This document shows, in pieces, positions 1-64,000 of a stretch of 64,000 nucleotides of DNA. Every line of letters starts with the position of its first letter. Positions within the stretch are counted from its first letter, which is position 1. Source of the DNA: Pseudomonas folii (GTDB lineage Bacteria > Pseudomonadota > Gammaproteobacteria > Pseudomonadales > Pseudomonadaceae); contig NZ_JACONW010000005.1 of NCBI RefSeq assembly GCF_014357575.1, positions 1 to 64,000 of the forward strand. The letters run 5' to 3'. A program made the position numbers and the translations under genes. Under the pieces are notes generated by a model, which did not search any database, had not been told where the DNA came from, and was given only the letters and a program-made list of their open reading frames with translations.

Positions 1-23
1 GACCGTCACGGAATCCAAGCACC

Positions 24-1025
24 ATGAAAGCGCTGACCTTCAAACGCTACGGCAAATCCCCGGAAATTGGTTTTGCTGAGGTTTCCCTTCCCGGGTTGAA
101 GCCCAATGAACTGCTGGTTGAAGTGCATGCTGCAGGGATTAATCCCATCGACAACATGATCCCTACCGGTATTTTCAAGCCTGTTCTGAAGTTTCAACTG
201 CCCGCCATTCTGGGCAGTGATCTGGCGGGCGTGGTGACTCAGGTAGGGAGCGGTGTGACGCGCTTCAAGGCAGGAGATGAGATATATGCCAGCCTGTTCG
301 ACCTCGGTACCGGGTCCATCGCTGAGTGTGCGGTTGTACCGGAAAGTGCTGCCGCGCTGAAGCCTGCCAATCTGGACTTCGTTCAAGCAGCGTCCATTCC
401 GATGGTAGGACTTACCTCGTGGCAAGCACTCAAAGAGCGCGGCGATCTTCAACCGGGCCAGAAAGTGTTCATCCCGGCCGGGTCCGGAGGCATTGGCAGT
501 TTCGCGATCCAGCTTGCGAAACACCTCGGCGCCAGGGTGGCGACCAACACCAGTACGGCCAATGTACAAAGGGTCAGCAGCCTCGGCGCAGATGAAGTAA
601 TCGACTACAAGCAGCAAGCGTTCGAGGGCGTTCTGCGCGACTGTGACCTGGTGCTCGGTACGCTCAGAGGCGACGTGATCGAGAAGTCCGTTGAAGTCCT
701 CAAGCCTGGCGGAAAGATTGTTTCTTTGGTTGGCCCTCTGGATAAAGCGTTCGCCCAGGCTCGAGGATTGAATGTCTTCCTCGGTTTTGTCTTTGGGTTG
801 ATGAGCCGCAGGATCATCCGGCTTGCGAAGAGCAAAGACGTTGCCTATTCATTCCTCTTCGTTCGCCCCGACGGCGCCCAGCTTGGGGAGATCGGTACAC
901 TGCTTGAGTCCGAACGGATTCGTCCGGTGATCGACAAGGTCTTTGCGTTCGAGCAGGCGAAGGAAGCTCTGGAGTATTTAGCCAAGGGGCATGCTAAAGG
1001 AAAGGTCGTTGTGAAGATCAGATGA
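24..1025 (+). CDS. Zinc-independent MDR oxidoreductase (quinone oxidoreductase-like)
   Basis: A 333-residue protein of the medium-chain dehydrogenase/reductase superfamily, quinone oxidoreductase branch. It probably uses NADPH to reduce quinones or other alpha,beta-unsaturated carbonyls in the cytoplasm. An N-terminal GroES-like domain (about residues 25-115) is followed by a Rossmann domain with the nucleotide motif AGSGGIG near 152-158. The cysteines that bind structural zinc in alcohol dehydrogenases are absent, which separates it from the frmA product downstream. The start is the ATG at 24; no strong ribosome-binding site is visible. It is convergent with gfa. Class assignment is secure; the substrate is unknown. 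Confidence 0.85.
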   Translation: MKALTFKRYGKSPEIGFAEVSLPGLKPNELLVEVHAAGINPIDNMIPTGIFKPVLKFQLPAILGSDLAGVVTQVGSGVTRFKAGDEIYASLFDLGTGSIAECAVVPESAAALKPANLDFVQAASIPMVGLTSWQALKERGDLQPGQKVFIPAGSGGIGSFAIQLAKHLGARVATNTSTANVQRVSSLGADEVIDYKQQAFEGVLRDCDLVLGTLRGDVIEKSVEVLKPGGKIVSLVGPLDKAFAQARGLNVFLGFVFGLMSRRIIRLAKSKDVAYSFLFVRPDGAQLGEIGTLLESERIRPVIDKVFAFEQAKEALEYLAKGHAKGKVVVKIR

Positions 1026-1298
1026 TGTCGAACCCAGTCGGAGTTGCATTGACTCAGCAAGGCATGTGGTTTGCTTTTTAACGAGAGCCCATATTTCAGG
1101 ACGAGGTTTTCAATGTCGTCTTTCTTGGGTAAGCGAGCGACAGATGTCTCATTGTGCAATGAAGGAATGCGAACCTGTCGGCGACTTCAATCGAGGCATT
1201 CTTAAGCCGTTCGCCAGTATATTCAACAGACGAACGGCCCTGGCAGTGAGTACCTGCCTCTGTTTGTGAACTACGACGTTGATCAGCCTGGAGTGATT

Positions 1299-1877
1299 TC
1301 AGCTGGCCTGAATAACGCCATTTTGCTTGGCTACATGTGTTGCCAAGGCGTCCATCAGTGCCGGGGAAAGGCAGTCATACGTGGGTAACCCAATTTCGTT
1401 GAAACGGTTGCGGATCTCGTCCATTTCAGTTGGCGGGGTACCTGTTTCAATGACTGATGAAACGAACGCGGCAAAACCTGGTGCAGCCCAGCCGCTCTGA
1501 GGGGACAGTTCGGTGTGCACAAAATCCAGGCCGTGGAACGCGTGGTTCTGGTTCTCGATCCGGCCGTACAAGTGTGCGCCACAGTCCTTGCAGGCGTGTC
1601 GCTGGATGGTAGCGCTTTCATCGACGATGGCCAGTTTCGCTGCGTTGGCGATGACGCTCACTTTGTTGCGAGGCACAACGGCGATCACGGCAAACCTGGC
1701 GCCTTTTGGCTTCCAGCATTTGCTACAGCCACAGGCGTGGTTATGCAGGGTTTGGGCTTCAATCTTGATCTCAACCTTGTCGGTCATACACAGGCATCGC
1801 AGAGTGCCGCCTGCGAAATCGGCAGTTGCCGGTTTAATGCCGTTATCCAGCAAGGGGTGAAGTTTTACATCGCTCAC
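1299..1877 (-). CDS. gfa: S-(hydroxymethyl)glutathione synthase (glutathione-dependent formaldehyde-activating enzyme)
   Basis: A 192-residue protein of the Gfa family, which accelerates condensation of formaldehyde with glutathione to S-hydroxymethylglutathione. Zinc-ligand cysteines characteristic of the fold are visible at C28/C30, C49/C51/C54 and C96/C99. The start is a GTG at 1877, supported by GGAG seven bases upstream; no in-frame ATG fits the usual N-terminus. It lies about 70 bp downstream of frmA on the same strand, so both steps of glutathione-dependent formaldehyde oxidation sit together. A perfect hairpin lies in the gap. Length is normal for the family. Confidence 0.93.
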
Positions 1878-1912
1878 TTTGTATCTCCAGATCTATGGGT
1901 GATGTGGAATAA

Positions 1913-1936
1913 GTTCCGGGGCAAGTGCCCCGGAAC
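1913..1936. other. Perfect 10-bp hairpin between frmA and gfa
   Basis: GTTCCGGGGC, a four-base loop (AAGT) and GCCCCGGAAC form a perfect GC-rich stem. It lies in the frmA-gfa intergenic gap and would be transcribed from frmA. No T-run follows on either strand, so it is a weak terminator at best. It could instead be an mRNA-stabilising or processing element that lowers gfa expression relative to frmA; that role is inferred. Confidence 0.6.
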
Positions 1937-1947
1937 AGGGGAATACA

Positions 1948-3542
<1,595 letters not shown>

Positions 3543-3941
3543 TTACGCTTTGGAAGCCTTCACCGCCAACGCGCCGTCACCCAACAAAGCGACAACCAGC
3601 GCAGTTACGGACAAATAGATTGGATATTCCCAACCGCCGTTAGCATTGGTAAAGCTCCAGCCGTTGCCGAAATGCACAGTCGCTGCAACGAACAGTTGAA
3701 CCACAGCGATTGCGGCAATCCAGCGGGCATACACGCCCAGAACCAGCATCAGGCCGCCGATGACTTCGAACGCCATGACCGGATAGGCCAGAAAACCTGG
3801 AAAGCCAATGGACTCGAAAAAGCCAGCGGTTCCTGCCGGGGTGAAGACCAACACTTTGGTCAGGCCATGGGTGATGAACATGATGCCCAGCGCGAGGCGC
3901 ATAATCAGTGCGGCGTATGGAGCGGTGCGTGAATCAATCAT
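3543..3941 (-). CDS. DoxX family membrane protein
   Basis: A 132-residue integral membrane protein of the DoxX family with about four hydrophobic segments (near residues 10-28, 45-68, 72-92 and 103-125). DoxX-type proteins accompany redox enzymes in many bacteria, and some are linked to thiosulfate:quinone oxidoreductase; the precise role here is unknown. It is the last gene of a four-gene set transcribed leftward (reductase 5512-6141, dioxygenase 4648-5481, hydrolase 3972-4643, this gene) with gaps of 30, 4 and 30 bp, which suggests a single operon. The start ATG at 3941 has GGAAG upstream. Confidence 0.88.
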   Translation of the reverse strand: MIDSRTAPYAALIMRLALGIMFITHGLTKVLVFTPAGTAGFFESIGFPGFLAYPVMAFEVIGGLMLVLGVYARWIAAIAVVQLFVAATVHFGNGWSFTNANGGWEYPIYLSVTALVVALLGDGALAVKASKA

Positions 3942-3971
3942 GATGGAGCTTCCTTTGGTTTATTAGACGTA

Positions 3972-4643
3972 TCAGTTGGAAAGTGAAAGTGTCTGGTTCA
4001 GCCACTGAGAGAAGTCAGCCAGTTCTTCCGGGACGATTTCGTGTGCCATGTCATAAAAATGAGTCTGGTGCTCCACACCGATCCGGCTCAGCCAGGCGTC
4101 AGCTTCATGTGCCCAGTCGATCGGTAGCACGTTGTCGTGATGACCATGAGCAATAAACGCTGAGACGTTTTTCAGTTGCTCCTGTGTCGCAATTCGCGGT
4201 TCGATTTCCCGCAGCATTCGCCCGCTAAGCAGCGCAAAGCCTGCCACCAGTTCAGGCTGTGTAACGCCAACACTGGCGCTCATGATTCCTCCTTGGCTGA
4301 AGCCTGCAATCACAGTGGGAAGCGGAGGAAGCGCTTCGATAAACCGGATTAACAGTTGGCGACTGGACTCCGCCTGTTCCTGATTGAACGAAGGTCCATT
4401 GCTGGTGAAATTGACCTGATACCAGGCGAAGCCTTGAGGGCTGACCTGCAACGGGCCGCGGAGCAACAAGATTTCGATGTCTTCTGGCAGGGACGCAGCC
4501 AGACTGGCCAGATTGGCTTCGTTTGATCCTACGCCGTGCAGCAACAACAATCGTGCTTTAGGGCTGGCGGTATTGCAGGCTTTACGGAAGAAAATACCTG
4601 ATTCGGATTCGCGTGCCGGTTCAGAAAAAGTGATGTTTTGCAT
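3972..4643 (-). CDS. Alpha/beta hydrolase, carboxylesterase/phospholipase type
   Basis: A 223-residue cytoplasmic serine hydrolase of the Abhydrolase_2 (carboxylesterase/phospholipase) family. The nucleophile elbow GFSQGG (serine near residue 115) is clear, and a late histidine in YDMAHE completes the expected triad. It lies 4 bp downstream of the dioxygenase gene and 30 bp upstream of the doxX-like gene, so it is probably co-translated with the dioxygenase. The linked enzymes suggest an aromatic or electrophile substrate; that is inferred only from context. Confidence 0.88.
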   Translation of the reverse strand: MQNITFSEPARESESGIFFRKACNTASPKARLLLLHGVGSNEANLASLAASLPEDIEILLLRGPLQVSPQGFAWYQVNFTSNGPSFNQEQAESSRQLLIRFIEALPPLPTVIAGFSQGGIMSASVGVTQPELVAGFALLSGRMLREIEPRIATQEQLKNVSAFIAHGHHDNVLPIDWAHEADAWLSRIGVEHQTHFYDMAHEIVPEELADFSQWLNQTLSLSN

Positions 4644-4647
4644 GACG

Positions 4648-5481
4648 TTATTTCACACCTTCAACGGGTTGAACTGAATCGAACCCTTCGTTATCGATCG
4701 AGGTAAACAGGTAGCTGTCCATGGCCAGTACGCCGTGGGTGATTCCGCCATCCAGAACCATCGTCTGATAGCTGTTACCGGCTGCGCCCAGCGCAATGAA
4801 CAACGGTAAAAAATGCTCATCGGTTGGATGGGCGCGTTCGGCTGAAGGCGCGTACTGCTTGTAGTCCAACAACTGATCTATGGTCCCCGCCTGCAGGGTC
4901 CTGGCGGTCCAGGCTGCGAACTGCTTGACGTAGTCCGCACCGTGGGCTGTTGCGCCACGGAATTCGTAAAGGTTATGGGTGAGGCTTCCTGACGCCACGA
5001 TCAAGACATTCATCTCACGCAGAGGCTTGAGTGCCACGCCAAGTTGCCATGCGCTGCGCGTATCAAGCGTTGCCGGCATGGAGACCTGAACCACCGGTAT
5101 GTCTGCTTCCGGTGCCAGGTACAGAAGCGGTACCCATGCCCCGTGATCAAGGCCGCGAGCCGGATCCAGCCGGGATTTCCAGCCCGCTGTCTGCAGCAGA
5201 TCAACAATATGACTCGCTAACTCTGGTGCGCCGGGAGCCGGGTAGGACACCTGATACAGCGCGTCCGGAAAACCGCCAAAGTCGTGAATGGTTTTAGGTG
5301 CGGTGCTCGCCGTAACACTGATTTCGCCACGGGTCATCCAGTGCGGCGACAGCACCACGATGGCGTCAGGTTTTGGTAGCTCGCGACCGAGCTCAGCCAG
5401 CTTTGGGCCAGCCAGGCCGGGCTCGATTGCGAACGTAGGAGCACCATGAGACACAAACAGCAGGGGGAATGAAGTGTTCAT
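4648..5481 (-). CDS. 4,5-DOPA extradiol dioxygenase-like protein (LigB superfamily)
   Basis: A 277-residue class III extradiol ring-cleavage dioxygenase of the DODA/YgiD group. These enzymes use non-haem Fe(II) or Zn and act on catechols such as DOPA in characterised members. An N-terminal histidine motif, SHGAPTFAIEPG (residues 11-22), and a mid-protein DHGAWVPL segment with a family-typical histidine are visible. It is the second gene of the leftward four-gene operon. The divergent LysR gene at 6252 is the likely regulator. The physiological substrate is unknown; a role in clearing catechols or their quinones is inferred. Confidence 0.88.
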   Translation of the reverse strand: MNTSFPLLFVSHGAPTFAIEPGLAGPKLAELGRELPKPDAIVVLSPHWMTRGEISVTASTAPKTIHDFGGFPDALYQVSYPAPGAPELASHIVDLLQTAGWKSRLDPARGLDHGAWVPLLYLAPEADIPVVQVSMPATLDTRSAWQLGVALKPLREMNVLIVASGSLTHNLYEFRGATAHGADYVKQFAAWTARTLQAGTIDQLLDYKQYAPSAERAHPTDEHFLPLFIALGAAGNSYQTMVLDGGITHGVLAMDSYLFTSIDNEGFDSVQPVEGVK

Positions 5482-5511
5482 GGTGACGACTCCTGATGGA
5501 TTAAATGTTGA

Positions 5512-6141
5512 TTACTTGCTCAGCCAGACCGGAGCGACCGAAGTGCCCAGACCTGCGCCGTAACCTAGGTAGATGTTGAAACCTGCCAGGGGCTCCAGGT
5601 AGCGAGCGTTAACCAGGCCGCCAGCATCCACCGTGTTCCAGCCCAGGCTGCGAGCCAATGCGATAGCGGTCTGCTTGGCGCGCTCACTGTCGCTGGCAAC
5701 AAATACGCTGCCGGTCTGGTCATTGGCGAACTTCGGACCATCGGCGAGTACTTGAGCGAACAGGGTGTTGAACGCTTTCACCACATTGGCTTGCGGCACA
5801 GCCTTGGCGATCTCTTCCGAGGCACTGGTATCGTGGCCGACGGTCAGCGACATGTAGTCGGCGCTCAGCGGGTTAGTAATGTCGATGACCACCTTGCCGG
5901 TCAGATCACCCAGGCTTTGCAGCGCTGCGGCAGCATCGTCATAGGCGGTGGCGACCACGATCACATCGCTGTCGCCCAAGGCTTCGGACGCTACAAAAGC
6001 GCTGACATTTACGTACTGACCAGCCAGCGCTTGGGCCTTGCTGATGTCGCGGCCGGTGATACGCACGCTGTGCCCTGCGGCAGAAAGCTGTTTCGCAAAG
6101 GCTGAACCCATGTTGCCGGTACCAATTACTGTGATTTTCAT
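5512..6141 (-). CDS. NADPH-dependent F420-reductase-like NAD(P)-binding protein
   Basis: A 209-residue protein with a Rossmann fold from its first residues: MKITVIGTGNMGSAFAKQL carries the GxGxxG dinucleotide motif. It belongs to the NADP oxidoreductase/F420-dependent reductase family, whose members in organisms lacking F420 are thought to act on other electron carriers or substrates. The start was set at the ATG at 6141 because GAGGTAATC directly precedes it; the longer open frame to 6237 has no such signal. It is the first gene of the four-gene operon, and a LysR gene starts divergently 110 bp away. Confidence 0.88.
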   Translation of the reverse strand: MKITVIGTGNMGSAFAKQLSAAGHSVRITGRDISKAQALAGQYVNVSAFVASEALGDSDVIVVATAYDDAAAALQSLGDLTGKVVIDITNPLSADYMSLTVGHDTSASEEIAKAVPQANVVKAFNTLFAQVLADGPKFANDQTGSVFVASDSERAKQTAIALARSLGWNTVDAGGLVNARYLEPLAGFNIYLGYGAGLGTSVAPVWLSK

Positions 6142-6251
6142 GATTACCTCTTTCTGAGTTGAGTTGCGTTTCGATGGGCTCAGTTTATAGATTGCCTGAT
6201 AGGGATAAACTGGGTTAAATGTGATGGATAGTTCCACTAGGTGAGATAATC

Positions 6252-7151
6252 ATGGATCGGGCGCTGGAAATGCAGGTGTTCTGCACCGTTGTAGATAAAG
6301 GCAGTTTTGTCGGGGCCGCGGAGCCACTCGACATGTCCAAAGCGGCCATATCGCGTTACGTAAGCGGGCTGGAGGAGCGGCTCGGCGCGCGGTTACTGCA
6401 CCGCACGACTCGCAGGCTGTCATTGACGGATGAGGGGCGTCAGTTCTATCACCAGGCCCGTGAGGTGCTGGCAATGATGGATGAGGCAGAAGAAGCCGTA
6501 TCGTCCACCTCGCCTGAGGCCAGCGGCGTTCTTCGCGTAAACGCCCCTGTCAGTTTTGGCGTGCTGCACCTGGCGCCGATTTGGGCTGACTTCATGAGCG
6601 CCTATCCCAAAGTCGAGTTGGAGATCAGCCTGAGTGATCGTCTAGTGGATTTGGTGGACGAAGGAATTGATGCTGCTGTGCGTATCGCACGCATGGAAAA
6701 TTCTTCGTTGGTGGGGAGACAGCTGGCCAGCACCCGGATGTGTTTGTGTGCATCGCCTGCGTATCTGGCCAGTCATGCACCCATCCGCAAATTGTCAGAT
6801 GTCGAACAGCATGAGGTGGTTGCCTACAGCAACTTTGCCAGCGGGAATGAATGGCATTTCGAAGGACCACAAGGCAGTGAAAGCGTAAACACGCGCTCAG
6901 TGGTTCGTTGCAATAACGGGGATACCTGCCGAGCCATTACCTTGGCCGGGGGTGGCATTTCGTTGCAGCCCAGCTTTATGGTGGCGCAGGATCTGCGGCG
7001 AGGCGATCTGATTGAAATATTGCCCGAGTACCGCTCCGTCGAATTGGGTATCTACGTGGTCTACCCGACCCGTAAACATTTGCCTGCGAAGGTGAGGGCG
7101 CTGATCAACTTTCTGGTGGAACGATTCGCCCATCCGGTATGGGAGCAGTGA
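6252..7151 (+). CDS. LysR family transcriptional regulator
   Basis: A 299-residue LysR-type regulator. The N-terminal winged helix-turn-helix (residues 1-62, with SKAAISRYVSGLEERLGARL) is followed by a periplasmic-binding-protein-like sensing domain. It belongs to the CrgA/PA2877-like group, with the RLLHRTTRRLSLTDEG motif. It is divergent from the reductase-dioxygenase-hydrolase-DoxX operon, and the 110-bp gap between them presumably carries the shared operator. The ligand is unknown. Two more regulators of the same group occur at 8411 and 13315. Confidence 0.93.
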   Translation: MDRALEMQVFCTVVDKGSFVGAAEPLDMSKAAISRYVSGLEERLGARLLHRTTRRLSLTDEGRQFYHQAREVLAMMDEAEEAVSSTSPEASGVLRVNAPVSFGVLHLAPIWADFMSAYPKVELEISLSDRLVDLVDEGIDAAVRIARMENSSLVGRQLASTRMCLCASPAYLASHAPIRKLSDVEQHEVVAYSNFASGNEWHFEGPQGSESVNTRSVVRCNNGDTCRAITLAGGGISLQPSFMVAQDLRRGDLIEILPEYRSVELGIYVVYPTRKHLPAKVRALINFLVERFAHPVWEQ

Positions 7152-7162
7152 TTCACGCTGAC

Positions 7163-7207
7163 CAAAAAAGCCGGCTGATAAAAAGGGGAAATCAAGCCAT
7201 CAGCCGG
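7163..7207 (-). terminator. Probable rho-independent terminator of the hydrolase gene at 7274
   Basis: CCGGCTGAT (7171-7179) and ATCAGCCGG (7199-7207) are perfect inverted repeats of 9 bp around a 19-base loop. Read on the minus strand, the stem is followed at once by CTTTTTT. This fits termination of leftward transcription from the alpha/beta hydrolase gene, and it also separates the two convergent genes. Confidence 0.7.
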
Positions 7208-7273
7208 ATAAAAGGAGCGCTGTATCAGGATCGTCCGCACTCCCAGAAAATCAGGGCGCGGTCATCCATCGAG

Positions 7274-8275
7274 TTAGTGTCGTTGCAAAAAGCTGTGCAG
7301 GTCCGCGGCAAATTTCTCCGGGTTCTTGAAGGCCAGAAAATGATCGCCTTGCTCAGCCTTGGTGTACACGTGAAGCACCGAGTCCTGGATGACCGAATTC
7401 ATCCAGCGCTGACTCTCCAGCCAGTCGCTGTACTCGCCGGTGAAGATCGCGGTCGGCACATTGATCTTTGACCGGATCACATCTCGCCAGTCGTTGGTTA
7501 CGTGATCGAAAAGCACCTGTGAGGTAAATGCCATGTCATCTTTGACCACCTCTTGCACGAGGCTGATGACGTTATGAAAGTAGGGTGAGTCCATCGCCAT
7601 CGCACGCTCGACAACCCGGCTTCCAGAAACGAGCATGTTGGTGGCGGTGCCGTGCGCATAGGAGGCAATCATCCGCTCGGGTGACGTGGTGAACGCCCCT
7701 GCCTCCAGTCGCTCCTGCTCTGTCCAGTCAGCGTGGCAATAGATCGAGGGTGCCTGGTCAATGATGCTCAGTGTACGAATGCCTTGGGTACCGAACAGAT
7801 CAATGAAGGCCCACATCACCGAAGCGCCCATGGACCAGCCGCAGTAGTTGGCCTGCGACACACCCAGGTGGTTGGCAAATTCCTTCACGTCCATGGCATA
7901 GCGGGAAATGCGATGACCAAAGGTTACCCGTTCAGAAAGACCCTGGTTTCTTACGTCCAGCACGTACACACGGTAGTGCGTGCTCAAGAGATGCATCAGG
8001 TGAAAGTACATCGCACCATTGGCCGACCAGCCTGGGATAAAAATCAACGGTTGCCCGGTACCTGCTTCCCAATAACTCAGGTTGATCGCGTCGCTGGTGG
8101 TGAAGCTGCTTATCTTTAGATCAGCGAAGTCAGATGTCCGAAAGGGCTGGCCAATGATCTCGTGGGGGAAGTAAAAATCTTCGGTGAGCAAAGTGTTAAG
8201 CGGGACAGCTTTCAATGGGTATTTCAAGAAGGAAGCACCTGCAGTCTGGAATTGGCGATGGACATGTCCAGGCAC
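7274..8275 (-). CDS. Alpha/beta hydrolase
   Basis: A protein of up to 333 residues with an alpha/beta-hydrolase fold. The oxyanion region IFIPGWSANG is near residue 76, the nucleophile elbow GWSMGAS follows in mid-protein, and the catalytic histidine is probably in the QGDHFL segment near the C-terminus. The start is uncertain: the open frame begins at a GTG (8275), but the first 25 residues do not resemble the family and a TTG at 8227 is also possible. It is divergent from the LysR gene at 8411, which probably regulates it. The substrate is unknown. Confidence 0.85.
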   Translation of the reverse strand: MPGHVHRQFQTAGASFLKYPLKAVPLNTLLTEDFYFPHEIIGQPFRTSDFADLKISSFTTSDAINLSYWEAGTGQPLIFIPGWSANGAMYFHLMHLLSTHYRVYVLDVRNQGLSERVTFGHRISRYAMDVKEFANHLGVSQANYCGWSMGASVMWAFIDLFGTQGIRTLSIIDQAPSIYCHADWTEQERLEAGAFTTSPERMIASYAHGTATNMLVSGSRVVERAMAMDSPYFHNVISLVQEVVKDDMAFTSQVLFDHVTNDWRDVIRSKINVPTAIFTGEYSDWLESQRWMNSVIQDSVLHVYTKAEQGDHFLAFKNPEKFAADLHSFLQRH

Positions 8276-8410
8276 CCGTCGCGACCTCTGGAAGTCCGGT
8301 TGATGATGATCTTCGCCAGCGGTTATCAGGAATGTTGATCGAGAATAGGGCTTGAACAGTATTGGAATAAATACTCAAAATGCGGCGACATTCGAAACGG
8401 ATCATTGTTA

Positions 8411-9319
8411 ATGGATCGGCTTAGCAGTATGGCGGCGTTCGTCAAAGCAGTTGAGATGGGCTCGTTCAGTGCAGCCGGTGACGCGATGCAGATGTCCGCG
8501 CAATTGATCGGCAAGCACGTACATCACCTCGAACAGCATCTGGGCGTGCGGTTGTTGAACAGAACGACCAGGCGGCAAAGCCTCACCGACTTCGGACGCG
8601 AGTTTTATGAGCGCTGCAAGACCATCCTTGCAGAGGTTGAAACCGCCGAGAACATGGCGGCCGAAACACAAGCAACGCCTACGGGAAGGCTTCGGGTTAA
8701 CGCACCGGTCAGTTTCGGAATGCAATCGCTTGCACCAAAACTGCCGGAATTCATGAAAGCCAATCCCATGATCAGTGTCGAGCTGACGCTGGCAAACCGC
8801 GCGGTTGACGTTATTGATGAAGGCTTCGACGTGGTGTTCAGGGTCGGTCAGCTTTCCGACAGTGGCCTGGTGGCTCGTCCCCTGGCGCCTTATCAGCTGG
8901 TGCTGTGCGCTGCGCCGTCCTATCTGCGGGATAAGCCTGCCATCAAAACTCCATGGGACCTTCAGGATCACGAGTGTCTGGGCTTTACGCACACAGAACT
9001 AAGGACCCATTGGACGTTCGACGGGCCGGAAGGCAAGGTGATCGTCCCCATTAACAGCCGATTGATGGCGGATCACGGTGAACCGCTTTTGTGCGCGGCG
9101 CTGGCGGGTTTGGGGATATTGCTCCAGCCGGTAGAACTGGTGCGTAAGGCATTGCTGGCGGGCGATCTGGTTCCGCTCCTGCCGACGTATCCCATCCCCT
9201 CACGTCCGCTGCATGTCCTTTACCCACCTGACCGTCGGTTGACGCCCAAGCTGCGCAGTTTTCTGGATTTTGCGCTGATGACATTTGGCCCAGATGCAGT
9301 GAATCCTCAACTGTTTTGA
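8411..9319 (+). CDS. LysR family transcriptional regulator
   Basis: A LysR-type regulator of 302 residues starting MDRLSSMAAFVKAVEMGSF. The winged helix occupies residues 1-60 and carries the RLLNRTTRRQSLTDFG motif typical of the CrgA-like group. The ATG at 8411 was preferred to the TTG at 8405. The gene is divergent from the alpha/beta hydrolase at 7274 and 140 bp upstream of the SDR gene at 9459 in the same orientation, so either may be its target. Confidence 0.93.
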   Translation: MDRLSSMAAFVKAVEMGSFSAAGDAMQMSAQLIGKHVHHLEQHLGVRLLNRTTRRQSLTDFGREFYERCKTILAEVETAENMAAETQATPTGRLRVNAPVSFGMQSLAPKLPEFMKANPMISVELTLANRAVDVIDEGFDVVFRVGQLSDSGLVARPLAPYQLVLCAAPSYLRDKPAIKTPWDLQDHECLGFTHTELRTHWTFDGPEGKVIVPINSRLMADHGEPLLCAALAGLGILLQPVELVRKALLAGDLVPLLPTYPIPSRPLHVLYPPDRRLTPKLRSFLDFALMTFGPDAVNPQLF

Positions 9320-9458
9320 AACGCTGCGTTTTGAATGCATCTCCAGAATCGGCATTTATCCAGCGGTCTTAACGCTCTACAGTCGTCGATTGCTTCTATA
9401 CAGGCTGTGGAAGCTCCAATAGGGTGGCTTATGCCCACCCGATCATGATGGAGTGAAG

Positions 9459-10253
9459 ATGAACATTCAGTTGAATACCAAGCGTGCGCTGGTCACCGCC
9501 TCGACCGGCGGGATAGGTTTTGCGATTGCCAAAGGACTCGCCCAGACTGGCGCAGAAGTGGTGATCAATGGCCGCAGTGAAGGTTCTGTAAAGGATGCGG
9601 TGGCCAAATTATCCAGCGAAGTTCCGGGTGCGAAAATCACTGGCATTGCCGCTGACCTAAGCTCTGCAAATGGTGTTGAAACGCTGGTGCAAGGCGCTGG
9701 GCATATCGACATCCTGGTGAACAATGCCGGGATCTATGGCCCTCAGGACTTCTTTGAAACTGACGACGAGGTCTGGGACAGCTACTGGCAGACCAATGTC
9801 ATGTCAGGTGTGCGTCTGAGCCGCGCATTATTGCCTGCAATGGTTGCGAAAAACTGGGGCAGGGTAGTGTTCGTGTCCTCTGAGTCTGCACGCAACATCC
9901 CGGCGGACATGATTCACTACGGCGTTTCCAAAACTGCCCAACTGGCATTAGCCCGCGGTCTGGCCAAGCGCGTCGCCGGTAGCGGCGTGACGGTCAACAG
10001 TGTCCTGCCGGGACCGACGTTGTCCGACGGCGTTGCAGGCATGTTGCAAAGCGAAGTAGAGCGTACGGGCAAAACCCTCGATGACGTCGCCAAGGCATTT
10101 ATCACGGAGCATCGTCCCAGCTCGATCATCCAGCGTGCCGCTACCGTCGAAGAAGTCGCGAACATGATCGTGTATGTGTGCTCGACTCAGGCGTCAGCCA
10201 CCACCGGTGCGGCGCTAAGGGTTGATGGCGGCGTGGTCGATGACATCGTTTGA
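9459..10253 (+). CDS. Short-chain dehydrogenase/reductase
   Basis: A 264-residue classical SDR. The cofactor motif is TASTGGIG (residues 13-20), NNAG follows at 88-91, and the catalytic residues are S141, Y154 and K158 (YGVSK). It should be an NAD(P)-dependent oxidoreductase of a carbonyl or alcohol. The ATG at 9459 was chosen over the in-frame GTG at 9453 because the GGAG at 9450-9453 lies five bases upstream of it. It follows a LysR gene in the same direction and is convergent with the MFS gene. Class is sure, substrate is not. Confidence 0.92.
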   Translation: MNIQLNTKRALVTASTGGIGFAIAKGLAQTGAEVVINGRSEGSVKDAVAKLSSEVPGAKITGIAADLSSANGVETLVQGAGHIDILVNNAGIYGPQDFFETDDEVWDSYWQTNVMSGVRLSRALLPAMVAKNWGRVVFVSSESARNIPADMIHYGVSKTAQLALARGLAKRVAGSGVTVNSVLPGPTLSDGVAGMLQSEVERTGKTLDDVAKAFITEHRPSSIIQRAATVEEVANMIVYVCSTQASATTGAALRVDGGVVDDIV

Positions 10254-10298
10254 TGCGAACCGGAGCTGTCGACAGATGTTGTAGCCACAGACGCTTTG

Positions 10299-10331
10299 AT
10301 CGCTGACTAATCAGTCATGAAGGTCAGCGAT
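10299..10331. other. Stem-loop between convergent SDR and MFS genes
   Basis: ATCGCTGAC (10299-10307) and GTCAGCGAT (10323-10331) form a 9-bp inverted repeat with a 15-base loop in the 114-bp gap between two convergent genes. There is no T-run, so terminator function is possible but not shown. Confidence 0.45.
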
Positions 10332-10367
10332 TAGCGCCGCTCCTTCCCGATAGGGGTGAGCGCCTTC

Positions 10368-11738
10368 TCAAGTTTGCGCTGCAACGCTTGAGCCGCGTGC
10401 TATGTACAGATTCACTCCAATGCAGAGCATCAAGACCAGCGCTGACAGCAACATGGCGTTGGACATGCCGCTTGAGAATGATGCCTTGTCAGAGTGGGCA
10501 ATCAACGTACCGAACACTGCAACGCCAATCACACCACCCAGTTGTCGGGCAGAGGCCATCAGTCCTGAGGCGACTCCGGCGTCATGCTGGCTGACGGCTG
10601 AGAGCATCGAGTTGGTGATAGACGGGACAGACATCGCACTGCCCATTCCTACCAGCATTAGCGCGCCATTGAGCAGCCAGAATGAGCTGTCGGCGGTAAT
10701 CTGCGACAAGGCTAAAAACCCGACGATCTGTACGCTAAAGCCTGTAGTGATGATTCGTGTCGCGCTAACTTTCCTGGCGATGCGTGAGGAGAGCATCGTC
10801 GACAGCGTTAGCACCGCAGTCAACGGGATAAAGGACAAGCCGGTTTTGAACGCGTCGTAGTGCAGAAACGTCTGAAAATAAATACTGAAAACAAAAACCG
10901 TCCCATAGAACGTCAGATTGATGGCCGCGCCTGCCAACGCCATGCTGCCCAGTACCTTGTTGGTTGCCAGACGGGCGGGCAACATCGGATGGCTTACCCG
11001 TCGTTCGACTACGACGAATACAACCGCAGCAGTAACGGCAATGACCATCATCAGAAGGGTCTCACTCACCCAGCCCTTTGCGCTTGATTCAGTCAGCGAC
11101 CAGGTCAGTGCTGCAAGGCATATCGCGATGCTGACCTGACCGGGTATATCGATTTTCTTGTCTACGCGAGGAGAGTCGGGAGCGAAGCGCATGATCAGGA
11201 TGATTGCCAGCAATCCTATCGGAACATTGAGTAGAAACACGCTACGCCAGCCGAGATACTGGATCATTAAGCCGCCTATGACGGGGCCAGCCGCAAGGGC
11301 GATACCTCCACAGGCACCCCACATGGCAACGGCAGATCGCCTCGCGCCAGGGTCTTGAAATGACAATCGAATCAGCGTCAATGATGTGGGGATCAATAGC
11401 GCTGCGCCCATTCCCTGCACGACGCGCATCGCAATGAGCATCGTCATGCTGTTTGCCAGACCGCAGCCAATGGAGGCGAGGGTGAAAATAGCGAAGCCTG
11501 CTGCAAATACCGATTTTGCACCCCACTTGTCGCCCCAGGCGCCACCAAGAATCAGCAACGCGGAAAAGGGCAGGGCATAACTGTTGATCACCCACTGCAG
11601 GCCCGTGAGATCGGTACCAAATGCGTTTTCAAGAGCCCCAAGACCAACATTGACGACGCTTACGTCAAGCTGGACGACCAGAAAGCCGAGGCAGGCGGCG
11701 GCAAGAATGGCTCGTAACGAGGAGTTGGAAATAGACAT
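10368..11738 (-). CDS. MFS multidrug transporter, DHA2 (EmrB/QacA-like) family
   Basis: A 456-residue inner-membrane transporter of the major facilitator superfamily, drug:proton antiporter-2 type. Numerous hydrophobic segments are visible. The motif-A-like loop GGAWGDKWGAKSV and the motif-C-like segment RVVQGMGAALLIPTSL are clear. It follows the nitroreductase gene, with a probable partial terminator between them, and ends a leftward set that starts with the tautomerase. The set faces the LysR gene at 13315. Export of an electrophilic or nitroaromatic toxin is a reasonable inference but not shown. Confidence 0.9.
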   Translation of the reverse strand: MSISNSSLRAILAAACLGFLVVQLDVSVVNVGLGALENAFGTDLTGLQWVINSYALPFSALLILGGAWGDKWGAKSVFAAGFAIFTLASIGCGLANSMTMLIAMRVVQGMGAALLIPTSLTLIRLSFQDPGARRSAVAMWGACGGIALAAGPVIGGLMIQYLGWRSVFLLNVPIGLLAIILIMRFAPDSPRVDKKIDIPGQVSIAICLAALTWSLTESSAKGWVSETLLMMVIAVTAAVVFVVVERRVSHPMLPARLATNKVLGSMALAGAAINLTFYGTVFVFSIYFQTFLHYDAFKTGLSFIPLTAVLTLSTMLSSRIARKVSATRIITTGFSVQIVGFLALSQITADSSFWLLNGALMLVGMGSAMSVPSITNSMLSAVSQHDAGVASGLMASARQLGGVIGVAVFGTLIAHSDKASFSSGMSNAMLLSALVLMLCIGVNLYIARGSSVAAQT

Positions 11739-11796
11739 AGGAGAAAGCGTAGAAACGTCCTGAGCGGTTGAAGCAAGCCGTTATGACTTGAAAAGG

Positions 11797-11844
11797 GCTG
11801 CCAGCATTTCCATATGCCTCGTCAGTCGCGCTGGCAGCTTTTTT
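11797..11844. terminator. Hairpin terminator between nitroreductase and MFS genes
   Basis: GCTGCCAGC (11797-11805) pairs with GCTGGCAGC (11830-11838), followed by six T on the plus strand. On the minus strand, the coding direction of both flanking genes, the stem is followed only by CCCTTTTC. It may therefore act as a leaky terminator that lowers expression of the MFS gene relative to the nitroreductase. Confidence 0.55.
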
Positions 11845-11846
11845 GG

Positions 11847-12461
11847 TTACACGAACTGAAGAACCTCGTTGACCGCTTTACGCGGCTTTTGCGGCCAGTT
11901 GGTTTCTCCCGGATAACCCACGGTCACCAGCATCACAGGGATTTCGACAGCTGAAAGATTGAAAGCCTGCGCAACGGCCGCTGGGTCGAAGCCGATCATC
12001 GGGGTCGAATCAAGGCCCCGGCCTTTGGCGGCAAGCATCAGCGTCATGGCGGCGAGCGAGCCCGAGCGGATGGCTTCGTCGCGCTGCAACTGCGGGTTTT
12101 CAGCGTACATTCCCTGAGCCGCACCTACCCACATGTCGTAAACGGCTTTGTCGATGACCCCGGCATCCATCGACGGTTTCAGAGACGCAGAGATCGTTTC
12201 CTGCGGATTCAAGGTGCCGCAGACGATGAACGTCACGGCTGAGTCCATCACTTTCTGTTGGCCGTAGGCCAAGGGCAGCAAGCGTACTTTTGCCTCTTCG
12301 CTGCGCACGGCGATGAATCGCCAGTTTTGAAGGTTGAACGCAGAAGGCGCGTGGGTGGCGAGATCAATCAGATCGGCGATCTCCTGGTCTGACAGTCTGC
12401 GCTCGGTGTCGTAGTTGTTGGCGGAAATTCGGGTCTTGATAACGTCAGCGATGGCGGACAT
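11847..12461 (-). CDS. Nitroreductase family protein
   Basis: A 204-residue FMN-dependent nitroreductase-family oxidoreductase. The N-terminal RISANNYD and THAPSAFNLQNWRFIAV segments match FMN-contacting parts of the family, and a GYPGE segment lies near the C-terminus. Members reduce nitro compounds, quinones or enones with NAD(P)H. AGAGAG precedes the ATG at 12461. It is the third gene of the leftward tautomerase-monooxygenase-nitroreductase-MFS set. Confidence 0.9.
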   Translation of the reverse strand: MSAIADVIKTRISANNYDTERRLSDQEIADLIDLATHAPSAFNLQNWRFIAVRSEEAKVRLLPLAYGQQKVMDSAVTFIVCGTLNPQETISASLKPSMDAGVIDKAVYDMWVGAAQGMYAENPQLQRDEAIRSGSLAAMTLMLAAKGRGLDSTPMIGFDPAAVAQAFNLSAVEIPVMLVTVGYPGETNWPQKPRKAVNEVLQFV

Positions 12462-12538
12462 GGTGCTCTCTGTGCAGTGAAGGGGGCGAGTTGGCGCAGC
12501 CCGTTTTTCAGTCGGCGAGTCTGCGCGGATCAGATGAG

Positions 12539-12892
12539 TTAGCGGCTGAAGCCGTCGAACGGTGTCATGTACGCAGCACCAAACGGATCCAGACGTTTGC
12601 GAATCTCGGCATCAGGGGTGCCATACACCACCAGGCTGGTGATGGTGCACAGTTCGAGGAAGCGTTTGCCGAATGGAGCAAAGGTGGTGTCCACATGGCT
12701 GACCACGGATTCGACGTTATAGCGCTCAAGAATATGCGCAACGCTTTGATCTTCGTTGACGCTGTACTCGTAAACCAGTGTCCCCGGTTCAAGCCTGGTC
12801 GCCGGAACGATTTGCGCGATCAGCGCTTTGAACTCAGGAAAGTCGCCGGGTTTGATTGCCAGGGAGAACAGGCAGGAAATATATGGATGCAT
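12539..12892 (-). CDS. Antibiotic biosynthesis monooxygenase-fold protein (putative quinol monooxygenase)
   Basis: A 117-residue protein of the ABM (dimeric alpha+beta barrel) family. Small proteins of this type act as cofactor-free quinol or polyketide monooxygenases, or only bind aromatic ligands. The start at 12892 (MHPYISCLFSL) is supported by GGAAGAG 8 bases upstream; the longer frame to 12943 lacks a signal. Typical features are the EPGTLVYEYS strand and the conserved HILERY segment. It lies between the tautomerase and nitroreductase genes. A second ABM protein sits at 20341. Confidence 0.85.
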   Translation of the reverse strand: MHPYISCLFSLAIKPGDFPEFKALIAQIVPATRLEPGTLVYEYSVNEDQSVAHILERYNVESVVSHVDTTFAPFGKRFLELCTITSLVVYGTPDAEIRKRLDPFGAAYMTPFDGFSR

Positions 12893-12976
12893 ACGAGGGG
12901 CTCTTCCATCGGCGGCGTCAGATGACACCAGGGGAGGATGCATCGCTGGCCAAGCCGATGCATTCGGTGAAAAGGC

Positions 12977-13174
12977 TCAGGATTTAGCGGGGGCTTCACC
13001 GAACAGCTTGCCTGAGCCCGCCCAGTCCGATGGCGCGACGTCCTCGAAAATGACGTAGATGTATTCGGCAGGGGTGCCGGTGTTTTTAACGATACTTTGT
13101 GTGATTTCGGCAGCGACGGTGGCTTTCTGAGCGTGCTCTTTACCTTCGAACCAGCTAACGCGTACTACGGGCAT
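12977..13174 (-). CDS. 4-oxalocrotonate tautomerase family protein
   Basis: A 65-residue protein with the catalytic proline directly after the initiator methionine (MPVVRVSWFEGK), the hallmark of the tautomerase superfamily. Small members tautomerise or dehalogenate unsaturated acids. It is the first gene of the leftward set and lies 140 bp from the divergent LysR gene at 13315, so it is probably the promoter-proximal target of that regulator. Confidence 0.88.
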   Translation of the reverse strand: MPVVRVSWFEGKEHAQKATVAAEITQSIVKNTGTPAEYIYVIFEDVAPSDWAGSGKLFGEAPAKS

Positions 13175-13314
13175 GATGTGTTCCTCTTGGGATAAAAACT
13201 CGGTCTGAAGTGATCAGCCCGCGACATTCAGTAATCCTAGAGTAGAGGCGTCTGGCGATAAACAGCCTGAAACTATAAAGTGGGTAGCATTTATATCTAC
13301 AGTCGAAGGTGCTC

Positions 13315-14217
13315 ATGATCCCCCCCGATTCGTTTCAAGGCGTTCTCACCTTCGTCATGGCGGCGCGTTCGAGTAGCTTCACCGAGGCAGCGGGGCGATT
13401 GGGTATTTCCAAATCGGCTGTTGGCAAGTCTATTGCCCGCCTTGAAGAACGCTTGGGAGTGCAGCTGTTTCACCGCTCTACTCGCCGAATTTCTCTGACG
13501 GCTGATGGCGATGCGTACTTCATCGCATGCTCCACTGCGCTTGAAGAAATCGGGGCAGCGGAGAGTGGGCTGGGGGCGGGGACTCGGGAGCCCTCTGGCC
13601 GGTTGCGAGTGGATATACCCGTCGCATTTGGCCGTCGGGTAGTGGCGCCTTTGTTATTTGAAATTGCCAGAAAGTATCCAGCGTTGCAGTTGAACATGAC
13701 CTTTTCTGATCACTTGGTCGATCCGATCGAGGAGGGCATCGACCTGCTGGTGCGTTTTGGCGAACTCAAGGACACAAGCGGCCTGGTCGCTCGCAAGCTG
13801 GCGCGACAACGTTGGGCTATCTGCGCTGCGCCGGATTATCTGGAGCGTTTCGGCGTACCTGACACTCTGGAAGATCTCAATCGTCATCATTGCATCGTAG
13901 GCCATCGACGGGGCCAGCCACTGTCATGGCGAGTCAGGGAGGGAGAACAAACCGTGCGCTATGCGCCACCCTCTACTCATCAGATAGGCGACGGTGAGGC
14001 CATGATCCTTGCAGCCGTCGCGGGTATTGGCCTCTGCCAGATGCCGCGTTGCCTGTTCAAGGACGATATGGAAGCGGGCAGGCTGGTAGAGGTGTTGGGC
14101 GGCTATGAGCCGGAGCCGGTGGAAGTCCATGCCGTCTGGCCGAAGGTGTCGCATCTGCGGCCCAAGGTGAGGTACGTGGTCGATGAGCTGGTCAAGCTGT
14201 GCGAGCATTGGCAGTAA
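13315..14217 (+). CDS. LysR family transcriptional regulator
   Basis: A 300-residue LysR-type regulator. The helix-turn-helix region includes GRLGISKSAVGKSIARLEER, and the LFHRSTRRISLTADG motif puts it in the CrgA-like group, with an inducer-binding domain after residue 90. The ATG at 13315 has GAAGG five bases upstream and was preferred to the GTG at 13309. It is divergent from the tautomerase-ABM-nitroreductase-MFS set and probably controls it. Confidence 0.92.
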   Translation: MIPPDSFQGVLTFVMAARSSSFTEAAGRLGISKSAVGKSIARLEERLGVQLFHRSTRRISLTADGDAYFIACSTALEEIGAAESGLGAGTREPSGRLRVDIPVAFGRRVVAPLLFEIARKYPALQLNMTFSDHLVDPIEEGIDLLVRFGELKDTSGLVARKLARQRWAICAAPDYLERFGVPDTLEDLNRHHCIVGHRRGQPLSWRVREGEQTVRYAPPSTHQIGDGEAMILAAVAGIGLCQMPRCLFKDDMEAGRLVEVLGGYEPEPVEVHAVWPKVSHLRPKVRYVVDELVKLCEHWQ

Positions 14218-14287
14218 TAGGTCGATGCCGCTCTCGACCCAATACCACCGCTCGCAAGTCATTGCCACAGCCAGCCTGTCTTCGGGC

Positions 14288-16141
14288 CTATTCCACGGCC
14301 TCGACTACGCCCTGATCTTCCCCGAGAAACCCGCCGCTCTGGTGATGCCATAGCCGCGCATAGGTGCCATTCTTTGCAAGCAACTCGGCGTGGGTGCCTT
14401 GCTCAATGATACGGCCGTCGTCCATGACGATCAGCCTGTCCATAGCAGCAATGGTGGACAGGCGATGAGCGATGGCAATCACGGTCTTGCCCTGCATCAT
14501 TTCATCAAGGCTCTCCTGGATGGCCACTTCGACTTCTGAATCCAGCGCGCTGGTGGCCTCGTCGAGTAGCAGGATCGGGGCGTTCTTGAGCATGACCCGG
14601 GCAATTGCAACGCGTTGACGCTGGCCGCCCGACAGCTTGATGCCGCGCTCGCCTACCAGGGTGTCATAGCCGGAATGGCCTTGCTTGTCACTCAATTGGC
14701 TGATGAAGCCATCGGCCTGGGCATTGGCTGCGGCGGTACGGATCTGCTCGTCGGTCGCATCGGGTCGACCATAGGCGATGTTGTCGCGAATGGACCGGTG
14801 CAGCAGGGACGTGTCCTGCGTGACCATGCCGATAGCGCTGCGCAGGCTGTCCTGGGTGACGCGCGCGATGTTTTGCCCGTCGATGCTGATCGTGCCGTTG
14901 TCCACGTCATAGAAGCGCAGCAGCAGGTTGATCAGCGTTGATTTGCCAGCGCCGGAACGACCCACCAAGCCGATCTTTTCACCGGGGCGGATGTTCAGGG
15001 TCAGGCCTTCAAGCACCTGACGTTCGCCGTTGTAATTGAAACTCACGTTGTCGAAGGTGACTGCGCCGCCCTTTGTCTCCAGTGTCGCCGCGTTCGGCGC
15101 ATCCTGGACCTTGGGGCCGCGGGTCAAGGTGGCCATGCCGTCCTGTACGGTGCCGATGTTCTCGAACAACGACGTCATTTGCCACATGATCCAGTGCGAC
15201 ATGCCATTGATGCGCAACGCCATGGCGGTAATCGCTGCCACAGCACCCGTGCCGACCTGACCCTGATGCCACAGCCACAGGGCATAACCACCGGCACCCA
15301 TGATCAACGCCACCACCAATGCCTGGTTGACGATCTCGAACTGGCTGACCAGACGCATCTGATGCAGACCAGTGACCTTGAAGTCCTCCATTGCTGCACG
15401 CGCGAAATGCGCCTCACGTTTGGAATGGGAGAACAGCTTCACCGTGGTGATGTTGGTATAGGCATCCGAGATACGACCGGTCATGGATGACCGGGCATTG
15501 GCCTGCTCCTGGCCGACCTTGCCCAGACGGGGCACGAAGTACCGCATGGCCAGACCGAACAACGCGATCCAGGCAATGAAAGGCAGCATCAGCCTCAGGT
15601 CAAAGTTACCGGCCAATGCGATGATCGCAATGAAGTAAACCCCGATCCCGGGTGCGATTTCGATAAGGGTGAACAGCACCTCACGCACGGACAGCGCCGT
15701 TTGCATTACCTTGGTGGTGACCCGTCCGGAGAACTCATCGGAGAAGAAAGAAAGGCTCTGCCGCAACATCAGCCGATGGAAATCCCAGCGCAGCCTCAAG
15801 GGCAAATTGATCGCCAGGACTTGGTGCTGCACCATCGTGCGCAACGCCACCAGCCCGATGCTGGTCACCAAGATGATGCCGATGCTCCACAGCACGCTGC
15901 TTTCCTGAGCGGCCGCATCGCCCCCGGCCTGCCAGGTCGACAGCATGTCCACAACCTGCCCGAGGAATGAAAACAGCCAGGCTTCGTAAATCGATACACC
16001 TGCGCTGAGCAGCGCAAACGCAAGGATATAACCACGGGCACCCCGCGTGCAGGCCCACAGAAAACGCGCCAAGCCCTCGGGCGGCGGCGGTACTTCATCG
16101 GGTGGAAACGGGTCGAGCCATTGTTCAAACGCGCGAAGCAT
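14288..16141 (-). CDS. ABC exporter, fused permease and ATPase (MsbA-like multidrug type)
   Basis: A 617-residue half-transporter: an N-terminal six-helix transmembrane domain (about 1-340) and a C-terminal nucleotide-binding domain. Walker A is GRSGAGKST, the ABC signature is LSGGQRQRVAIAR, Walker B is ILLLDEATSALDS and the H-loop is IAHRLSTI. It would work as a homodimer exporting a lipid, drug or peptide. The start at 16141 follows GGAGATCACC; the frame extends to 16180 without a better signal. It is convergent with the LysR gene and appears monocistronic. Confidence 0.92.
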   Translation of the reverse strand: MLRAFEQWLDPFPPDEVPPPPEGLARFLWACTRGARGYILAFALLSAGVSIYEAWLFSFLGQVVDMLSTWQAGGDAAAQESSVLWSIGIILVTSIGLVALRTMVQHQVLAINLPLRLRWDFHRLMLRQSLSFFSDEFSGRVTTKVMQTALSVREVLFTLIEIAPGIGVYFIAIIALAGNFDLRLMLPFIAWIALFGLAMRYFVPRLGKVGQEQANARSSMTGRISDAYTNITTVKLFSHSKREAHFARAAMEDFKVTGLHQMRLVSQFEIVNQALVVALIMGAGGYALWLWHQGQVGTGAVAAITAMALRINGMSHWIMWQMTSLFENIGTVQDGMATLTRGPKVQDAPNAATLETKGGAVTFDNVSFNYNGERQVLEGLTLNIRPGEKIGLVGRSGAGKSTLINLLLRFYDVDNGTISIDGQNIARVTQDSLRSAIGMVTQDTSLLHRSIRDNIAYGRPDATDEQIRTAAANAQADGFISQLSDKQGHSGYDTLVGERGIKLSGGQRQRVAIARVMLKNAPILLLDEATSALDSEVEVAIQESLDEMMQGKTVIAIAHRLSTIAAMDRLIVMDDGRIIEQGTHAELLAKNGTYARLWHHQSGGFLGEDQGVVEAVE

Positions 16142-16206
16142 GGTGATCTCCAAAACGATCCAGTGCGAAGATTCTTGCACTTAAAGGCGGCTTTAAGGTT
16201 TTTTGA

Positions 16207-16674
16207 TCAGGAGGGAAGTGACTTGTTCAGAACTTTTTCCATGATGATCGTGCGCTCTGCGCCGTGGAACTCGTCCCTGAGCTTCTGGAAGCCCAGCGAC
16301 AGATAAAACCCTTCAGCCGTAATCGAAGAGGGCACGCGCAGCAGCTTCACGCCGTTCTGCGTTGCGATTGCCTCCAGCGTCGACATCAGCCGATGCCCTA
16401 TGCCTTTCCCTTGATGGACCGGGTCAACGAACACGCTCCGCACGATGTCGTTATCAAGACTTGCGGTTGCAACGACATGATCATCAAGGCTCGCGACATA
16501 CACCTGGCGGCAGGTCAGAAAGTGCAGAATCGCCGAGGGTGAAAAGCTTTGCTGTACCTGCTCGATGATGTCTGGCGAATAATCCTGAGCATTGGATTTG
16601 CGCAGTGCTGCCACGATAATCCTGCTGATGGCGGGGGCGTCCGTATTTATCGCGTTTCGAATGACACAGTCCAT
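16207..16674 (-). CDS. GNAT family N-acetyltransferase
   Basis: A 155-residue GCN5-related acetyltransferase. The acetyl-CoA binding motif is visible as SVFVDPVHQGKGIGHRLM, followed by the late GFYLSLGF segment. The substrate cannot be told from sequence. It lies 65 bp upstream of the ABC exporter in the same direction, but with a separate signal, so co-transcription is uncertain. Confidence 0.88.
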   Translation of the reverse strand: MDCVIRNAINTDAPAISRIIVAALRKSNAQDYSPDIIEQVQQSFSPSAILHFLTCRQVYVASLDDHVVATASLDNDIVRSVFVDPVHQGKGIGHRLMSTLEAIATQNGVKLLRVPSSITAEGFYLSLGFQKLRDEFHGAERTIIMEKVLNKSLPS

Positions 16675-16753
16675 TGGGTACTCGTATGTCCGTTAGAAGC
16701 TTTTAATACTGGCTTTGATTCCAGCTCGCTCGGCCGGCTCAGTCAGATCGCCC

Positions 16754-17227
16754 TCAGGCCCACTCATGCTTGGTCAGTCTTTTGAATTCTGACAAGGCGT
16801 CCAGAAACTGGTCCCTGGGGAATGACACTCTCTGATTCATCTCATTCCAGTGTACGGCCGTGATCACACCGGAAATAGTGTCGACGGCCCGACCAAAACG
16901 CTCCCAAATGACGGTGTCACCCCGTATCACTTGCTCGACCACCGCAACCGTGCAGCTCAGGTCCATGTCATCCGGACAGACCAACAGCGGCACGATGGTC
17001 GAACAGTTTTCCATGACAGGTTCGAGAATCCTCCACGCGTAGTTCGAGTCATCGTCATCAATCAACCAGCCTTGCGCAGGAACCAGTCCGTTGGTTTCGT
17101 CGTTGCCCTCACCGTCGTAAACGATGCCTTTGACCCAGTTTGCAAGTGGGATGGAATCAAGCGTGAGCACCGGGTGAGGCGCTCTCGTGTGTTTCGATTG
17201 GTACATCGTTGCGCTGATGATATTCAT
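16754..17227 (-). CDS. Conserved-looking protein of unknown function
   Basis: A 157-residue soluble, acidic protein that I do not recognise. It is rich in Asp and Glu (IDDDDS, CPDDMDL), has several buried-looking beta segments (TVAVVEQVI, SGVITAVHW), and shows no signal peptide or membrane segment. The compact acidic character recalls small immunity-like proteins, but no toxin gene adjoins it. The ATG at 17227 lacks a good ribosome-binding site, and an ATG at 17206 is possible. Its 5' end and upstream region have a diverged copy at 19279-19412. Confidence 0.6.
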   Translation of the reverse strand: MNIISATMYQSKHTRAPHPVLTLDSIPLANWVKGIVYDGEGNDETNGLVPAQGWLIDDDDSNYAWRILEPVMENCSTIVPLLVCPDDMDLSCTVAVVEQVIRGDTVIWERFGRAVDTISGVITAVHWNEMNQRVSFPRDQFLDALSEFKRLTKHEWA

Positions 17228-17417
17228 GCCGGGCTCAAGCGTCTAATTGACCATAGGGTGTTGTGAAGTTAAACACAGGGTGCGTATTAGCCTGTCAAAA
17301 GCTGCCAATTTACATGCTGTGTCCGACTCCGGTCGCCGAAAACAGCCCGTCGACATCTGCACTTATGATCTGCCAGAGTATCAATCGCACGCCACATTCC
17401 TTACAGAAGGTATATTT

Positions 17418-17864
17418 TTGATCCGCCCAGCTGAAGCAAAAGATGAGCCTGCCATAAGACACTGCGCTGAACAGGCCTACGCCCGCTATGTATCTGCAAT
17501 CGGTCGCAAACCTGCTCCGATGACTGCCGACTTTGCGGCGCAAATCGCGGCGGGGATCGTTTACGTGGCAATCGATGAAAACGCCAGGTTTGAAGGTTTC
17601 GTGGTGTTTTATGCCGAGCAACAGCATGTGCTGCTGGAAAATGTGGCAGTGATGCCCGGCTCAACAGGACGTGGGGTCGGCAAATCATTGATCCGCTTTT
17701 GTGAAGAAACCAGCCGACGGCTCGGAATGAATGCGGTGCATCTTTATACCAACGAGAAGATGACGGACAACCTCCTGATTTACCCCAGGCTTGGGTATAT
17801 CGAGGTGGGGCGGCGCACCGAGCATGGTTTCGAACGCGTCTATTTCGAAAAAAGTCTGGTCTGA
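17418..17864 (+). CDS. GNAT family N-acetyltransferase (TTG start)
   Basis: A 148-residue acetyltransferase beginning LIRPAEAKDEPAIRHCAEQA. The acetyl-CoA motif is NVAVMPGSTGRGVGKSLI, and the C-terminal LLIYPRLGYIEVGRR is typical of the fold. The open frame extends to 17247, but the family starts here: a TTG at 17418 is preceded by a strong AGAAGG seven bases upstream. A broken copy of its first half lies inverted at 20010-20245. The gene abuts the REPIN array. Confidence 0.85.
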   Translation: MIRPAEAKDEPAIRHCAEQAYARYVSAIGRKPAPMTADFAAQIAAGIVYVAIDENARFEGFVVFYAEQQHVLLENVAVMPGSTGRGVGKSLIRFCEETSRRLGMNAVHLYTNEKMTDNLLIYPRLGYIEVGRRTEHGFERVYFEKSLV

Positions 17865-18717
17865 TTCACCGCGCACGGCATCTCGCCAACAAGTTGCCTC
17901 CTACCTGAAACGCACTACCCGGCAGGAGCGAACTCGTTCGCGAGGCGTCAGTTCTAACTTACCGCGTAGGACCTCTCGCCAACAAGTTGCCTTCTACCTG
18001 AAACGCACTACCCGGCAGGAGCGAACTTGTTCGCGAGGCGTCAGGTCTGACTCACCGCGTAGAACCTCTCGCCAACAAGTTGCCTCCTACCCGAAACGCG
18101 CTACCCGGCAGGAGTGAACTTGTTCGCGAGGCGTCAAGCCTGAATCACCGCGTAGAACCTCTCGCCAACAAGTTGCCTCCTACCTGAAACGCGCTACCCG
18201 GTAGGAGCGAACTCGTTCGCGAGGCGTCAGTTCTAACTTACCGCGTAGGACCTCTCGCCAATAAGTTGCCTCCTACCTGAAACGCACTACCCGGCAGGAG
18301 TGAACTTGTTCGCGAGGCGTCAGGCCTGACTCACCGCGTAGAACCTCTCGCCAACAAGTTGCCTCCTACCTGAAACGCACTACCCGGCAGGAGTGAACTT
18401 GTTCGCGAGGCGTCAGGCCTGACTCACCGTGTAGAACCTTTCGCCAACAAGTTGCCTCCTACCTGAAACGCGCTACCCGGTAGGAGCGAACTTGTTCGCG
18501 AGGCGTCAGGTCTGACTCACCGCGTAGAACCTCTCGCCAACAAGTTGCCTCCTACCCGAAATGCGCTACCCGGTAGGAGCGAACTTGTTCGCGAGGCGTC
18601 AGGCCTGACTCACCGTGTAGAACCTCTCGCCAACAAGTTGCCTCCTACCTGAAACGCACTACCCGGTAAGAGCGAACTTGTTCGCGAGGCGTCAAGCCTG
18701 AATCACAGCATAAAATT
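17862..18717. repeat. Tandem REPIN array, nine 93-bp units
   Basis: The motif (T)CTCGCCAACAAGTTGCCTC recurs at 17881, 17974, 18067, 18160, 18253, 18346, 18439, 18532 and 18625, with an exact 93-bp period and a decayed tenth copy at the right edge. Each unit holds two REP sequences in inverted orientation: a complement-strand copy ending CCTCCTACC and, about 10 bp later, GGTAGGAGCGAACTTGTTCG. Together they can fold into a long hairpin (a REPIN/BIME). Units differ by a few bases (ACTCG or ACTTG; GGCAGG or GGTAGG). A variant spacer, GTTCTAACTTACCGCGTAGG, occurs in units 1 and 4, exactly three periods apart. Confidence 0.93.
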
Positions 18718-18718
18718 C

Positions 18719-19037
18719 CTATCGCCCAACCGCCGGTTTGCCGAACAGCCTCAATTGACTGACGCCACCATCTGGAAAGACGTTCAATCGGACGTGGGTG
18801 ATCGCTCCCAGGCTGGGGAGTTATTCCTCATGGAAATGCTCTCGATCCATCTCCATTTTCTGTTCCGGCAAAAGCTCGCGCCAGATGAGGCTTTGCGTCT
18901 CGATCTGTCGTCAGTGCCACCTTTTACGCAGGCGGCCTGGATCGACAAACGATCCGAATAATTGCCCTTGTAGTGCAGTGTGTCGACCACTATGCGTTCG
19001 ACGACTCCGGCGACACCTAACGCAACGCTGCCGACCA
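18719..19037 (-). pseudogene. alc: 3' remnant of an allantoicase gene
   Basis: Read leftward, the first part encodes [20 protein letters not shown], then [19 protein letters not shown]. After a one-base deletion the frame continues as [20 protein letters not shown] and DREHFHEE, then a TAA where a glutamine codon (CAA) is expected, then [33 protein letters not shown] and a stop. This is the C-terminal third of allantoicase (ureide degradation), with one frameshift and one nonsense mutation. The 5' two thirds are missing: the upstream side joins a TetR fragment at 19038. The REPIN array follows the 3' end immediately. Confidence 0.85.
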
Positions 19038-19278
19038 TCATTCCTCTGCAACAATACGCAAGCCATCCCATAGCCCCATCACCTGAGTCACTGCCCCATC
19101 CAGCGTGGCATGTGGAACACCGTCGCGCGCCAAAATCGAGAGGCCCAACATGAAGCTGTCGAACACGGCTGCAAGAGTCTCCGGCATCACCGTCGCAGGC
19201 AATTCGCCTTTGCTAATGGCGCGTTCGATACAGGCAATGATACCCGCACGGTTCAGATTCCTCGTCCGTGCGAGCGGC
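19038..19278 (-). pseudogene. 3' fragment of a TetR regulator gene, paralogue of the gene at 24176
   Basis: Eighty codons, open to a TGA at 19038-19040, encode the C-terminal part of a TetR regulator (from EPLARTRNLNRAGIIACIER to [14 protein letters not shown]). Seventy-five of the 80 residues match the C-terminus of the intact TetR protein encoded at 24176-24799. The DNA-binding N-terminus is absent: at the right edge the match stops abruptly in GGCTCG and passes into sequence related to the unknown gene at 16754. Confidence 0.88.
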
Positions 19279-19412
19279 TCGTGTGTTTCTATTGGTACAT
19301 TGTTGTGCTGATTATATTCATGCTGGGCTCAAGGGTTGAATTGACCATAACGTATTGGGAATTCAATGAAGCGTTCATATGAGCCTTTCAAAAACTTTCG
19401 ATTTACAGATTG
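19279..19412. repeat. Diverged copy of the 17187-17320 region
   Basis: This segment aligns with 17187-17320 in the same orientation: GTGTTTC-ATTGGTACAT-GTTG-GCTGAT-ATATTCATGC-GGGCTCAAG. It covers the first 14 or so codons of the unknown gene (16754-17227) and the gap up to the acetyltransferase. Identity is high over the first 60 bp and then falls. It is directly joined to the TetR fragment on its left. Confidence 0.75.
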
Positions 19413-19531
19413 TATCCTTGCAGCACGGCCGTTTGAGGTGAACGCTGCCTGTCGCGAACGAAGAGTAGACCAGCGCAGTTATCAGCAGAGGGCTTTGCCT
19501 AAAAGGGGTTCGAAAGTCAGGTCTTCGTAGA

Positions 19532-19981
19532 CTAGTCGCTGCTACTACCCATCAGAATCCATCGTTTCCCACCGACATGGATATCGAAAGAAAACTCCCA
19601 GAACACTGGGTAAGCCGGATGGCCTTTGGTGAGACAAAACGAAGTGACGGCGTTGGCTTGGTCGATGTTCACATGCGTGAACAAGGCCTCAAGGAGAGTC
19701 AGGATTTCTGCCTGCTTTGCAGTTAGATCTATTGGGCCATAACCTTCATCTCCCAAGTGCAGCAATTGCTCTGTAATCTCGCTGCGGGCTTCGCTTGCCG
19801 TCACGTTGGAATGGTTACCAATGATTACTTCGTTACCAATGGAATGAGACAGTTGCTCCTCAAGCGTTCTGTTCAACTCAAAAGGCCCGTATGCGCTGAT
19901 CCAGACGGTATAGTTGAACCCCTCCAGTAGATGCTCAAGCCTGAGGATTTCGTCTGAGCGGGAATCCTGGACAATATACAT
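19532..19981 (-). CDS. Hypothetical protein
   Basis: A 149-residue soluble acidic protein that I do not recognise. It starts MYIVQDSRSDEILRLEHLLE and contains a run of helical, Glu/Leu-rich sequence followed by a beta-rich end (VFWEFSFDIHVGGKRWILMG). There is no signal peptide or membrane segment. GGAG lies five bases before the ATG at 19981, which supports translation. It sits alone among gene remnants, so it could be a cargo gene of whatever event scrambled the region. Confidence 0.6.
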   Translation of the reverse strand: MYIVQDSRSDEILRLEHLLEGFNYTVWISAYGPFELNRTLEEQLSHSIGNEVIIGNHSNVTASEARSEITEQLLHLGDEGYGPIDLTAKQAEILTLLEALFTHVNIDQANAVTSFCLTKGHPAYPVFWEFSFDIHVGGKRWILMGSSSD

Positions 19982-20009
19982 ATTGGCTCCAGCGAGCAGT
20001 ACTTGGGCT

Positions 20010-20245
20010 TATATCGTGATGCAAAACCTGAAGAAACGGTAGGGCGTCTTAGATCTTGCGAAGGCCTTAACTGCATTCGAAGGTGACGTTTTTAATCCGT
20101 CACCACGTAAACGCACCCGCCCCGATCGAGCCGCAAAGTCGGCAGTCCTCGGAGGGGGGCTATCGATTGCAGTTAGATAGCGGGCGTAGTGTTCTGATAG
20201 CAGGCTCATCTTTTGCTTCAGCTACACGGATCAGGAATATGCCTT
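20010..20245 (-). pseudogene. N-terminal remnant of a GNAT acetyltransferase, inverted copy of 17418
   Basis: On the minus strand the sequence CTGATCCG-GTAGCTGAAGCAAAAGATGAGCCTGC matches the start of the acetyltransferase gene at 17418, giving FLIR-AEAKDEPAI. A deletion of about 14 bases then shifts the frame before YARYLTAI and TADFAA, and homology fades after the region corresponding to ENARFEGF. The C-terminal acetyl-CoA half is missing. Relative to the intact gene the copy is inverted. Confidence 0.8.
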
Positions 20246-20340
20246 ACATGAGGGACAAGGAGAGAGGTCGTCCACCGGATAGTATCGGGTCATTGAGCGA
20301 AATGTCAGTTGACCCGATTTCTCCGAGCATAGTGAAAGCC

Positions 20341-20655
20341 TCAGAAAGAGGGATTGCCTGGAGCAAAAGCCTCTCCCTCAATGTGATAAACCTGCGGTTC
20401 TTCCGAGAAAAATTCCTTCAGGTTCAGCATGAACACCCTGTGGTCTTGGCTCGCCTCGAAGCCCGGTGTGTGATCCTCGAGTGTTTGCCAGCGCACGATC
20501 AGGTTGAAGTGCTGCGGGGTTTCGATTCCTTGGGCCAGCATGTGTCCGAGATAACCCTTCGCCCGGCAAAGCAACGGCGCGACCTTGGCAAATGCATCCT
20601 TGAATGTTTCGATGTGTTCCTTGTGTACGGGTAGTACAGCAATCTCATAAATCAT
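20341..20655 (-). CDS. Antibiotic biosynthesis monooxygenase-fold protein
   Basis: A 104-residue ABM-family dimeric alpha/beta-barrel protein. It starts [20 protein letters not shown] and contains the typical [13 protein letters not shown] strand-helix. It probably acts on a quinol or another small aromatic, or is a stress-binding protein. Its start overlaps the stop of the upstream MDR gene by 4 bp (ATGA at 20652), so the two are translationally coupled and presumably controlled together by the ArsR regulator upstream. Confidence 0.85.
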
Positions 20656-21635
20656 GAGGCTTCCCCTTGAATCGATGGCACGACTTCAATTGCGATTTTT
20701 CCTTGAAGACCATTGTTGGGTGTCTCCAGCAGCGTATGGGCAAGAGCCAGGTCGGCAAGTGAATAGACGGCGCCAACATGTGGGCGAAGCTGGCCGCGTT
20801 CGATCAACGTGCTCAACTCATCCTGCTTGCCGCGGTTTTGGCGGCTGAAGACGAAGTGATAACTCGCGTTCTTACCCCAGGCTTGAATGAGGTTCTGTGG
20901 TTGGCCAATGTCGACGATTGAAACAACCCGGCCGAGTTGCGTGAGGGCGTCAGGGCTGCGGGTCAGGGTGTTGCCACCGATGGTGTCAAACACCACGTCG
21001 ACGCCGCGCCCATCGGTTTCCCTATTGATGACATCGACGTAATCCTCTTTTTCGTAGTCGATGATCACATCGGCACCCATGCTTTGGGCGAACTCAACGT
21101 TGGCTTCGCGTACGGTTGTGAAAACCCGCGCTCCAATGGCTTTTGCCAACTGGATTGCTACATGACCTACGCCGCCGGCGCCGCCATGGATCAGAATGCT
21201 TTCGCCCACCTTGAGTGCCGCACGTACGGTCAGTGCTTCCCATGCCGTTCCGCCGACCAGGCTCAGGCTTGCCGCCTCAAGATGGCTCAGCGTTGCAGGT
21301 TTCTTGCCGACAATGCTTTGGGAGGCCACGTGGTACTCGGCATAACTTCCGGTGCCGTCAAATATTTGCGGGGTGTACCAAACCTCGTCGCCGGATGCGA
21401 AAGCTGTCACACCCGGGCCGACCTCTTCCACAACGCCTGATACGTCGTGGCCACTTATAGCTGGGAGTGACACCAGGTCGGCGTAGTCGCCCCGGCGCAC
21501 CTGATAGTCCAAGGGGTTGATGGAGGTGGCGTGTATACGAACCAGCACCTCTCCGGAACCCGGGGCGGGTTTGGTCACGTCACGGAGTTCGAACGAGTCG
21601 GGGCCACCGAACGCTATGAGCATCATTGCTTTCAT
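20652..21635 (-). CDS. Zinc-independent MDR oxidoreductase (quinone oxidoreductase-like)
   Basis: A 327-residue MDR-superfamily protein. A GroES-like N-terminus ([20 protein letters not shown]) is followed by a Rossmann domain with [20 protein letters not shown] near residue 150. There is no structural-zinc cysteine cluster. It probably reduces quinones or enones with NADPH. GAGG precedes the ATG at 21635. Two 20-bp palindromes lie 28 and 113 bp upstream and match the one before the arsR-type gene, so repression by that regulator is likely. Confidence 0.9.
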
Positions 21636-21662
21636 TGTAAAACCTCATTTCTAAAAAAAGGG

Positions 21663-21682
21663 ATATCGGGAATTGTCGATAT
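21663..21682. promoter_or_regulatory. Candidate ArsR-family operator, copy 1
   Basis: ATATCGGGAATTGTCGATAT is an imperfect palindrome 28 bp upstream of the MDR start codon. It matches copy 2 (21748) and copy 3 (22093) and lies where it could block the MDR promoter. Confidence 0.7.
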
Positions 21683-21747
21683 TGAGGAGCGTAAAAACTG
21701 GCTGCGTATACGCTAGTCATCAACGTACGCGGTTTCGGTTAAAAGGG

Positions 21748-21767
21748 ATATCGGGAAATTTCGATAT
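21748..21767. promoter_or_regulatory. Candidate ArsR-family operator, copy 2
   Basis: ATATCGGGAAATTTCGATAT, the most symmetrical of the three copies, lies in the 145-bp gap between the arsR-type gene and the MDR gene, 14 bp past the arsR stop codon. Confidence 0.7.
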
Positions 21768-21780
21768 AGGTAAGTAAAAA

Positions 21781-22083
21781 TTACAGCTCTTTTCCGATCA
21801 GCTCGGCCAAGGCACTTATGGTTGCTTCGTTGCGCTTGTAGTAGGTCCATTGACCAATGCGCTTTACTTCAATCAATCCAGCTCGTTGCAGCGTTGCCAG
21901 ATAATCCGACACCGTTGACTGCGACAGCCCGACGCCTTCTTGAATGCTACTGACACAAACGCCAACCGTGTGTACGTCACCCTCATCTTGCGCAGGGAAG
22001 CTTTTCACCGGGTCTTTCAGCCCTTTCAGGATTTCAAGACGGGTGCGGTTTGATAGCGCTTTGAAAATTTCAAGTAAGTCCAT
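21781..22083 (-). CDS. ArsR family transcriptional regulator
   Basis: A 100-residue winged-helix repressor of the ArsR/SmtB family. The recognition helix region is VGLSQSTVSDYLATLQRAGL, and the beta-wing is RIGQWTYYKR. The family metal motif ELCVCDL is absent and there is only one cysteine (C43, in GVCVSSIQ), so a metal site of the classical type is unlikely; sensing an electrophile or oxidant through C43 is an inference. Three near-identical palindromes, at its own start and before the downstream MDR gene, are its probable operators. Confidence 0.9.
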   Translation of the reverse strand: MDLLEIFKALSNRTRLEILKGLKDPVKSFPAQDEGDVHTVGVCVSSIQEGVGLSQSTVSDYLATLQRAGLIEVKRIGQWTYYKRNEATISALAELIGKEL

Positions 22084-22092
22084 GGCGCGAGG

Positions 22093-22112
22093 GTATCGAA
22101 ATTTACCGATAT
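22093..22112. promoter_or_regulatory. Candidate ArsR-family operator, copy 3
   Basis: GTATCGAAATTTACCGATAT lies 10 bp upstream of the arsR-type start codon. It is the reverse-oriented match of copies 1 and 2 and implies autorepression. Confidence 0.7.
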
Positions 22113-22113
22113 G

Positions 22114-23010
22114 TCAATTAGGCGTCGCTTCAGGAATCTTTGCCCCCTGGTCACAGTATTCAATCAGCAGGTCGGTGAGCACTCTTATTTTCCGAGCAGG
22201 ATGCTGGCCCGGCGGGCGAACTACATAAGCGCCTGCTGGCGGCGGGGGATACCGGGTCATGATTGACACCAGTTCGCCGCTGGCCACGTGCTTATGAGTG
22301 ATCCAGTCTGGCAGCCAGGCGATGCCGATACCAGCTATGGCGGCGGCAACCAGTGCGATGCCATTGTCGGCTTTGAATGTGCCCTGCGGATGTACCGTAA
22401 CAGTTTTTTCGCCATCCAGAAAAAGCCAGGACTCAGTGCCTTGCATGAGGGCTTGATGGGTAACGATCTCATCGGGTGCCTGAGGTGTCCCATGCGCCGC
22501 TAGGTAGGCCGGGCTCGCCACCAGCTTGCCAGCGATTGCCCCGATGCATCGGGCGATCAGGGTGGAGTCTTGAAGGTAGCCGACCCGAATCGCGCAGTCG
22601 TAACCTTCCCCGATCAGGTCAACGAAGCGATCACTGTAGCTCGTCTGAACCTGAAGCTTGGGATGACGTCTCGCCATCTCTGCAAGTATGGGCGCGAAGT
22701 GTGTTGGGCCGAACGTCAGTGACGCTGCAATGCGCAACCGGCCACGAAGCTCGCCGGCGGGCAAAATCGCTTCCCGTGCCATCTCGATTTCAGCGCAGGC
22801 TCGGTCTGCATAGTCGCGAAAAGTTGCCCCCGCTTCGGTGAGGGCGGCGCCGCGAGTGGAACGCGTCATCAGTTGCACGCCAAGCTCGGCTTCCAGCCTG
22901 GCGAGTCGGCGGCTGACGATGGACTTGGACACGCCCAGGCGCAGCGCTGCGCGCGAAATACCACCCGCATCGGCCATTTCTACAAAGGTCTGAAGCTCTT
23001 CGATGTCCAT
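22114..23010 (-). CDS. LysR family transcriptional regulator
   Basis: A 298-residue LysR-type regulator beginning MDIEELQTFVEMADAGG. The DNA-binding helix is LRLGVSKSIVSRRLARLEAE, and LMTRSTRGAALTEAG follows. The ATG at 23010 has GGGGAA upstream; a longer frame to 23106 has no family similarity. It is divergent from the isochorismatase-like gene at 23233, the likely target. Its stop codon lies immediately next to operator copy 3, so read-through into the arsR-type gene is possible. Confidence 0.92.
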   Translation of the reverse strand: MDIEELQTFVEMADAGGISRAALRLGVSKSIVSRRLARLEAELGVQLMTRSTRGAALTEAGATFRDYADRACAEIEMAREAILPAGELRGRLRIAASLTFGPTHFAPILAEMARRHPKLQVQTSYSDRFVDLIGEGYDCAIRVGYLQDSTLIARCIGAIAGKLVASPAYLAAHGTPQAPDEIVTHQALMQGTESWLFLDGEKTVTVHPQGTFKADNGIALVAAAIAGIGIAWLPDWITHKHVASGELVSIMTRYPPPPAGAYVVRPPGQHPARKIRVLTDLLIEYCDQGAKIPEATPN

Positions 23011-23232
23011 GTCTGCGTTCCCCTTGTGCATGTGCACTGTTCTGGCTGGAGTGTACGTCTTTGATGCCGTCGTCAGCGTTCCCCTTTCTGCGACACAGCT
23101 AATCAAAAGGTGCTACTACCTGAACGCATGCAGGAGCCGCACAGTGCAGCAGGCCACGTCGCGTAAAACGCACGTTGCCCGAAACTGACCCCGCTAATAA
23201 TCCCGCTAATCGCGGCAACAAAGGATGGATTA

Positions 23233-23886
23233 ATGACTTTTCGTAACGGGCTCGCTTCACTTCTTCGCCCGGAAGACTCCGTACTGGTACTAATCGACCA
23301 CCAGCCCTTTCAACTCACCAATCTCAATAGCCATGAACCGCAAATGGTCGTGAACAACACGACTGGCCTCGCCAAGGCTGCCAAGGCGTTTGGCGTACCC
23401 ACTATTCTGACCAGCGTGCAGGCAGAGCGTGGCGGTTTGATTTTTCCTCAACTCCTCGATGTATTTCCCGACCAAAAGGTTATCGACCGAACCCTTATCA
23501 ACACCTGGGAAGATCCGAAGGTGGTGGATGCAGTCAAGGCAACGGGCCGTAAGCAACTGGTCATCGCCGGCCTATGGACTGAAGTCTGCGTCGCCATGCC
23601 GGTGATCCAGGCGCTTGGAGAAGGCTGGGACGTCACAGTCATTACCGACGCATCGGGCGGTGTCTCCGTCGAAGCCCACCAAGTGGCAATCCAGCGCATG
23701 ATCGCGGCGGGTGCAAACATGATGACCTGGCTGGCTATTGCCGCCGAATGGCAGCGCGATTGGGCCCGGGCTGAGACAGCCGGCGCATTGACCGACGTGA
23801 TGCTGCAGCACGCTGCCGGAAGCGGTGTCGCTTACTTGTGGGAACAACAGTTGCTCAATACACCGGTGCCGGCCAACGCCGAGTGA
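23233..23886 (+). CDS. Isochorismatase-family cysteine hydrolase (YcaC-like)
   Basis: A 217-residue hydrolase of the isochorismatase-like superfamily, closest in style to YcaC. The catalytic aspartate (D22 in VLIDHQ) and the nucleophilic cysteine (C119 in GLWTEVCVAMP) are visible, and the characteristic cis-peptide region precedes the latter. Substrates of YcaC-like members are mostly unknown. An AAAGGATGGATTA stretch precedes the ATG. The divergent LysR gene at 22114 is the likely regulator. Confidence 0.9.
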   Translation: MTFRNGLASLLRPEDSVLVLIDHQPFQLTNLNSHEPQMVVNNTTGLAKAAKAFGVPTILTSVQAERGGLIFPQLLDVFPDQKVIDRTLINTWEDPKVVDAVKATGRKQLVIAGLWTEVCVAMPVIQALGEGWDVTVITDASGGVSVEAHQVAIQRMIAAGANMMTWLAIAAEWQRDWARAETAGALTDVMLQHAAGSGVAYLWEQQLLNTPVPANAE

Positions 23887-24175
23887 GCTGAGCCGGGTTG
23901 AGTCAATGTGTCTGGCTGGGCATTAAGTGCAGACTCAGCCAGGCATTCAAGACGATAAAAGCAGGAACCGCAACGTTTCACCGGATCATTGAGATGTGTT
24001 GCGGGACGAGGTGACGGAAACGGGGCTGGGTGTGGCGACGTTTGATCTGGAGGAGAGGATCAGCCAAAGAGACTGCCCGTTGGAGACAGCAGGTAGTCAC
24101 CTCCACTAGCAGGCGAGTATCTCGATCGCAGGGCTTCGATCGAAGCCAATCAGTCGAATGCAACGCTATTCACCA

Positions 24176-24799
24176 TCACTCTTCGGCAACAATACGCAAG
24201 CCATCCCACAGCCCCATCACCTGACTCACTGCGCCATCCAGCGTGGCATGCGGTACACCGTCGCGCGCCAGCGTCGACAGGCCCAGCATGAAGCTGTCGA
24301 ACACGGCTGCAAGAGTCTCCGGCATCACCGTCGCAGGCAATTCGCCTGTGCTAATGGCGCGTTCGATACAGGCGACTATACCTGCACGATTCAGGTTTCT
24401 CGCCCGTGCGAGTGGCTCGGAGATGGCCTTGCTCTCGTCCGTGCAAGCGCTCATCAGGCCTAACGACACCAGACATCCCTTGGGATGATCGGCCTCGCAC
24501 TGCATTTTCGCCGAGCGGCGAAGGGTGAGTTCAATGGCTTCCCTGGGCGGCAGGGTCGCATCGAAAAGGCTGTCGGTAACCCTGCCGTGGGTGGCGAGAT
24601 AGCGTTCCATTACCTCAGTGAACAGTGCCTGTTTCGAGCCAAAGGCGGCGTAGAAGCTGGGTGCGGTAATGCCTCCGCCGATGTGAGCCTTTAGCTGACT
24701 GAGAGATGTCGCATCGTAGCCATGCTCCCAAAATAAATGCAGTGCTTGAGTGATTGCCACGTCACGGTCAAACGTGCGCGGACGTCCCATCTGTGCCAT
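24176..24799 (-). CDS. TetR family transcriptional regulator
   Basis: A 207-residue TetR-type repressor starting MAQMGRPRTFDRD. The helix-turn-helix is LKAHIGGGITAPSFYAAFGS, and the C-terminal ligand domain resembles the TetR_C_33-like group. GGAGG precedes the ATG at 24799. It is divergent from the MFS gene at 24924. Two similar palindromes (24840 and 24892) in the gap are its likely operators. Its last 80 codons are duplicated at 19038-19278. Confidence 0.92.
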   Translation of the reverse strand: MAQMGRPRTFDRDVAITQALHLFWEHGYDATSLSQLKAHIGGGITAPSFYAAFGSKQALFTEVMERYLATHGRVTDSLFDATLPPREAIELTLRRSAKMQCEADHPKGCLVSLGLMSACTDESKAISEPLARARNLNRAGIVACIERAISTGELPATVMPETLAAVFDSFMLGLSTLARDGVPHATLDGAVSQVMGLWDGLRIVAEE

Positions 24800-24839
24800 G
24801 TCCAGAGTCCTCCAAGCGTACGTGATCAAAGTCACTTAA

Positions 24840-24853
24840 ATACTAATCGATAC
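24840..24853. promoter_or_regulatory. Candidate TetR operator, proximal to the tetR-type gene
   Basis: ATACTAATCGATAC matches the reverse complement of the second site (ATACTGATCGGTAT) at 12 of 14 positions. It lies 40 bp upstream of the regulator start and would support autorepression. Confidence 0.55.
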
Positions 24854-24861
24854 ATAAGTCA

Positions 24862-24890
24862 TTGACCACCTCGTTGCTTCTCCCTATATT
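24862..24890 (+). promoter_or_regulatory. Sigma-70 type promoter of the MFS gene
   Basis: TTGACC (24862-24867) and TATATT (24885-24890) are separated by exactly 17 bp. The MFS start codon follows at 24924, and the candidate operator at 24892 would cover the transcription start. Confidence 0.65.
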
Positions 24891-24891
24891 T

Positions 24892-24905
24892 ATACCGATC
24901 AGTAT
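24892..24905. promoter_or_regulatory. Candidate TetR operator over the MFS transcription start
   Basis: ATACCGATCAGTAT is a near-palindrome directly after the -10 box of the MFS promoter, a classical position for TetR-type repression. Confidence 0.6.
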
Positions 24906-24923
24906 ATTAGTCGGGAGATTCGA

Positions 24924-26129
24924 ATGGCTACAGACGAGAGACAGGCCGAAAGGCTTCCGCTTGGGGCGTTGCTCGCATTGGCGATGACGGGGTTCATATG
25001 CATCGTGACTGAGACGTTACCCGCAGGTCTGCTGCCCGAGATCGGCAGTGGCCTGGGAGTATCGGCATCGTTTGCCGGACAGATGGTGACGGTTTACGCG
25101 TTGGGCTCACTGCTGGCAGCCATACCGCTGACCATTGCCACACAAAGCTGGCGTCGCAGAACAGTTTTGCTGCTGACAATTGTCGGCTTTCTGATTTTCA
25201 ACTCCATCACTGCGTTGTCTTCAAATTACTGGCTGACATTAGTCGCGAGATTTTTCGCAGGCGTTTCGGCGGGTCTGGCCTGGAGCCTGATCGCAGGCTA
25301 TGCGCGACGGATGGTTGTGCCTCAATTGCAGGGCCGCGCGCTGGCAGTTGCCATGGTGGGAACGCCCATCGCGTTGTCGCTCGGCGTGCCTTTGGGTACC
25401 TGGCTGGGTAGCTTCATGGGCTGGCGCATGGCATTTGGTTTGATGTCCGGGATGACCCTGGTGCTGATCGTCTGGGTGCTGCTCAAAGTGCCGGACTATC
25501 CCGGCCAGTCTTCGTCACAGCGCATGGCGCTCCGTCAGGTGTTCTTTACGCCGGGTGTGCGCTCTGTATTGGGCGTCGTGTTCACCTGGATGCTGGCTCA
25601 TAACATCCTTTACACCTACGTCGCGCCCTTTGTCGCCGAGGCCGGGCTCGCAAGTGACGTGGATCTGGTGTTGCTCACCTTTGGTGTCGCCGCGTTGGCG
25701 GGCATTTGGGTCACGGGACGGTTGGTTGATCGTCATCTGCGAAAGACTGTGCTGGCCAGTCTGGCAACTTTCGCAGCGGTTTCGGTGTTCCTCGGCTTGT
25801 TTTCAAGCACTGCCGCGGCTATTTACGTCGGTGTATTTATCTGGGGCCTGACCTTTGGTGGCGCGGCTACGCTTTTACAAACTGCGCTTGCGGACTCGGC
25901 AGGTGAGGGCGCTGACGTCGCGCTTTCGATGAACGTCGTTGTCTGGAACAGCGCAATTGCGGGCGGTGGGCTACTGGGTGGCGTGCTGCTTGGGCAATGG
26001 GGCGTGAGTTCTTTCCCTTGGGTTCTATTGGTACTTTTGCTGCTAAGTCTGGCGATTGCATCCCGAGCGCGAGCCCATGGCTTTGCACAGGGCGACAGGC
26101 AGTCCGGTGAAGTGATCGCCGGTCACTGA
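24924..26129 (+). CDS. MFS transporter, 12-TM drug/sugar efflux type
   Basis: A 401-residue inner-membrane transporter with about twelve hydrophobic segments, of the AraJ/YdhP-like DHA1 group (LPAGLLPEIGSGLGVSASFA and the signature GGAATLLQTALADSAG near residue 315). It probably exports a drug or metabolite by proton antiport. GGGAG lies eight bases before the ATG. It is divergently transcribed from the TetR-type gene and has a clear promoter overlapped by an operator-like palindrome. Confidence 0.9.
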   Translation: MATDERQAERLPLGALLALAMTGFICIVTETLPAGLLPEIGSGLGVSASFAGQMVTVYALGSLLAAIPLTIATQSWRRRTVLLLTIVGFLIFNSITALSSNYWLTLVARFFAGVSAGLAWSLIAGYARRMVVPQLQGRALAVAMVGTPIALSLGVPLGTWLGSFMGWRMAFGLMSGMTLVLIVWVLLKVPDYPGQSSSQRMALRQVFFTPGVRSVLGVVFTWMLAHNILYTYVAPFVAEAGLASDVDLVLLTFGVAALAGIWVTGRLVDRHLRKTVLASLATFAAVSVFLGLFSSTAAAIYVGVFIWGLTFGGAATLLQTALADSAGEGADVALSMNVVVWNSAIAGGGLLGGVLLGQWGVSSFPWVLLVLLLLSLAIASRARAHGFAQGDRQSGEVIAGH

Positions 26130-26201
26130 TAGGCCGGAGGTATTCAGGGGGCTGACTGCAGCTTTAACTTCCATGAGCGGCGGCAGGCTTTGAGCGTGAG
26201 G

Positions 26202-26639
26202 CTAGCGATTCTGGCGCATCGGCATTTTGTCGATCGTCGCGAAAATCACACTGATGTCCAGCGGCGCATACTGGTCCACCTTTGTGCCGCCGTCCTTGCC
26301 CACCAAGAGCAAACGGGTCGGGCCATCCGGCTTTACACCCAGAGTACTCAGTAGCGCCGAGGTAGCTTTTGGGTCCATGGCCTGATCATTGCGCTTGCCG
26401 ACGCCATTGACCACGGAATACAGCACCATTTCGCGTTCGACAAAGGCCTCGCGGTTGGCGGGCTTCGTCAGGTCCTGCTGAAATTCAAGCCAGGTTGCGT
26501 CGCTTGCGTCGGGGGCAACTACGATCAATGGCCGGGACTGCCAGCGCTCGCTGTCCAAGGGATTGGAGGCGGTGTCGGCCATCACTTGACTGCCTGCCAT
26601 GCCAAGCAGTAACGCCAGTGGAGTCATGAGGTTTTTCAT
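26202..26639 (-). CDS. DUF4174 domain-containing secreted protein
   Basis: A 145-residue protein with a Sec signal peptide (MKNLMTPLALLLGMAGSQVMA, cleavage near residue 21) and a DUF4174 domain: RPLIVVAPDASD near the start, LLLVGKDGGTK near the end. DUF4174 has a thioredoxin-like fold with no known activity. The start at 26639 follows GGAGATGCCA; the frame is open to 26738 without a signal. It is probably periplasmic. Neighbours give no functional hint. Confidence 0.85.
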   Translation of the reverse strand: MKNLMTPLALLLGMAGSQVMADTASNPLDSERWQSRPLIVVAPDASDATWLEFQQDLTKPANREAFVEREMVLYSVVNGVGKRNDQAMDPKATSALLSTLGVKPDGPTRLLLVGKDGGTKVDQYAPLDISVIFATIDKMPMRQNR

Positions 26640-26806
26640 TGGCATCTCCTGAACAGGATGGGTGAAGTCTTGGACCCTGACACTTTCGGTTTGCTCGCGA
26701 TGACTGACCAAAGGCAGGCCGGTTCTACACGCCTGCACGTCTAAAAATCCGCAACCCGGTTAGTAAACCGGCGTGCCAGGTCAAGACTGCGCTCGAATAA
26801 GTCGAG

Positions 26807-27535
26807 TTAGCTCAAATCATGTAAGTCTCGCCCCAAGGGAGGCGTCAAAGACCATTCGGAAAATCTTACCTTCAAACCTTGGCGCTGCGGTGTGCAGCAA
26901 ATAGGACCAACCTGATAACTTTCGGCGTCTGGAAATGGGGCAAGTCTGAGCAATGGCCAGATCAGTCCGTCTGTTGAATACTGCAAGCGCAGCACACCTT
27001 CGGAAACGGTCACACGAAGCCAGAAGTCGCCGGGATCTCCCGTAAAGCAACCAGGCGCCCAGTCTGATCTGCCTTCTGTGAGCACGCTGCTGATCATTGG
27101 ATTTCCATCGTTGAACTCAATTCCCGCCTTGACCCATGTCTGCTCATCAAGCCTGACCATAATCCCGGCTTGATCATAAAGCTCACGGAAATCGGCCGTG
27201 ACCCTGACTTGAGCAGTGAAGCCACCCGTGGTTTTAAACCCTAGAAAATGCCCACTGTCTCGTATGAATCCGTAGTGAGTTACACGCCAGAAATCGGTCT
27301 GAAATTCAGTGACCACTTCCAATGAGTCGTCTGAATAGGCGAGGCAATGGCTTGGTTCATTTAGCCAGTGGGCAGTTCGCCAAATTGACTCGTCAAAGCG
27401 TTGACCAGCCGCTGCAATCGGTTTTTTATCTGGCAAGATACCCTCCATGATTTGATCGCTGAGTGTGGCGGATGAGTTACGGGAAAGCCGTATCGGGCCT
27501 GGAACGCAGTCACGCGCATCGAACGCCCCTGTCAC
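26807..27535 (-). CDS. DUF1349 (YesU-like) domain protein
   Basis: A protein of up to 242 residues with a DUF1349 concanavalin-like beta-sandwich from about residue 55 (RTAHWLNEPSHCLAYSDD) to the end. Conserved tryptophan-rich segments DFWRVTHYGF and QTWVKAGIEF are typical. Related proteins are proposed carbohydrate-binding or regulatory proteins. The open frame starts at a GTG (27535) without a ribosome-binding site; an ATG at 27448 would give 213 residues and fits the family better. No signal peptide is seen. Function unknown. Confidence 0.8.
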   Translation of the reverse strand: MTGAFDARDCVPGPIRLSRNSSATLSDQIMEGILPDKKPIAAAGQRFDESIWRTAHWLNEPSHCLAYSDDSLEVVTEFQTDFWRVTHYGFIRDSGHFLGFKTTGGFTAQVRVTADFRELYDQAGIMVRLDEQTWVKAGIEFNDGNPMISSVLTEGRSDWAPGCFTGDPGDFWLRVTVSEGVLRLQYSTDGLIWPLLRLAPFPDAESYQVGPICCTPQRQGLKVRFSEWSLTPPLGRDLHDLS

Positions 27536-27631
27536 TGAATCAGGGCGACAGCGCTACCGGCGGTACGCCCATCTTATATAGCCATGTATGCCAACTTAAA
27601 GTCGCTGCAATGATTCAACCGGCCACCTGAA

Positions 27632-28015
27632 TCAACCATTACTTATTAACTCTCCCGCCTGGTCAAACTTCATCCGGGCCGCTTCAACCTCGGGTAGTTT
27701 ATCGAGCGTCCATTTATGCAATTCGCGAAATGGCTGCTGCAGTGTCTGACCCAGATGGGTGATCTCATACTGGACTGCTACGGGGGAGAAAGAGATGACC
27801 TGGCGCGACACAAGGCCGTTTCTCTCCAGACGCCGCAGGGACTGCGTGAGTGCCTTCTGAGTGACACCCTCCAGACGACGCCTGATGGCGTTAAACCGAT
27901 GCGGCCCTTCATCAAGAACGGTCAGAATCATCATCGACCATTTGTCTGCGATTTGATCGAATAGTGCCCGACTTGGGCAGTCGGACGAAAAACATTGCGG
28001 CTTTAATTCCAGCAT
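27632..28015 (-). CDS. HxlR family transcriptional regulator
   Basis: A 127-residue winged-helix regulator of the HxlR family. The hallmark sequence ALFDQIADKWSMMILTVL is followed by the recognition helix region GVTQKALTQSLRRLERNGLV. Two N-terminal cysteines (CFSSDC, residues 8-13) resemble the sensing cysteine of redox-active HxlR proteins such as YodB; that analogy is an inference. It is divergent from the Old Yellow Enzyme gene at 28118, its likely target. Confidence 0.92.
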   Translation of the reverse strand: MLELKPQCFSSDCPSRALFDQIADKWSMMILTVLDEGPHRFNAIRRRLEGVTQKALTQSLRRLERNGLVSRQVISFSPVAVQYEITHLGQTLQQPFRELHKWTLDKLPEVEAARMKFDQAGELISNG

Positions 28016-28117
28016 CGAAGTTTCCTCGTGTATATCTAGGCTACTCTAAGTGCCTAATTGACATCTGGTTTACAAAATATACTTATATGGCTTCCGAAAG
28101 CAAATGGAGTCCATACA

Positions 28118-29236
28118 ATGTCAAACCCTGATACCAGCATCCTGTTTCGTCCTCTTTCCATCCGGTCGCTTGAGCTGAAAAACCGGATTGTCATGGCACC
28201 GATGACCAGGCAGTTTTCGCCTGAAGGCATTCCCGGCGAAGGGAGCGCGGCTTACTACCGTCGGCGGGCCGAGGGGCAAGTCGGATTGATCTTGTCAGAA
28301 GGAACCGTCGTTGATCGTCCCGCTTCACGTAACGGGCCCGGCATTCCTTTTTTCCATGGTGGGCCAGCGTTGGCCGGATGGAAGAATGTGATCGATTCCG
28401 TTCACAATGCTGGAGGCCGCATGGGGCCGCAACTCTGGCACACCGGTGCCGTGCGTGATGTCAGTGGCTGGGAACCTGATGCGCCAGTGGAAAGCCCATC
28501 TGGCCTCGATTCGCCAAACCAGCCACGCGGTGTGGCTATGCGCGAAGAGGATATTGCAGACGCAATAGCTGCCTTTGCCAAGGCGGCGGCGGATGCCAAG
28601 CGACTGGGTTTCGACACCGTTGAAATCCACGGGGCTCATGGCTATCTGATCGATCAGTTTTTCTGGGCGGGCACCAATCAGCGCACCGATGGCTACGGCG
28701 GGCCGACCATCAAAGAGCGCTCCCGTTTTGCCGCAGAGATCGTCTCTGCTGTTCGTCATGCGGTCGGGCCCGAATTCCCGATCATCATGCGCGTTAGTCA
28801 ATGGAAGCAGCAGGACTTTGGGGTGCGCCTCGCCGAGACACCTGCGCTGATGGAAGACTGGTTGCTGCCGTTGGTCGAGGCGGGTGTCGATGTTCTGCAT
28901 TGCTCACAGCGACGCTTCTGGGACCCTGAATTTCCCGAAATTGACGGTGAGAACGGGCTGAATTGCGCAGGGTGGGCGAAGAAAGTGACTGGGGCGACAA
29001 CTATCAGCGTCGGTTCGGTCGGTCTGGATAATGATGTTACTCACGCATTCGCTGGCGAGGGATCCGCGCCTGCCAGTCTGGAGCGGCTTATCGAGCGCAT
29101 GGAGCGTGAGGAGTTTGATCTGATCGCAGTAGGGCGTGTGCTGTTGAGCGACAAGGATTGGGTCGCCAAGGTCGCAAAAGGCGATTACGGGGATTTGAAG
29201 GGCTTCAATCCCGCATCTTTAGCCAAATTGATTTGA
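28118..29236 (+). CDS. NADH:flavin oxidoreductase, Old Yellow Enzyme family
   Basis: A 372-residue FMN-dependent ene-reductase. N-terminal VMAPMTRQFSPEG and EIHGAHGYLIDQFF carry family-typical flavin and substrate contacts, and SVGSVG and AVGRVLLSD segments bind the FMN phosphate. These enzymes reduce enones, nitro compounds and quinones. The start at 28118 is preceded by TGGAG; the frame is open to 28058, where a TTGACA element probably belongs to the promoter. The divergent HxlR gene suggests induction by reactive electrophiles. Confidence 0.93.
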   Translation: MSNPDTSILFRPLSIRSLELKNRIVMAPMTRQFSPEGIPGEGSAAYYRRRAEGQVGLILSEGTVVDRPASRNGPGIPFFHGGPALAGWKNVIDSVHNAGGRMGPQLWHTGAVRDVSGWEPDAPVESPSGLDSPNQPRGVAMREEDIADAIAAFAKAAADAKRLGFDTVEIHGAHGYLIDQFFWAGTNQRTDGYGGPTIKERSRFAAEIVSAVRHAVGPEFPIIMRVSQWKQQDFGVRLAETPALMEDWLLPLVEAGVDVLHCSQRRFWDPEFPEIDGENGLNCAGWAKKVTGATTISVGSVGLDNDVTHAFAGEGSAPASLERLIERMEREEFDLIAVGRVLLSDKDWVAKVAKGDYGDLKGFNPASLAKLI

Positions 29237-29416
29237 GACTTAAGTCGGAACTGGGTGTGCGTCTGAAAGCAGGCGCATTACCTTGAACTGAGCCTTGATG
29301 CTGAGCGCGACAGCAAAATGCCGTTCATTCTCGAGGACCACCACCTGGATGAGATTACCGAGAAACTCCAGAGTGCACTGCAACTCACGTTGAAAAGTCT
29401 CTGAGGAAATACCGAT

Positions 29417-29980
29417 ATGGCCATTCAATCGCGGCTAAGCGAACTGACTGGGGCATCCATGGATGAAGCCCAGCGTTCGGTACTCAAGGACATTCTTGCG
29501 GGCCCGAGGGGCAACCTGGATGGACCTTTTCTGGCCTGGATTCACAGTCCCGAACTGGCCAGTCATGCCCAGCGACTGGGAGCGTTCTGTCGATATGGCA
29601 CACGGCTGGAGTTGCGCTTGACGGAGCTGGCGATTCTCTCCACCGCCGCATGGTGGCAGTCGCAGGCTGAGTGGCAGATTCATGAGCCGATCGCCCGTGC
29701 CGCGGGTATCACAGACTCGGTTATTGATGCACTGCGGCAGCAAGTAGCCCCGCAATTTGCGCGCGAGGATGAACAACTGGTCTATAGCCTGGGCAAGTCG
29801 TTGTACGAGACGCGTCGTATTGACGAAGATTTGTATGCGACCGCAATCCAGACGTTCGGGGAGCCTGGCCTTGTAGAGCTTGTCGGGGTTTTTGGGTATT
29901 ACTCGTTGGTGGCAATGACATTGAATGTGTTCGCAGTGCGTCGTGATACCGATGCACCGCTGCCGTTTGTTGAGCTATGA
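29417..29980 (+). CDS. Carboxymuconolactone decarboxylase family protein
   Basis: A 187-residue CMD-family (AhpD-like) protein. The core segment RLTELAILSTAAWWQSQAEW is clear, but the CxxC of peroxidatic AhpD proteins is absent (no cysteine at that position), so it is more like the gamma-carboxymuconolactone decarboxylase branch. GAGGAAATACCGAT precedes the ATG. It follows the Old Yellow Enzyme gene by 180 bp in the same direction. The substrate is unknown. Confidence 0.85.
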   Translation: MAIQSRLSELTGASMDEAQRSVLKDILAGPRGNLDGPFLAWIHSPELASHAQRLGAFCRYGTRLELRLTELAILSTAAWWQSQAEWQIHEPIARAAGITDSVIDALRQQVAPQFAREDEQLVYSLGKSLYETRRIDEDLYATAIQTFGEPGLVELVGVFGYYSLVAMTLNVFAVRRDTDAPLPFVEL

Positions 29981-30239
29981 GTCTGTGTTGAACTGATGCT
30001 CGGTACCTTTTGGGGCCGAAGCATGTTGCTATGAATATGTGGTGTGATGCCTTGGCAGGATCATATGGCTAGAGGCTATCCGGATCCCCGAAAAACATTT
30101 TGACTAGGCTCTAGGACGGTTTTTTCAGCTAAAAAAATCAAGTTATGCCCCCATTTTTGCCCCTATTCGCACCGGGTGTTCAAGCGATCGCGAACGGCGA
30201 TTTCCACCGGCCTCAAGTCTGGCAGTGCCTGGATCAAGC

Positions 30240-30836
30240 CGGCAGCGTTGTTGGTTACGCCCTGACTCTTGCACTCGCGATTTTTGTTCCTAGTGGTATC
30301 GGTCAGGTCGTCGACGATGGTTGCGGTCATAATCGACCCAAGCAGGCCTACAACTGCCAGCGCTGCGGAGTAGAGAAAGATGATACGCAAGGCTTCAAGG
30401 TTCAACGGCACTTCAGGCCACAGGAAAATCCTTAGCGTCTCTGGCAGTTGGCCCATATCACCTATGCTGCGGATATCCAGCCCCAGGTAAATCGCGATGG
30501 CAGTCAAGATCGGAATGCACACCAACGGCGAGGGAATCAGCTTGCCAGTCACCGGTACATACGGGAACAGGTAGATGATCACGAGACCCACTGCGGTCAT
30601 GGCGTAGACGTGCCAGCTCACGTTGGTCAATTCAGGTAACTGCGGCATGAAAATCAGAGTCGCTAACGCGTTCACAAACCCGGTGACCACGGAGCGGGAA
30701 ACGAAGCGCATCAGCGACCCCAGCCTCAGGTAACCCGCGACGATTTGAAGTACCCCACAGAGCAAGTTGGCGGCCAGCAGATACTGAAGTCCGTGATCTT
30801 TAACGAGGGCTACCATTAACAATATTATGGCACCCG
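30240..30836 (-). pseudogene. Internal fragment of a SulP-family anion transporter gene
   Basis: Read leftward, about 200 codons encode the middle of a SulP permease: [60 protein letters not shown] and SIMTATIVDDLTDTTRNKNREC. The N-terminal helices and everything after the last segment, including the STAS domain, are missing. At 30836/30837 the sequence passes without a gap into an arsB fragment on the opposite strand, which marks a rearrangement junction. Confidence 0.88.
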
Positions 30837-31225
30837 TAACCGACTCGCTCTCGGCGCTACTGAACATATTTGCTGTGCATGGTGTGTGGGCCGCTACCTT
30901 GGGCACGGGTATCACCGCTGCGCTGTTATCTTGGATCATGAACAACATGCCGAGTGTGCTTATCGGCGCTCTTTCCATTCAGGCCAGCGACGCTACCGGA
31001 CTGGTACGTGAGGCCATGATCTATGCCAACGTCATCGGTTACGATCTCGGCCCCAAGATTACGCCAATCGGAAGCCTGGCCACGTTGCTGTGGCTGCACG
31101 TCCTGGCGCAGAAAAATATCCGTATCACCTGGGGCTACTACTTCAAAGTCGGCAGCATCCTCACCATCCCTATCTTGGTAGTGACGCTAGTGGCACTGGC
31201 GTTGCGGCTTAGCATTCCTGTCTAG
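30837..31225 (+). pseudogene. arsB: 3' fragment of the arsenite efflux gene arsB
   Basis: About 130 codons encode the last third of the ArsB arsenite/proton pump: [60 protein letters not shown] and the C-terminal helix. ArsB is normally about 427 residues. The first two thirds are replaced by the inverted sulP fragment. An ATG at 30827 could start a short product, but it could not be a working pump. The arsC gene follows after 9 bp, so the old operon order arsB-arsC-arsH is still visible. Confidence 0.9.
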
Positions 31226-31234
31226 GAGAACCCC

Positions 31235-31705
31235 ATGAAAGTGCTCTTTATGTGTACGGCAAACAGCTGCCGGAGCGTTCTCTCGGAGGGGGTATTCAAC
31301 CACCTGGCCCCGAGCGGCTTTACTGCAGTCAGTTCGGGCAGCTTCCCAAGCGGCCAGCTGAATCCACGCGCCGTGAGCACGCTGCAAGCGCTGGGTATCG
31401 ACACCACAGGTCTCTACAGCAAAGGCTCAGAGGTTTTCTCGGATTCCCCACCGGACGTGGTGATCACGGTGTGCGACAAGGCCGGAGGCGAACCATGCCC
31501 GGTTTATTTTGGGCCTGCTGTGAAAAGCCACTGGGGCCTTGCCGACCCGTCGGATGTGGAAGGAACAGACGGCGAAATCCAGGCCGCGTTTGACGCGACA
31601 GTCAACCAGATTAGAAAGCGTTTTGAAGCATTTTTCAATCTCGATCATTTCGCACTTGCACCGGTGGAACTGAAGCGCGAGCTAGATCGAATAGGTGGCC
31701 TGTAA
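31235..31705 (+). CDS. arsC: Arsenate reductase, thioredoxin-coupled type
   Basis: A 156-residue arsenate reductase of the low-molecular-weight phosphatase fold. The P-loop is CTANSCR (C7 to R13), and the resolving cysteines are C80 (VITVCDKA) and C88 (GEPCP). It reduces arsenate to arsenite using thioredoxin. AGGAGAACCCC precedes the ATG. The gene is intact, but both neighbours, arsB and arsH, are truncated and no arsR of the arsenic type is present, so expression and benefit are doubtful unless arsenite efflux is encoded elsewhere. Confidence 0.95.
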   Translation: MKVLFMCTANSCRSVLSEGVFNHLAPSGFTAVSSGSFPSGQLNPRAVSTLQALGIDTTGLYSKGSEVFSDSPPDVVITVCDKAGGEPCPVYFGPAVKSHWGLADPSDVEGTDGEIQAAFDATVNQIRKRFEAFFNLDHFALAPVELKRELDRIGGL

Positions 31706-31992
31706 TGGACGAGTTTTCCTCGGAGAACAGTCTGGATCTACCTAATCTGGATCAGTCGCTTATTGACGTCGCCACCTTGGATCGCCTGCAACGCAACGAG
31801 CAACCAACTCACAAGCCGCGCATCTTGTTGCTGTACGGATCAACTCCTGAGCGCTCTTTCAGCAGGCTCCTGCCCGCCGCGCTGTTCCCGGCAGTTTTGC
31901 TTCCGGGGTCTATGGCCGGATATAACCCAAGTTTCGAGGCAGCTTTTCCGTTTCCAGCCCTATGTCAGTTCTTCAGACTGCCCGCGGTTTAA
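31705..31992 (+). pseudogene. arsH: 5' fragment of arsH (NADPH-dependent FMN reductase)
   Basis: The frame starts at an ATG overlapping the arsC stop codon by one base. It encodes the ArsH N-terminus: SLDLPNLDQSLIDVATLDRL, then HKPRILLLYGSTPERSFSRL. After residue 55 the similarity stops, and the rest (to residue 95) is unrelated. ArsH is normally about 230 residues, and the FMN-reductase body is missing. The break is one more boundary of the decayed arsenic locus. Confidence 0.85.
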
Positions 31993-32001
31993 CGACTACC
32001 G

Positions 32002-33624
32002 TTACAAGCGGAAGCGTCCGACCTCCTGCTTGAGGCCCATGGCCAACTCGTTTAAGCCATTGCTGGTTCGCAGCAAGTCTTGCACGGACAGGTTGTTCTG
32101 CTCAGCCATTTGCGCAGAGCGTTCGACATTGCGTGCGACGTCCTGGCTAGCGGCTGTCTGTTCACGCAGAGCTAGGGATATCTGCTCGACCACGGCCAAT
32201 ACCTGCCCCGAGCTCTCGCGAATCTCAGTGATGGCGGTGCCCGCCGAGCCTGCCATTTCCACGCCTTGGTTGACCTCTAATACGCCGCTACGCATGCTTT
32301 CTACGGTCTCGCGTACGCCCAGTTGGATCTTGTCGATCATGCTGGCGATTTCTTTAGTAGATTTGCCGGTGTTTTGCGCCAGCAATCTCACCTCGTCTGC
32401 CACCACAGCGAAACCGCGCCCTTGTTCTCCAGCACGCGCCGCCTCGATTGCTGCGTTAAGGGCCAACAGATTGGTCTGGTCGGCGATGCCTTGAATTACG
32501 CTTACGATGCTGGAAATCTGCTCAGAGTGCTGTCCCAGTTCCGACACCTTGGTCGATGCGTGCTGCACGGTTCGTGCGATACCGTTCATGCTGGTCAAGG
32601 TGTTCTGAATGACCCCAGAACCATCTTTCGATTGCTGGCCCGAGCGGTTGGCGAGGTTGCCTGCTTCATCAGCGTTGTCGGAGACATGATTGATACTCAC
32701 GGTCAGTTGTTCGACCGTGGCAGCCATCGCCGAGGCTGAACTGGACTGCTCGTTGACCGCTGTGGACAACTGCTCCGAAGCGCTAGAGATCATATGTACC
32801 GAGTCAACCAATTGGTTGGACGCCCGACTGATCTGCTGGATCATCTCGCGCAGGCGCGTCTGCATGCGGTCGAATGCCTTGGGCAGTTCGTCGCTGGTGC
32901 TGGTATCGATGACGGTGTCCAGGCGCCCTTCGGCCACGGCGATCGCGGCATCGATCGCGACCTGAAGGCGTGCTCGAATCGTGCGGCCGAGCGAAAACGC
33001 CAGAGTCATCGCTAAAACGGCAGCAATCAAACCTCCTGATATGAGGATCGTGACGGCTTGATCCTTCGCTTGGTTCATCTGCTCAGTGCGTTGTGCCAGT
33101 AGCACGTCTTCAGCGTGGGTCACCTCGGCAATGATGCTCCGCATGCCATCCATCTTGGCCTTGCCACTACCCCTGCTGATACGGATGTCCAAGGGCTCGT
33201 CCGCGCCAGCGTCTTGGGTCAACTGGCGTCGCTGAGCGATGATTGAATGGACATCTTCGTCAAGCCAGCGCGTTTGCAACTGTCCGAGAGCAGTGAGGCG
33301 TGCCTGTTGATCGGGGTTGTCGCTGGTCAATTGCTTGAGCGTCGCCAGCGCGTCGTCGAACTTGCGCTCGCCGGCAATTTGCGGCTCAAGAAAATTGTCC
33401 TTGGAGGAGATGACAAAACCGCGCATGCCGGTTTCGATATTGATCAGTTGCTCCAGAGCCATCTGAGCTTGGCTTAAAACCTTATAGGTGTGCACGTTGC
33501 TGTTGGTGGCGGTTTCGACCTGAACGAAACCGCGATACGCGCTAAAAACAAGGACGCCCAAGAGCGCTACGATGGCGGCGAAGCTGATGTAAAGCTTCTG
33601 TGAAATGCTGAGTTTTTTGTACAT
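32002..33624 (-). CDS. Methyl-accepting chemotaxis protein with CHASE3-like sensor
   Basis: A 540-residue membrane chemoreceptor. TM1 (residues 10-30) is followed by a periplasmic CHASE3-like helical domain ([18 protein letters not shown]), TM2 (about 185-207), HAMP, and a long cytoplasmic signalling domain whose hairpin tip carries [15 protein letters not shown] and [20 protein letters not shown]. There is no C-terminal pentapeptide for CheR binding. The start at 33624 ([11 protein letters not shown]) was chosen by similarity to the family; the frame extends to 33654. Ligand unknown. Confidence 0.93.
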
Positions 33625-33907
33625 GGGTGGGCACTCGAGTGATGGACCATCCATGGCTCAGTCATTTGATTGTATTGGTAGGTTAAAGAGATTGGTGGTG
33701 TCATATGGCTACCATTCGTATCGGCGGGTAGGAAGCTCACTTTAGTGTTGGTCAAGAAAAATCCAGGACATGACAGAACTCTCAAGAAATTGAGTAGGGA
33801 AGGCTGGAAGTTATTCACTATTGCGGTGGACAGGCTTTATTTGGCTGCCATGTTGTCTGGCGTAAATCTGCCACAGACTGTGTTGAGGAGCTGCAGCGAT
33901 GACGGGA

Positions 33908-34125
33908 TCAGTCGAAATTTTCAGCAGAATGTTAGCGCCAATGACCGCTGCCGCACCGCCGATGCGGGTTGAGATCTGCCCAAAAGGCATCAGTTGAATA
34001 TGGTTGGCTGCTGGGAGGATGGCGACGTCCCTTCTACCGCGCAGAAAGCTGTGGCAGCAGGTGACGATGGCCGCCTCGATGGGGGACATCTTCATTAGAT
34101 TAAGGACCATGAACCTTGCAGTGTA
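33908..34125 (-). pseudogene. 3' remnant of a 2-hydroxycarboxylate transporter gene
   Basis: About 70 codons encode NLMKMSPIEAAIVTCCHS, DVAILPAANHIQLMPFGQ and ISTRIGGAAAVIGANILLK, closely matching the last 70 residues of the intact 2HCT transporter at 45583-46929. The conserved GLGGTGD loop has become FLRGRRD. A one-base deletion just before the stop shifts the frame, so the original stop at 33908 is out of frame. No upstream part remains. Confidence 0.88.
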
Positions 34126-34199
34126 AGCGTCTGGCCAGCTCACCTTCCTGAGCACGACGCTAAAGGCGATGGTGTCCACCAAGCCCAGAAAACACGGGA

Positions 34200-34459
34200 T
34201 ACTGCTCAAAATGCTGGCGCTTCGCTGTTTGAAATTACGGAGTTCATCGACAATGTCACCGAGCGTAACGTGCTCATTGCGACAGCCTCTGAAGAGCAGG
34301 CTCGGGCGGGGTGCCAGAAAGGTGGATCGCAGCCCTGTAAGTATCCGCGTCCTCTCAAATCAGTCCTTCGAGGGTTTAAATCCGACCGCTATTGCAACAT
34401 CGGAGCTCGCCAAGCTTGCGGTTGAACTTAACATGCTGATGAAGCAGTTCCATGTATAG
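34200..34459 (+). pseudogene. 3' remnant of a chemoreceptor gene
   Basis: The plus strand encodes AGASLFEITEFIDNVTERNV and LIATASEEQARA. After a frameshift near 34310 it reads VDRSPVSIRVLSNQSFEG and ELAKLAVELNMLMKQFHV, then a stop at 34459. This is the very C-terminal end of a methyl-accepting chemotaxis protein different from the intact one at 32002. The rest of the receptor is gone. Confidence 0.85.
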
Positions 34460-34708
34460 AGGCAATGCATTTATTGTCTAGGGATGAGTGAGGAAGCCAT
34501 CTTGCTAGTCCGGTAATCGATAGCCCTGAGGCAGTAACAGCGTTGGTTAAGCGGTGTGTCCGTACGGATAGCGAGCGTGCTTTCACTGGGTGTTATAGCC
34601 AGCACAGCATTGACCTAGTTGCTGAAAACTTACTAATCCAAGCTCCTACGTTATGATTCGTACTTCAAAACGTGCGTCTACGAACCAATCAGTGTTCGGG
34701 GCTGGGTT

Positions 34709-36124
34709 TCAGTTCTGCGAACGCGGTTGCCAACCCCCGCCCAACGCTTTGAACACATCGAGTCGAGCTGAGCCAACTTGTTGATCTGCCGTCGCAGCCT
34801 GCGACCTCCTGCTCACCAAGCTATTTTGCGCCACCATCACGTCCAGGTAACTTATGGAGCCGGCCCGGAAGCGTTGCTCGGCCAACATGAATGCGCTCTC
34901 GGCATGATCACGCGCTTGAATCAAGGCATTGCGTTGCTCGATGGCACCTTGATAGGTACTCAGGGCTTGTTCGGACTCCTTTAACGCTGTCAGCACCACA
35001 CTGTCGAAGTGTGCCAGCGAGGCTGCGCTCTGGGCCTGGGCCTGCGCAATGCGGCTACGTGCTAGGGTCATGTTCGGGAACGTCCATGAAATTAACGGCC
35101 CGAAGGAGAACGACCAAGCGCGGTCGCCTTGTAGGGAGTCGTTGCGCAGGTAGCTGGTCGAGGCACCGAGCGTGACCCGGGGATATAGGTCTGCAACTGC
35201 CACGCCGATACGTGCAGTGTCAGCGGCCAACTTACGCTCGGCCTGGCGGATGTCGGGGCGTCTGCGCAGCATGCTCATGCCATCACCAACCGGAATGGCG
35301 CCTTTTACTTCTGGAGCTTTTTCACACCAACTCGCCGCTTGTGGTATTTGCGAAGGTGGGCGGCCCGTCAGAGCTGCCAATTCGAACAACGCCGCATTTC
35401 TTTGAGCTTGAATACGTGGTACCGCTGCTTCTGCTTGGGCGAGTGCCTCACCAGATCGCTCCACATCAAGCAGCGAGCCGGAGCCGGCACGCTGGTGTCG
35501 GGTCACTAGGTCCAGCGTTCGGCTTGCAAGTTCAACAGAGGAGCGTGCTACTTCAACGGACTCTCCGTAAGCACAGGCATCCACGTAGGCTCGCGTTGTC
35601 TCCGCGACCACTACCACCTTGGTAGCATCACGGGCCGCATTGATAGCCTCAATATCGCCACGTGCCGCTTCGATGTCGCGCCTCACACGCCCGAAGAGAT
35701 CCAGCTCGTAGGAAATATTCAACCCCCCGGTGTAGCTCCACTGCACAGGTGCTTGGCCGGTCCCGCTTGAAGCCGTTTGGTTGCGGCCGCGGCTGACGCC
35801 GGCGGACACATCAGTGGAAGGCAAGAGTTCCCCGCGCGTTTCTCGATAGATCGCGCGCGCTCGGTCTAGGTTTGCTAACGCCGTGCGCAGTTCGGTGTTT
35901 GCAGACAAGGCCTCCGCCACGATTGCGTCGAGGGCTGGGTCGTTGTAAAGCTTCCACCACTGCGCAGGAGGCGAAACGGCATTCACGTGCGTCGAGTCAC
36001 TGACGAATGAGCCCGATGTCTTTTCAGGAAAGGCCACAGGTTGATAGTCCGGCCCACTGGCGCAGCCAGCCACACTGAGGGCTAACGCCAGTACAGCTGG
36101 CCGAGTCGCTCTTTCAATCTGCAT
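34709..36124 (-). CDS. Outer-membrane efflux lipoprotein, NodT/OprM family
   Basis: A 471-residue outer-membrane factor of RND pumps. The signal peptide ends in a lipobox with the acylated cysteine at C21 (LSVAGC). Two outer-membrane efflux protein repeats follow, with typical LDLFGRVRRDIEAARGD and MLRRRPDIRQAERKL segments. It forms the TolC-like exit duct. Its start overlaps the end of the RND permease gene by 11 bp, so it is the last gene of the operon that begins with the MFS-adaptor fusion. Confidence 0.94.
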   Translation of the reverse strand: MQIERATRPAVLALALSVAGCASGPDYQPVAFPEKTSGSFVSDSTHVNAVSPPAQWWKLYNDPALDAIVAEALSANTELRTALANLDRARAIYRETRGELLPSTDVSAGVSRGRNQTASSGTGQAPVQWSYTGGLNISYELDLFGRVRRDIEAARGDIEAINAARDATKVVVVAETTRAYVDACAYGESVEVARSSVELASRTLDLVTRHQRAGSGSLLDVERSGEALAQAEAAVPRIQAQRNAALFELAALTGRPPSQIPQAASWCEKAPEVKGAIPVGDGMSMLRRRPDIRQAERKLAADTARIGVAVADLYPRVTLGASTSYLRNDSLQGDRAWSFSFGPLISWTFPNMTLARSRIAQAQAQSAASLAHFDSVVLTALKESEQALSTYQGAIEQRNALIQARDHAESAFMLAEQRFRAGSISYLDVMVAQNSLVSRRSQAATADQQVGSARLDVFKALGGGWQPRSQN

Positions 36125-39100
36125 GGGGCACCTCCGCTGAGGTCAGCTCGCGCTGGCGCGCGCTGTTCGCTGCGACGCGGTGGTCCTTGGCGATAAAGCT
36201 GTAGATGGTCGGCAAAACGAATAGCGTGAACAGCGTACCGATTAGCATGCCTGCCACGACCACGATACCGATTGAGAAGCGGCTGGCAGAGCCTGCACCC
36301 TCTGCAAAGACGAGCGGTACCAAGCCAGCGACCATCGCCGCAGTCGTCATCAGCACCGGGCGCATACGAACCGCGGCGGCTTTTTCGATGGCTTCGAGCC
36401 GACTCAGGTTCTCGTCTTGTTGGATTTGATTGGCGAAAGTGACCATAAGAATTCCGTGCTTGGATATCAGACCGATCAGCGTGACCAGTCCGATCTGCGT
36501 ATAAATATTCAGCGTGGCATAGCCAAGCCAGAGCGGTACCAGGGCGCCGCACACTGCAAGCGGCACCGTGACCAGAATCACCAACGGATCACGCAGGCTC
36601 TCGAATTGCGCCGCCAGGACAAGGAAGATGACCACCAGCGCGAAACCGAAGGACAGCAGCAGACGGTTGCCTTCCTGCACGAATTGGCGGCTGTCACTAA
36701 GCCAATCGACACTATTTCCCGGCGGCAACGACTGGGATTGCAGGAAAGCCACAGCCTCACCCATGCTGACGCCGGGGCGGGGCAGCAATTGCACCGTGGC
36801 GGAGTTCATCTGGCCGAACTGTGTCAGTCCGTTGGCTTGGGCGAGTGACTGAACGTGGACTACCGTCGATAGCGGAACCAGTGCGCCGGAACTTGCCTTG
36901 ACGTAGAAACGGCCAAGATCGTCGGGCGTCATGCGGTCGCCGGCTTGCACCTGCGGGATGACATCATAAGAGCGATCGTGGAAATTGAAGCGGTTGACGT
37001 AGTTCTCGCCGACCAGCACCGCCAGCGTGTCGGCGATTGCCTGCATGGTCACGCCCATCTCGCGTGCCTTCGTGCTGTCGATGGCAACGTGCGCCTGTGG
37101 GCTGTCGAACGCCAAATCATTCTGCACGTAAAGGAATAGACCGCTTGCGTAGGCCGCTCTCTTGATTTGCTCAGCCGTCTCAAACAACGTCGAGAAATCA
37201 TTGGGCGAGCGCAGCACCATCTGCACCGGAAGGCCACCGCTTGATCCTGGAAGCGGCGGCAGCTGGATCGCCGTCAGTGTTTCACCGTCGATACTACTGC
37301 CGGCTGCCTGGATCTGGCTCTGAATCTGAATAGACGAGCGATCGCGTTCGGACCAGTCTTTGAAGATGGCGCCGCCCAGCATCTGGTTCTGGCCACGGCC
37401 CGTACCTCCAATATGCATAAAGCTGTTATCGAACTCGGGCAGCGACTCGAAAATCTTTTCGAGCTTCTCGGCATAGTGGGTCGTATAACCAACACCGGCA
37501 TATTGGGGTGCTTTGGCGATGACGATGACCGCACCCTGATCCTCGACTGGAGCGAGTTCGCGGCGAATCCCGAGGAACAAGACCACGATGGCAGCCAGGA
37601 TGGCAAAGCCAAACAAAAGAACCGCACTGCGCGCGGCCAACGTACGGGCTAACAGAAGCCGGTAGACCGATGTCAACCCGACCATGTAGCGCTCCACGAG
37701 CTTGGCCATCTTTGTCTCGCTCTGCTTGGAGCGGAGCAACATCGAGCTCATTACTGGCGATAGGGTCAGAGCAACCACGCCGGACACGATCACCGAACCG
37801 GCCAGCGTGAATGCGAACTCCTTAAAGAGGGCTCCTGTCAGGCCACCCATCATCCCTATTGGCGCGTAGACCGCCGCCAGAGTGATGGTCATGGCGATGA
37901 CCGGGCCAACGATTTCACGTGCGCCGAGCAAAGCCGCACGCACCGGCGTTGCGCCTTCCTCGATATGGCGATGGATGTTCTCCACCACCACGATGGCGTC
38001 GTCTACCACCAGTCCGATGGCCAGCACCATCGCCAGCAGCGTTAATAGATTAATTGAGAAGCCGAACGCCAACATGAGCGCTGCCGTCCCAACTAGAGAG
38101 AGTGGGATGGTTACAACAGGGATGATGACTGCACGGAAAGCTCCCAAGAACAGGAAGATCACCGCGATGACGATCACGATGGCCTCTATCAACGTGTGTT
38201 CGACTTCCGCGATCGACGCGTTAACGAACCTCGCCACATCGTAGTTAGGCATCACTTTCAACCCGGGCGGCGCCATTGCACGGATTTGCGGAACTAGTTC
38301 ATTTGCCTGTTTAACGATTTCCAGCGGATTGCCATCCGGCGTCGGAAAAATCGCAACGAACACGGCCGGAATACCAGTGGCAAAGGAGGCGTTGTTGTAG
38401 TTCTGCCCGCCGATCTCTACCGTCGCCACGTCTGAAAGCCGCACAACGCCGCCGATCGCTGTGGTCTTGATCACCATCTTGCGGAAGTCGTCCACGCTAC
38501 GAAGGTCAGTGGCCGCGCTGATGTTGGTCACGGTCAGTGAGCTTTTCAGCTGGCCTGGTGCGGACTGCACGTTGCTGGCGCGTAAGGCGGCAGCAATTTC
38601 ACCTGCTGACAGACTGCGAGCGGCCAGCTTCAAAGGGTCGATCCAGATGCGTAAGGCCAGTGTCTGGCCTCCGTAGATGTCTACGGAGCCTACCCCCGAT
38701 ATACCGGCGAACATGGGCTGTGCGACGCGGGCGACGAAGTCGGTAACCTGGGGGATCGTAAGGGTGTCGCTGTAGAAAGCTACATACTGGACAGCGGTGC
38801 CGCCCTCGGTGGACTTGCTGATGACTGGGTCGGCTACGCCGGCTGGCAGTTGGTACTTTACCTGCTGAACTTTCGCCAGAATCTCAGTCATTGCGCGATC
38901 GGCGTCGGCGTTGAGCACCAGTCGGGCTTTAATTTCGCTGCGGCCCTGAGTGGTCGTCGAACTCAGATACTCGATACCGCTGGCTGTGGCAATCGACTGG
39001 GAGATTGGCGTAGTTACGAAACCCTGCATGACCTCTTGAGCAGCGCCAGGTAGCGACGTGGTTATGTTGATGATGGCGTTTTCGAGGTAGGGATACTGGC

Positions 39101-39203
39101 GTACTGGCAGAGAGAAGACCGAAGCTAGGCCTGCCAGCAATATGAGCAGGCTCACTACTAGCGCCAGGATAGGCCTCCGAATGAAAATATCAGTGACATT
39201 CAT
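36114..39203 (-). CDS. RND efflux permease, HAE1 (AcrB/MexB-like) family
   Basis: A 1029-residue inner-membrane RND pump of the hydrophobe/amphiphile efflux-1 family. It has twelve transmembrane helices and two large periplasmic loops. The proton-relay aspartates are D401 and D402 in GLVVDDAIVVVEN. It starts MNVTDIFIRRPILALVVSLL. The start overlaps the stop of the fusion gene (39200-39203), and the end overlaps the OMF gene, giving a tightly coupled three-gene operon. Substrates cannot be read from sequence. The divergent TetR gene at 42018 is the likely repressor. Confidence 0.95.
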   Translation of the reverse strand: MNVTDIFIRRPILALVVSLLILLAGLASVFSLPVRQYPYLENAIINITTSLPGAAQEVMQGFVTTPISQSIATASGIEYLSSTTTQGRSEIKARLVLNADADRAMTEILAKVQQVKYQLPAGVADPVISKSTEGGTAVQYVAFYSDTLTIPQVTDFVARVAQPMFAGISGVGSVDIYGGQTLALRIWIDPLKLAARSLSAGEIAAALRASNVQSAPGQLKSSLTVTNISAATDLRSVDDFRKMVIKTTAIGGVVRLSDVATVEIGGQNYNNASFATGIPAVFVAIFPTPDGNPLEIVKQANELVPQIRAMAPPGLKVMPNYDVARFVNASIAEVEHTLIEAIVIVIAVIFLFLGAFRAVIIPVVTIPLSLVGTAALMLAFGFSINLLTLLAMVLAIGLVVDDAIVVVENIHRHIEEGATPVRAALLGAREIVGPVIAMTITLAAVYAPIGMMGGLTGALFKEFAFTLAGSVIVSGVVALTLSPVMSSMLLRSKQSETKMAKLVERYMVGLTSVYRLLLARTLAARSAVLLFGFAILAAIVVLFLGIRRELAPVEDQGAVIVIAKAPQYAGVGYTTHYAEKLEKIFESLPEFDNSFMHIGGTGRGQNQMLGGAIFKDWSERDRSSIQIQSQIQAAGSSIDGETLTAIQLPPLPGSSGGLPVQMVLRSPNDFSTLFETAEQIKRAAYASGLFLYVQNDLAFDSPQAHVAIDSTKAREMGVTMQAIADTLAVLVGENYVNRFNFHDRSYDVIPQVQAGDRMTPDDLGRFYVKASSGALVPLSTVVHVQSLAQANGLTQFGQMNSATVQLLPRPGVSMGEAVAFLQSQSLPPGNSVDWLSDSRQFVQEGNRLLLSFGFALVVIFLVLAAQFESLRDPLVILVTVPLAVCGALVPLWLGYATLNIYTQIGLVTLIGLISKHGILMVTFANQIQQDENLSRLEAIEKAAAVRMRPVLMTTAAMVAGLVPLVFAEGAGSASRFSIGIVVVAGMLIGTLFTLFVLPTIYSFIAKDHRVAANSARQRELTSAEVPHAD

Positions 39204-41539
39204 CGCTGATCTCCTGCAGGCGACTCGGTATTGATCTTCACCGGGCCGCCGGGCTGCAGCCTGTTCTGCCCGGCAACCACTACGATGTCGCCGGCCTTGA
39301 TGCCACGCGTCACCATCACGTCTTCGCCAAGCCTGCGGCCTAAGAAGACCGGAACGGCCACGGCTTTTCCGATCCCTTGTGCGTCGGCCTCCTGAACGAG
39401 TACGACCCGGTCGCCCGAGGCGGAGGTTTGGATCGCCGTCAATGGCAGCACGATGGCGTCATCGGTCGCCGGCAACTCCAGCGCTGCGGTTGCGTACATA
39501 CCGGACTTCAACAGGTGGTCGGTATTCGAGAGCGTTGCCTGGACGGTGCCGTTGCGCGTTTCCCCGTCTATGCGCGGCTCGATGGTGCTAACTGTGGCTT
39601 GGAACACCCGTCCTGGAGCAGCATCCACAAAAATTCGCACCCGCGCACCGATCGACACCCTGAAAAGCTGATGCTGAGGCAAGGTGAAATTGACGTATAA
39701 AGAGTCGAGGTCCGTTAGCGTAGCGATGGCATCGCCGGCGTTCAGATACTGGCCCACGTTGACGCGTCGGATGCCGAGCTGTCCGGAGAACGGCGAACGA
39801 ACGTTTTTTTGCTCAATGCGAGCATCTAATTGGCGGACAGCCGCGTGCGCCTGGCTAGCCTCGGACTTGCGCTGATCCAGCAGCTCTCGGGGCTCTGCCC
39901 CAGTGGGCGCCAGCTCCTGTGACCGCCGTAATTGCATCTGGGTGAAATCGGCCCGCGCCACGGCGGCTGCGCGATCTGCCAATTCGGGGGCATCGTAAAG
40001 CTGAACCAGCGAGTCGCCTTCCCTAACGACCTGGCCCGCTGTGAAGTTGATGGCAGTTACTCTCCCTGCGGAATCAGGGGCCAGAAGAACTTCACGAACA
40101 GCTTGCAGACCGCCAACTGCTTGCAGTTCTTCTGCGACGCTGCGGGGCTGCGCAACGATGGTCGAAACCAATGCTGGCGGCCTCGCCGGTGGGGCTGCGG
40201 CTCCCGCGCGTGCTACGCGCCAGGCGTACAAGCCGCAAAAGATGATTGCCAGGCCAACCAGACTGAGCAGGATTGCATGTGTATTTCTGCTGAGCTTGCC
40301 GGAATTACCGTTTTCAGAGTGTGCGCTCGTTGTCGGCGCGTTAAAAAGCAATCGCAAGGCGATGAACAGAGCCAGGGCGACGGCGATAGCTCCCGCTAGG
40401 TAGACCGAAGCAATCCCCTGAGCGCCAGCCAGCGCGCCGGCCAGCGGACTGGCCAGGCCCAGTGCTATATCCATAAACGCCACGTAAGCGCCCATGGCCA
40501 GGCTGCGAGTCTGCACAGGGGCGCGTCGCACGGCTTCTACACCGAATGCCGGAAAGGCCAGTGAGTAGCCAAAGCCCGTCAGCGCGGCACCCAAGTAAGC
40601 TAGCGACGTAGTGTCTGCGCCCCAGATGAGCAACTGCCCGATGGTTTCGATGACCACGCTCACGAGGGCCACCTTGGCACCCCCAAGCTTATCGGGCAGG
40701 TGCCCCAAGAAAATGCGCGCGCCGATGAAGGCCAGACCGAATGCCGTGAAGGCAAGCGAGGCATTCCCCCACTGCTTCTCGGCGAACAGCAGCGCAATGA
40801 AAGCGGTGATTAGGCCGAAACCTACGCTTGAAAGCGCTAGGCCCATACCAGGCCACAACACCGCGCCCAGCACCTTGTAAAAAGGCGTTCGACGGTTGGC
40901 AGAAGGCGCGACAGCGCGCACCCGCGCGGCCACGGCGAGGGCCAGGAAAGGAATGATCGTCACGGCGACCGCAATGCCTGAGAACCCCCACTGAGCGTTG
41001 ACCGCAACACCCAGGGGCGCACCCAGCGCGTAGGCTCCATAGATGGCCATGCCGACCCAGGCCATCACCTTGCCCGCGTGCTGCGGCCCTACCAGTCCGA
41101 GGGACCAGCCCAGCGCCCCGGTAGCGATGAGGCTTTCGCCCAGTGCCAGCAATATACGGCCTAGCACCAGGATCCATACGGATGCGGCAGGTGTGGAAAC
41201 GAAAACCAGGGAGGCGATATAGGCCAGGCCGGAACTGGCCGAGAATAGACAACCTACGATCACTGCACGTCTGGCGCCCTTCAGGTCAGCGAGGTTACCA
41301 GCCCAAGGGCGGGAGAGGAGGGCGACGGCAAATTGCATGCCGATGACTAAACCGATTGCCAGATTGCTCATGCCGAGGGAGTCGTGCAGATGCAGCGGCA
41401 GCACAGGCATCTGCATTCCAATAGTCAGAAATGCGATAAAGACCGCCAGAGTAATGGGCAGCAGCGTCAGAAAGACATTGCCAGTTTGCGATGACTCCAC
41501 CGCCGGCGTCGGCGAGGAGGAGTTCAGAGTTGAAGCCAT
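39200..41539 (-). CDS. Fusion of an MFS transporter and an RND periplasmic adaptor subunit
   Basis: A 779-residue two-domain protein. Residues about 20-405 are a complete major-facilitator transporter with some twelve hydrophobic segments and the motif-A-like loop GNLADLKGARRAV. A linker (SAHSENGNSGKLSRNTH) leads to one more transmembrane helix (ILLSLVGLAIIFCGLYAWRV). Residues about 440-779 are a membrane-fusion protein with the lipoyl halves (VLLAPDSAGRVTAINFTAGQ; RSPFSGQLGIRRVNVGQYLN), a helical hairpin and a beta-barrel. An even number of MFS helices plus one more puts the adaptor in the periplasm, as needed. The start at 41539 is by similarity; the frame is open to 41686. The fusion seems genuine because no stop or frame change lies near the linker. 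Confidence 0.88.
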   Translation of the reverse strand: MASTLNSSSPTPAVESSQTGNVFLTLLPITLAVFIAFLTIGMQMPVLPLHLHDSLGMSNLAIGLVIGMQFAVALLSRPWAGNLADLKGARRAVIVGCLFSASSGLAYIASLVFVSTPAASVWILVLGRILLALGESLIATGALGWSLGLVGPQHAGKVMAWVGMAIYGAYALGAPLGVAVNAQWGFSGIAVAVTIIPFLALAVAARVRAVAPSANRRTPFYKVLGAVLWPGMGLALSSVGFGLITAFIALLFAEKQWGNASLAFTAFGLAFIGARIFLGHLPDKLGGAKVALVSVVIETIGQLLIWGADTTSLAYLGAALTGFGYSLAFPAFGVEAVRRAPVQTRSLAMGAYVAFMDIALGLASPLAGALAGAQGIASVYLAGAIAVALALFIALRLLFNAPTTSAHSENGNSGKLSRNTHAILLSLVGLAIIFCGLYAWRVARAGAAAPPARPPALVSTIVAQPRSVAEELQAVGGLQAVREVLLAPDSAGRVTAINFTAGQVVREGDSLVQLYDAPELADRAAAVARADFTQMQLRRSQELAPTGAEPRELLDQRKSEASQAHAAVRQLDARIEQKNVRSPFSGQLGIRRVNVGQYLNAGDAIATLTDLDSLYVNFTLPQHQLFRVSIGARVRIFVDAAPGRVFQATVSTIEPRIDGETRNGTVQATLSNTDHLLKSGMYATAALELPATDDAIVLPLTAIQTSASGDRVVLVQEADAQGIGKAVAVPVFLGRRLGEDVMVTRGIKAGDIVVVAGQNRLQPGGPVKINTESPAGDQR

Positions 41540-42017
41540 GAGGTTGTCCGTTCTACATCTGGAGGAGGCCCTAAGGCGCTGTGCATTAAAAATACGATCA
41601 ATGTTTCGCATTTTGTCAACAATATGAGGAATTAATCGCATTGAAAATTCGCATTTCGGTTCGCGTTTTATATGCCGCCGCCTCAAGCCGTGAAATACAG
41701 CTAGCTAGCGCTAAAAGAGAGACTTGACGCTGAAACGAATCAAGCCACGAAGAGCGAAGGTTCCTTAAGTACTCAGGTTTTTCGTCAAGAAAACCGCGTT
41801 TTCGGTGGCTACCGAGTGCGATCAGTTAATTGCACCGCTACAGGGCGCGGAGGAACTTTGGGGGCACTGCGCCATTGGCCGAGACAGTCGACTAGATGGT
41901 CGCTTGAAGGCTGTGCGACTGGCCAATACCGCGCTAGAATATGAGCGATTCATCGCATTGAAGATGGCGGTGAATAACCAACATTTCTCTTATCGAACAT
42001 CGCGTTGCCAGGCCAAG
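41540..42017. promoter_or_regulatory. Divergent control region of the RND operon and its TetR gene
   Basis: This AT-rich 478-bp gap separates the fusion gene from the TetR gene. TCGCATT occurs as direct repeats at 41606, 41636 and 41649, and again at 41953. On the minus strand TTGACA (41619-41614) is followed at about 18 bp by a TATTTT-like -10, a plausible operon promoter lying among the repeats. The repeats are candidate regulator sites; nothing else was recognised here. Confidence 0.45.
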
Positions 42018-42650
42018 ATGACCACACGCCGCCGTCCCGATATCGCTTCGCGCAAGCAACCCCAGCAAGTGCGTTCAACTGAACTGGTCGCCGCTATTCT
42101 TCAGGCAGCAACTCACGTTCTTGCACAGGAAGGCTCCACCCGCTTCACTACGGCGCGCGTGGCGGAGAAGGCCGGTGTCAGTGTTGGATCGGTCTATCAG
42201 TACTTTCCCAACAAAGCGTCGATCCTGTTCCGCCTGCAGACCGATGAGTGGATGCACACCACCCAGATGCTGCGAGACATTCTCGAAGACGCAAAAAACC
42301 CACACTTCGAACGTTTACGCACACTCGTCCATACCTTTCTGCGATCAGAATGCGAAGAAGCTGAGGTTCGCGGTGCGCTCAATGACGCGGCACCGCTCTA
42401 TCGCGATAGCCCTGAGGCTCAAAAAGCCCGGACCGAGGGAGATCGGATGTGCGAAGCCTTCATCGTTGAGGTGTTGCCGAACGCATCAGCGTCGTCTCGT
42501 GTGCTGGCCGCAGACCTAATCTTTACGACGCTCGGCACGGTCGGGAGTGATTTTTCTCGCACCCGGCGGACTAAGGCAGAAATCAAAGCTCAGGCCGATG
42601 CGATGGCCGATATGTTTTGCGCTTACCTCCAGGCGCTGCAACAACCGTGA
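42018..42650 (+). CDS. TetR family transcriptional regulator
   Basis: A 210-residue TetR-type repressor beginning MTTRRRPDIASRKQPQQVRS. The helix-turn-helix is VAEKAGVSVGSVYQYFPNKA, and a TetR_C-type ligand domain follows. The frame extends upstream to 41805, but the family N-terminus matches the ATG at 42018. It is divergent from the MFS-adaptor/RND/OMF operon and is the obvious candidate for its repressor. Confidence 0.9.
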   Translation: MTTRRRPDIASRKQPQQVRSTELVAAILQAATHVLAQEGSTRFTTARVAEKAGVSVGSVYQYFPNKASILFRLQTDEWMHTTQMLRDILEDAKNPHFERLRTLVHTFLRSECEEAEVRGALNDAAPLYRDSPEAQKARTEGDRMCEAFIVEVLPNASASSRVLAADLIFTTLGTVGSDFSRTRRTKAEIKAQADAMADMFCAYLQALQQP

Positions 42651-42741
42651 CGGCCGATGTTGTTCAACGTGCCCGACCATGCTCGGACCCATACGTGATA
42701 TTTGAGGGAGCCCCCACTGCGCCAATATCGTTACTTAGCAA

Positions 42742-43728
42742 TTACCGAACCGGGCTGGTTGACGGCAAGCAACCCATACCGTCCAGCGTGGCCTCAACAG
42801 CTTGGTCCAAGGGTGTATGCTCTTCTCGGCCCAGCGTGGCAACAAGTTGGACATTGGTCATCTGCACTGGAATGCGCCACATGTAACGCAGTTCCCGTAT
42901 CTCGCGGAAGGTAGGCAGAAAAGGCGAAGCGAGCGTGACGAACCACCAGGGGAAGGCACGCAGTTTCGGCGCCGCGCCCCCACGCTTCATTACGACTCGG
43001 CTGATCGCCGCGGCCATTTGCTGGCCGTTATCGTCCCAATGGCCGGCCATGTGAAATACCGCAAAGGGCAGCAGCTCCGCACGCCGCTCCAGCAGTTGCA
43101 CCATGGTCCGCGCAACGTCGGGAAGGTAGGCCCATTGGTGACCAACACCAGGCGTGCCGGGAAGACTCACGCTGGTAACAGCTTTCCCGGGTTTGAGCAG
43201 ACCTTGGGTAAACCAACTTTGCACCGCCTTAGGCCCAAAGAAGTCGCCCGCGCGCACGATAATTACCCGGCAACCTTCCGCGGTCGCGCTGTGTAAACGT
43301 TGCTCCAGCTCCACGCGAATCGCGCCTTTGCGCGACAGTGGTTGTTGCGGGGAACGCTCATCAATGAGGGGGAAAGCACTCGGCCCGAAGTTGTACAGCG
43401 TGCCGGGTAAGACGATGGTTGCGCCCTGGGCTTTCGCCGCTGCGATGGTGTTGTCCAGCATGGGCAGCACAAGCTCTGCCCAACGTTGGTAGCCCGGTGG
43501 ATTAACCGCATGCACGATGACTGAGCAGCCTTGTGCTGCTGCCATTACATCGCTGCGGTTCATCGCGTCGCCGATGACCCAGTTAATGCCATCACGTTTG
43601 CCCGCGAGATTGGCTCCGCCACGTTGTAGCGCATGCACGTCCCAGCCTTGCCCTTGCAACTGACGCATCACTTCGCCGCCAATGCCGCCGGTTGCGCCCA
43701 GTACCAGTACCTTGTTGTTGCCGTTCAT
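42742..43728 (-). CDS. NAD(P)-binding epimerase/dehydratase-family reductase
   Basis: A 328-residue extended-SDR/NmrA-type protein. VLVLGATGGIGGEVMRQL at residues 7-24 is the dinucleotide-binding motif, and a Rossmann core follows. The start at 43728 has GGGAG upstream, and the frame extends to 43818 without similarity. It is divergent from the LysR gene at 43825, with 96 bp between starts. It may act on a sugar, steroid-like or phenolic carbonyl; the substrate is unknown. Confidence 0.88.
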   Translation of the reverse strand: MNGNNKVLVLGATGGIGGEVMRQLQGQGWDVHALQRGGANLAGKRDGINWVIGDAMNRSDVMAAAQGCSVIVHAVNPPGYQRWAELVLPMLDNTIAAAKAQGATIVLPGTLYNFGPSAFPLIDERSPQQPLSRKGAIRVELEQRLHSATAEGCRVIIVRAGDFFGPKAVQSWFTQGLLKPGKAVTSVSLPGTPGVGHQWAYLPDVARTMVQLLERRAELLPFAVFHMAGHWDDNGQQMAAAISRVVMKRGGAAPKLRAFPWWFVTLASPFLPTFREIRELRYMWRIPVQMTNVQLVATLGREEHTPLDQAVEATLDGMGCLPSTSPVR

Positions 43729-43824
43729 GGTGTATCTCCCGCTTGAATTTATGTGAAGCAAGCTTGCGCGGGTTTCATGCTTAATAAAATTGCCTAATAG
43801 CGTTGGGTATCTATACATTTATGC

Positions 43825-44709
43825 ATGGATACTGAAATCAGCTGGGAGCTTTACCGCTCATACTTAAGCGTGTTGCTAGAGGGGTCGTTATCGGCAGCCG
43901 CGCGGGCAATGGGCGTGGCACAACCGACGGTGGGGCGCCATATCGCCGCGCTGGAAGCGCAACTTGGCCTGGCGCTTTTCACCCGCTCGCAACTGGGGCT
44001 ATTGCCGACTGAAGCGGCCATCACGCTCAAGCCTTATGCCGAAGCAATGATGGCTAGTGCAGCAGCGCTTAAGCGCGCGGCAGAAAGTCAAGGTGACGGG
44101 GTGCAAGGAACGGTGCGCATCAGCGCAAGCGAAGTAATTGGCGCCGAAGTGCTGCCACCGATCATCAGTCAACTGCAAAGCACCTACCCAGCCTTGAAAG
44201 TTGAACTGGTGCTGACTAACCAGGTTCAGGATTTAGTGCGCCGCGACGCCGATATTGCCGTGCGTATGGCGCAGCCCACGCAAGAGGTACTGATCGCCCG
44301 CCGAGTCGGTGAGATTGAACTGGGCCTGCATGCCCATGAACGCTACCTGCAGGCCCGCGGTACGCCCATCAGCTTGGCAGAGCTCAAGCACCATGCGTTG
44401 ATCGGCTTTGACCAAGAAACCCCCTTCCTGCGCGCCGCGCGGCAGGTGTTGCCAGTGTGGCATCGCGAGGCCTTTATGCTGCGAAGCGACAGTGACCTCG
44501 CACAGTTAGCGATGATTCGCGCCGGTGCGGGTATCGGTGTGTGCCAAGCAGGGCTCGCCAAGCGCACCCCCGAACTAGTTCGCGTGTTACCGCAGTTCGG
44601 ACCTAAGCTGGAAACCTGGCTGACCATGCATGAGGACTTACGAACCAGCCCGCGCTGCAAGGTGACGTTTGATGCTTTATTTCTGGATCTTCAGCAGTAC
44701 GCAGTGTAG
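43825..44709 (+). CDS. LysR family transcriptional regulator
   Basis: A 294-residue LysR-type regulator. The winged helix contains ARAMGVAQPTVGRHIAALEA, and an inducer-binding domain follows. It begins MDTEISWELYRSYLSVLLEG. It is divergent from the epimerase-family gene at 42742, the likely target. Its 3' side leads into gene remnants. Confidence 0.92.
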   Translation: MDTEISWELYRSYLSVLLEGSLSAAARAMGVAQPTVGRHIAALEAQLGLALFTRSQLGLLPTEAAITLKPYAEAMMASAAALKRAAESQGDGVQGTVRISASEVIGAEVLPPIISQLQSTYPALKVELVLTNQVQDLVRRDADIAVRMAQPTQEVLIARRVGEIELGLHAHERYLQARGTPISLAELKHHALIGFDQETPFLRAARQVLPVWHREAFMLRSDSDLAQLAMIRAGAGIGVCQAGLAKRTPELVRVLPQFGPKLETWLTMHEDLRTSPRCKVTFDALFLDLQQYAV

Positions 44710-44815
44710 GTCCGGACGCTGCTGTTGCTAATGCGTTCGCCCCAATGAAATGCCAAGCTGCCGTGCAAGGCCTATGCTTAAAACACGTCAAATAATCAAC
44801 CAGTCGGGGCCTACC

Positions 44816-44909
44816 ATGAGCATCAATTTATCTCAATTACCTTCAGGCTTTCCGCGCCGTTGTCGGCCACGGCAGCTTTCGTAAAGTGAGACGCCGTTCG
44901 TGTTGCGTA
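44816..44909 (+). pseudogene. 5' remnant of a LysR-type gene
   Basis: An ATG at 44816 starts MSINLSQLP. One frame change later the sequence reads QAFRAVVGHGSFRKV, the beginning of a LysR DNA-binding domain, and a second change restores a DAVRVA-like stretch. Similarity stops near 44909, where an ABC-transporter remnant on the opposite strand begins. Confidence 0.65.
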
Positions 44910-44916
44910 GCCCGCC

Positions 44917-45403
44917 CTCACCTGCGTGCACGTCAAGGTCAATGCCATTCAGTGCGGGTGTCACCGCTTTGGGTCTAGCCAGCCGGTCATTGCCCATGGA
45001 GTAGTGAACCCTAATGCCCTGCCACCCCAGGATGGCCGGGGTGGTGGCGAGGTAAGGTTGCGCGGCTGACTGGAACTCCAGGGATGATGTACGGAGTGTC
45101 TCCACCAACCAGCAAGCGCCTATGCGGCCAGTCTCGGCATCGAAAGTCAGCATCGGTGGACGCTCGGCGCATCGCGCCATTGCGTCGCCACAGCGGTCGC
45201 GAAACGTGCAGCCCTCCGGCAATGCGGAAAGATTGGGACCTGTCCGGGAATGGTCATCAGGTCCTGACCAGGCTCGACTTGTTCCGCTAAGCCACTGAGC
45301 AAGCGTTTCTTATAGGGGGGACGCGGGTCGGTGATCACTTGAGTGTAATGCCTTGCTCAACCACTGCGCCGGTATTCATCACATAAACCCGGTCGCAAAA
45401 CTG
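44917..45403 (-). pseudogene. Remnant of a peptide-type ABC transporter ATPase gene
   Basis: Leftward, the sequence encodes QFCDRVYVMNTGAVVEQG, then after a frameshift VITDPRPPYKKRLLSGLAEQ and PGQDLMTIPGQVP, then after another frameshift LSALPEGCTFRDRCGDAMAR. These are the C-terminal part and the oligopeptide/dipeptide-transporter cap of a DppD-like ATPase. It continues into the first residues of a following DppF-like ATPase (LNGIDLDVHAGE), cut off at 44917. No catalytic P-loop remains. Confidence 0.82.
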
Positions 45404-45582
45404 CGAAAACTAGCGCCAAAGTATTTTGTCGTTGGCCCTTTTTCTGCAATCACAGCTAGCCCACCCATTTGTACTCCGAAGAAAGCTGAAGTGGCTGGCA
45501 TCGCTGATCTGGACGTACCCACTCGACGTCGCAGGTATTCGACTGGCCAGGCCGCTGGGAGACAGCGGCAGGCCTTCACAGA

Positions 45583-46929
45583 TCAGGCGAAGATTTTTAG
45601 CAGGATGGTTGAACCGATGACCGTTGCAGCACCGCCAATGCGTGTGGAAATCTGAGCGAATGGCATCAGTTGCATGCGATTGGCAGCCGAGAGAATCGCA
45701 ACGTCGCCAGTCCCTCCCAAGCCACTGTGGCAGCAAGTGACAATCGCTGATTCGATGGGAAACATCTTCATTAGGTTGCCGACCAGAAATCCTGCCGCAG
45801 TCATTGCAACCACCACTGCGAGACACACCATAACGTAGCCGATAGAAAAGACCTTCACGACACTATCCAAGGGTACGTAGAGCATGCCCAGGCCGATCAT
45901 CACCGGCCATATAAAAGCCGACGAAACCAATTTGTAGAATGTATGGCAGCCTTTTTCGAGTCGATCTGGCAGGGCGCGCACGTACTTGAACACCACGGCG
46001 GCGAGAATCATCATCACCGGACCAGGGATGCCGACTACTTTTTCAAGCAAGCCACCGAAGACGAAGAACGCGCAGATCAACAGAACGCCAGCGCCCATCA
46101 GGCGAAAATCTACAGGGCCGTTGTCGTCTTCTTTGACCTTGAACTTGTCGTTCTCTTCTTTTGCACGGATCAGGGTGCCTTCACCGTTGATGGATGGTCG
46201 CTTGAGCGCGATGCGTGCCAGCACGCCGGAGCAAATGATTGCAATGATATTGCCAACTACCGCTGCCGGCACTAACTGAGCCACATACTGGTCCGGTGTG
46301 CCTCCTAGGATTGCAGAATACGCCAAGGACAAAGGCAGAATACCTTCTCCAATCCCACCGCCTAGAATAGGCACGATGATGAAGAAGAAGGTGTGGTGAA
46401 TCGTGTACCCAAACAGCTGGCCGACGAGCATTCCTGCGACGACTGCGGCGAGCGTTCCCGCTGCAAGTGGAATGAACATTCTCAGCATTCCCTGGATTAG
46501 GGTAAAGCGGCTCATGCCCAATATGCTGCCAACCACCAGACTGGCAATCACGAAGTAGAGAAAGTTGGCGTCCTTCATGAGCATCTTGGTGGCATCAATC
46601 GTCGGAGCACCAAAAAAACCGTAGAAAACTAAAACCGACGGCAGCATCAAGCAAAGAATAGCGCCGCCGCCAATTTCCTTGAGCAGGGGCAACCGCTGGC
46701 CGAGTTGTCCGAAAAACACGCCCATGGTCATGATGACGGCCAGTCCACCGATCATGTTTTTGGGCAAAAAGCCCAAGTGCGCGGACAGAAAAACTATGAC
46801 AGCAATACCAATGAAAATGGGTAATGGGATAACGCCGATTTCATACGCAAGTATAGAGTTCAATCGGCTTTTAATGCCGCTTGATGGGCGTGTGTTGCTT
46901 TCGACGGATTGCTTGTAGGGCGCATTCAT
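45583..46929 (-). CDS. 2-hydroxycarboxylate transporter (2HCT family, CitS/CimH-like)
   Basis: A 448-residue inner-membrane sodium- or proton-coupled carrier of the 2HCT family, which transports citrate, malate, citramalate or lactate. Two family-defining GGxG loops are visible: PILGGGIGEGILPLS in the middle and CHSGLGGTGDVAILSAANRM near the C-terminus, where ISTRIGG follows. AGAGGAA precedes the ATG at 46929. It is divergent from the LysR gene at 47048. The leuCD-like genes just beyond suggest that the imported acid is a 2-hydroxy C4/C5 dicarboxylate. A remnant of a paralogue lies at 33908. Confidence 0.92.
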   Translation of the reverse strand: MNAPYKQSVESNTRPSSGIKSRLNSILAYEIGVIPLPIFIGIAVIVFLSAHLGFLPKNMIGGLAVIMTMGVFFGQLGQRLPLLKEIGGGAILCLMLPSVLVFYGFFGAPTIDATKMLMKDANFLYFVIASLVVGSILGMSRFTLIQGMLRMFIPLAAGTLAAVVAGMLVGQLFGYTIHHTFFFIIVPILGGGIGEGILPLSLAYSAILGGTPDQYVAQLVPAAVVGNIIAIICSGVLARIALKRPSINGEGTLIRAKEENDKFKVKEDDNGPVDFRLMGAGVLLICAFFVFGGLLEKVVGIPGPVMMILAAVVFKYVRALPDRLEKGCHTFYKLVSSAFIWPVMIGLGMLYVPLDSVVKVFSIGYVMVCLAVVVAMTAAGFLVGNLMKMFPIESAIVTCCHSGLGGTGDVAILSAANRMQLMPFAQISTRIGGAATVIGSTILLKIFA

Positions 46930-47047
46930 GGTGCGTATTCCTCTGGTTGTTTTTATCGAGGATGTTTTTAGGTCACGGCCAGCGCGATGCATTGATCGGG
47001 CATTTTTGATGTTATCCTTGAAGAATTACATAATAAATAGCTAGGTC

Positions 47048-47974
47048 ATGACCCTTATGAACACGAATCGTGAGCAATCTTTGCTGCCAGATGACCTACG
47101 CGTATTTCTCACGGTCATTCGCAAAAACGGTTTCAATCACGCGGCTGAAGCGCTCGGTTATTCACCTGCTTATGTCAGCAAACGCGTTTCGATTCTTGAA
47201 GCTACTCTCGGTGCCAGGCTTCTGCATCGCACTACCCGGCGAATCGCACTGACTGACGATGGAGAGCGTGTCCGGGTCTGGGCGACTGGTTTTTTGGGGG
47301 ACATGGACGACTTCATCAGCGAGCTGACCGACTCGCGACAGCAATTGCGTGGGAGTCTGCATATTTGTAGCACCTTCGGCTTCGGCCGAAACCACGTGGC
47401 TCCGGCCATCACTACCTTGTCTCAGCTCTATCCAAAGCTGGAGATCCGCCTTGATGTATTTGACCGTGTAGTAGATATCGTCAACGAAGGCTTCGATCTT
47501 GAGATTCGCGTCGGTGACGATTTACCCAGTCAGTTCTTAGGCAAGAAACTGGTGAGCAACCGCAGAGTGCTTTGCGCAACCCCTGAATACCTTGAGCGCC
47601 GAGGGACACCGCAGACAGTCGATGAACTCGCTGCCCACGACTGCCTTGTGCTCAAAGAGCGCAACAATGCATTCGGCATCTGGAATCTTGCGCGTGGAGG
47701 GACGGAGGAGTCGGTCAGGGTCAGCGGCCCTTTGTCATCGAACAATGGCGAGATTGTACTGCGTTGGGCACTGAGCGGCGCTGGCATCATTCTACGATCG
47801 CTTTGGGACGTCAAACCCATGCTTGAGAGTGGCGAATTGGTACAAGTTTTGAATGACTACAGCCAGAGCGCCAACGTTTGGGCGGTGTACCCGACGCGGG
47901 TCAGCCAGTCGGCCAAGCTAAGAGTTTGTATCGAATTCTTCGAACAGCATTTCCACGAGTTGTCCTTGGGCTGA
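47048..47974 (+). CDS. LysR family transcriptional regulator
   Basis: A 308-residue LysR-type regulator. The DNA-binding helix region is AEALGYSPAYVSKRVSILEA, and RLLHRTTRRIALTDDG follows. It resembles DmlR/TtdR-type regulators of dicarboxylate metabolism, which fits its place between a 2HCT transporter (divergent) and the leuCD-like genes (convergent). An ATG at 47057 is an alternative start. An organic acid inducer is inferred from context. Confidence 0.92.
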   Translation: MTLMNTNREQSLLPDDLRVFLTVIRKNGFNHAAEALGYSPAYVSKRVSILEATLGARLLHRTTRRIALTDDGERVRVWATGFLGDMDDFISELTDSRQQLRGSLHICSTFGFGRNHVAPAITTLSQLYPKLEIRLDVFDRVVDIVNEGFDLEIRVGDDLPSQFLGKKLVSNRRVLCATPEYLERRGTPQTVDELAAHDCLVLKERNNAFGIWNLARGGTEESVRVSGPLSSNNGEIVLRWALSGAGIILRSLWDVKPMLESGELVQVLNDYSQSANVWAVYPTRVSQSAKLRVCIEFFEQHFHELSLG

Positions 47975-48030
47975 AATCTGAGCGCAGACATCTCAGCGTA
48001 AACGCACTTAGATGTCCGCACTCAATGCAA

Positions 48031-48639
48031 TCAGCCAAGCCACGGGTTCTGTGCCAAGTGCTGTGTTTCGAAAGCACGGATTTGCTCAGACTTCTGTAAG
48101 GTACTTCCAATAGCGTCGAGGCCTAGCATCAGTGACTCTTTGCGCAACCCATCGATCTTGAACGCAATAGCTGACCCGTCGCTGAGCTTAATCGTTTGAT
48201 TGGGTAGATCGACGCTGATAGTTGTCGTCGACTGCTGACTCACCACTCGCGCAAGCGCTCGCAGTTCGCTCTCGGCAAGCTGAATGGCCAGCACCCCATT
48301 GCGCTGGCAATTGTCGTAGAAAATGCCGGCGAAGCTGGTGCCAATCAACGCGCGGACGCCCAGTTGCTTCAGACCCCATACGGCATGCTCGCGACTCGAT
48401 CCGCAACCAAAATTCGGACCAACAACGAGAAAACTGGCCGCGCTCCAGGCTGGTTGATTGAGCACGAACTCTGGATTCAGGTCCCCGGACTTAAGAAAGC
48501 GCAGGTCAAAGAACACACCTTTGTCCAACCCACTACGGTCAATACCTTTTAGGAACTGCTTGGGCATGATCACATCGGTGTCGACATTAGACGCCAGGAT
48601 AGGGGCAGCTTTGCCAGTGACGATTTCAAAGGGTTGCAT
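48031..48639 (-). CDS. LeuD-like isopropylmalate-isomerase-family small subunit
   Basis: A 202-residue aconitase-family swivelling subunit. The mobile-loop region is ILASNVDTDVIMPKQFLKG, and the substrate-binding GCGSSREHAVWGLKQLGVRA is intact. With the large subunit just upstream (3-bp gap) it forms a hydro-lyase/isomerase. Sequence does not tell 3-isopropylmalate from maleate, citraconate or related acids. No leuA or leuB adjoins, and a 2HCT transporter and LysR gene do, so a catabolic role (maleate hydratase or citramalate dehydratase type) is preferred as inference. Confidence 0.85.
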   Translation of the reverse strand: MQPFEIVTGKAAPILASNVDTDVIMPKQFLKGIDRSGLDKGVFFDLRFLKSGDLNPEFVLNQPAWSAASFLVVGPNFGCGSSREHAVWGLKQLGVRALIGTSFAGIFYDNCQRNGVLAIQLAESELRALARVVSQQSTTTISVDLPNQTIKLSDGSAIAFKIDGLRKESLMLGLDAIGSTLQKSEQIRAFETQHLAQNPWLG

Positions 48640-48642
48640 GGC

Positions 48643-50064
48643 TCAAGCCTCCTCGGCGAACGAACGGACATCGGACAGGTGGCCATGAATTGCTGCTGCC
48701 GCTACCATGGCAGGGCTCATCAAGTGGGTACGAGCACCGGCGCCCTGACGACCTTCGAAGTTGCGGTTGGTGCTGGATGCACAGCGGTCACCGGGAGCTA
48801 GAACGTCATCATTCATGGCCAGGCACATGGAACATCCCGATTGACGCCATTCGAAGCCAGCATCTAGGAAAATCTTGGCCAGTCCTTCCTCTTCAGCCTG
48901 ATCACGCACCAGAGTCGAGCCGGGTACGATCATGGCCCGCACTGTAGGCGCGACTTTCTTGCCTTCCACGACCCGCGCGACGTCGCGCAGGTCTTCAATC
49001 CTGGCGTTCGTGCATGAGCCGATAAAAGCGTGGCTGATGGCAACCTCATCCAGACGCATGCCTGGCTCCAGACCCATGTATTTCAGCGCGCGCTGCATGC
49101 CTTGTCGAAGGATTAGGTCGGCCTCATCATTCGGGTCCGGAACGGTAGCGCCGATAGCCGATGCCTGATCAGGGCTAGTACCCCACGTCACCATGGGCTC
49201 CAGGTCGTCGACGTCGACTACAACTTCCGCATCGAAGGTTGCATCCTTGTCAGAATAGAGCTCACGCCATTTTTTTTCGGCCGCCTCCCACTGTTCGCCT
49301 TTTGGGGCGCGAGGTTTGGATTTAACGTAGGCATAAACCTTCTCGTCCGGCGCCATGAAGGCTCCGCGTGCTCCAGCTTCCACGGCCATGTTGCAGATAG
49401 TCATACGAGCCTCGACGCTCAGTGCCGAGATAGCTGGTCCAGTGAATTCAATAGCGTAGCCGGTCGCACCAGAGGCGCCGATCTTTTCGATCAGCACCAT
49501 GATGATGTCCTTGGAGGTCACGCCCATACGCAACTGGCCGTTCACTGTCACGCGCATAGATCTCAGGCGCTTGTAGACGAGAGTTTGCGTGGCCAGCAAG
49601 TGTTCAATTTCCGAGGTGCCGATACCGAAACCAAACGCTCCAAGTGCGCCGTAGGTCGTCGTATGGCTATCGCCAGCCGCAACTACCATACCCGGCAAGA
49701 TGAAGCCCTGCTCGGGAGCGACTACGTGTTCGATACCTTGCCGTTTATCCAGCACATCAAAGAGTTCAATGCCAAATTCGCGGCAGTTTTCTTCGAAGTA
49801 TGAGACCTGTAGAGCACCGCCTGCATCTGGCATGGCAGCCACACGAGCGGGCGCGGTGGGATTGACGTGGTCGACGACGGCCAATGTCGCCGAAGGCCTC
49901 CAAACCCTGCGTTTCGCTTCGCGCAGACCGCTGAAAGCTTGAGGGCTGGTGTATTCATTGGCGACTTGACGGTCAATGTAGAGCAACACGTGCCCCTGAT
50001 CATCAAGGGTGCACACTGTGTGACTGTCGATATGCTTCTGGTAAAGGGTACGAGGGCTGGTCAT
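48643..50064 (-). CDS. LeuC-like isopropylmalate-isomerase-family large subunit
   Basis: A 473-residue aconitase-superfamily protein. The three [4Fe-4S] cysteines are C351 (GSCTNARIEDL), C411 and C414 (SGCSMCLAMN), and the GDSHTTTYGALGAFGFGIGT signature lies at 131-150. The usual DHNVPT/S active-site stretch reads DHVNPT, a departure from biosynthetic LeuC. The start at 50064 is by family similarity; the frame is open to 50106. It forms a heterodimer with the LeuD-like subunit. A paralogue of the housekeeping LeuC acting on another acid is most likely. Confidence 0.88.
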   Translation of the reverse strand: MTSPRTLYQKHIDSHTVCTLDDQGHVLLYIDRQVANEYTSPQAFSGLREAKRRVWRPSATLAVVDHVNPTAPARVAAMPDAGGALQVSYFEENCREFGIELFDVLDKRQGIEHVVAPEQGFILPGMVVAAGDSHTTTYGALGAFGFGIGTSEIEHLLATQTLVYKRLRSMRVTVNGQLRMGVTSKDIIMVLIEKIGASGATGYAIEFTGPAISALSVEARMTICNMAVEAGARGAFMAPDEKVYAYVKSKPRAPKGEQWEAAEKKWRELYSDKDATFDAEVVVDVDDLEPMVTWGTSPDQASAIGATVPDPNDEADLILRQGMQRALKYMGLEPGMRLDEVAISHAFIGSCTNARIEDLRDVARVVEGKKVAPTVRAMIVPGSTLVRDQAEEEGLAKIFLDAGFEWRQSGCSMCLAMNDDVLAPGDRCASSTNRNFEGRQGAGARTHLMSPAMVAAAAIHGHLSDVRSFAEEA

Positions 50065-50504
50065 AGCAGTTCGCTCTTTTTTGTTGTGCGAGATCACGGT
50101 AAACATGATTCACAGAATATTCTTATTGGAAAACGCATCAATAGCTTCAAGGTGATCGTGTAGAACACGTATTGTGTTCAATTGAATTGTTTTGATAGCT
50201 AATAGTTCGCGTTAGGCTTCATCTGGGCCTTTTCGGCAACAGTTCTAAGCAGAGAAACGGGAAGCTGGCGCGCATTGCTGTAGCGCTCCGAGTGGACGGC
50301 GAAGGGATCGACCGAAGACTAATCTGATCGTGACGATCGCCTGTTCGGTGAACCGGCATTAAGAGAGTGGTCAAACAGAAACATAATCAGCATTTACGGA
50401 TGAGCCAGCAGTGAGTTCAGAGCCAAAGGCATCAGCGACCAAAAGCTTAAAATGGGAGTCACCCATTCGTTCGATAGGTAGCTGGCCTGAGTCGACGGCC
50501 TTGA
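50065..50504. other. Intergenic region between leuC-like gene and relaxase remnant
   Basis: About 440 bp. The right-hand part must hold the promoter for the leuCD-like pair. A 70-codon minus-strand frame (50371-50583) overlaps the end of the relaxase remnant and has no recognised similarity. Nothing else was identified. Confidence 0.45.
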
Positions 50505-51448
50505 CTATCTGGGGTATGTGATAGTCCGAAAGCAGGTGCGATTGTCGGTAAACCATCGAATTGAAAAAAAAGTTAAGCCACAAGACTGCGGGACGTTAGC
50601 CAGTTGGTTATCGAAAGCGATGCTCACCGTTCCGCTGAAAGCTTCAGGCCGGTCTTCGCTCCCCCAGATCAATGTCGGTTGAAGGCGCAGAAAGGTGAAG
50701 ATCTGCTGCCAGTTTCCCTGCGACACGAGCGCAGTCCAAATCGCTTTACCTTCCTGAGTCGACTCGACCAGTCCATGCGATTGCAGTTCGTCGAACACGG
50801 CGATGTTAGATGAAGGAATACCTTCAATCGATTGCGACAGCAGGTAGGCTCGCAGCTTATCCGTGACCGTTTTGCTGACAAGCCATAGGGCATCCTCGGT
50901 CAGCCATCCCGCGGCACCCGGCTGGTTGAGTTTCAGCTCGTGCTGGACCAGATGACGCAACCCGCTGATCAGGTGGTACTGCAGTGAAAGACTGTGCGCT
51001 TGTAATGCCTTGCTTGGGTTGCCGCCGATGTTCTGTGCGGTAGAAACGCGGTCGGCCTGCATCACCAACTCACCGAGCACGCCAGCGCGTTCGTACTGAC
51101 CTGCCAGGACATATAACAGGCTAGCCCATAGTGGCGGAAAGCCACAAACTGCACGCGACCAGCTCCAGCCCATGGTCAAGCATGCCGCCGAGATACGCAT
51201 GGTGGTGTGTCTCGCTGGCGGGGAGTTGCTGGACTTGTTCAGCGTAACGATGTATCGGATTTAAATAGAGCTGGCTGAACTGCGCGTGGGAGAGGGCGGT
51301 GTACTGCCATATGCGGTCTAGTAACTGACGGCGGTGCTCCGCAGCCAACAAGCTGTCGGCCGATTCGATAGGCAGGTAACCTCCGACGACGTTGGCGGTC
51401 GGTGGCGGGGGGGGGCTTCTGCCTTTTGTGGCGAAACAGGCTGAGCAT
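50505..51448 (-). pseudogene. Remnant of a MobH/TraI-type relaxase gene of an integrative conjugative element
   Basis: The gene starts at 51448 (MLSLFRHKRQKPPP). A frameshift at a G9 tract (51408-51416) follows; then the frame encodes LLAAEHRRQLLDRIWQYTAL and HHHAYLGGMLDHGLELVA. The metal-binding core is deleted, and the sequence resumes in another frame with LLYVLAGQYERAGVLGELVM, NIGGNPSKALQAHSLSLQYH and WLTEDALWLVSKTVTDKLRA, then fades. This is the MobH-family relaxase of PFGI-1/ICEclc-like elements, with at least two frame changes and a large internal deletion. Confidence 0.85.
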
Positions 51449-51492
51449 CGTAATCTCCGGGAAATGGCTGGGAAAGTGGCCTTTTAGCTTTT

Positions 51493-51828
51493 TTGGATAG
51501 AACTCTTACCCTTGAGTCCCCATTCCCTTCCAACCCTTACCTGTTCTTTTGGCTCGTGTCCCTTTATGCGGCAATAGGGATATTGATTTTGCTAGGCATT
51601 GTTTTGTTGGTGGCTGGTACGGCAAAGACAAGAGTCGGTACACTGCGGTGCCTATTTTTGGGTCTTGCCATGAATCTCACTCACGCCACGCTCGTGCTGC
51701 TGCTCGCGGCACGTATCCATGGGACCGACGAAGCCGTCAGGGCTTCAGCGAAGAGTGTGGTCAAGAAGTTGCCGCGCAGTAAACGCGATCTCGTGCGGCA
51801 GTTCCTTATGTCGTATGGCGTCCCATAA
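51493..51828 (+). CDS. Small membrane protein, unrecognised, possibly truncated
   Basis: A frame of 111 codons starting at a TTG (51493), with two hydrophobic segments (near residues 16-43 and 52-75) and a basic end (KSVVKKLPRSKRDLVRQF). No family was recognised. Its last 28 codons lie antisense to an element remnant (51745-52023), so the 3' part may be a fusion product of rearrangement. It is divergent from the relaxase remnant. Expression is uncertain. Confidence 0.35.
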   Translation: MDRTLTLESPFPSNPYLFFWLVSLYAAIGILILLGIVLLVAGTAKTRVGTLRCLFLGLAMNLTHATLVLLLAARIHGTDEAVRASAKSVVKKLPRSKRDLVRQFLMSYGVP

Positions 51829-52023
51829 GATATCGAGTTTCTGGGCCAAGGATGGCCATTGCTTGAGTCTACTGCTTGGGCTACTCGGATTCGGATTCTC
51901 CTGAGTGATTAAGGATTCGAAATCCATTAGTCCGCACCAGCGAATTGCTACCTCGATGGGACGGTAGAACAATTTTGCGTGGGGATGGGGCCAGCAGTAT
52001 TCGTCCATAAAGCCATCCTGCAT
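51745..52023 (-). pseudogene. Truncated conserved gene of a conjugative element
   Basis: A 92-codon frame starting MQDGFMDEYCWPHPHAKLFY, then RPIEVAIRWCGLMDFESLIT and HKELPHEI. It resembles conserved hypothetical proteins carried near the relaxase gene in PFGI-1-like elements. The usual C-terminal part is missing: the frame ends early at 51745. The match is from memory of the family and should be treated with caution. Confidence 0.5.
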
Positions 52024-52544
52024 CCTTCAAGATGTCTGCGTCAGTCAGTCATGAGAGCACTGTTTCTTGTTCCAAGAGCAAACATTGATGGCTGAAAGTC
52101 GGGGCGCATCTCTACGTAGGCGAAATTTCATGGCAACCCGAGCTGATTCTCAGATCGATTCGTTATCCTCATTAATCATTATTTATCGTATCTAAATTTG
52201 TCCAGCTTTCCTGACGAATGACCGTCCCAAGGCAACCTGCGCCTTTCCTGGGTTGAAGGCGTTTGAAAAAAAGGTTCCAGTTGAAAACTCAGGCGTTTCC
52301 GCGGGACTTTCGCTCACCTAGCACTCAACGAAAGCTTTCCCGCTAGCTCGCGCTGTGATTCTCTGAACGGTTCCAGATCGGCCCTCGGTCAGGCGGCCCG
52401 GCAGCTTGGCTACCGCTCAACTGGTCGTTAATTTCCATGCTCACCCTGATGCGTTCTGGACTCATTGCGACGAGTGGCCAGCTTGGCAGTAGGCCTCTTC
52501 CGCCCGCTTGTGGTGGCTTTGGCAAATCGATTTCAGTTAATATT
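52024..52544. other. Intergenic region upstream of the ferulate genes
   Basis: About 520 bp. A 60-codon frame on the minus strand (52343-52525) is not recognised. The last 60 bp become AT-rich and end in the inverted repeat at 52545, so the ech promoter should lie at the right edge. Confidence 0.45.
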
Positions 52545-52557
52545 ATTAATGGTTAAT
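52545..52557. promoter_or_regulatory. Candidate MarR operator upstream of ech
   Basis: ATTAA-TGG-TTAAT is a perfect inverted repeat with a 3-bp centre, 72 bp upstream of ech. The same element with one mismatch occurs before the MarR-type gene at 57022 (57524-57536). Confidence 0.6.
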
Positions 52558-52628
52558 TGACATAACTACTTGCGCGGGCTAGCTTGAGCTCATCGGCAAA
52601 ACACTGCAATCAACAACAGAGGTGTGAG

Positions 52629-53459
52629 ATGAGTAAATACGACAATCGCTGGCACACAGTAATGGTAAACGTAGAGGGCGGTATCGCTTGGATAACGTTG
52701 AATCGCCCCGAAAAGCGCAATGCCATGAGCCCGACCCTGAACAGGGAAATGCGTGACGTATTGGAGACTGTCGAGCAGGACCCAGAAGCTCAGGTGTTGG
52801 TTCTGACAGGCGCGGGCACTGCTTGGACGGCTGGTATGGATCTCAAGGAATACTTCCGGGAAGTAGACGGCGGTCCTGAAATTCTTCAAGAGAAGATTCG
52901 TCGTGATGCTTCTGAATGGCAGTGGAAGTTATTGCGCATGTACAGCAAACCGACAATCGCCATGGTCAACGGTTGGTGCTTTGGCGGTGGTTTTAGCCCG
53001 CTTGTGGCGTGCGATCTTGCGATCTGTGCGGATGAGGCGACCTTCGGCCTTTCCGAGATCAATTGGGGGATTCCACCGGGCAATCTGGTTAGCAAAGCGA
53101 TGGCTGATACGGTCGGGCATAGGCAGTCGCTTTACTACATCATGACTGGCAACACCTTCAACGGTCAGAAGGCCGCCGAGATGGGCCTGGTCAACAAGAG
53201 CGTTCCGCTGTCGCAGTTGCGCGAAGAGGTGACCTTGCTGGCTCAGGACCTCTTAAACAAGAACCCGGTGATATTGCGCGCCGCCAAGCACGGCTTCAAG
53301 CGATGCCGTGAGCTAACGTGGGAGCAGAGTGAAGATTACCTGTACGCCAAGCTTGATCAGGCACAGCTACGAGATCCAGAGCACGGACGCGAGCAAGGTT
53401 TGAAACAGTTTCTGGACGACAAAAGCATCAAGCCAGGGCTGCAAGCTTATAAACGTTGA
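52629..53459 (+). CDS. ech: p-Hydroxycinnamoyl-CoA hydratase/lyase (feruloyl-CoA to vanillin)
   Basis: A 276-residue crotonase-fold enzyme. It hydrates and cleaves feruloyl-CoA to vanillin and acetyl-CoA (p-coumaroyl-CoA to 4-hydroxybenzaldehyde). Residues implicated in the characterised Pseudomonas enzyme are all present: Y75 (MDLKEYF), S123 (GGGFSPL), E143 (FGLSEINWG) and Y239 (SEDYLYA). GAGGTGTGAG precedes the ATG at 52629. It is followed by vdh and fcs in the same direction, giving the complete CoA-dependent, non-beta-oxidative route from ferulate to vanillate. Confidence 0.96.
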   Translation: MSKYDNRWHTVMVNVEGGIAWITLNRPEKRNAMSPTLNREMRDVLETVEQDPEAQVLVLTGAGTAWTAGMDLKEYFREVDGGPEILQEKIRRDASEWQWKLLRMYSKPTIAMVNGWCFGGGFSPLVACDLAICADEATFGLSEINWGIPPGNLVSKAMADTVGHRQSLYYIMTGNTFNGQKAAEMGLVNKSVPLSQLREEVTLLAQDLLNKNPVILRAAKHGFKRCRELTWEQSEDYLYAKLDQAQLRDPEHGREQGLKQFLDDKSIKPGLQAYKR

Positions 53460-53539
53460 GCCTGATAGGCAGCGCGTTTCATTCACCAGGAGCGCGTATC
53501 GCCCTTTCTGACAATCAAAATAATAGAGGGAATACCCCC

Positions 53540-54988
53540 ATGTTTGACGTGCCGTTATTGATAGGTGGCCAGGCTCGCCCGGCCAGCGATGGCAAGACCT
53601 TCGAGCGTCGCCATCCTCTAAGCGGGGAAGTTGTTTCCAGGGTGGCCGCAGCGACAGTAGACGATGCCGATGCTGCCGTCAGCGCCGCAGAGGCTGCATT
53701 CCCTGCCTGGGCGGCGCTTGGGCCAGGAGAGCGCCGCAGTAGATTGTTACGTGCGGCTGATCTGGTACAAGCGCGCAGTCAAATGTTCGTGGACATGGCG
53801 GTTGAGACAGGCGCAATGAGCAACTGGTATGGTTTTAATGTAAAGCTAGCCGCCAATATACTGCGCGAAGCCGCCTCGATGACGACTCAGATCAATGGTC
53901 AGGTCATCCCTTCCGATGTGCCAGGCAGCTTTGCCATGGCTTTGCGTCAACCCTGCGGTGTGGTGCTCGGAATCGCGCCTTGGAATGCGCCTGTCATCCT
54001 TGCCACTCGAGCCATCGCTATGCCGTTGGCCTGTGGCAACACCGTCGTTCTCAAGTCTTCCGAGTCGAGCCCCGCAGTGCATCGACTGATGGGGCAAGTG
54101 CTGCATGAGGCGGGATTGGGCGATGGTGTGGTCAATATCATCAGCAACGCGCCTCAGGATGCGGCAGCTATCGTCGAGCGTTTGATCGCTAATCCGGCGG
54201 TGCGTCGTGTCAACTTTACCGGCTCTACCCATGTAGGGCGAATTGTAGGTGAGTTGTCGGCACGTCACTTAAAGCCAGCGTTGCTGGAGTTGGGCGGTAA
54301 GGCACCCCTGTTGGTGCTTGATGATGCAGACCTGGACGCGGCGGTTGGAGCTGCTGCGTTTGGCGCCTACTTCAATCAGGGGCAAATATGCATGTCCACC
54401 GAGCGGTTGATCGTAGATCAGCGGATTGCCGATGTCTTTATCGAAAAACTGGTGCATAAGGTCGCGACTTTACGCGCTGGTGATCCTGACGCTGCTGACT
54501 CGGTCCTGGGATCGTTGATCGACGCTTCGGCAGGGCAGCGCATCAAGGTTTTAGTTGATGACGCACTCAGCAAGGGCGCGCGGCTACTGATTGGAGGACA
54601 AGTTGAGGGCAGTGTCATGCAACCAACCTTGCTTGACGGCGTTACCGACCGCATGCGGCTATATCGAGACGAGTCGTTCGGCCCGGTTGCGGTCGTGTTG
54701 CGCGGGGAGGGCGACGAGGCGCTACTTTCGCTAGCCAATGATTCCTCGTTCGGGCTTTCGTCCGCTATTTTCAGTCGTGACACCAGCCGGGCTCTCGCGC
54801 TTGCCCAGCGGCTTGAATCAGGCATCTGTCACATTAATGGCCCGACGGTACACGATGAGGCGCAGATGCCGTTTGGAGGCGTCAAAGCCAGTGGTTATGG
54901 AAGTTTTGGCGGCAGTGCTTCTATCGAGCATTTCACCCAATTGCGCTGGGTGACTTTGCAAAACGGCCCTCGTCATTACCCGATCTGA
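53540..54988 (+). CDS. vdh: Vanillin dehydrogenase (aldehyde dehydrogenase family)
   Basis: A 482-residue NAD(P)-dependent aldehyde dehydrogenase, the usual length of Vdh. The oxyanion asparagine N149 (IAPWNAP), general base E250 (LLELGGKAP) and catalytic cysteine C284 (NQGQICMSTE) are visible. It oxidises vanillin and 4-hydroxybenzaldehyde to the acids. AGAGGG lies before the ATG at 53540; the frame is open to 53456 but only overlaps ech. Second gene of the ferulate set. Confidence 0.95.
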   Translation: MFDVPLLIGGQARPASDGKTFERRHPLSGEVVSRVAAATVDDADAAVSAAEAAFPAWAALGPGERRSRLLRAADLVQARSQMFVDMAVETGAMSNWYGFNVKLAANILREAASMTTQINGQVIPSDVPGSFAMALRQPCGVVLGIAPWNAPVILATRAIAMPLACGNTVVLKSSESSPAVHRLMGQVLHEAGLGDGVVNIISNAPQDAAAIVERLIANPAVRRVNFTGSTHVGRIVGELSARHLKPALLELGGKAPLLVLDDADLDAAVGAAAFGAYFNQGQICMSTERLIVDQRIADVFIEKLVHKVATLRAGDPDAADSVLGSLIDASAGQRIKVLVDDALSKGARLLIGGQVEGSVMQPTLLDGVTDRMRLYRDESFGPVAVVLRGEGDEALLSLANDSSFGLSSAIFSRDTSRALALAQRLESGICHINGPTVHDEAQMPFGGVKASGYGSFGGSASIEHFTQLRWVTLQNGPRHYPI

Positions 54989-55094
54989 AGGGCATATCCC
55001 TGACCAACAATAACAAAAGGGCGTTAGCCCATATCGCGGCCTTTTACAGACTTTAATTTGGAGTCGGGGCACGCGCCTTGCTAAAGGACAGTGC

Positions 55095-56966
55095 ATGAAC
55101 AATAAGTCCAGCATCACAACATCCTCAGACCAGGTTGGTAATCTGCGCGATGTCGCCGTGGGTAGGCCCCAGGTAGAGATTCGAATCGACGGCAATGTGA
55201 TGCACCTGCAAGCCGTCGAGCCTTTGCAGGATTATCCAGATCGATGGCTTGATCGCTTGGTCCACTGGGCCGAGGTCCGGCCGCATCAAACATTTGTTGC
55301 TCAGCGTGATGCTCAGGGCCATTGGCAGCACATCACCTACGTGCAAATGCTCCAGCGCACTCGTCAAATCGCTCAGGCGTTGTTGAGTTTCGGTTTGTCT
55401 GCCGAGCGGCCGCTGGTGATGCTTTCCGGTAATGATCTGCAGCATTTGCAACTGGCCTGTGGCGCGATGTATGCCGGGATTCCCTACTGCCCGGTGTCGC
55501 CAGCCTATTCGCTGGTGTCCAAGGACTTTTGCAAACTGCGACATGTAGTCGAGACGTTGGAGCCGGGGCTGGTGTTCGCGGCCGACGAGCGCTTTGCCGA
55601 TGCAATCAGAGCGGTGATTGCGAGTGACGTTCCGCTGATTTTGACGCAGGGGCATCTGGTCGAGCGACGCTGCGTGACATTTGAAAGCTTGCTGGAGTTT
55701 TCTGATGTTACCGATGCGCAGGCGGCCTTTGCCTTGACCGGTCCTGACAGCATTGCCAAATTCCTTTTCACCTCGGGTTCGACCAGCGTGCCCAAGGCGG
55801 TGATTACCACCCAGCGCATGCTCTGCGCCAATCAGCAGATGCTCCTGCAAACGTTTCCTGTGTTCGCCCAAGAGCCACCGGTGCTTGTGGATTGGCTGCC
55901 CTGGAACCATACCTTCGGTGGCAGTCACAACGTAGGTATTGTGCTCTACAACGGCGGAAGCCTTTACATTGATGACGGCAAACCCACGCCTCAGTTGTTC
56001 AGCGAAACTCTGCGTAACTTGAAAGATATTTCGCCCACAGCGTACTTGACCGTACCCAGGGGCTGGGAAGAGTTGGTTACGGCGCTGGAGCTGGACAGTG
56101 ATTTACGTGAGCGTTTTTTTGCTCGGGTGAAGCTGTTTTTCTTTGCCGGAGCGGGACTCTCTCAAGCCGTCTGGGATCGACTGGAGCAGGTATCGATTGC
56201 CCATTGTGGCGAGCGAATACGGATCATGGCGGGGTTGGGCATGACCGAGACTTCTCCCTGTTGTACGTTTACCACCGGGCCTCTTTCGGTGGCCGGTTAT
56301 GTTGGCTTACCTGCCCCGGGTTGCGAGGTCAAGTTGGTGCCTGTCGACGGCAAACTGGAGGCCCGCTATCGTGGCCCGCATGTTATGCCCGGTTATTGGC
56401 GTTCAGTGCAGCAGACCAAAACGGCGTTCGACGAAGAGGGCTATTACTGCTCCGGGGACGCCCTTAAATTGGCGGATTCGCAAGATCCACAGCTGGGCCT
56501 GATGTTCGATGGGCGCATCGCCGAGGACTTCAAATTGTCTTCGGGAGTATTCGTCAGCGTCGGTCCTATGCGCACCCGAGTGATACTGCAGGGTGCTCCT
56601 TATATTCATGATGTCGTCGTGGTGGGGCCGGACCGAGACAAGCTGGGTTTGTTGATCTTTCCCCGGCTGCCGGAGTGTCGTGACTTGGCCGGCCTCACTG
56701 CTTCGGCCCGCGTAGACGAAGTGCTGGCTTGCGATACTGTGCGTGAATGGTTGCGGCAACTGCTGGCGACATTGAATGAGCAAGCCACTGGCAGTGCCAG
56801 CCGTCTGGACTGGGCTTGCCTGTTGGTTGAGGGGCCATCAATCGACAGCGGTGAAATCACCGATAAGGGCTCGATTAATCAGCGCGCTGTATTGCAATGT
56901 CGTGCAGACAAAATTGACGCGCTTTATGCAGGGCGTGACTTGAGTCTGCTCAAGGCTGAGTACTGA
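55095..56966 (+). CDS. fcs: Feruloyl-CoA synthetase
   Basis: A 623-residue ANL-superfamily acyl-CoA ligase. The ATP-binding P-loop is KFLFTSGSTSVPKAV (about 222-236), and GLGMTETSP and YYCSGDAL motifs follow. Length and segments match feruloyl-CoA synthetases of Pseudomonas. It activates ferulate, p-coumarate and caffeate with ATP and CoA for Ech. AAGGA precedes the ATG at 55095. It is the third gene of the set and is convergent with the MarR-type gene. Confidence 0.94.
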   Translation: MNNKSSITTSSDQVGNLRDVAVGRPQVEIRIDGNVMHLQAVEPLQDYPDRWLDRLVHWAEVRPHQTFVAQRDAQGHWQHITYVQMLQRTRQIAQALLSFGLSAERPLVMLSGNDLQHLQLACGAMYAGIPYCPVSPAYSLVSKDFCKLRHVVETLEPGLVFAADERFADAIRAVIASDVPLILTQGHLVERRCVTFESLLEFSDVTDAQAAFALTGPDSIAKFLFTSGSTSVPKAVITTQRMLCANQQMLLQTFPVFAQEPPVLVDWLPWNHTFGGSHNVGIVLYNGGSLYIDDGKPTPQLFSETLRNLKDISPTAYLTVPRGWEELVTALELDSDLRERFFARVKLFFFAGAGLSQAVWDRLEQVSIAHCGERIRIMAGLGMTETSPCCTFTTGPLSVAGYVGLPAPGCEVKLVPVDGKLEARYRGPHVMPGYWRSVQQTKTAFDEEGYYCSGDALKLADSQDPQLGLMFDGRIAEDFKLSSGVFVSVGPMRTRVILQGAPYIHDVVVVGPDRDKLGLLIFPRLPECRDLAGLTASARVDEVLACDTVREWLRQLLATLNEQATGSASRLDWACLLVEGPSIDSGEITDKGSINQRAVLQCRADKIDALYAGRDLSLLKAEY

Positions 56967-57021
56967 AAATCATACTGGGGGTAAACCAGAAAAGCGCCTG
57001 TAATCTTGCCAGGGGGAGCCC

Positions 57022-57507
57022 TTAAGCCTCGGTTCCCGGCTGGTAGATCTTTTGCAGCAGGCCGAGCAATTGTGCCCGCTCCTGAGGGGTGAGATTGCCA
57101 GTGGCTGCGACATCACTCTGCGCTGCCACCTGCTTCAGATGCTTGAGCAGGGTTTCACCCGCCTTGCTCAAGTACAGCCCATAAGAACGTTTGTCCACCT
57201 TGCTGCGCACTCGCAACGCCAATCCCAAAGCTTCCAGCTTATTGAGCATGGGCACCACCTGCGGCGGATCAATCGCCAATTTTCGGGCCAGATCGGTTTG
57301 GGTGGGGCCGTCGTTCTGGCCGATAATTGCCAGCGCCGAAAACTGTGCAGGACGTAAATCATGCTCGGCCAATTGCTCGACCAGATGCTGAAATACCTGA
57401 ATCTGTGCCCGGCGCAGTGCATAGCCGATCAGTTCGTCGAGCACTATCTCTGAATCGCCCGCCTGTGTAGAAGCCGCTTCCAAAGCAGGGTCGCTGTATT
57501 TGGCCAT
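57022..57507 (-). CDS. MarR family regulator, FerR/HcaR-like
   Basis: A 161-residue MarR-type repressor. The winged helix contains DLARKLAIDPPQVVPMLNKL. MarR proteins next to fcs-ech-vdh clusters (FerR, FerC) repress them and respond to hydroxycinnamoyl-CoA thioesters; the same role is inferred here. The ATG at 57507 was preferred to the TTG at 57510. An inverted repeat matching the one upstream of ech lies 17 bp before its start, which implies autoregulation. Confidence 0.88.
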   Translation of the reverse strand: MAKYSDPALEAASTQAGDSEIVLDELIGYALRRAQIQVFQHLVEQLAEHDLRPAQFSALAIIGQNDGPTQTDLARKLAIDPPQVVPMLNKLEALGLALRVRSKVDKRSYGLYLSKAGETLLKHLKQVAAQSDVAATGNLTPQERAQLLGLLQKIYQPGTEA

Positions 57508-57523
57508 CAAGAAACAACCGATA

Positions 57524-57536
57524 ATAAATGGTTAAT
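57524..57536. promoter_or_regulatory. Candidate MarR operator upstream of the marR-type gene
   Basis: ATAAA-TGG-TTAAT matches the perfect inverted repeat upstream of ech at 12 of 13 positions. It lies just before the regulator start codon. Confidence 0.6.
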
Positions 57537-57580
57537 CATTGTAACTATTTCTTCCCGCGCATTGATACTGATAAACGTCG

Positions 57581-58504
57581 TCAGGTGACTTCTGGCTGGC
57601 CCTGTTCATTGGCCACTTCATGGAACAGGTTGCGCATCCAGCGATGAGCCGGGTCGCCGTCGAGAAACTTGTTCCATTGGGTAAACTCCCGCAGCACCGG
57701 AAGCTTGACAGGCAGGGGTAATACCTTTAGCGGCAGGTAGGTGCAATACAGGGCGGCCAGACGCGTTTGCATCACCGCAATGCGGTGAGTGCCTACCAGC
57801 AAGTGGGGCAATGTATTGAAACTGCTGGTGGTCAGTTCCACTCGGCGCGACTTGCCATAACGCCTCAGAAACTCTTCATCAAAACTGGGCGCCCTGGCGC
57901 TACCGAAATTCACTGCAACATGCCCAAGTTCCAGATACTGGGCGAGGGTGATGTGCTCCCCGACCTCGGGATTGTCACGCCAGACGACGCATTGGTAGCT
58001 GTCTTCGAACAGCAACGCCTTTGGGTGCAAGTCTGAAAGGTAATGATCCGGCATGATCACGAAATCAACTTCCGCTTGGGTGAGCATGTCGTTGTAGTGA
58101 TTGGCGGTAGGCTGGATATCGAGGGAAATATGCGGTGCTTGCTCTTGTAGACGTTGCGCCACAGGACTCAGAAACACGGTGGTTACAAAGTCCGAAGCAA
58201 CAATCTTGAAGTGTCTTTTACAGGTCAATGGGTCGAATTCGGGCTTGTTGACGATGGTTGACTGAATATCCAGCAACACGCGCCTAACGGGCTCCGCCAG
58301 GCTTTGGGCCAACGGCGTAGGCAGCATCTTGCGCCCAACCTGGACCAGCAATTCATCGGCGAAATACTCACGTAATCGCGCCAGCAGTCCACTGGCCGCG
58401 GACTGACTGACATTCAGCCGCTTTGCCGCACGAGTGATGTTTTGCTCGGTGAGCAAAGTGTCCAGCACTACCAGCAGATTCAAATCCAGATGATGGAAAC
58501 GCAT
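57581..58504 (-). CDS. LysR family transcriptional regulator (NodD-like)
   Basis: A 307-residue LysR-type regulator of the NodD-like group, starting MRFHHLDLNLLVVLDTLLTE. The DNA-binding helix region is AAKRLNVSQSAASGLLARLR. It is divergent from the DUF1302-DUF1329-YCF48-MMPL set, the likely target. NodD-like regulators often sense aromatic molecules, which would fit the neighbouring ferulate genes; that is inferred. Confidence 0.92.
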   Translation of the reverse strand: MRFHHLDLNLLVVLDTLLTEQNITRAAKRLNVSQSAASGLLARLREYFADELLVQVGRKMLPTPLAQSLAEPVRRVLLDIQSTIVNKPEFDPLTCKRHFKIVASDFVTTVFLSPVAQRLQEQAPHISLDIQPTANHYNDMLTQAEVDFVIMPDHYLSDLHPKALLFEDSYQCVVWRDNPEVGEHITLAQYLELGHVAVNFGSARAPSFDEEFLRRYGKSRRVELTTSSFNTLPHLLVGTHRIAVMQTRLAALYCTYLPLKVLPLPVKLPVLREFTQWNKFLDGDPAHRWMRNLFHEVANEQGQPEVT

Positions 58505-58549
58505 CGTAACGACCTCCCGTGGTGGTGTCTCTTTGTATCACTATTTTTG

Positions 58550-58562
58550 GATGCATGGCATC
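58550..58562. promoter_or_regulatory. Inverted repeat between LysR and DUF1302 genes
   Basis: GATGC-ATG-GCATC is a perfect 13-bp inverted repeat 45 bp upstream of the LysR start and 118 bp upstream of the DUF1302 start. It may be a regulator site; the evidence is only position and symmetry. Confidence 0.35.
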
Positions 58563-58680
58563 TGAACAATCGATTATCGGGATGCATATAAAGCTGCCTA
58601 TGATCATTCCAGTGAGCGCCAAGGCCGTCGCTCTCACAAAACCTTTCAAGACAAAAATAACAAGTCAGAGGTTGCGATTG

Positions 58681-60354
58681 ATGAAACGGACACGCCTTAA
58701 TACCGGCAAATCGAGTCGCCAGGTGGCGATGTTGACTGCTGCAATAGCTGCGATAAGTGTGCCGCCACAGGTGGGTGCATTTGAAATCGATACGGGTGAT
58801 TCCGACCTGAGGGTTCGCTGGGATAACACGATCAAGTACAACGCGGCCTGGCGAGTAAAGGAGCGAGACAGCAAGTTAGTCAGCTCAGTCAATCAGGACG
58901 ACAGTGATCGCAATTTTGACCGAGGGCTGATTTCCAATCGGCTCAACCTGTTTTCCGAGTTGGACGCGCGCTACCAGGATTTCGGCGCGCGGGTGAGTGC
59001 TGCGGGCTGGTATGACAGTGTTTACCAAGGTCACAACGATAACGATTCACCTGCCACTGCCAATCAGCGCTCAGTCAGCTACAACGAGTTCACTGACGAC
59101 ACGCGGGCACTCCATGGCGGTCAGGCCGAGATTCTCGATGCCTTCGTATTTGGTAAAGGATCGTTAGGTGGGCTGCCCAGCAACTTCCGTCTCGGGCGCC
59201 ATTCTCTGCTATGGGGTGAGAGCCTGTTCTTTGGCGCTAACGGTATTGCCGCCGGCCAGGCGCCAATAGATGTGATCAAGGCCACTTCCGTACCCAACAC
59301 CCCATTCAAAGAGCTGATTCGCCCGGTCAATCAGTTTTCCGGACAGTTACAGCTGCGTTCCAATCTGTCGGTGGCTGCCTATTACCAGTTTGAATGGGAG
59401 GAAAATCGTATACCGGCCGTTGGTAGCTATTTCTCCACATCGGATGCCGTAGGCGACGGTGGAGAGCGTTTGATAGTCGGCGGCCCTATCGGTCCTGCCC
59501 AGCAGCCGTTGGCATTCTTTCGCGGCAAAGACATCAAGGCCCGTGACAGCGGACAGTTCGGTTTGTCGCTGCGATTCTCGCCCGAAGACTGGAACACCGA
59601 TTTCGGTCTGTATGCAATCCAGTATCACGCGAAAGATCCGATGATCTACACCCGGGCCAATGTCACCGGCCCTAACATACTCACCGGTCAGTTGGGTGAG
59701 TATCAGTTGGTTTACGCCGAAGATATCCGTGCCTATGGCGCTAGTTTCAGCACGTCCATAGGGGATGCCAACGTCGCAGGCGAGGTGTCGGTTCGTCGCA
59801 ATACGCCGCTCGTCAGCGTCTCACAATCAAACGCCGGCGGTACCGGGAATAACGACGGTAATGCCTTGTACGCCGTGGGCAACTCCTTGCACGCACAGCT
59901 TTCCACGCTTTATTCATTCGCTGGCAATGGTATCTGGGACTCGGCCAGCCTTGCCGGTGAAGTGGCATGGCACCGACGCACCAGTATTACCAAAAATCCG
60001 GCGGCTCTGGACCCCAACAGTGAACGCGACGCGTGGGGGCTACGTACCACCTTTACGCAGAACTTCTTCCAGGTTTACCCGGGCGTAGACCTGAGTGTGC
60101 CAGTGGGCCTGGGTTACAACCCCAAGGGGAGATCGTCGGTAATCACCAAGTTCAACAACGGTATAGGTGATAAGGGGGGGGATCTGAGCATCGGTGTCCA
60201 GGCTGACTACCTGCAGACCTGGAAAGTCGGCCTCAATTACACCCGTTACATCGGTGGCAGCGACAACTTTCTGGATGCAGGGAACGCCAATACCTACGGT
60301 CAGCCACTCAAGGACCGTGACTTCATTGCGCTGACTGCGCAGCGTTCATTTTGA
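58681..60354 (+). CDS. DUF1302 outer-membrane-type protein
   Basis: A 557-residue DUF1302 protein. A signal sequence (about residues 1-37) precedes FEIDTGDSDLRVRWDNTIKY, typical of the family, and the rest alternates like beta-barrel strands to the terminal phenylalanine (TAQRSF), a mark of outer-membrane barrels. DUF1302 proteins occur with DUF1329 in lipid, steroid and aromatic catabolic clusters and are thought to move hydrophobic compounds across the outer membrane. The start at 58681 is by family similarity. Confidence 0.88.
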   Translation: MKRTRLNTGKSSRQVAMLTAAIAAISVPPQVGAFEIDTGDSDLRVRWDNTIKYNAAWRVKERDSKLVSSVNQDDSDRNFDRGLISNRLNLFSELDARYQDFGARVSAAGWYDSVYQGHNDNDSPATANQRSVSYNEFTDDTRALHGGQAEILDAFVFGKGSLGGLPSNFRLGRHSLLWGESLFFGANGIAAGQAPIDVIKATSVPNTPFKELIRPVNQFSGQLQLRSNLSVAAYYQFEWEENRIPAVGSYFSTSDAVGDGGERLIVGGPIGPAQQPLAFFRGKDIKARDSGQFGLSLRFSPEDWNTDFGLYAIQYHAKDPMIYTRANVTGPNILTGQLGEYQLVYAEDIRAYGASFSTSIGDANVAGEVSVRRNTPLVSVSQSNAGGTGNNDGNALYAVGNSLHAQLSTLYSFAGNGIWDSASLAGEVAWHRRTSITKNPAALDPNSERDAWGLRTTFTQNFFQVYPGVDLSVPVGLGYNPKGRSSVITKFNNGIGDKGGDLSIGVQADYLQTWKVGLNYTRYIGGSDNFLDAGNANTYGQPLKDRDFIALTAQRSF

Positions 60355-60394
60355 TCTGGCTGATCCATAACAAGAATAATGAGAGGTAATTTTC

Positions 60395-61753
60395 ATGACG
60401 CTTAAACCCATGAATCAGCTTCTGCTGGCCGGGTTTCTCACGACCCTGTCGGCGAGCACCTGGGCTGTCACGGACACTGAGGCCCAGCAGCTCAAGTCCA
60501 ACCTGACTCCTTTGGGGGGCGAGCGCGCTGGAAATGCCGATGGCAGCATTCCCGCCTGGGATCGTGGTTTCACTCAAGTGCCGGCGGGCATGACTGCAGG
60601 ACCGAGAATTCCCGACTATTTCGCCAGCGACAAGCGCCTGTATTCGGTGACGTCGCAAAACCTGGCTCAATACAAAGACAAGCTCAGCGACGGGCAGCAG
60701 GCCCTGTTCGCTAAATATCCCGATTACCGCATTGATGTGTACCCGACTCGGCGCACTGCTGCGGCGCCACAGTGGGTCTACGACAATACCCTGAAAAACG
60801 CCACTGCTGCGCACCTTGCCAATCAGAACAATACCTTGGAGGGCGCGAGCGGGGGGATCCCGTTTCCGATCCCGAAATCGGGTGCGGAGGTGGTATGGAA
60901 CCATCAACTGAGCTGGCGCGGAGAGGCCTGGAAGAACAACTTTAACGTCTACATTATCACTGCCAATGGCCAGCGTATCCTGTCCAGTACCATCCAGTCG
61001 CAGCGTGAAATGCCGTATTACTTCCAGAACACCAAGTCTGAATTCAATGGCACTTACTGGATGACCAAGCTGGTCAATCTTGGGCCTCCTTTGCGCGTGG
61101 GTGAGGCGTTGCTGGGGCGTGAGCCTTTGGACTATGCCAATGGCGGGCCGCAATCCTGGGTGTACCTCACCGGGCAGCGCCGGGTTCGCAAGTTGCCGGT
61201 GTCTGCCTACGACACGCCGACGCCAACCAGTTCCGGAGTGGCCAACTTTGATGAGGTTTCGGTGTTCACAGGCCCACTGGATCGCTACGACTGGAAAATT
61301 GTCGGCAAGCGGGAAATGCTCATTCCCTATAACAGCAATATGATCCTGCAGCCTGCCAAGGATGCCGACATTCTTAGCGAGCGATTTCTCAATCCGGATC
61401 ACATGCGGTGGGAGTTGCATCGCGTTTGGATCGTTGAGGGCAATCTTGTCGCCGGCAAGCGTCATAGCATGCCCAAGCGGCGTTTGTACGTAGACGAAGA
61501 CACGTGGATGGCGATGCTGGGCGATAGCTGGGATGCTAACCAGCGTCTGTGGCGGACCTATTTGCAACTGCCTTATGCCGTTCCTGAATTACCGGGTCTG
61601 GTGCGCGGGATGTTTGCTCAATATGACCTGCAGACGGGGGCATGGATGGCCAACAACGTGGTAACCGAGCAGCGTGTTCAGAACCAGTTGGTCAAGCCTT
61701 TTCCTGACAGTGATTTCAGCCCCGATGGCCTTGCTGCCGACGGTGTACGGTAA
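60395..61753 (+). CDS. DUF1329 periplasmic lipoprotein-localisation-like protein
   Basis: A 452-residue DUF1329 protein with a signal peptide (cleavage near TWA, residue 24). The mature start contains LTPLGGERAGNADGSIPAWD, a family hallmark. The fold is related to LolA/LolB-like half-barrels, so a periplasmic carrier of a hydrophobic ligand is likely. GAGAGGTAATTTTC precedes the ATG. It follows the DUF1302 gene by 40 bp, and its stop codon overlaps the next start by one base. Confidence 0.9.
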   Translation: MTLKPMNQLLLAGFLTTLSASTWAVTDTEAQQLKSNLTPLGGERAGNADGSIPAWDRGFTQVPAGMTAGPRIPDYFASDKRLYSVTSQNLAQYKDKLSDGQQALFAKYPDYRIDVYPTRRTAAAPQWVYDNTLKNATAAHLANQNNTLEGASGGIPFPIPKSGAEVVWNHQLSWRGEAWKNNFNVYIITANGQRILSSTIQSQREMPYYFQNTKSEFNGTYWMTKLVNLGPPLRVGEALLGREPLDYANGGPQSWVYLTGQRRVRKLPVSAYDTPTPTSSGVANFDEVSVFTGPLDRYDWKIVGKREMLIPYNSNMILQPAKDADILSERFLNPDHMRWELHRVWIVEGNLVAGKRHSMPKRRLYVDEDTWMAMLGDSWDANQRLWRTYLQLPYAVPELPGLVRGMFAQYDLQTGAWMANNVVTEQRVQNQLVKPFPDSDFSPDGLAADGVR

Positions 61754-62817
61754 TGAATCTGCGACGTGGGTGTTACGTCGCTTGGCCACTGTTAGCGAGT
61801 CTAATGGCTCAGGCTGGCGAGCTACCAGTCAACGATGTGCTACAGCGCCCGGCATTGCATGTCAGCCAGCCGACCAAAGCTGTACTGATTGACATTGCTC
61901 GTGCCGGCGAGCGTCTCGTTGCAGCGGGCGAGCATGGATTGATCCTGTTCTCTGACGACGATGGCAGCCATTGGCGTCAGGCATCCGTACCGGTCAGCGT
62001 CAGTCTGACTGCGTTGAGTTTTCCGTCCGCTCGTGAGGGGTGGGCGGTAGGCCATGCCGGGAGCATATTGCACACCGTTGATGGTGGTGAAAGCTGGACA
62101 TTACAACTTGACGGAAAGATGGCTGCGCAGCGCGTACTTGAGGCGGTGTCCGCGGATGCTTCCGCTGACACACGGCAGCTCAAGGCAGCTCAGCGGTTTG
62201 TCGCTGAGGGCGCTGACAAACCGTTACTGGCCGTGCATTTCAGCAATGTCTTGAGGGGGATTGCTGTGGGGGCTTTCGGGCTGATTCTGCATACCGACGA
62301 TGGCGGACAGAGCTGGACATCCTGGGTGAATCGATTGGATAACCTCGCCGGTAATCACCTTTACGCTGTGGCCTCCCAAGGCGAGCAAATTTACATCGCT
62401 GGCGAGCAAGGCGTGTTGTTTGCATCGATGGACAACGGTGGACATTTCAAGCGCGTACCCACGCCCTATGAAGGCAGTTTTTTTGCGATGAACCTGGCCG
62501 CCAGCGGTGATCTGTTGCTGGTGGGACTCAGGGGTAATGCCTGGCGGACCCAGGATCAAGGTCGGCATTGGACGTCGTTGCGCAACCCCTCCAAAGCCAG
62601 CCTGATGGCGGCTCGCAGTGTGAGCCAAGGGCGCGTGATGTTAGTCGACCAAAGCGGTCACCTGCTGTTTAGTACCAGCGACAACAGCGAATTGCGGATG
62701 CAGACATCGTCTGCCTCAGCCCCGAGCGCAGCTTTGGCTCAGGCAACCGATGGTCAATGGGTGGTAGTGGGCGCCCGTGGTGTCAAGCGTCTGGACGTGC
62801 AAGGAGGTTTGCAATGA
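61753..62817 (+). CDS. YCF48-like beta-propeller protein
   Basis: A 354-residue secreted protein (signal peptide to about residue 21) with repeated BNR/YCF48-type blades: GWAVGHAGSILHTVDGGESW, GIAVGAFGLILHTDDGGQSW and IYIAGEQGVLFASMDNGG. Such propellers assist assembly of membrane complexes; here it probably serves the following MMPL transporter. It overlaps DUF1329 by one base and the MMPL gene by 4 bp, indicating tight coupling. Confidence 0.88.
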   Translation: MNLRRGCYVAWPLLASLMAQAGELPVNDVLQRPALHVSQPTKAVLIDIARAGERLVAAGEHGLILFSDDDGSHWRQASVPVSVSLTALSFPSAREGWAVGHAGSILHTVDGGESWTLQLDGKMAAQRVLEAVSADASADTRQLKAAQRFVAEGADKPLLAVHFSNVLRGIAVGAFGLILHTDDGGQSWTSWVNRLDNLAGNHLYAVASQGEQIYIAGEQGVLFASMDNGGHFKRVPTPYEGSFFAMNLAASGDLLLVGLRGNAWRTQDQGRHWTSLRNPSKASLMAARSVSQGRVMLVDQSGHLLFSTSDNSELRMQTSSASAPSAALAQATDGQWVVVGARGVKRLDVQGGLQ

Positions 62818-64000
62818 GTGAAGTCAAACTCAAGGACGACCGCCCCGCCAGTCCCGAGCAGAACCTGACTGACTTCGATACCCGCTCTGGCTCGCTAATC
62901 GAGCGTGGTCTGTTCAATCACCGTGGTCTGATACTGCTGCTGTGCCTGCTGCTGACCCTTGGCTTGGGAGCGGCCAGCACCCGACTGGTACTCAATGCCA
63001 GTTTCGCAAAAATGATCCCGACCGGGCATCCCTACATCGCTAATTACCTGGCTAATCAGGGCGAACTCACCGGTCTTGGAAATTCGGTACGTATCGCTGT
63101 CGAAGCGCCTGGAGCGTCGATCTACGACGCCCGCTATCTGGAACTGCTGGGCAAGTTCAGCGATAAGGTCTTTTTGCTGCCCGGGGTGGACCGCCCGTTC
63201 ATGAAGTCCTTGTGGACGCCAAACATGCGATGGATGGCTGTGACCGAGGAGGGTGTTGAAGGCGGACGTGTGATTCCGGACGATTACGATGGTTCGCCAG
63301 CCAGTCTGGAAACTGTTCGGCAGAACGCCGCTCGTTCAGGGGAAATTGGCCAGACTATTGCCCTTGATGCGCGCTCAAGCCTGCTATTTGTGCCGCTGCT
63401 TGATACTGATTCACAGACTGGGAAGGTCTTGGATTACGAAAAATTTTCCAGCCAGTTGGAGCAGCTTAGAGAGGAGTTCCAGGCTCAGGGGCTAACCATT
63501 CACATCACGGGTTTCGCTAAAGTTGTCGGCGACCTGATCGATGGGTTGAGACAGATTCTGCTGTTCTTTGCGGTCGCGATTCTGATCGCCAGTGCCATGT
63601 TGTATTGGTTCACCCGCTGCATTCGCAGCACTTTGTTAGTGATGGGCTGCTCTTTGATCGCCGTAATCTGGCAATTGGGTTTGGTTTCGTTGCTGGGGTT
63701 TGAACTTGATCCTTACTCGATACTGGTGCCGTTTCTGGTGCTGGCTATTGGCATGAGCCACGGCGCGCAAAAGATGAACGGCATCATGCAGGATATCGGT
63801 CGAGGAATGCACCGCCTGGTAGCGGCTCGATTCACCTTTCGCCGATTGTTTCTCGCGGGGCTCACTGCCTTGCTCTGCGATGCTGTGGGCTTTGGTGTTT
63901 TGATGCTGATCCAGATCAGGGTCATCCAGGACCTGGCACTGATTGCCAGTATTGGAGTGGCCGTGCTGGTGTTCACTAACCTTATCCTGCTGCCAATACT
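62814..64000 (+). CDS. MMPL/RND-superfamily transporter, 5' part (runs off the window)
   Basis: The frame begins at the ATG at 62814 (ATGA overlap with the previous stop) and is open to the window edge: 395 codons. After a short cytoplasmic start come TM1 (GLILLLCLLLTLGLGAAS), a large periplasmic loop and a helix bundle with LVPFLVLAIGMSHGAQK, typical of MMPL/RND proteins. It should be about 800 residues in full. With DUF1302, DUF1329 and the YCF48-like protein it forms a probable envelope-spanning lipid or aromatic transport module. Confidence 0.9.
   Translation, partial: MSEVKLKDDRPASPEQNLTDFDTRSGSLIERGLFNHRGLILLLCLLLTLGLGAASTRLVLNASFAKMIPTGHPYIANYLANQGELTGLGNSVRIAVEAPGASIYDARYLELLGKFSDKVFLLPGVDRPFMKSLWTPNMRWMAVTEEGVEGGRVIPDDYDGSPASLETVRQNAARSGEIGQTIALDARSSLLFVPLLDTDSQTGKVLDYEKFSSQLEQLREEFQAQGLTIHITGFAKVVGDLIDGLRQILLFFAVAILIASAMLYWFTRCIRSTLLVMGCSLIAVIWQLGLVSLLGFELDPYSILVPFLVLAIGMSHGAQKMNGIMQDIGRGMHRLVAARFTFRRLFLAGLTALLCDAVGFGVLMLIQIRVIQDLALIASIGVAVLVFTNLILLPI

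Follow-up and report, generated by a model that had tools for sequence, protein, structure and literature searches.

An MFS permease and an RND-type adaptor in one reading frame of a Pseudomonas folii efflux operon

In the window, the whole 64,000-nt stretch of Pseudomonas folii DNA analyzed here, a complete MFS permease and a complete RND-type adaptor are encoded in a single open frame (39200–41539, minus strand; 779 codons and a stop codon, without internal stop), and the genes for an RND permease and an outer-membrane factor (OMF) are present downstream with overlapping ends. The joined chain with its topology and the RND and OMF partners in the same operon had both been proposed in the initial annotation, and both are borne out by the matches given below; we infer that the MFS permease and the adaptor are covalently tethered in one chain. 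The features of the region are as follows.

34709 to 36124, minus strand: outer-membrane factor, NodT type, 471 aa (Pfam, NCBIfam)
36114 to 39203, minus strand: RND permease, 1029 aa (VDD at 400–402, ISKHG at 913–917)
39200 to 41539, minus strand: MFS-adaptor fusion gene, 779 aa (open frame and Pfam/NCBIfam domain matches)
39200 to 40306, minus strand: adaptor half, residues 412–779, predicted anchor helix 418–445 followed by an RND-type adaptor (NCBIfam, alignment, fold)
40304 to 40309, minus strand: junction, codons 411–412 (G411/N412) (DNA comparison with loci L147 and L041)
40307 to 41539, minus strand: MFS half, residues 1–411, YhhS/arabinose-transporter type, 12 predicted helices (NCBIfam, model, alignment)
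41591 to 41612, no strand assigned: putative TetR operator 1, AATGCGAAACATTGATCGTATT, upstream of the fusion (motif match; similar motif at TetR-MFS pairs)
41621 to 41642, no strand assigned: putative TetR operator 2 (motif match)
41938 to 41959, no strand assigned: putative TetR operator 3, before tetR (motif match)
42018 to 42650, plus strand: divergent TetR-family regulator, 210 aa (start set by comparison with the 209-aa TetR of L038)

The fusion gene and its operon

Pfam placed MFS_1 (127.1 bits, cut-off 33.4) and HlyD_D23 (98.8 bits, cut-off 30) on the same chain, and in a structure model residues 22–399 contain 12 predicted helices and residues 418–445 form a 13th, the adaptor's own anchor; a short linker connects the two halves. 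Confidence in the MFS half of the model was low because MFS relatives were absent from the folding alignment (the MFS row of the relative L041 was misaligned in the joint alignment A2 and was omitted from alignment A3, used for folding), and this half served for the helix count only. A genome-wide search of the host, a draft assembly of 289 contigs, gave no match to both halves besides 39200–41539; the next-best matches reached 40% identity to the MFS half and at most 30% to the adaptor half.

The MFS half belongs to the YhhS-like family, with PRK12382 matching residues 17–397 at 445.5 bits (cut-off 364) and PRK05122 scoring 422.1 (cut-off 374), and contains GNLADLKGARRA at residues 81–92, which we take to be MFS motif A. 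"Arabinose transporter" is an annotation name only, with no substrate implied. The adaptor half is of the RND type, as judged from its sequence: RND_mfp (TIGR01730) matched at 458–769 with 229.8 bits (cut-off 94.9), and residues 447/453–770 aligned to MexA/AcrA, including the membrane-proximal part and reaching within about 20 residues of their ends. The alignment search also matched PDB 6vej, which we take to be a TriA-TriB chain, and fold matches were likewise to AcrA/MexA. EmrA models scored far below cut-off (TIGR00998, 61.1 against 390.8; PRK15136, 24.4 against 563).

The RND permease matched ACR_tran at 863 bits in Pfam and carries VDD at 400–402 and ISKHG at 913–917, presumably the RND proton-relay residues; it lies near but outside the named NCBIfam subfamilies (RND_permease_2, 1190.7 against 1250; TIGR00915, 737 against 940.35). 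The OMF is of the NodT type (TIGR01845, 304.6 bits, cut-off 210.05). Translational coupling of fusion, RND, and OMF genes is plausible, because the RND start codon overlaps the fusion stop codon (ATGA, 39203–39200) and the OMF gene overlaps the end of the RND gene by 11 nt. PADLOC gave no match.

In both its TetR gene (family scans used 41991–42650) and the putative operators, the operon resembles standalone MFS genes, and a like motif occurs in L147 and at further TetR-MFS pairs. The motif gave six strand-matches at three sites, compared with 0.19 expected. Promoter-like sites numbered 0 (3.3 expected) and terminator-like sites 9 (8.1 expected).

Unfused relatives and the junction

The nearest operon among the matches listed was L041 (JAITSV010000034.1, labelled a Desulfovibrio MAG), in which MFS, adaptor, RND, and OMF genes occur in the order seen in the window, with identities of 70, 73, 87, and 70%, respectively. 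There, by contrast, the MFS and the adaptor each have a gene of their own. The two genes share a reading frame, but 252 nt and a pair of in-frame TGA codons lie between the MFS stop and the adaptor ATG; the window's TetR has no match in the 17-kb locus. In quick trees without bootstrap, the adaptor and RND of L041 were sister to those of the window (SH-aLRT 100; restricted to loci with an adaptor of at least 50% and an RND of at least 60% identity, with L001, the window itself, omitted), and its MFS branched next outside the clade that holds the window's MFS (SH-aLRT 90; clade 98). Standalone TetR-MFS modules resemble the TetR and MFS of the window: in G366/L147, G1675/L168, and the Klebsiella plasmid L038, TetR is 78–85% and MFS 79–83% identical to the window (MFS 80% for L147 and 83% for L168), and in further Pseudomonas pairs the values are 61–65% and 67–74%. 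Unlike in the window, the MFS of these modules has its own stop codon, and no RND operon of the window's type was found in 14–19 kb around L147, L168, and L038.

DNA comparison with these relatives locates the junction. Similarity to the standalone MFS of L147 stops in codon 411, and in an ungapped alignment read by hand N412 falls on the Met that starts the L041 adaptor, such that an MFS shortened by about three residues joins directly to the first codon of the adaptor. Compared with L041 and L147, the whole spacer and the adaptor start codon are missing, and the coding flanks stay in one frame. RNA folding revealed nothing at the junction (z 0.74).

Both halves are complete, and neither bears marks of decay. 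Of 151 columns that do not vary among the other 22 rows, the MFS half departs at 4 (R87K, L108I, I164M, and G331A; rank 3 of 23 rows), and its differences from L147 are concentrated at the third codon position (63, 28, and 178 by position). Among 12 adaptor rows, that of the window deviates most, departing at 15 of 182 columns that are otherwise invariant; L041 follows closely (13 of 180). For these counts, rows were kept at identities of at least 60% (MFS), 65% (adaptor), and 75% (RND) and coverages of 85, 80, and 90%, respectively, with identical rows counted once and L001 omitted; conservation and codon counts reflect mostly the time before the fusion.

Possible consequences of the fusion

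Our tentative explanation, to which we give somewhat less than an even chance, is an in-frame fusion of neighboring operon genes whose product acts as a full-length chain, with the adaptor serving the RND-OMF pump and satellite MFS permeases feeding the periplasm in a covalent relay. The operon would first have become MFS, adaptor, RND, and OMF, and the loss of the MFS stop codon, the spacer, and the adaptor start codon would then have produced a single chain with 13 predicted helices. If made full length, its adaptor half would assemble as a hexamer, as is usual, linking the RND trimer to the OMF, and up to six MFS permeases would surround one RND pump as satellites. We think that the adaptor half still serves RND and OMF. 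The least certain part is the relay itself: the MFS may export substrate across the inner membrane into the periplasm, where the RND permease, covalently held nearby, would take over. According to PMC4338810 (partial text), transporters that deliver drugs to the periplasm potentiate trans-envelope pumps. Loading from the cytoplasm and hand-over to the RND-OMF tunnel, as suggested in the initial annotation, may occur. It is doubtful that the assembly goes as far as a two-engine machine, with an RND trimer and six adaptors, each bound to an MFS, channelling substrate from cytoplasm to outside in one complex under a regulator that elsewhere governs an MFS only.

A deletion may instead have fused two co-transcribed genes by a tolerated accident, leaving the MFS and the RND pump as independent as before and the link functionless, and this we regard as a serious possibility of a little more than a third. 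The fusion occurs in a single genome among the matches listed, and selection for the fused state can therefore not be demonstrated; moreover, both genes of the unfused L041 lie in one frame, so that an in-frame deletion suffices. The C-terminus of MFS permeases and the N-terminus of adaptors are both on the cytoplasmic side, and fusing them would therefore cost little. This arrangement is described for EmrB and EmrA (PMC13139468, partial text). On the other side, carrying six bulky MFS units might be expected to burden each pump, and neither half shows decay, although these two points are not decisive. Functional coupling of MFS and RND could be neutral.

It is improbable that the chain works as an EmrAB-like device, in which the MFS docks on the adaptor hexamer for one-step export through adaptor and OMF, with the RND permease as an alternative engine. 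Domain order and topology do match an engineered EmrB-EmrA fusion (PMC13139468, partial text), but the EmrA models are far below cut-off and RND_mfp well above, the alignment of the adaptor with AcrA/MexA covers almost their whole length, and the MFS half, with its 12 predicted helices, belongs to the YhhS type. EmrA, moreover, lacks the membrane-proximal domain of AcrA/MexA (PMC4338810, partial text), and one EmrB per six EmrA was seen in the cryo-EM structure of EmrAB-TolC (PMC13139468, partial text), compared with an MFS on every adaptor here. On the same adaptor evidence, the earlier suggestion of one duct for two inner-membrane pumps has become less likely.

Separation of the chain in the cell into an MFS and a free adaptor, by an internal start or proteolysis, is very unlikely. 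TTG occurs at codons 395, 397, and 437, and several CTG codons are also present; however, in-frame ATG, GTG, and TTG are absent from codon 398 to 436, so none is nearby to start a free adaptor, and the closest TTGs are located where predicted helix 12 ends or within the anchor helix. Least credible of all is a sequencing or assembly error concealing two genes. The assembly is a draft of 289 contigs from one strain of the species, but a lost base would be insufficient, as the whole spacer and the adaptor start codon are gone with one frame kept, and the gene order is independently present in L041.

The prevailing view is that inner-membrane exporters act in series with RND pumps via the periplasm. 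A natural link with an unfused sister operon would permit a direct test of whether proximity improves this two-step route and of how many additional membrane proteins can be accommodated on an RND-adaptor ring, and it suggests a way in which an MFS module that brings its own TetR can come to precede an RND operon.

Occurrence and known systems

The fusion looks derived and rare, and on present sampling it appears to be an event in one species and not an established family. The matches listed in five genome samples of 369–398 each contained no second MFS-adaptor fusion, nor did those listed for 80 adaptor loci and 136 plasmid records that matched. The initial annotation had held that relatives always encoding two separate proteins would refute it; every relative listed, L041 included, does encode two, and the fusion itself stays in this genome.

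Several listed matches pass the junction only across stop codons, those of G374, G1183, and G1218 reaching farthest, and the frame-length column of the search table can run across stops. Candidates were rejected in which MFS or adaptor frames are merely open upstream (G005, G036, G1378, and G1483) or the adaptor has its own frame (G1427 and G1070, 1540 and 1439 in the table; 392 and 400 aa). For the genome of L041 the table gave 898 and no stop, but in the same DNA TGA interrupts that frame at L041 positions 7725 and 7881. In G1579 (864, one TGA) the MFS lies in a 587-aa frame, and in G374 (19–487, three stops) it is of ordinary length, with no adaptor match in either. The G1183 match (23–466) crosses five stops, and that of G1218, from the adaptor side (359–772), crosses two.

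The gene order adaptor-RND-OMF is that of MexAB-OprM, and AcrAB-TolC and MexAB-OprM resemble the window in having members of the same broad adaptor, RND, and OMF families, arranged in this order; their adaptors, in contrast, carry no MFS. The covalent MFS-adaptor combination had been put forward as new. No natural example was found in the open literature covered (titles, beginnings of abstracts, and parts of PMC8277102, PMC4446572, and PMC9505733, with subscription papers outside the scope), but an engineered precedent exists: an EmrB-EmrA fusion, with free EmrA and TolC, conferred resistance in vivo (PMC13139468, partial text). As in the window, the MFS C-terminus leads through a cytoplasmic linker to the adaptor N-terminus and the anchor helix is kept; however, that construct was laboratory-made from a modified EmrB, had no RND partner, and was supplied with free EmrA (same partial text), whereas the window's fusion is natural, combines a YhhS-type MFS with an RND-type adaptor, and has RND and OMF genes in its operon, which encodes no free adaptor. 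Fused dimeric adaptors are also described (PMC4446572, in part); in these, and in PDB 6vej, an adaptor is covalently joined as in the window, but to another adaptor and not to a transporter.

The fusion protein and its operon partners

The frame at 39200-41539 on the minus strand runs through 779 codons without interruption, and its product carries two domains in succession. Residues 17-397 score above cut-off with two NCBIfam models, PRK12382 and PRK05122, labelled 'arabinose transporter' / MFS; both describe YhhS-type MFS permeases, and 'arabinose' is a family label, not substrate evidence. Residues 458-769 are matched above cut-off by the RND_mfp model TIGR01730, and Pfam matches for both halves likewise exceeded their cut-offs. 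An MFS permease and an RND-type adaptor joined in one chain, as the initial annotation had described, were therefore borne out, and so was its claim that RND permease and outer-membrane factor (OMF) genes adjoin the fusion: the fusion stop codon and the RND start codon share ATGA, and the OMF and RND genes overlap by 11 nt. We regard the fusion as real, natural and well-formed.

The predicted fold (mean pLDDT 64.8 over the whole chain, with low confidence in the MFS half) places 12 helices within residues 22-399, followed by an irregular stretch, a helix at 418-445 and the adaptor. Given 12 helices, family topology suggests a cytoplasmic C-terminus for the MFS half, so that the extra helix at 418-445 would carry the adaptor half into the periplasm. 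Codons 398-436 contain no in-frame ATG, GTG or TTG, and translation of a separate adaptor would thus have to begin at an unusual start codon.

Occurrence and origin of the fusion

To examine how widespread the fusion is, overlapping genome samples were searched with the whole protein as query, with two candidates scored in most genomes. A stop-free match through both halves was found in the window's own genome, and in none further, among 398 genomes of the family (E 1e-60) and 398 of the phylum (E 1e-40), in both cases among the best matches listed, and among 398 of the genus (E 1e-100) and 369 of the class (E 1e-95). The 23 genus genomes that passed comprised this genome, 17 with MFS-only and five with adaptor-only matches. 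None of 398 genomes from the family of G1356, inferred to be Burkholderiaceae, had such a match (E 1e-95). Open-frame lengths in the search tables may span in-frame stops (G1427:C1, G1070:C13, G1428:C68) and are therefore unfit as fusion evidence. Adaptor relatives were confirmed in 96 cases in genome contigs, 80 of which were kept, and in loci L001-L137 the window's frame alone, among frames of at least 100 aa, was matched by both halves. At E 1e-30, 136 plasmid records matched, none with a single place spanning 80% of the query. The fusion state is not conserved, and on present sampling the fusion is restricted to one species.

An unfused sister operon, L041, accounts for its origin. MFS (6438-7727), adaptor (start 7980), RND and OMF genes follow in the same order as in the window, with products 70%, 73%, 87% and 70% identical to the window's. 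The L041 MFS gene stops with TGA at 7725, a further in-frame TGA lies at 7881, and the adaptor ATG at 7980 is preceded by GGAGG. The contig (JAITSV010000034.1, 204,662 bp) is binned as Desulfovibrio, yet its operon is 70-87% identical to the window's, which may reflect horizontal transfer or mis-binning.

At the junction, DNA similarity to the standalone MFS gene of genome G366 reaches codon 411 of the fusion, with three residues of the G366 protein to go. In the alignment, LSRNTHAILLSLVGL in the window pairs with ISR-TKPIVISVVGL in locus L039, and N412, counting back ungapped, falls on the start Met position of the L039 and L041 adaptors. Together, the end of similarity at codon 411 and the position of N412 indicate, from sequence comparison, that a deletion linked the end of the MFS coding region to the first codon of the adaptor.

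In a quick adaptor and RND tree of 38 rows, computed without bootstrap, the window grouped with L041 (support 100) within a 12-row set, one genome occurring twice, that spans Pseudomonas, Burkholderia, Cupriavidus and Azoarcus as well as the L041 MAG; in the stretches read, L041 and the window alone of this set had an MFS gene. The MFS tree comprised 54 rows, one gene appearing in two of them, and long branches were flagged elsewhere in it; here the window grouped with two standalone MFS, those of G366 and a Klebsiella plasmid (98), with L041 next (90). A closer standalone MFS, 83% identical, with a TetR 85% identical, lies in genome G1675, outside the tree. The simplest history starts from a four-gene operon, still unfused, in an ancestor shared by L041 and the window. 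Under this scheme, fusion followed in the window's line, and the standalone MFS genes now seen in G366 and on the plasmid either left this operon or never belonged to it; it is possible that MFS and RND operon met twice independently.

Possible working of the fusion

Family, alignment, fold and operon all fit an adaptor half suited to the RND and OMF proteins. Should the adaptor half assemble into the usual hexamer, each RND trimer would be surrounded by as many as six MFS units; the MFS half would export substrate to the periplasm, where the RND permease would take it over. Periplasmic cooperation of separate transporters is described in PMC4338810. EmrAB-type export by the fusion is disfavoured: its adaptor type speaks against this, as does the solved EmrAB pump, which has one EmrB per six EmrA (PMC13139468).

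Nearly as likely as a useful fusion is a neutral one, a tether without use. Otherwise invariant columns were changed at 4 of 151 positions in the MFS half (rank 3 of 23 rows), 15 of 182 in the adaptor half (rank 1, the most deviant, of 12) and 28 of 766 in RND (rank 2 of 11; 29 of 767 in L041 RND), and third codon positions predominate among the differences from L041 and from L147, the G366 locus. Neither invariant columns nor codon positions revealed signs of decay in either fusion half; as most of the divergence predates the fusion, all that these counts show is that both halves have escaped visible loss since then.

Regulator, standalone MFS modules and flanking genes

The window's divergently encoded TetR is 78-80% identical to those of the standalone modules L038 and L147 and 85% to that of L168, the G1675 locus. 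The interval separating tetR from the fusion gene contains a 22-nt near-palindrome, a putative operator, at three sites, with six strand-matches against 0.19 expected; none of 100 shuffles reached six, the consensus having been built from TetR-MFS intervals including the window's and the shuffles gauging rarity, not binding. In L147, tetR and the gene beside it enclose two sites, and a weak extra match (3 mismatches) lies outside that interval, at 872-893; similar motifs are visible in other TetR-MFS intervals.

TetR and methyltransferase genes repeatedly precede the standalone MFS gene (from annotation in L038, recognised by eye in the other two, L147 and L168), joined in L038 and L168 by an SDR gene. 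In L147 and L168 the MFS gene is followed by a similar reading frame that begins MKLLS or VKLLS. In L038, the grouped TetR, methyltransferase, SDR and MFS genes lie on a Klebsiella IncFIB plasmid (NZ_CP099749.1) typed as conjugative, placing the MFS module on a mobile element; SDR and MFS are separated by an IS5-family transposase gene, and a lasso-peptide cluster is near.

Further features of the window are:

Features neighbouring the pump region
30163-30978, minus strand: sulfate permease remains, overlapping the ArsB part
30827-31225, plus strand: ArsB arsenite pump, C-terminal third
31235-31705: arsenate-reductase/low-molecular-weight-phosphatase type gene, adjoining the ArsB part
33811-34209, minus strand: 2-hydroxycarboxylate transporter fragment (profile positions 348-414 of 415)
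45583-46992, minus strand: intact 2-hydroxycarboxylate transporter, on the opposite side of the pump region

The 2-hydroxycarboxylate transporter fragment and intact copy, 76% identical over 68 aa, flank the pump region as a possible trace of insertion or duplication. The stretch 30163-31705 is decayed and holds a truncated ars operon.
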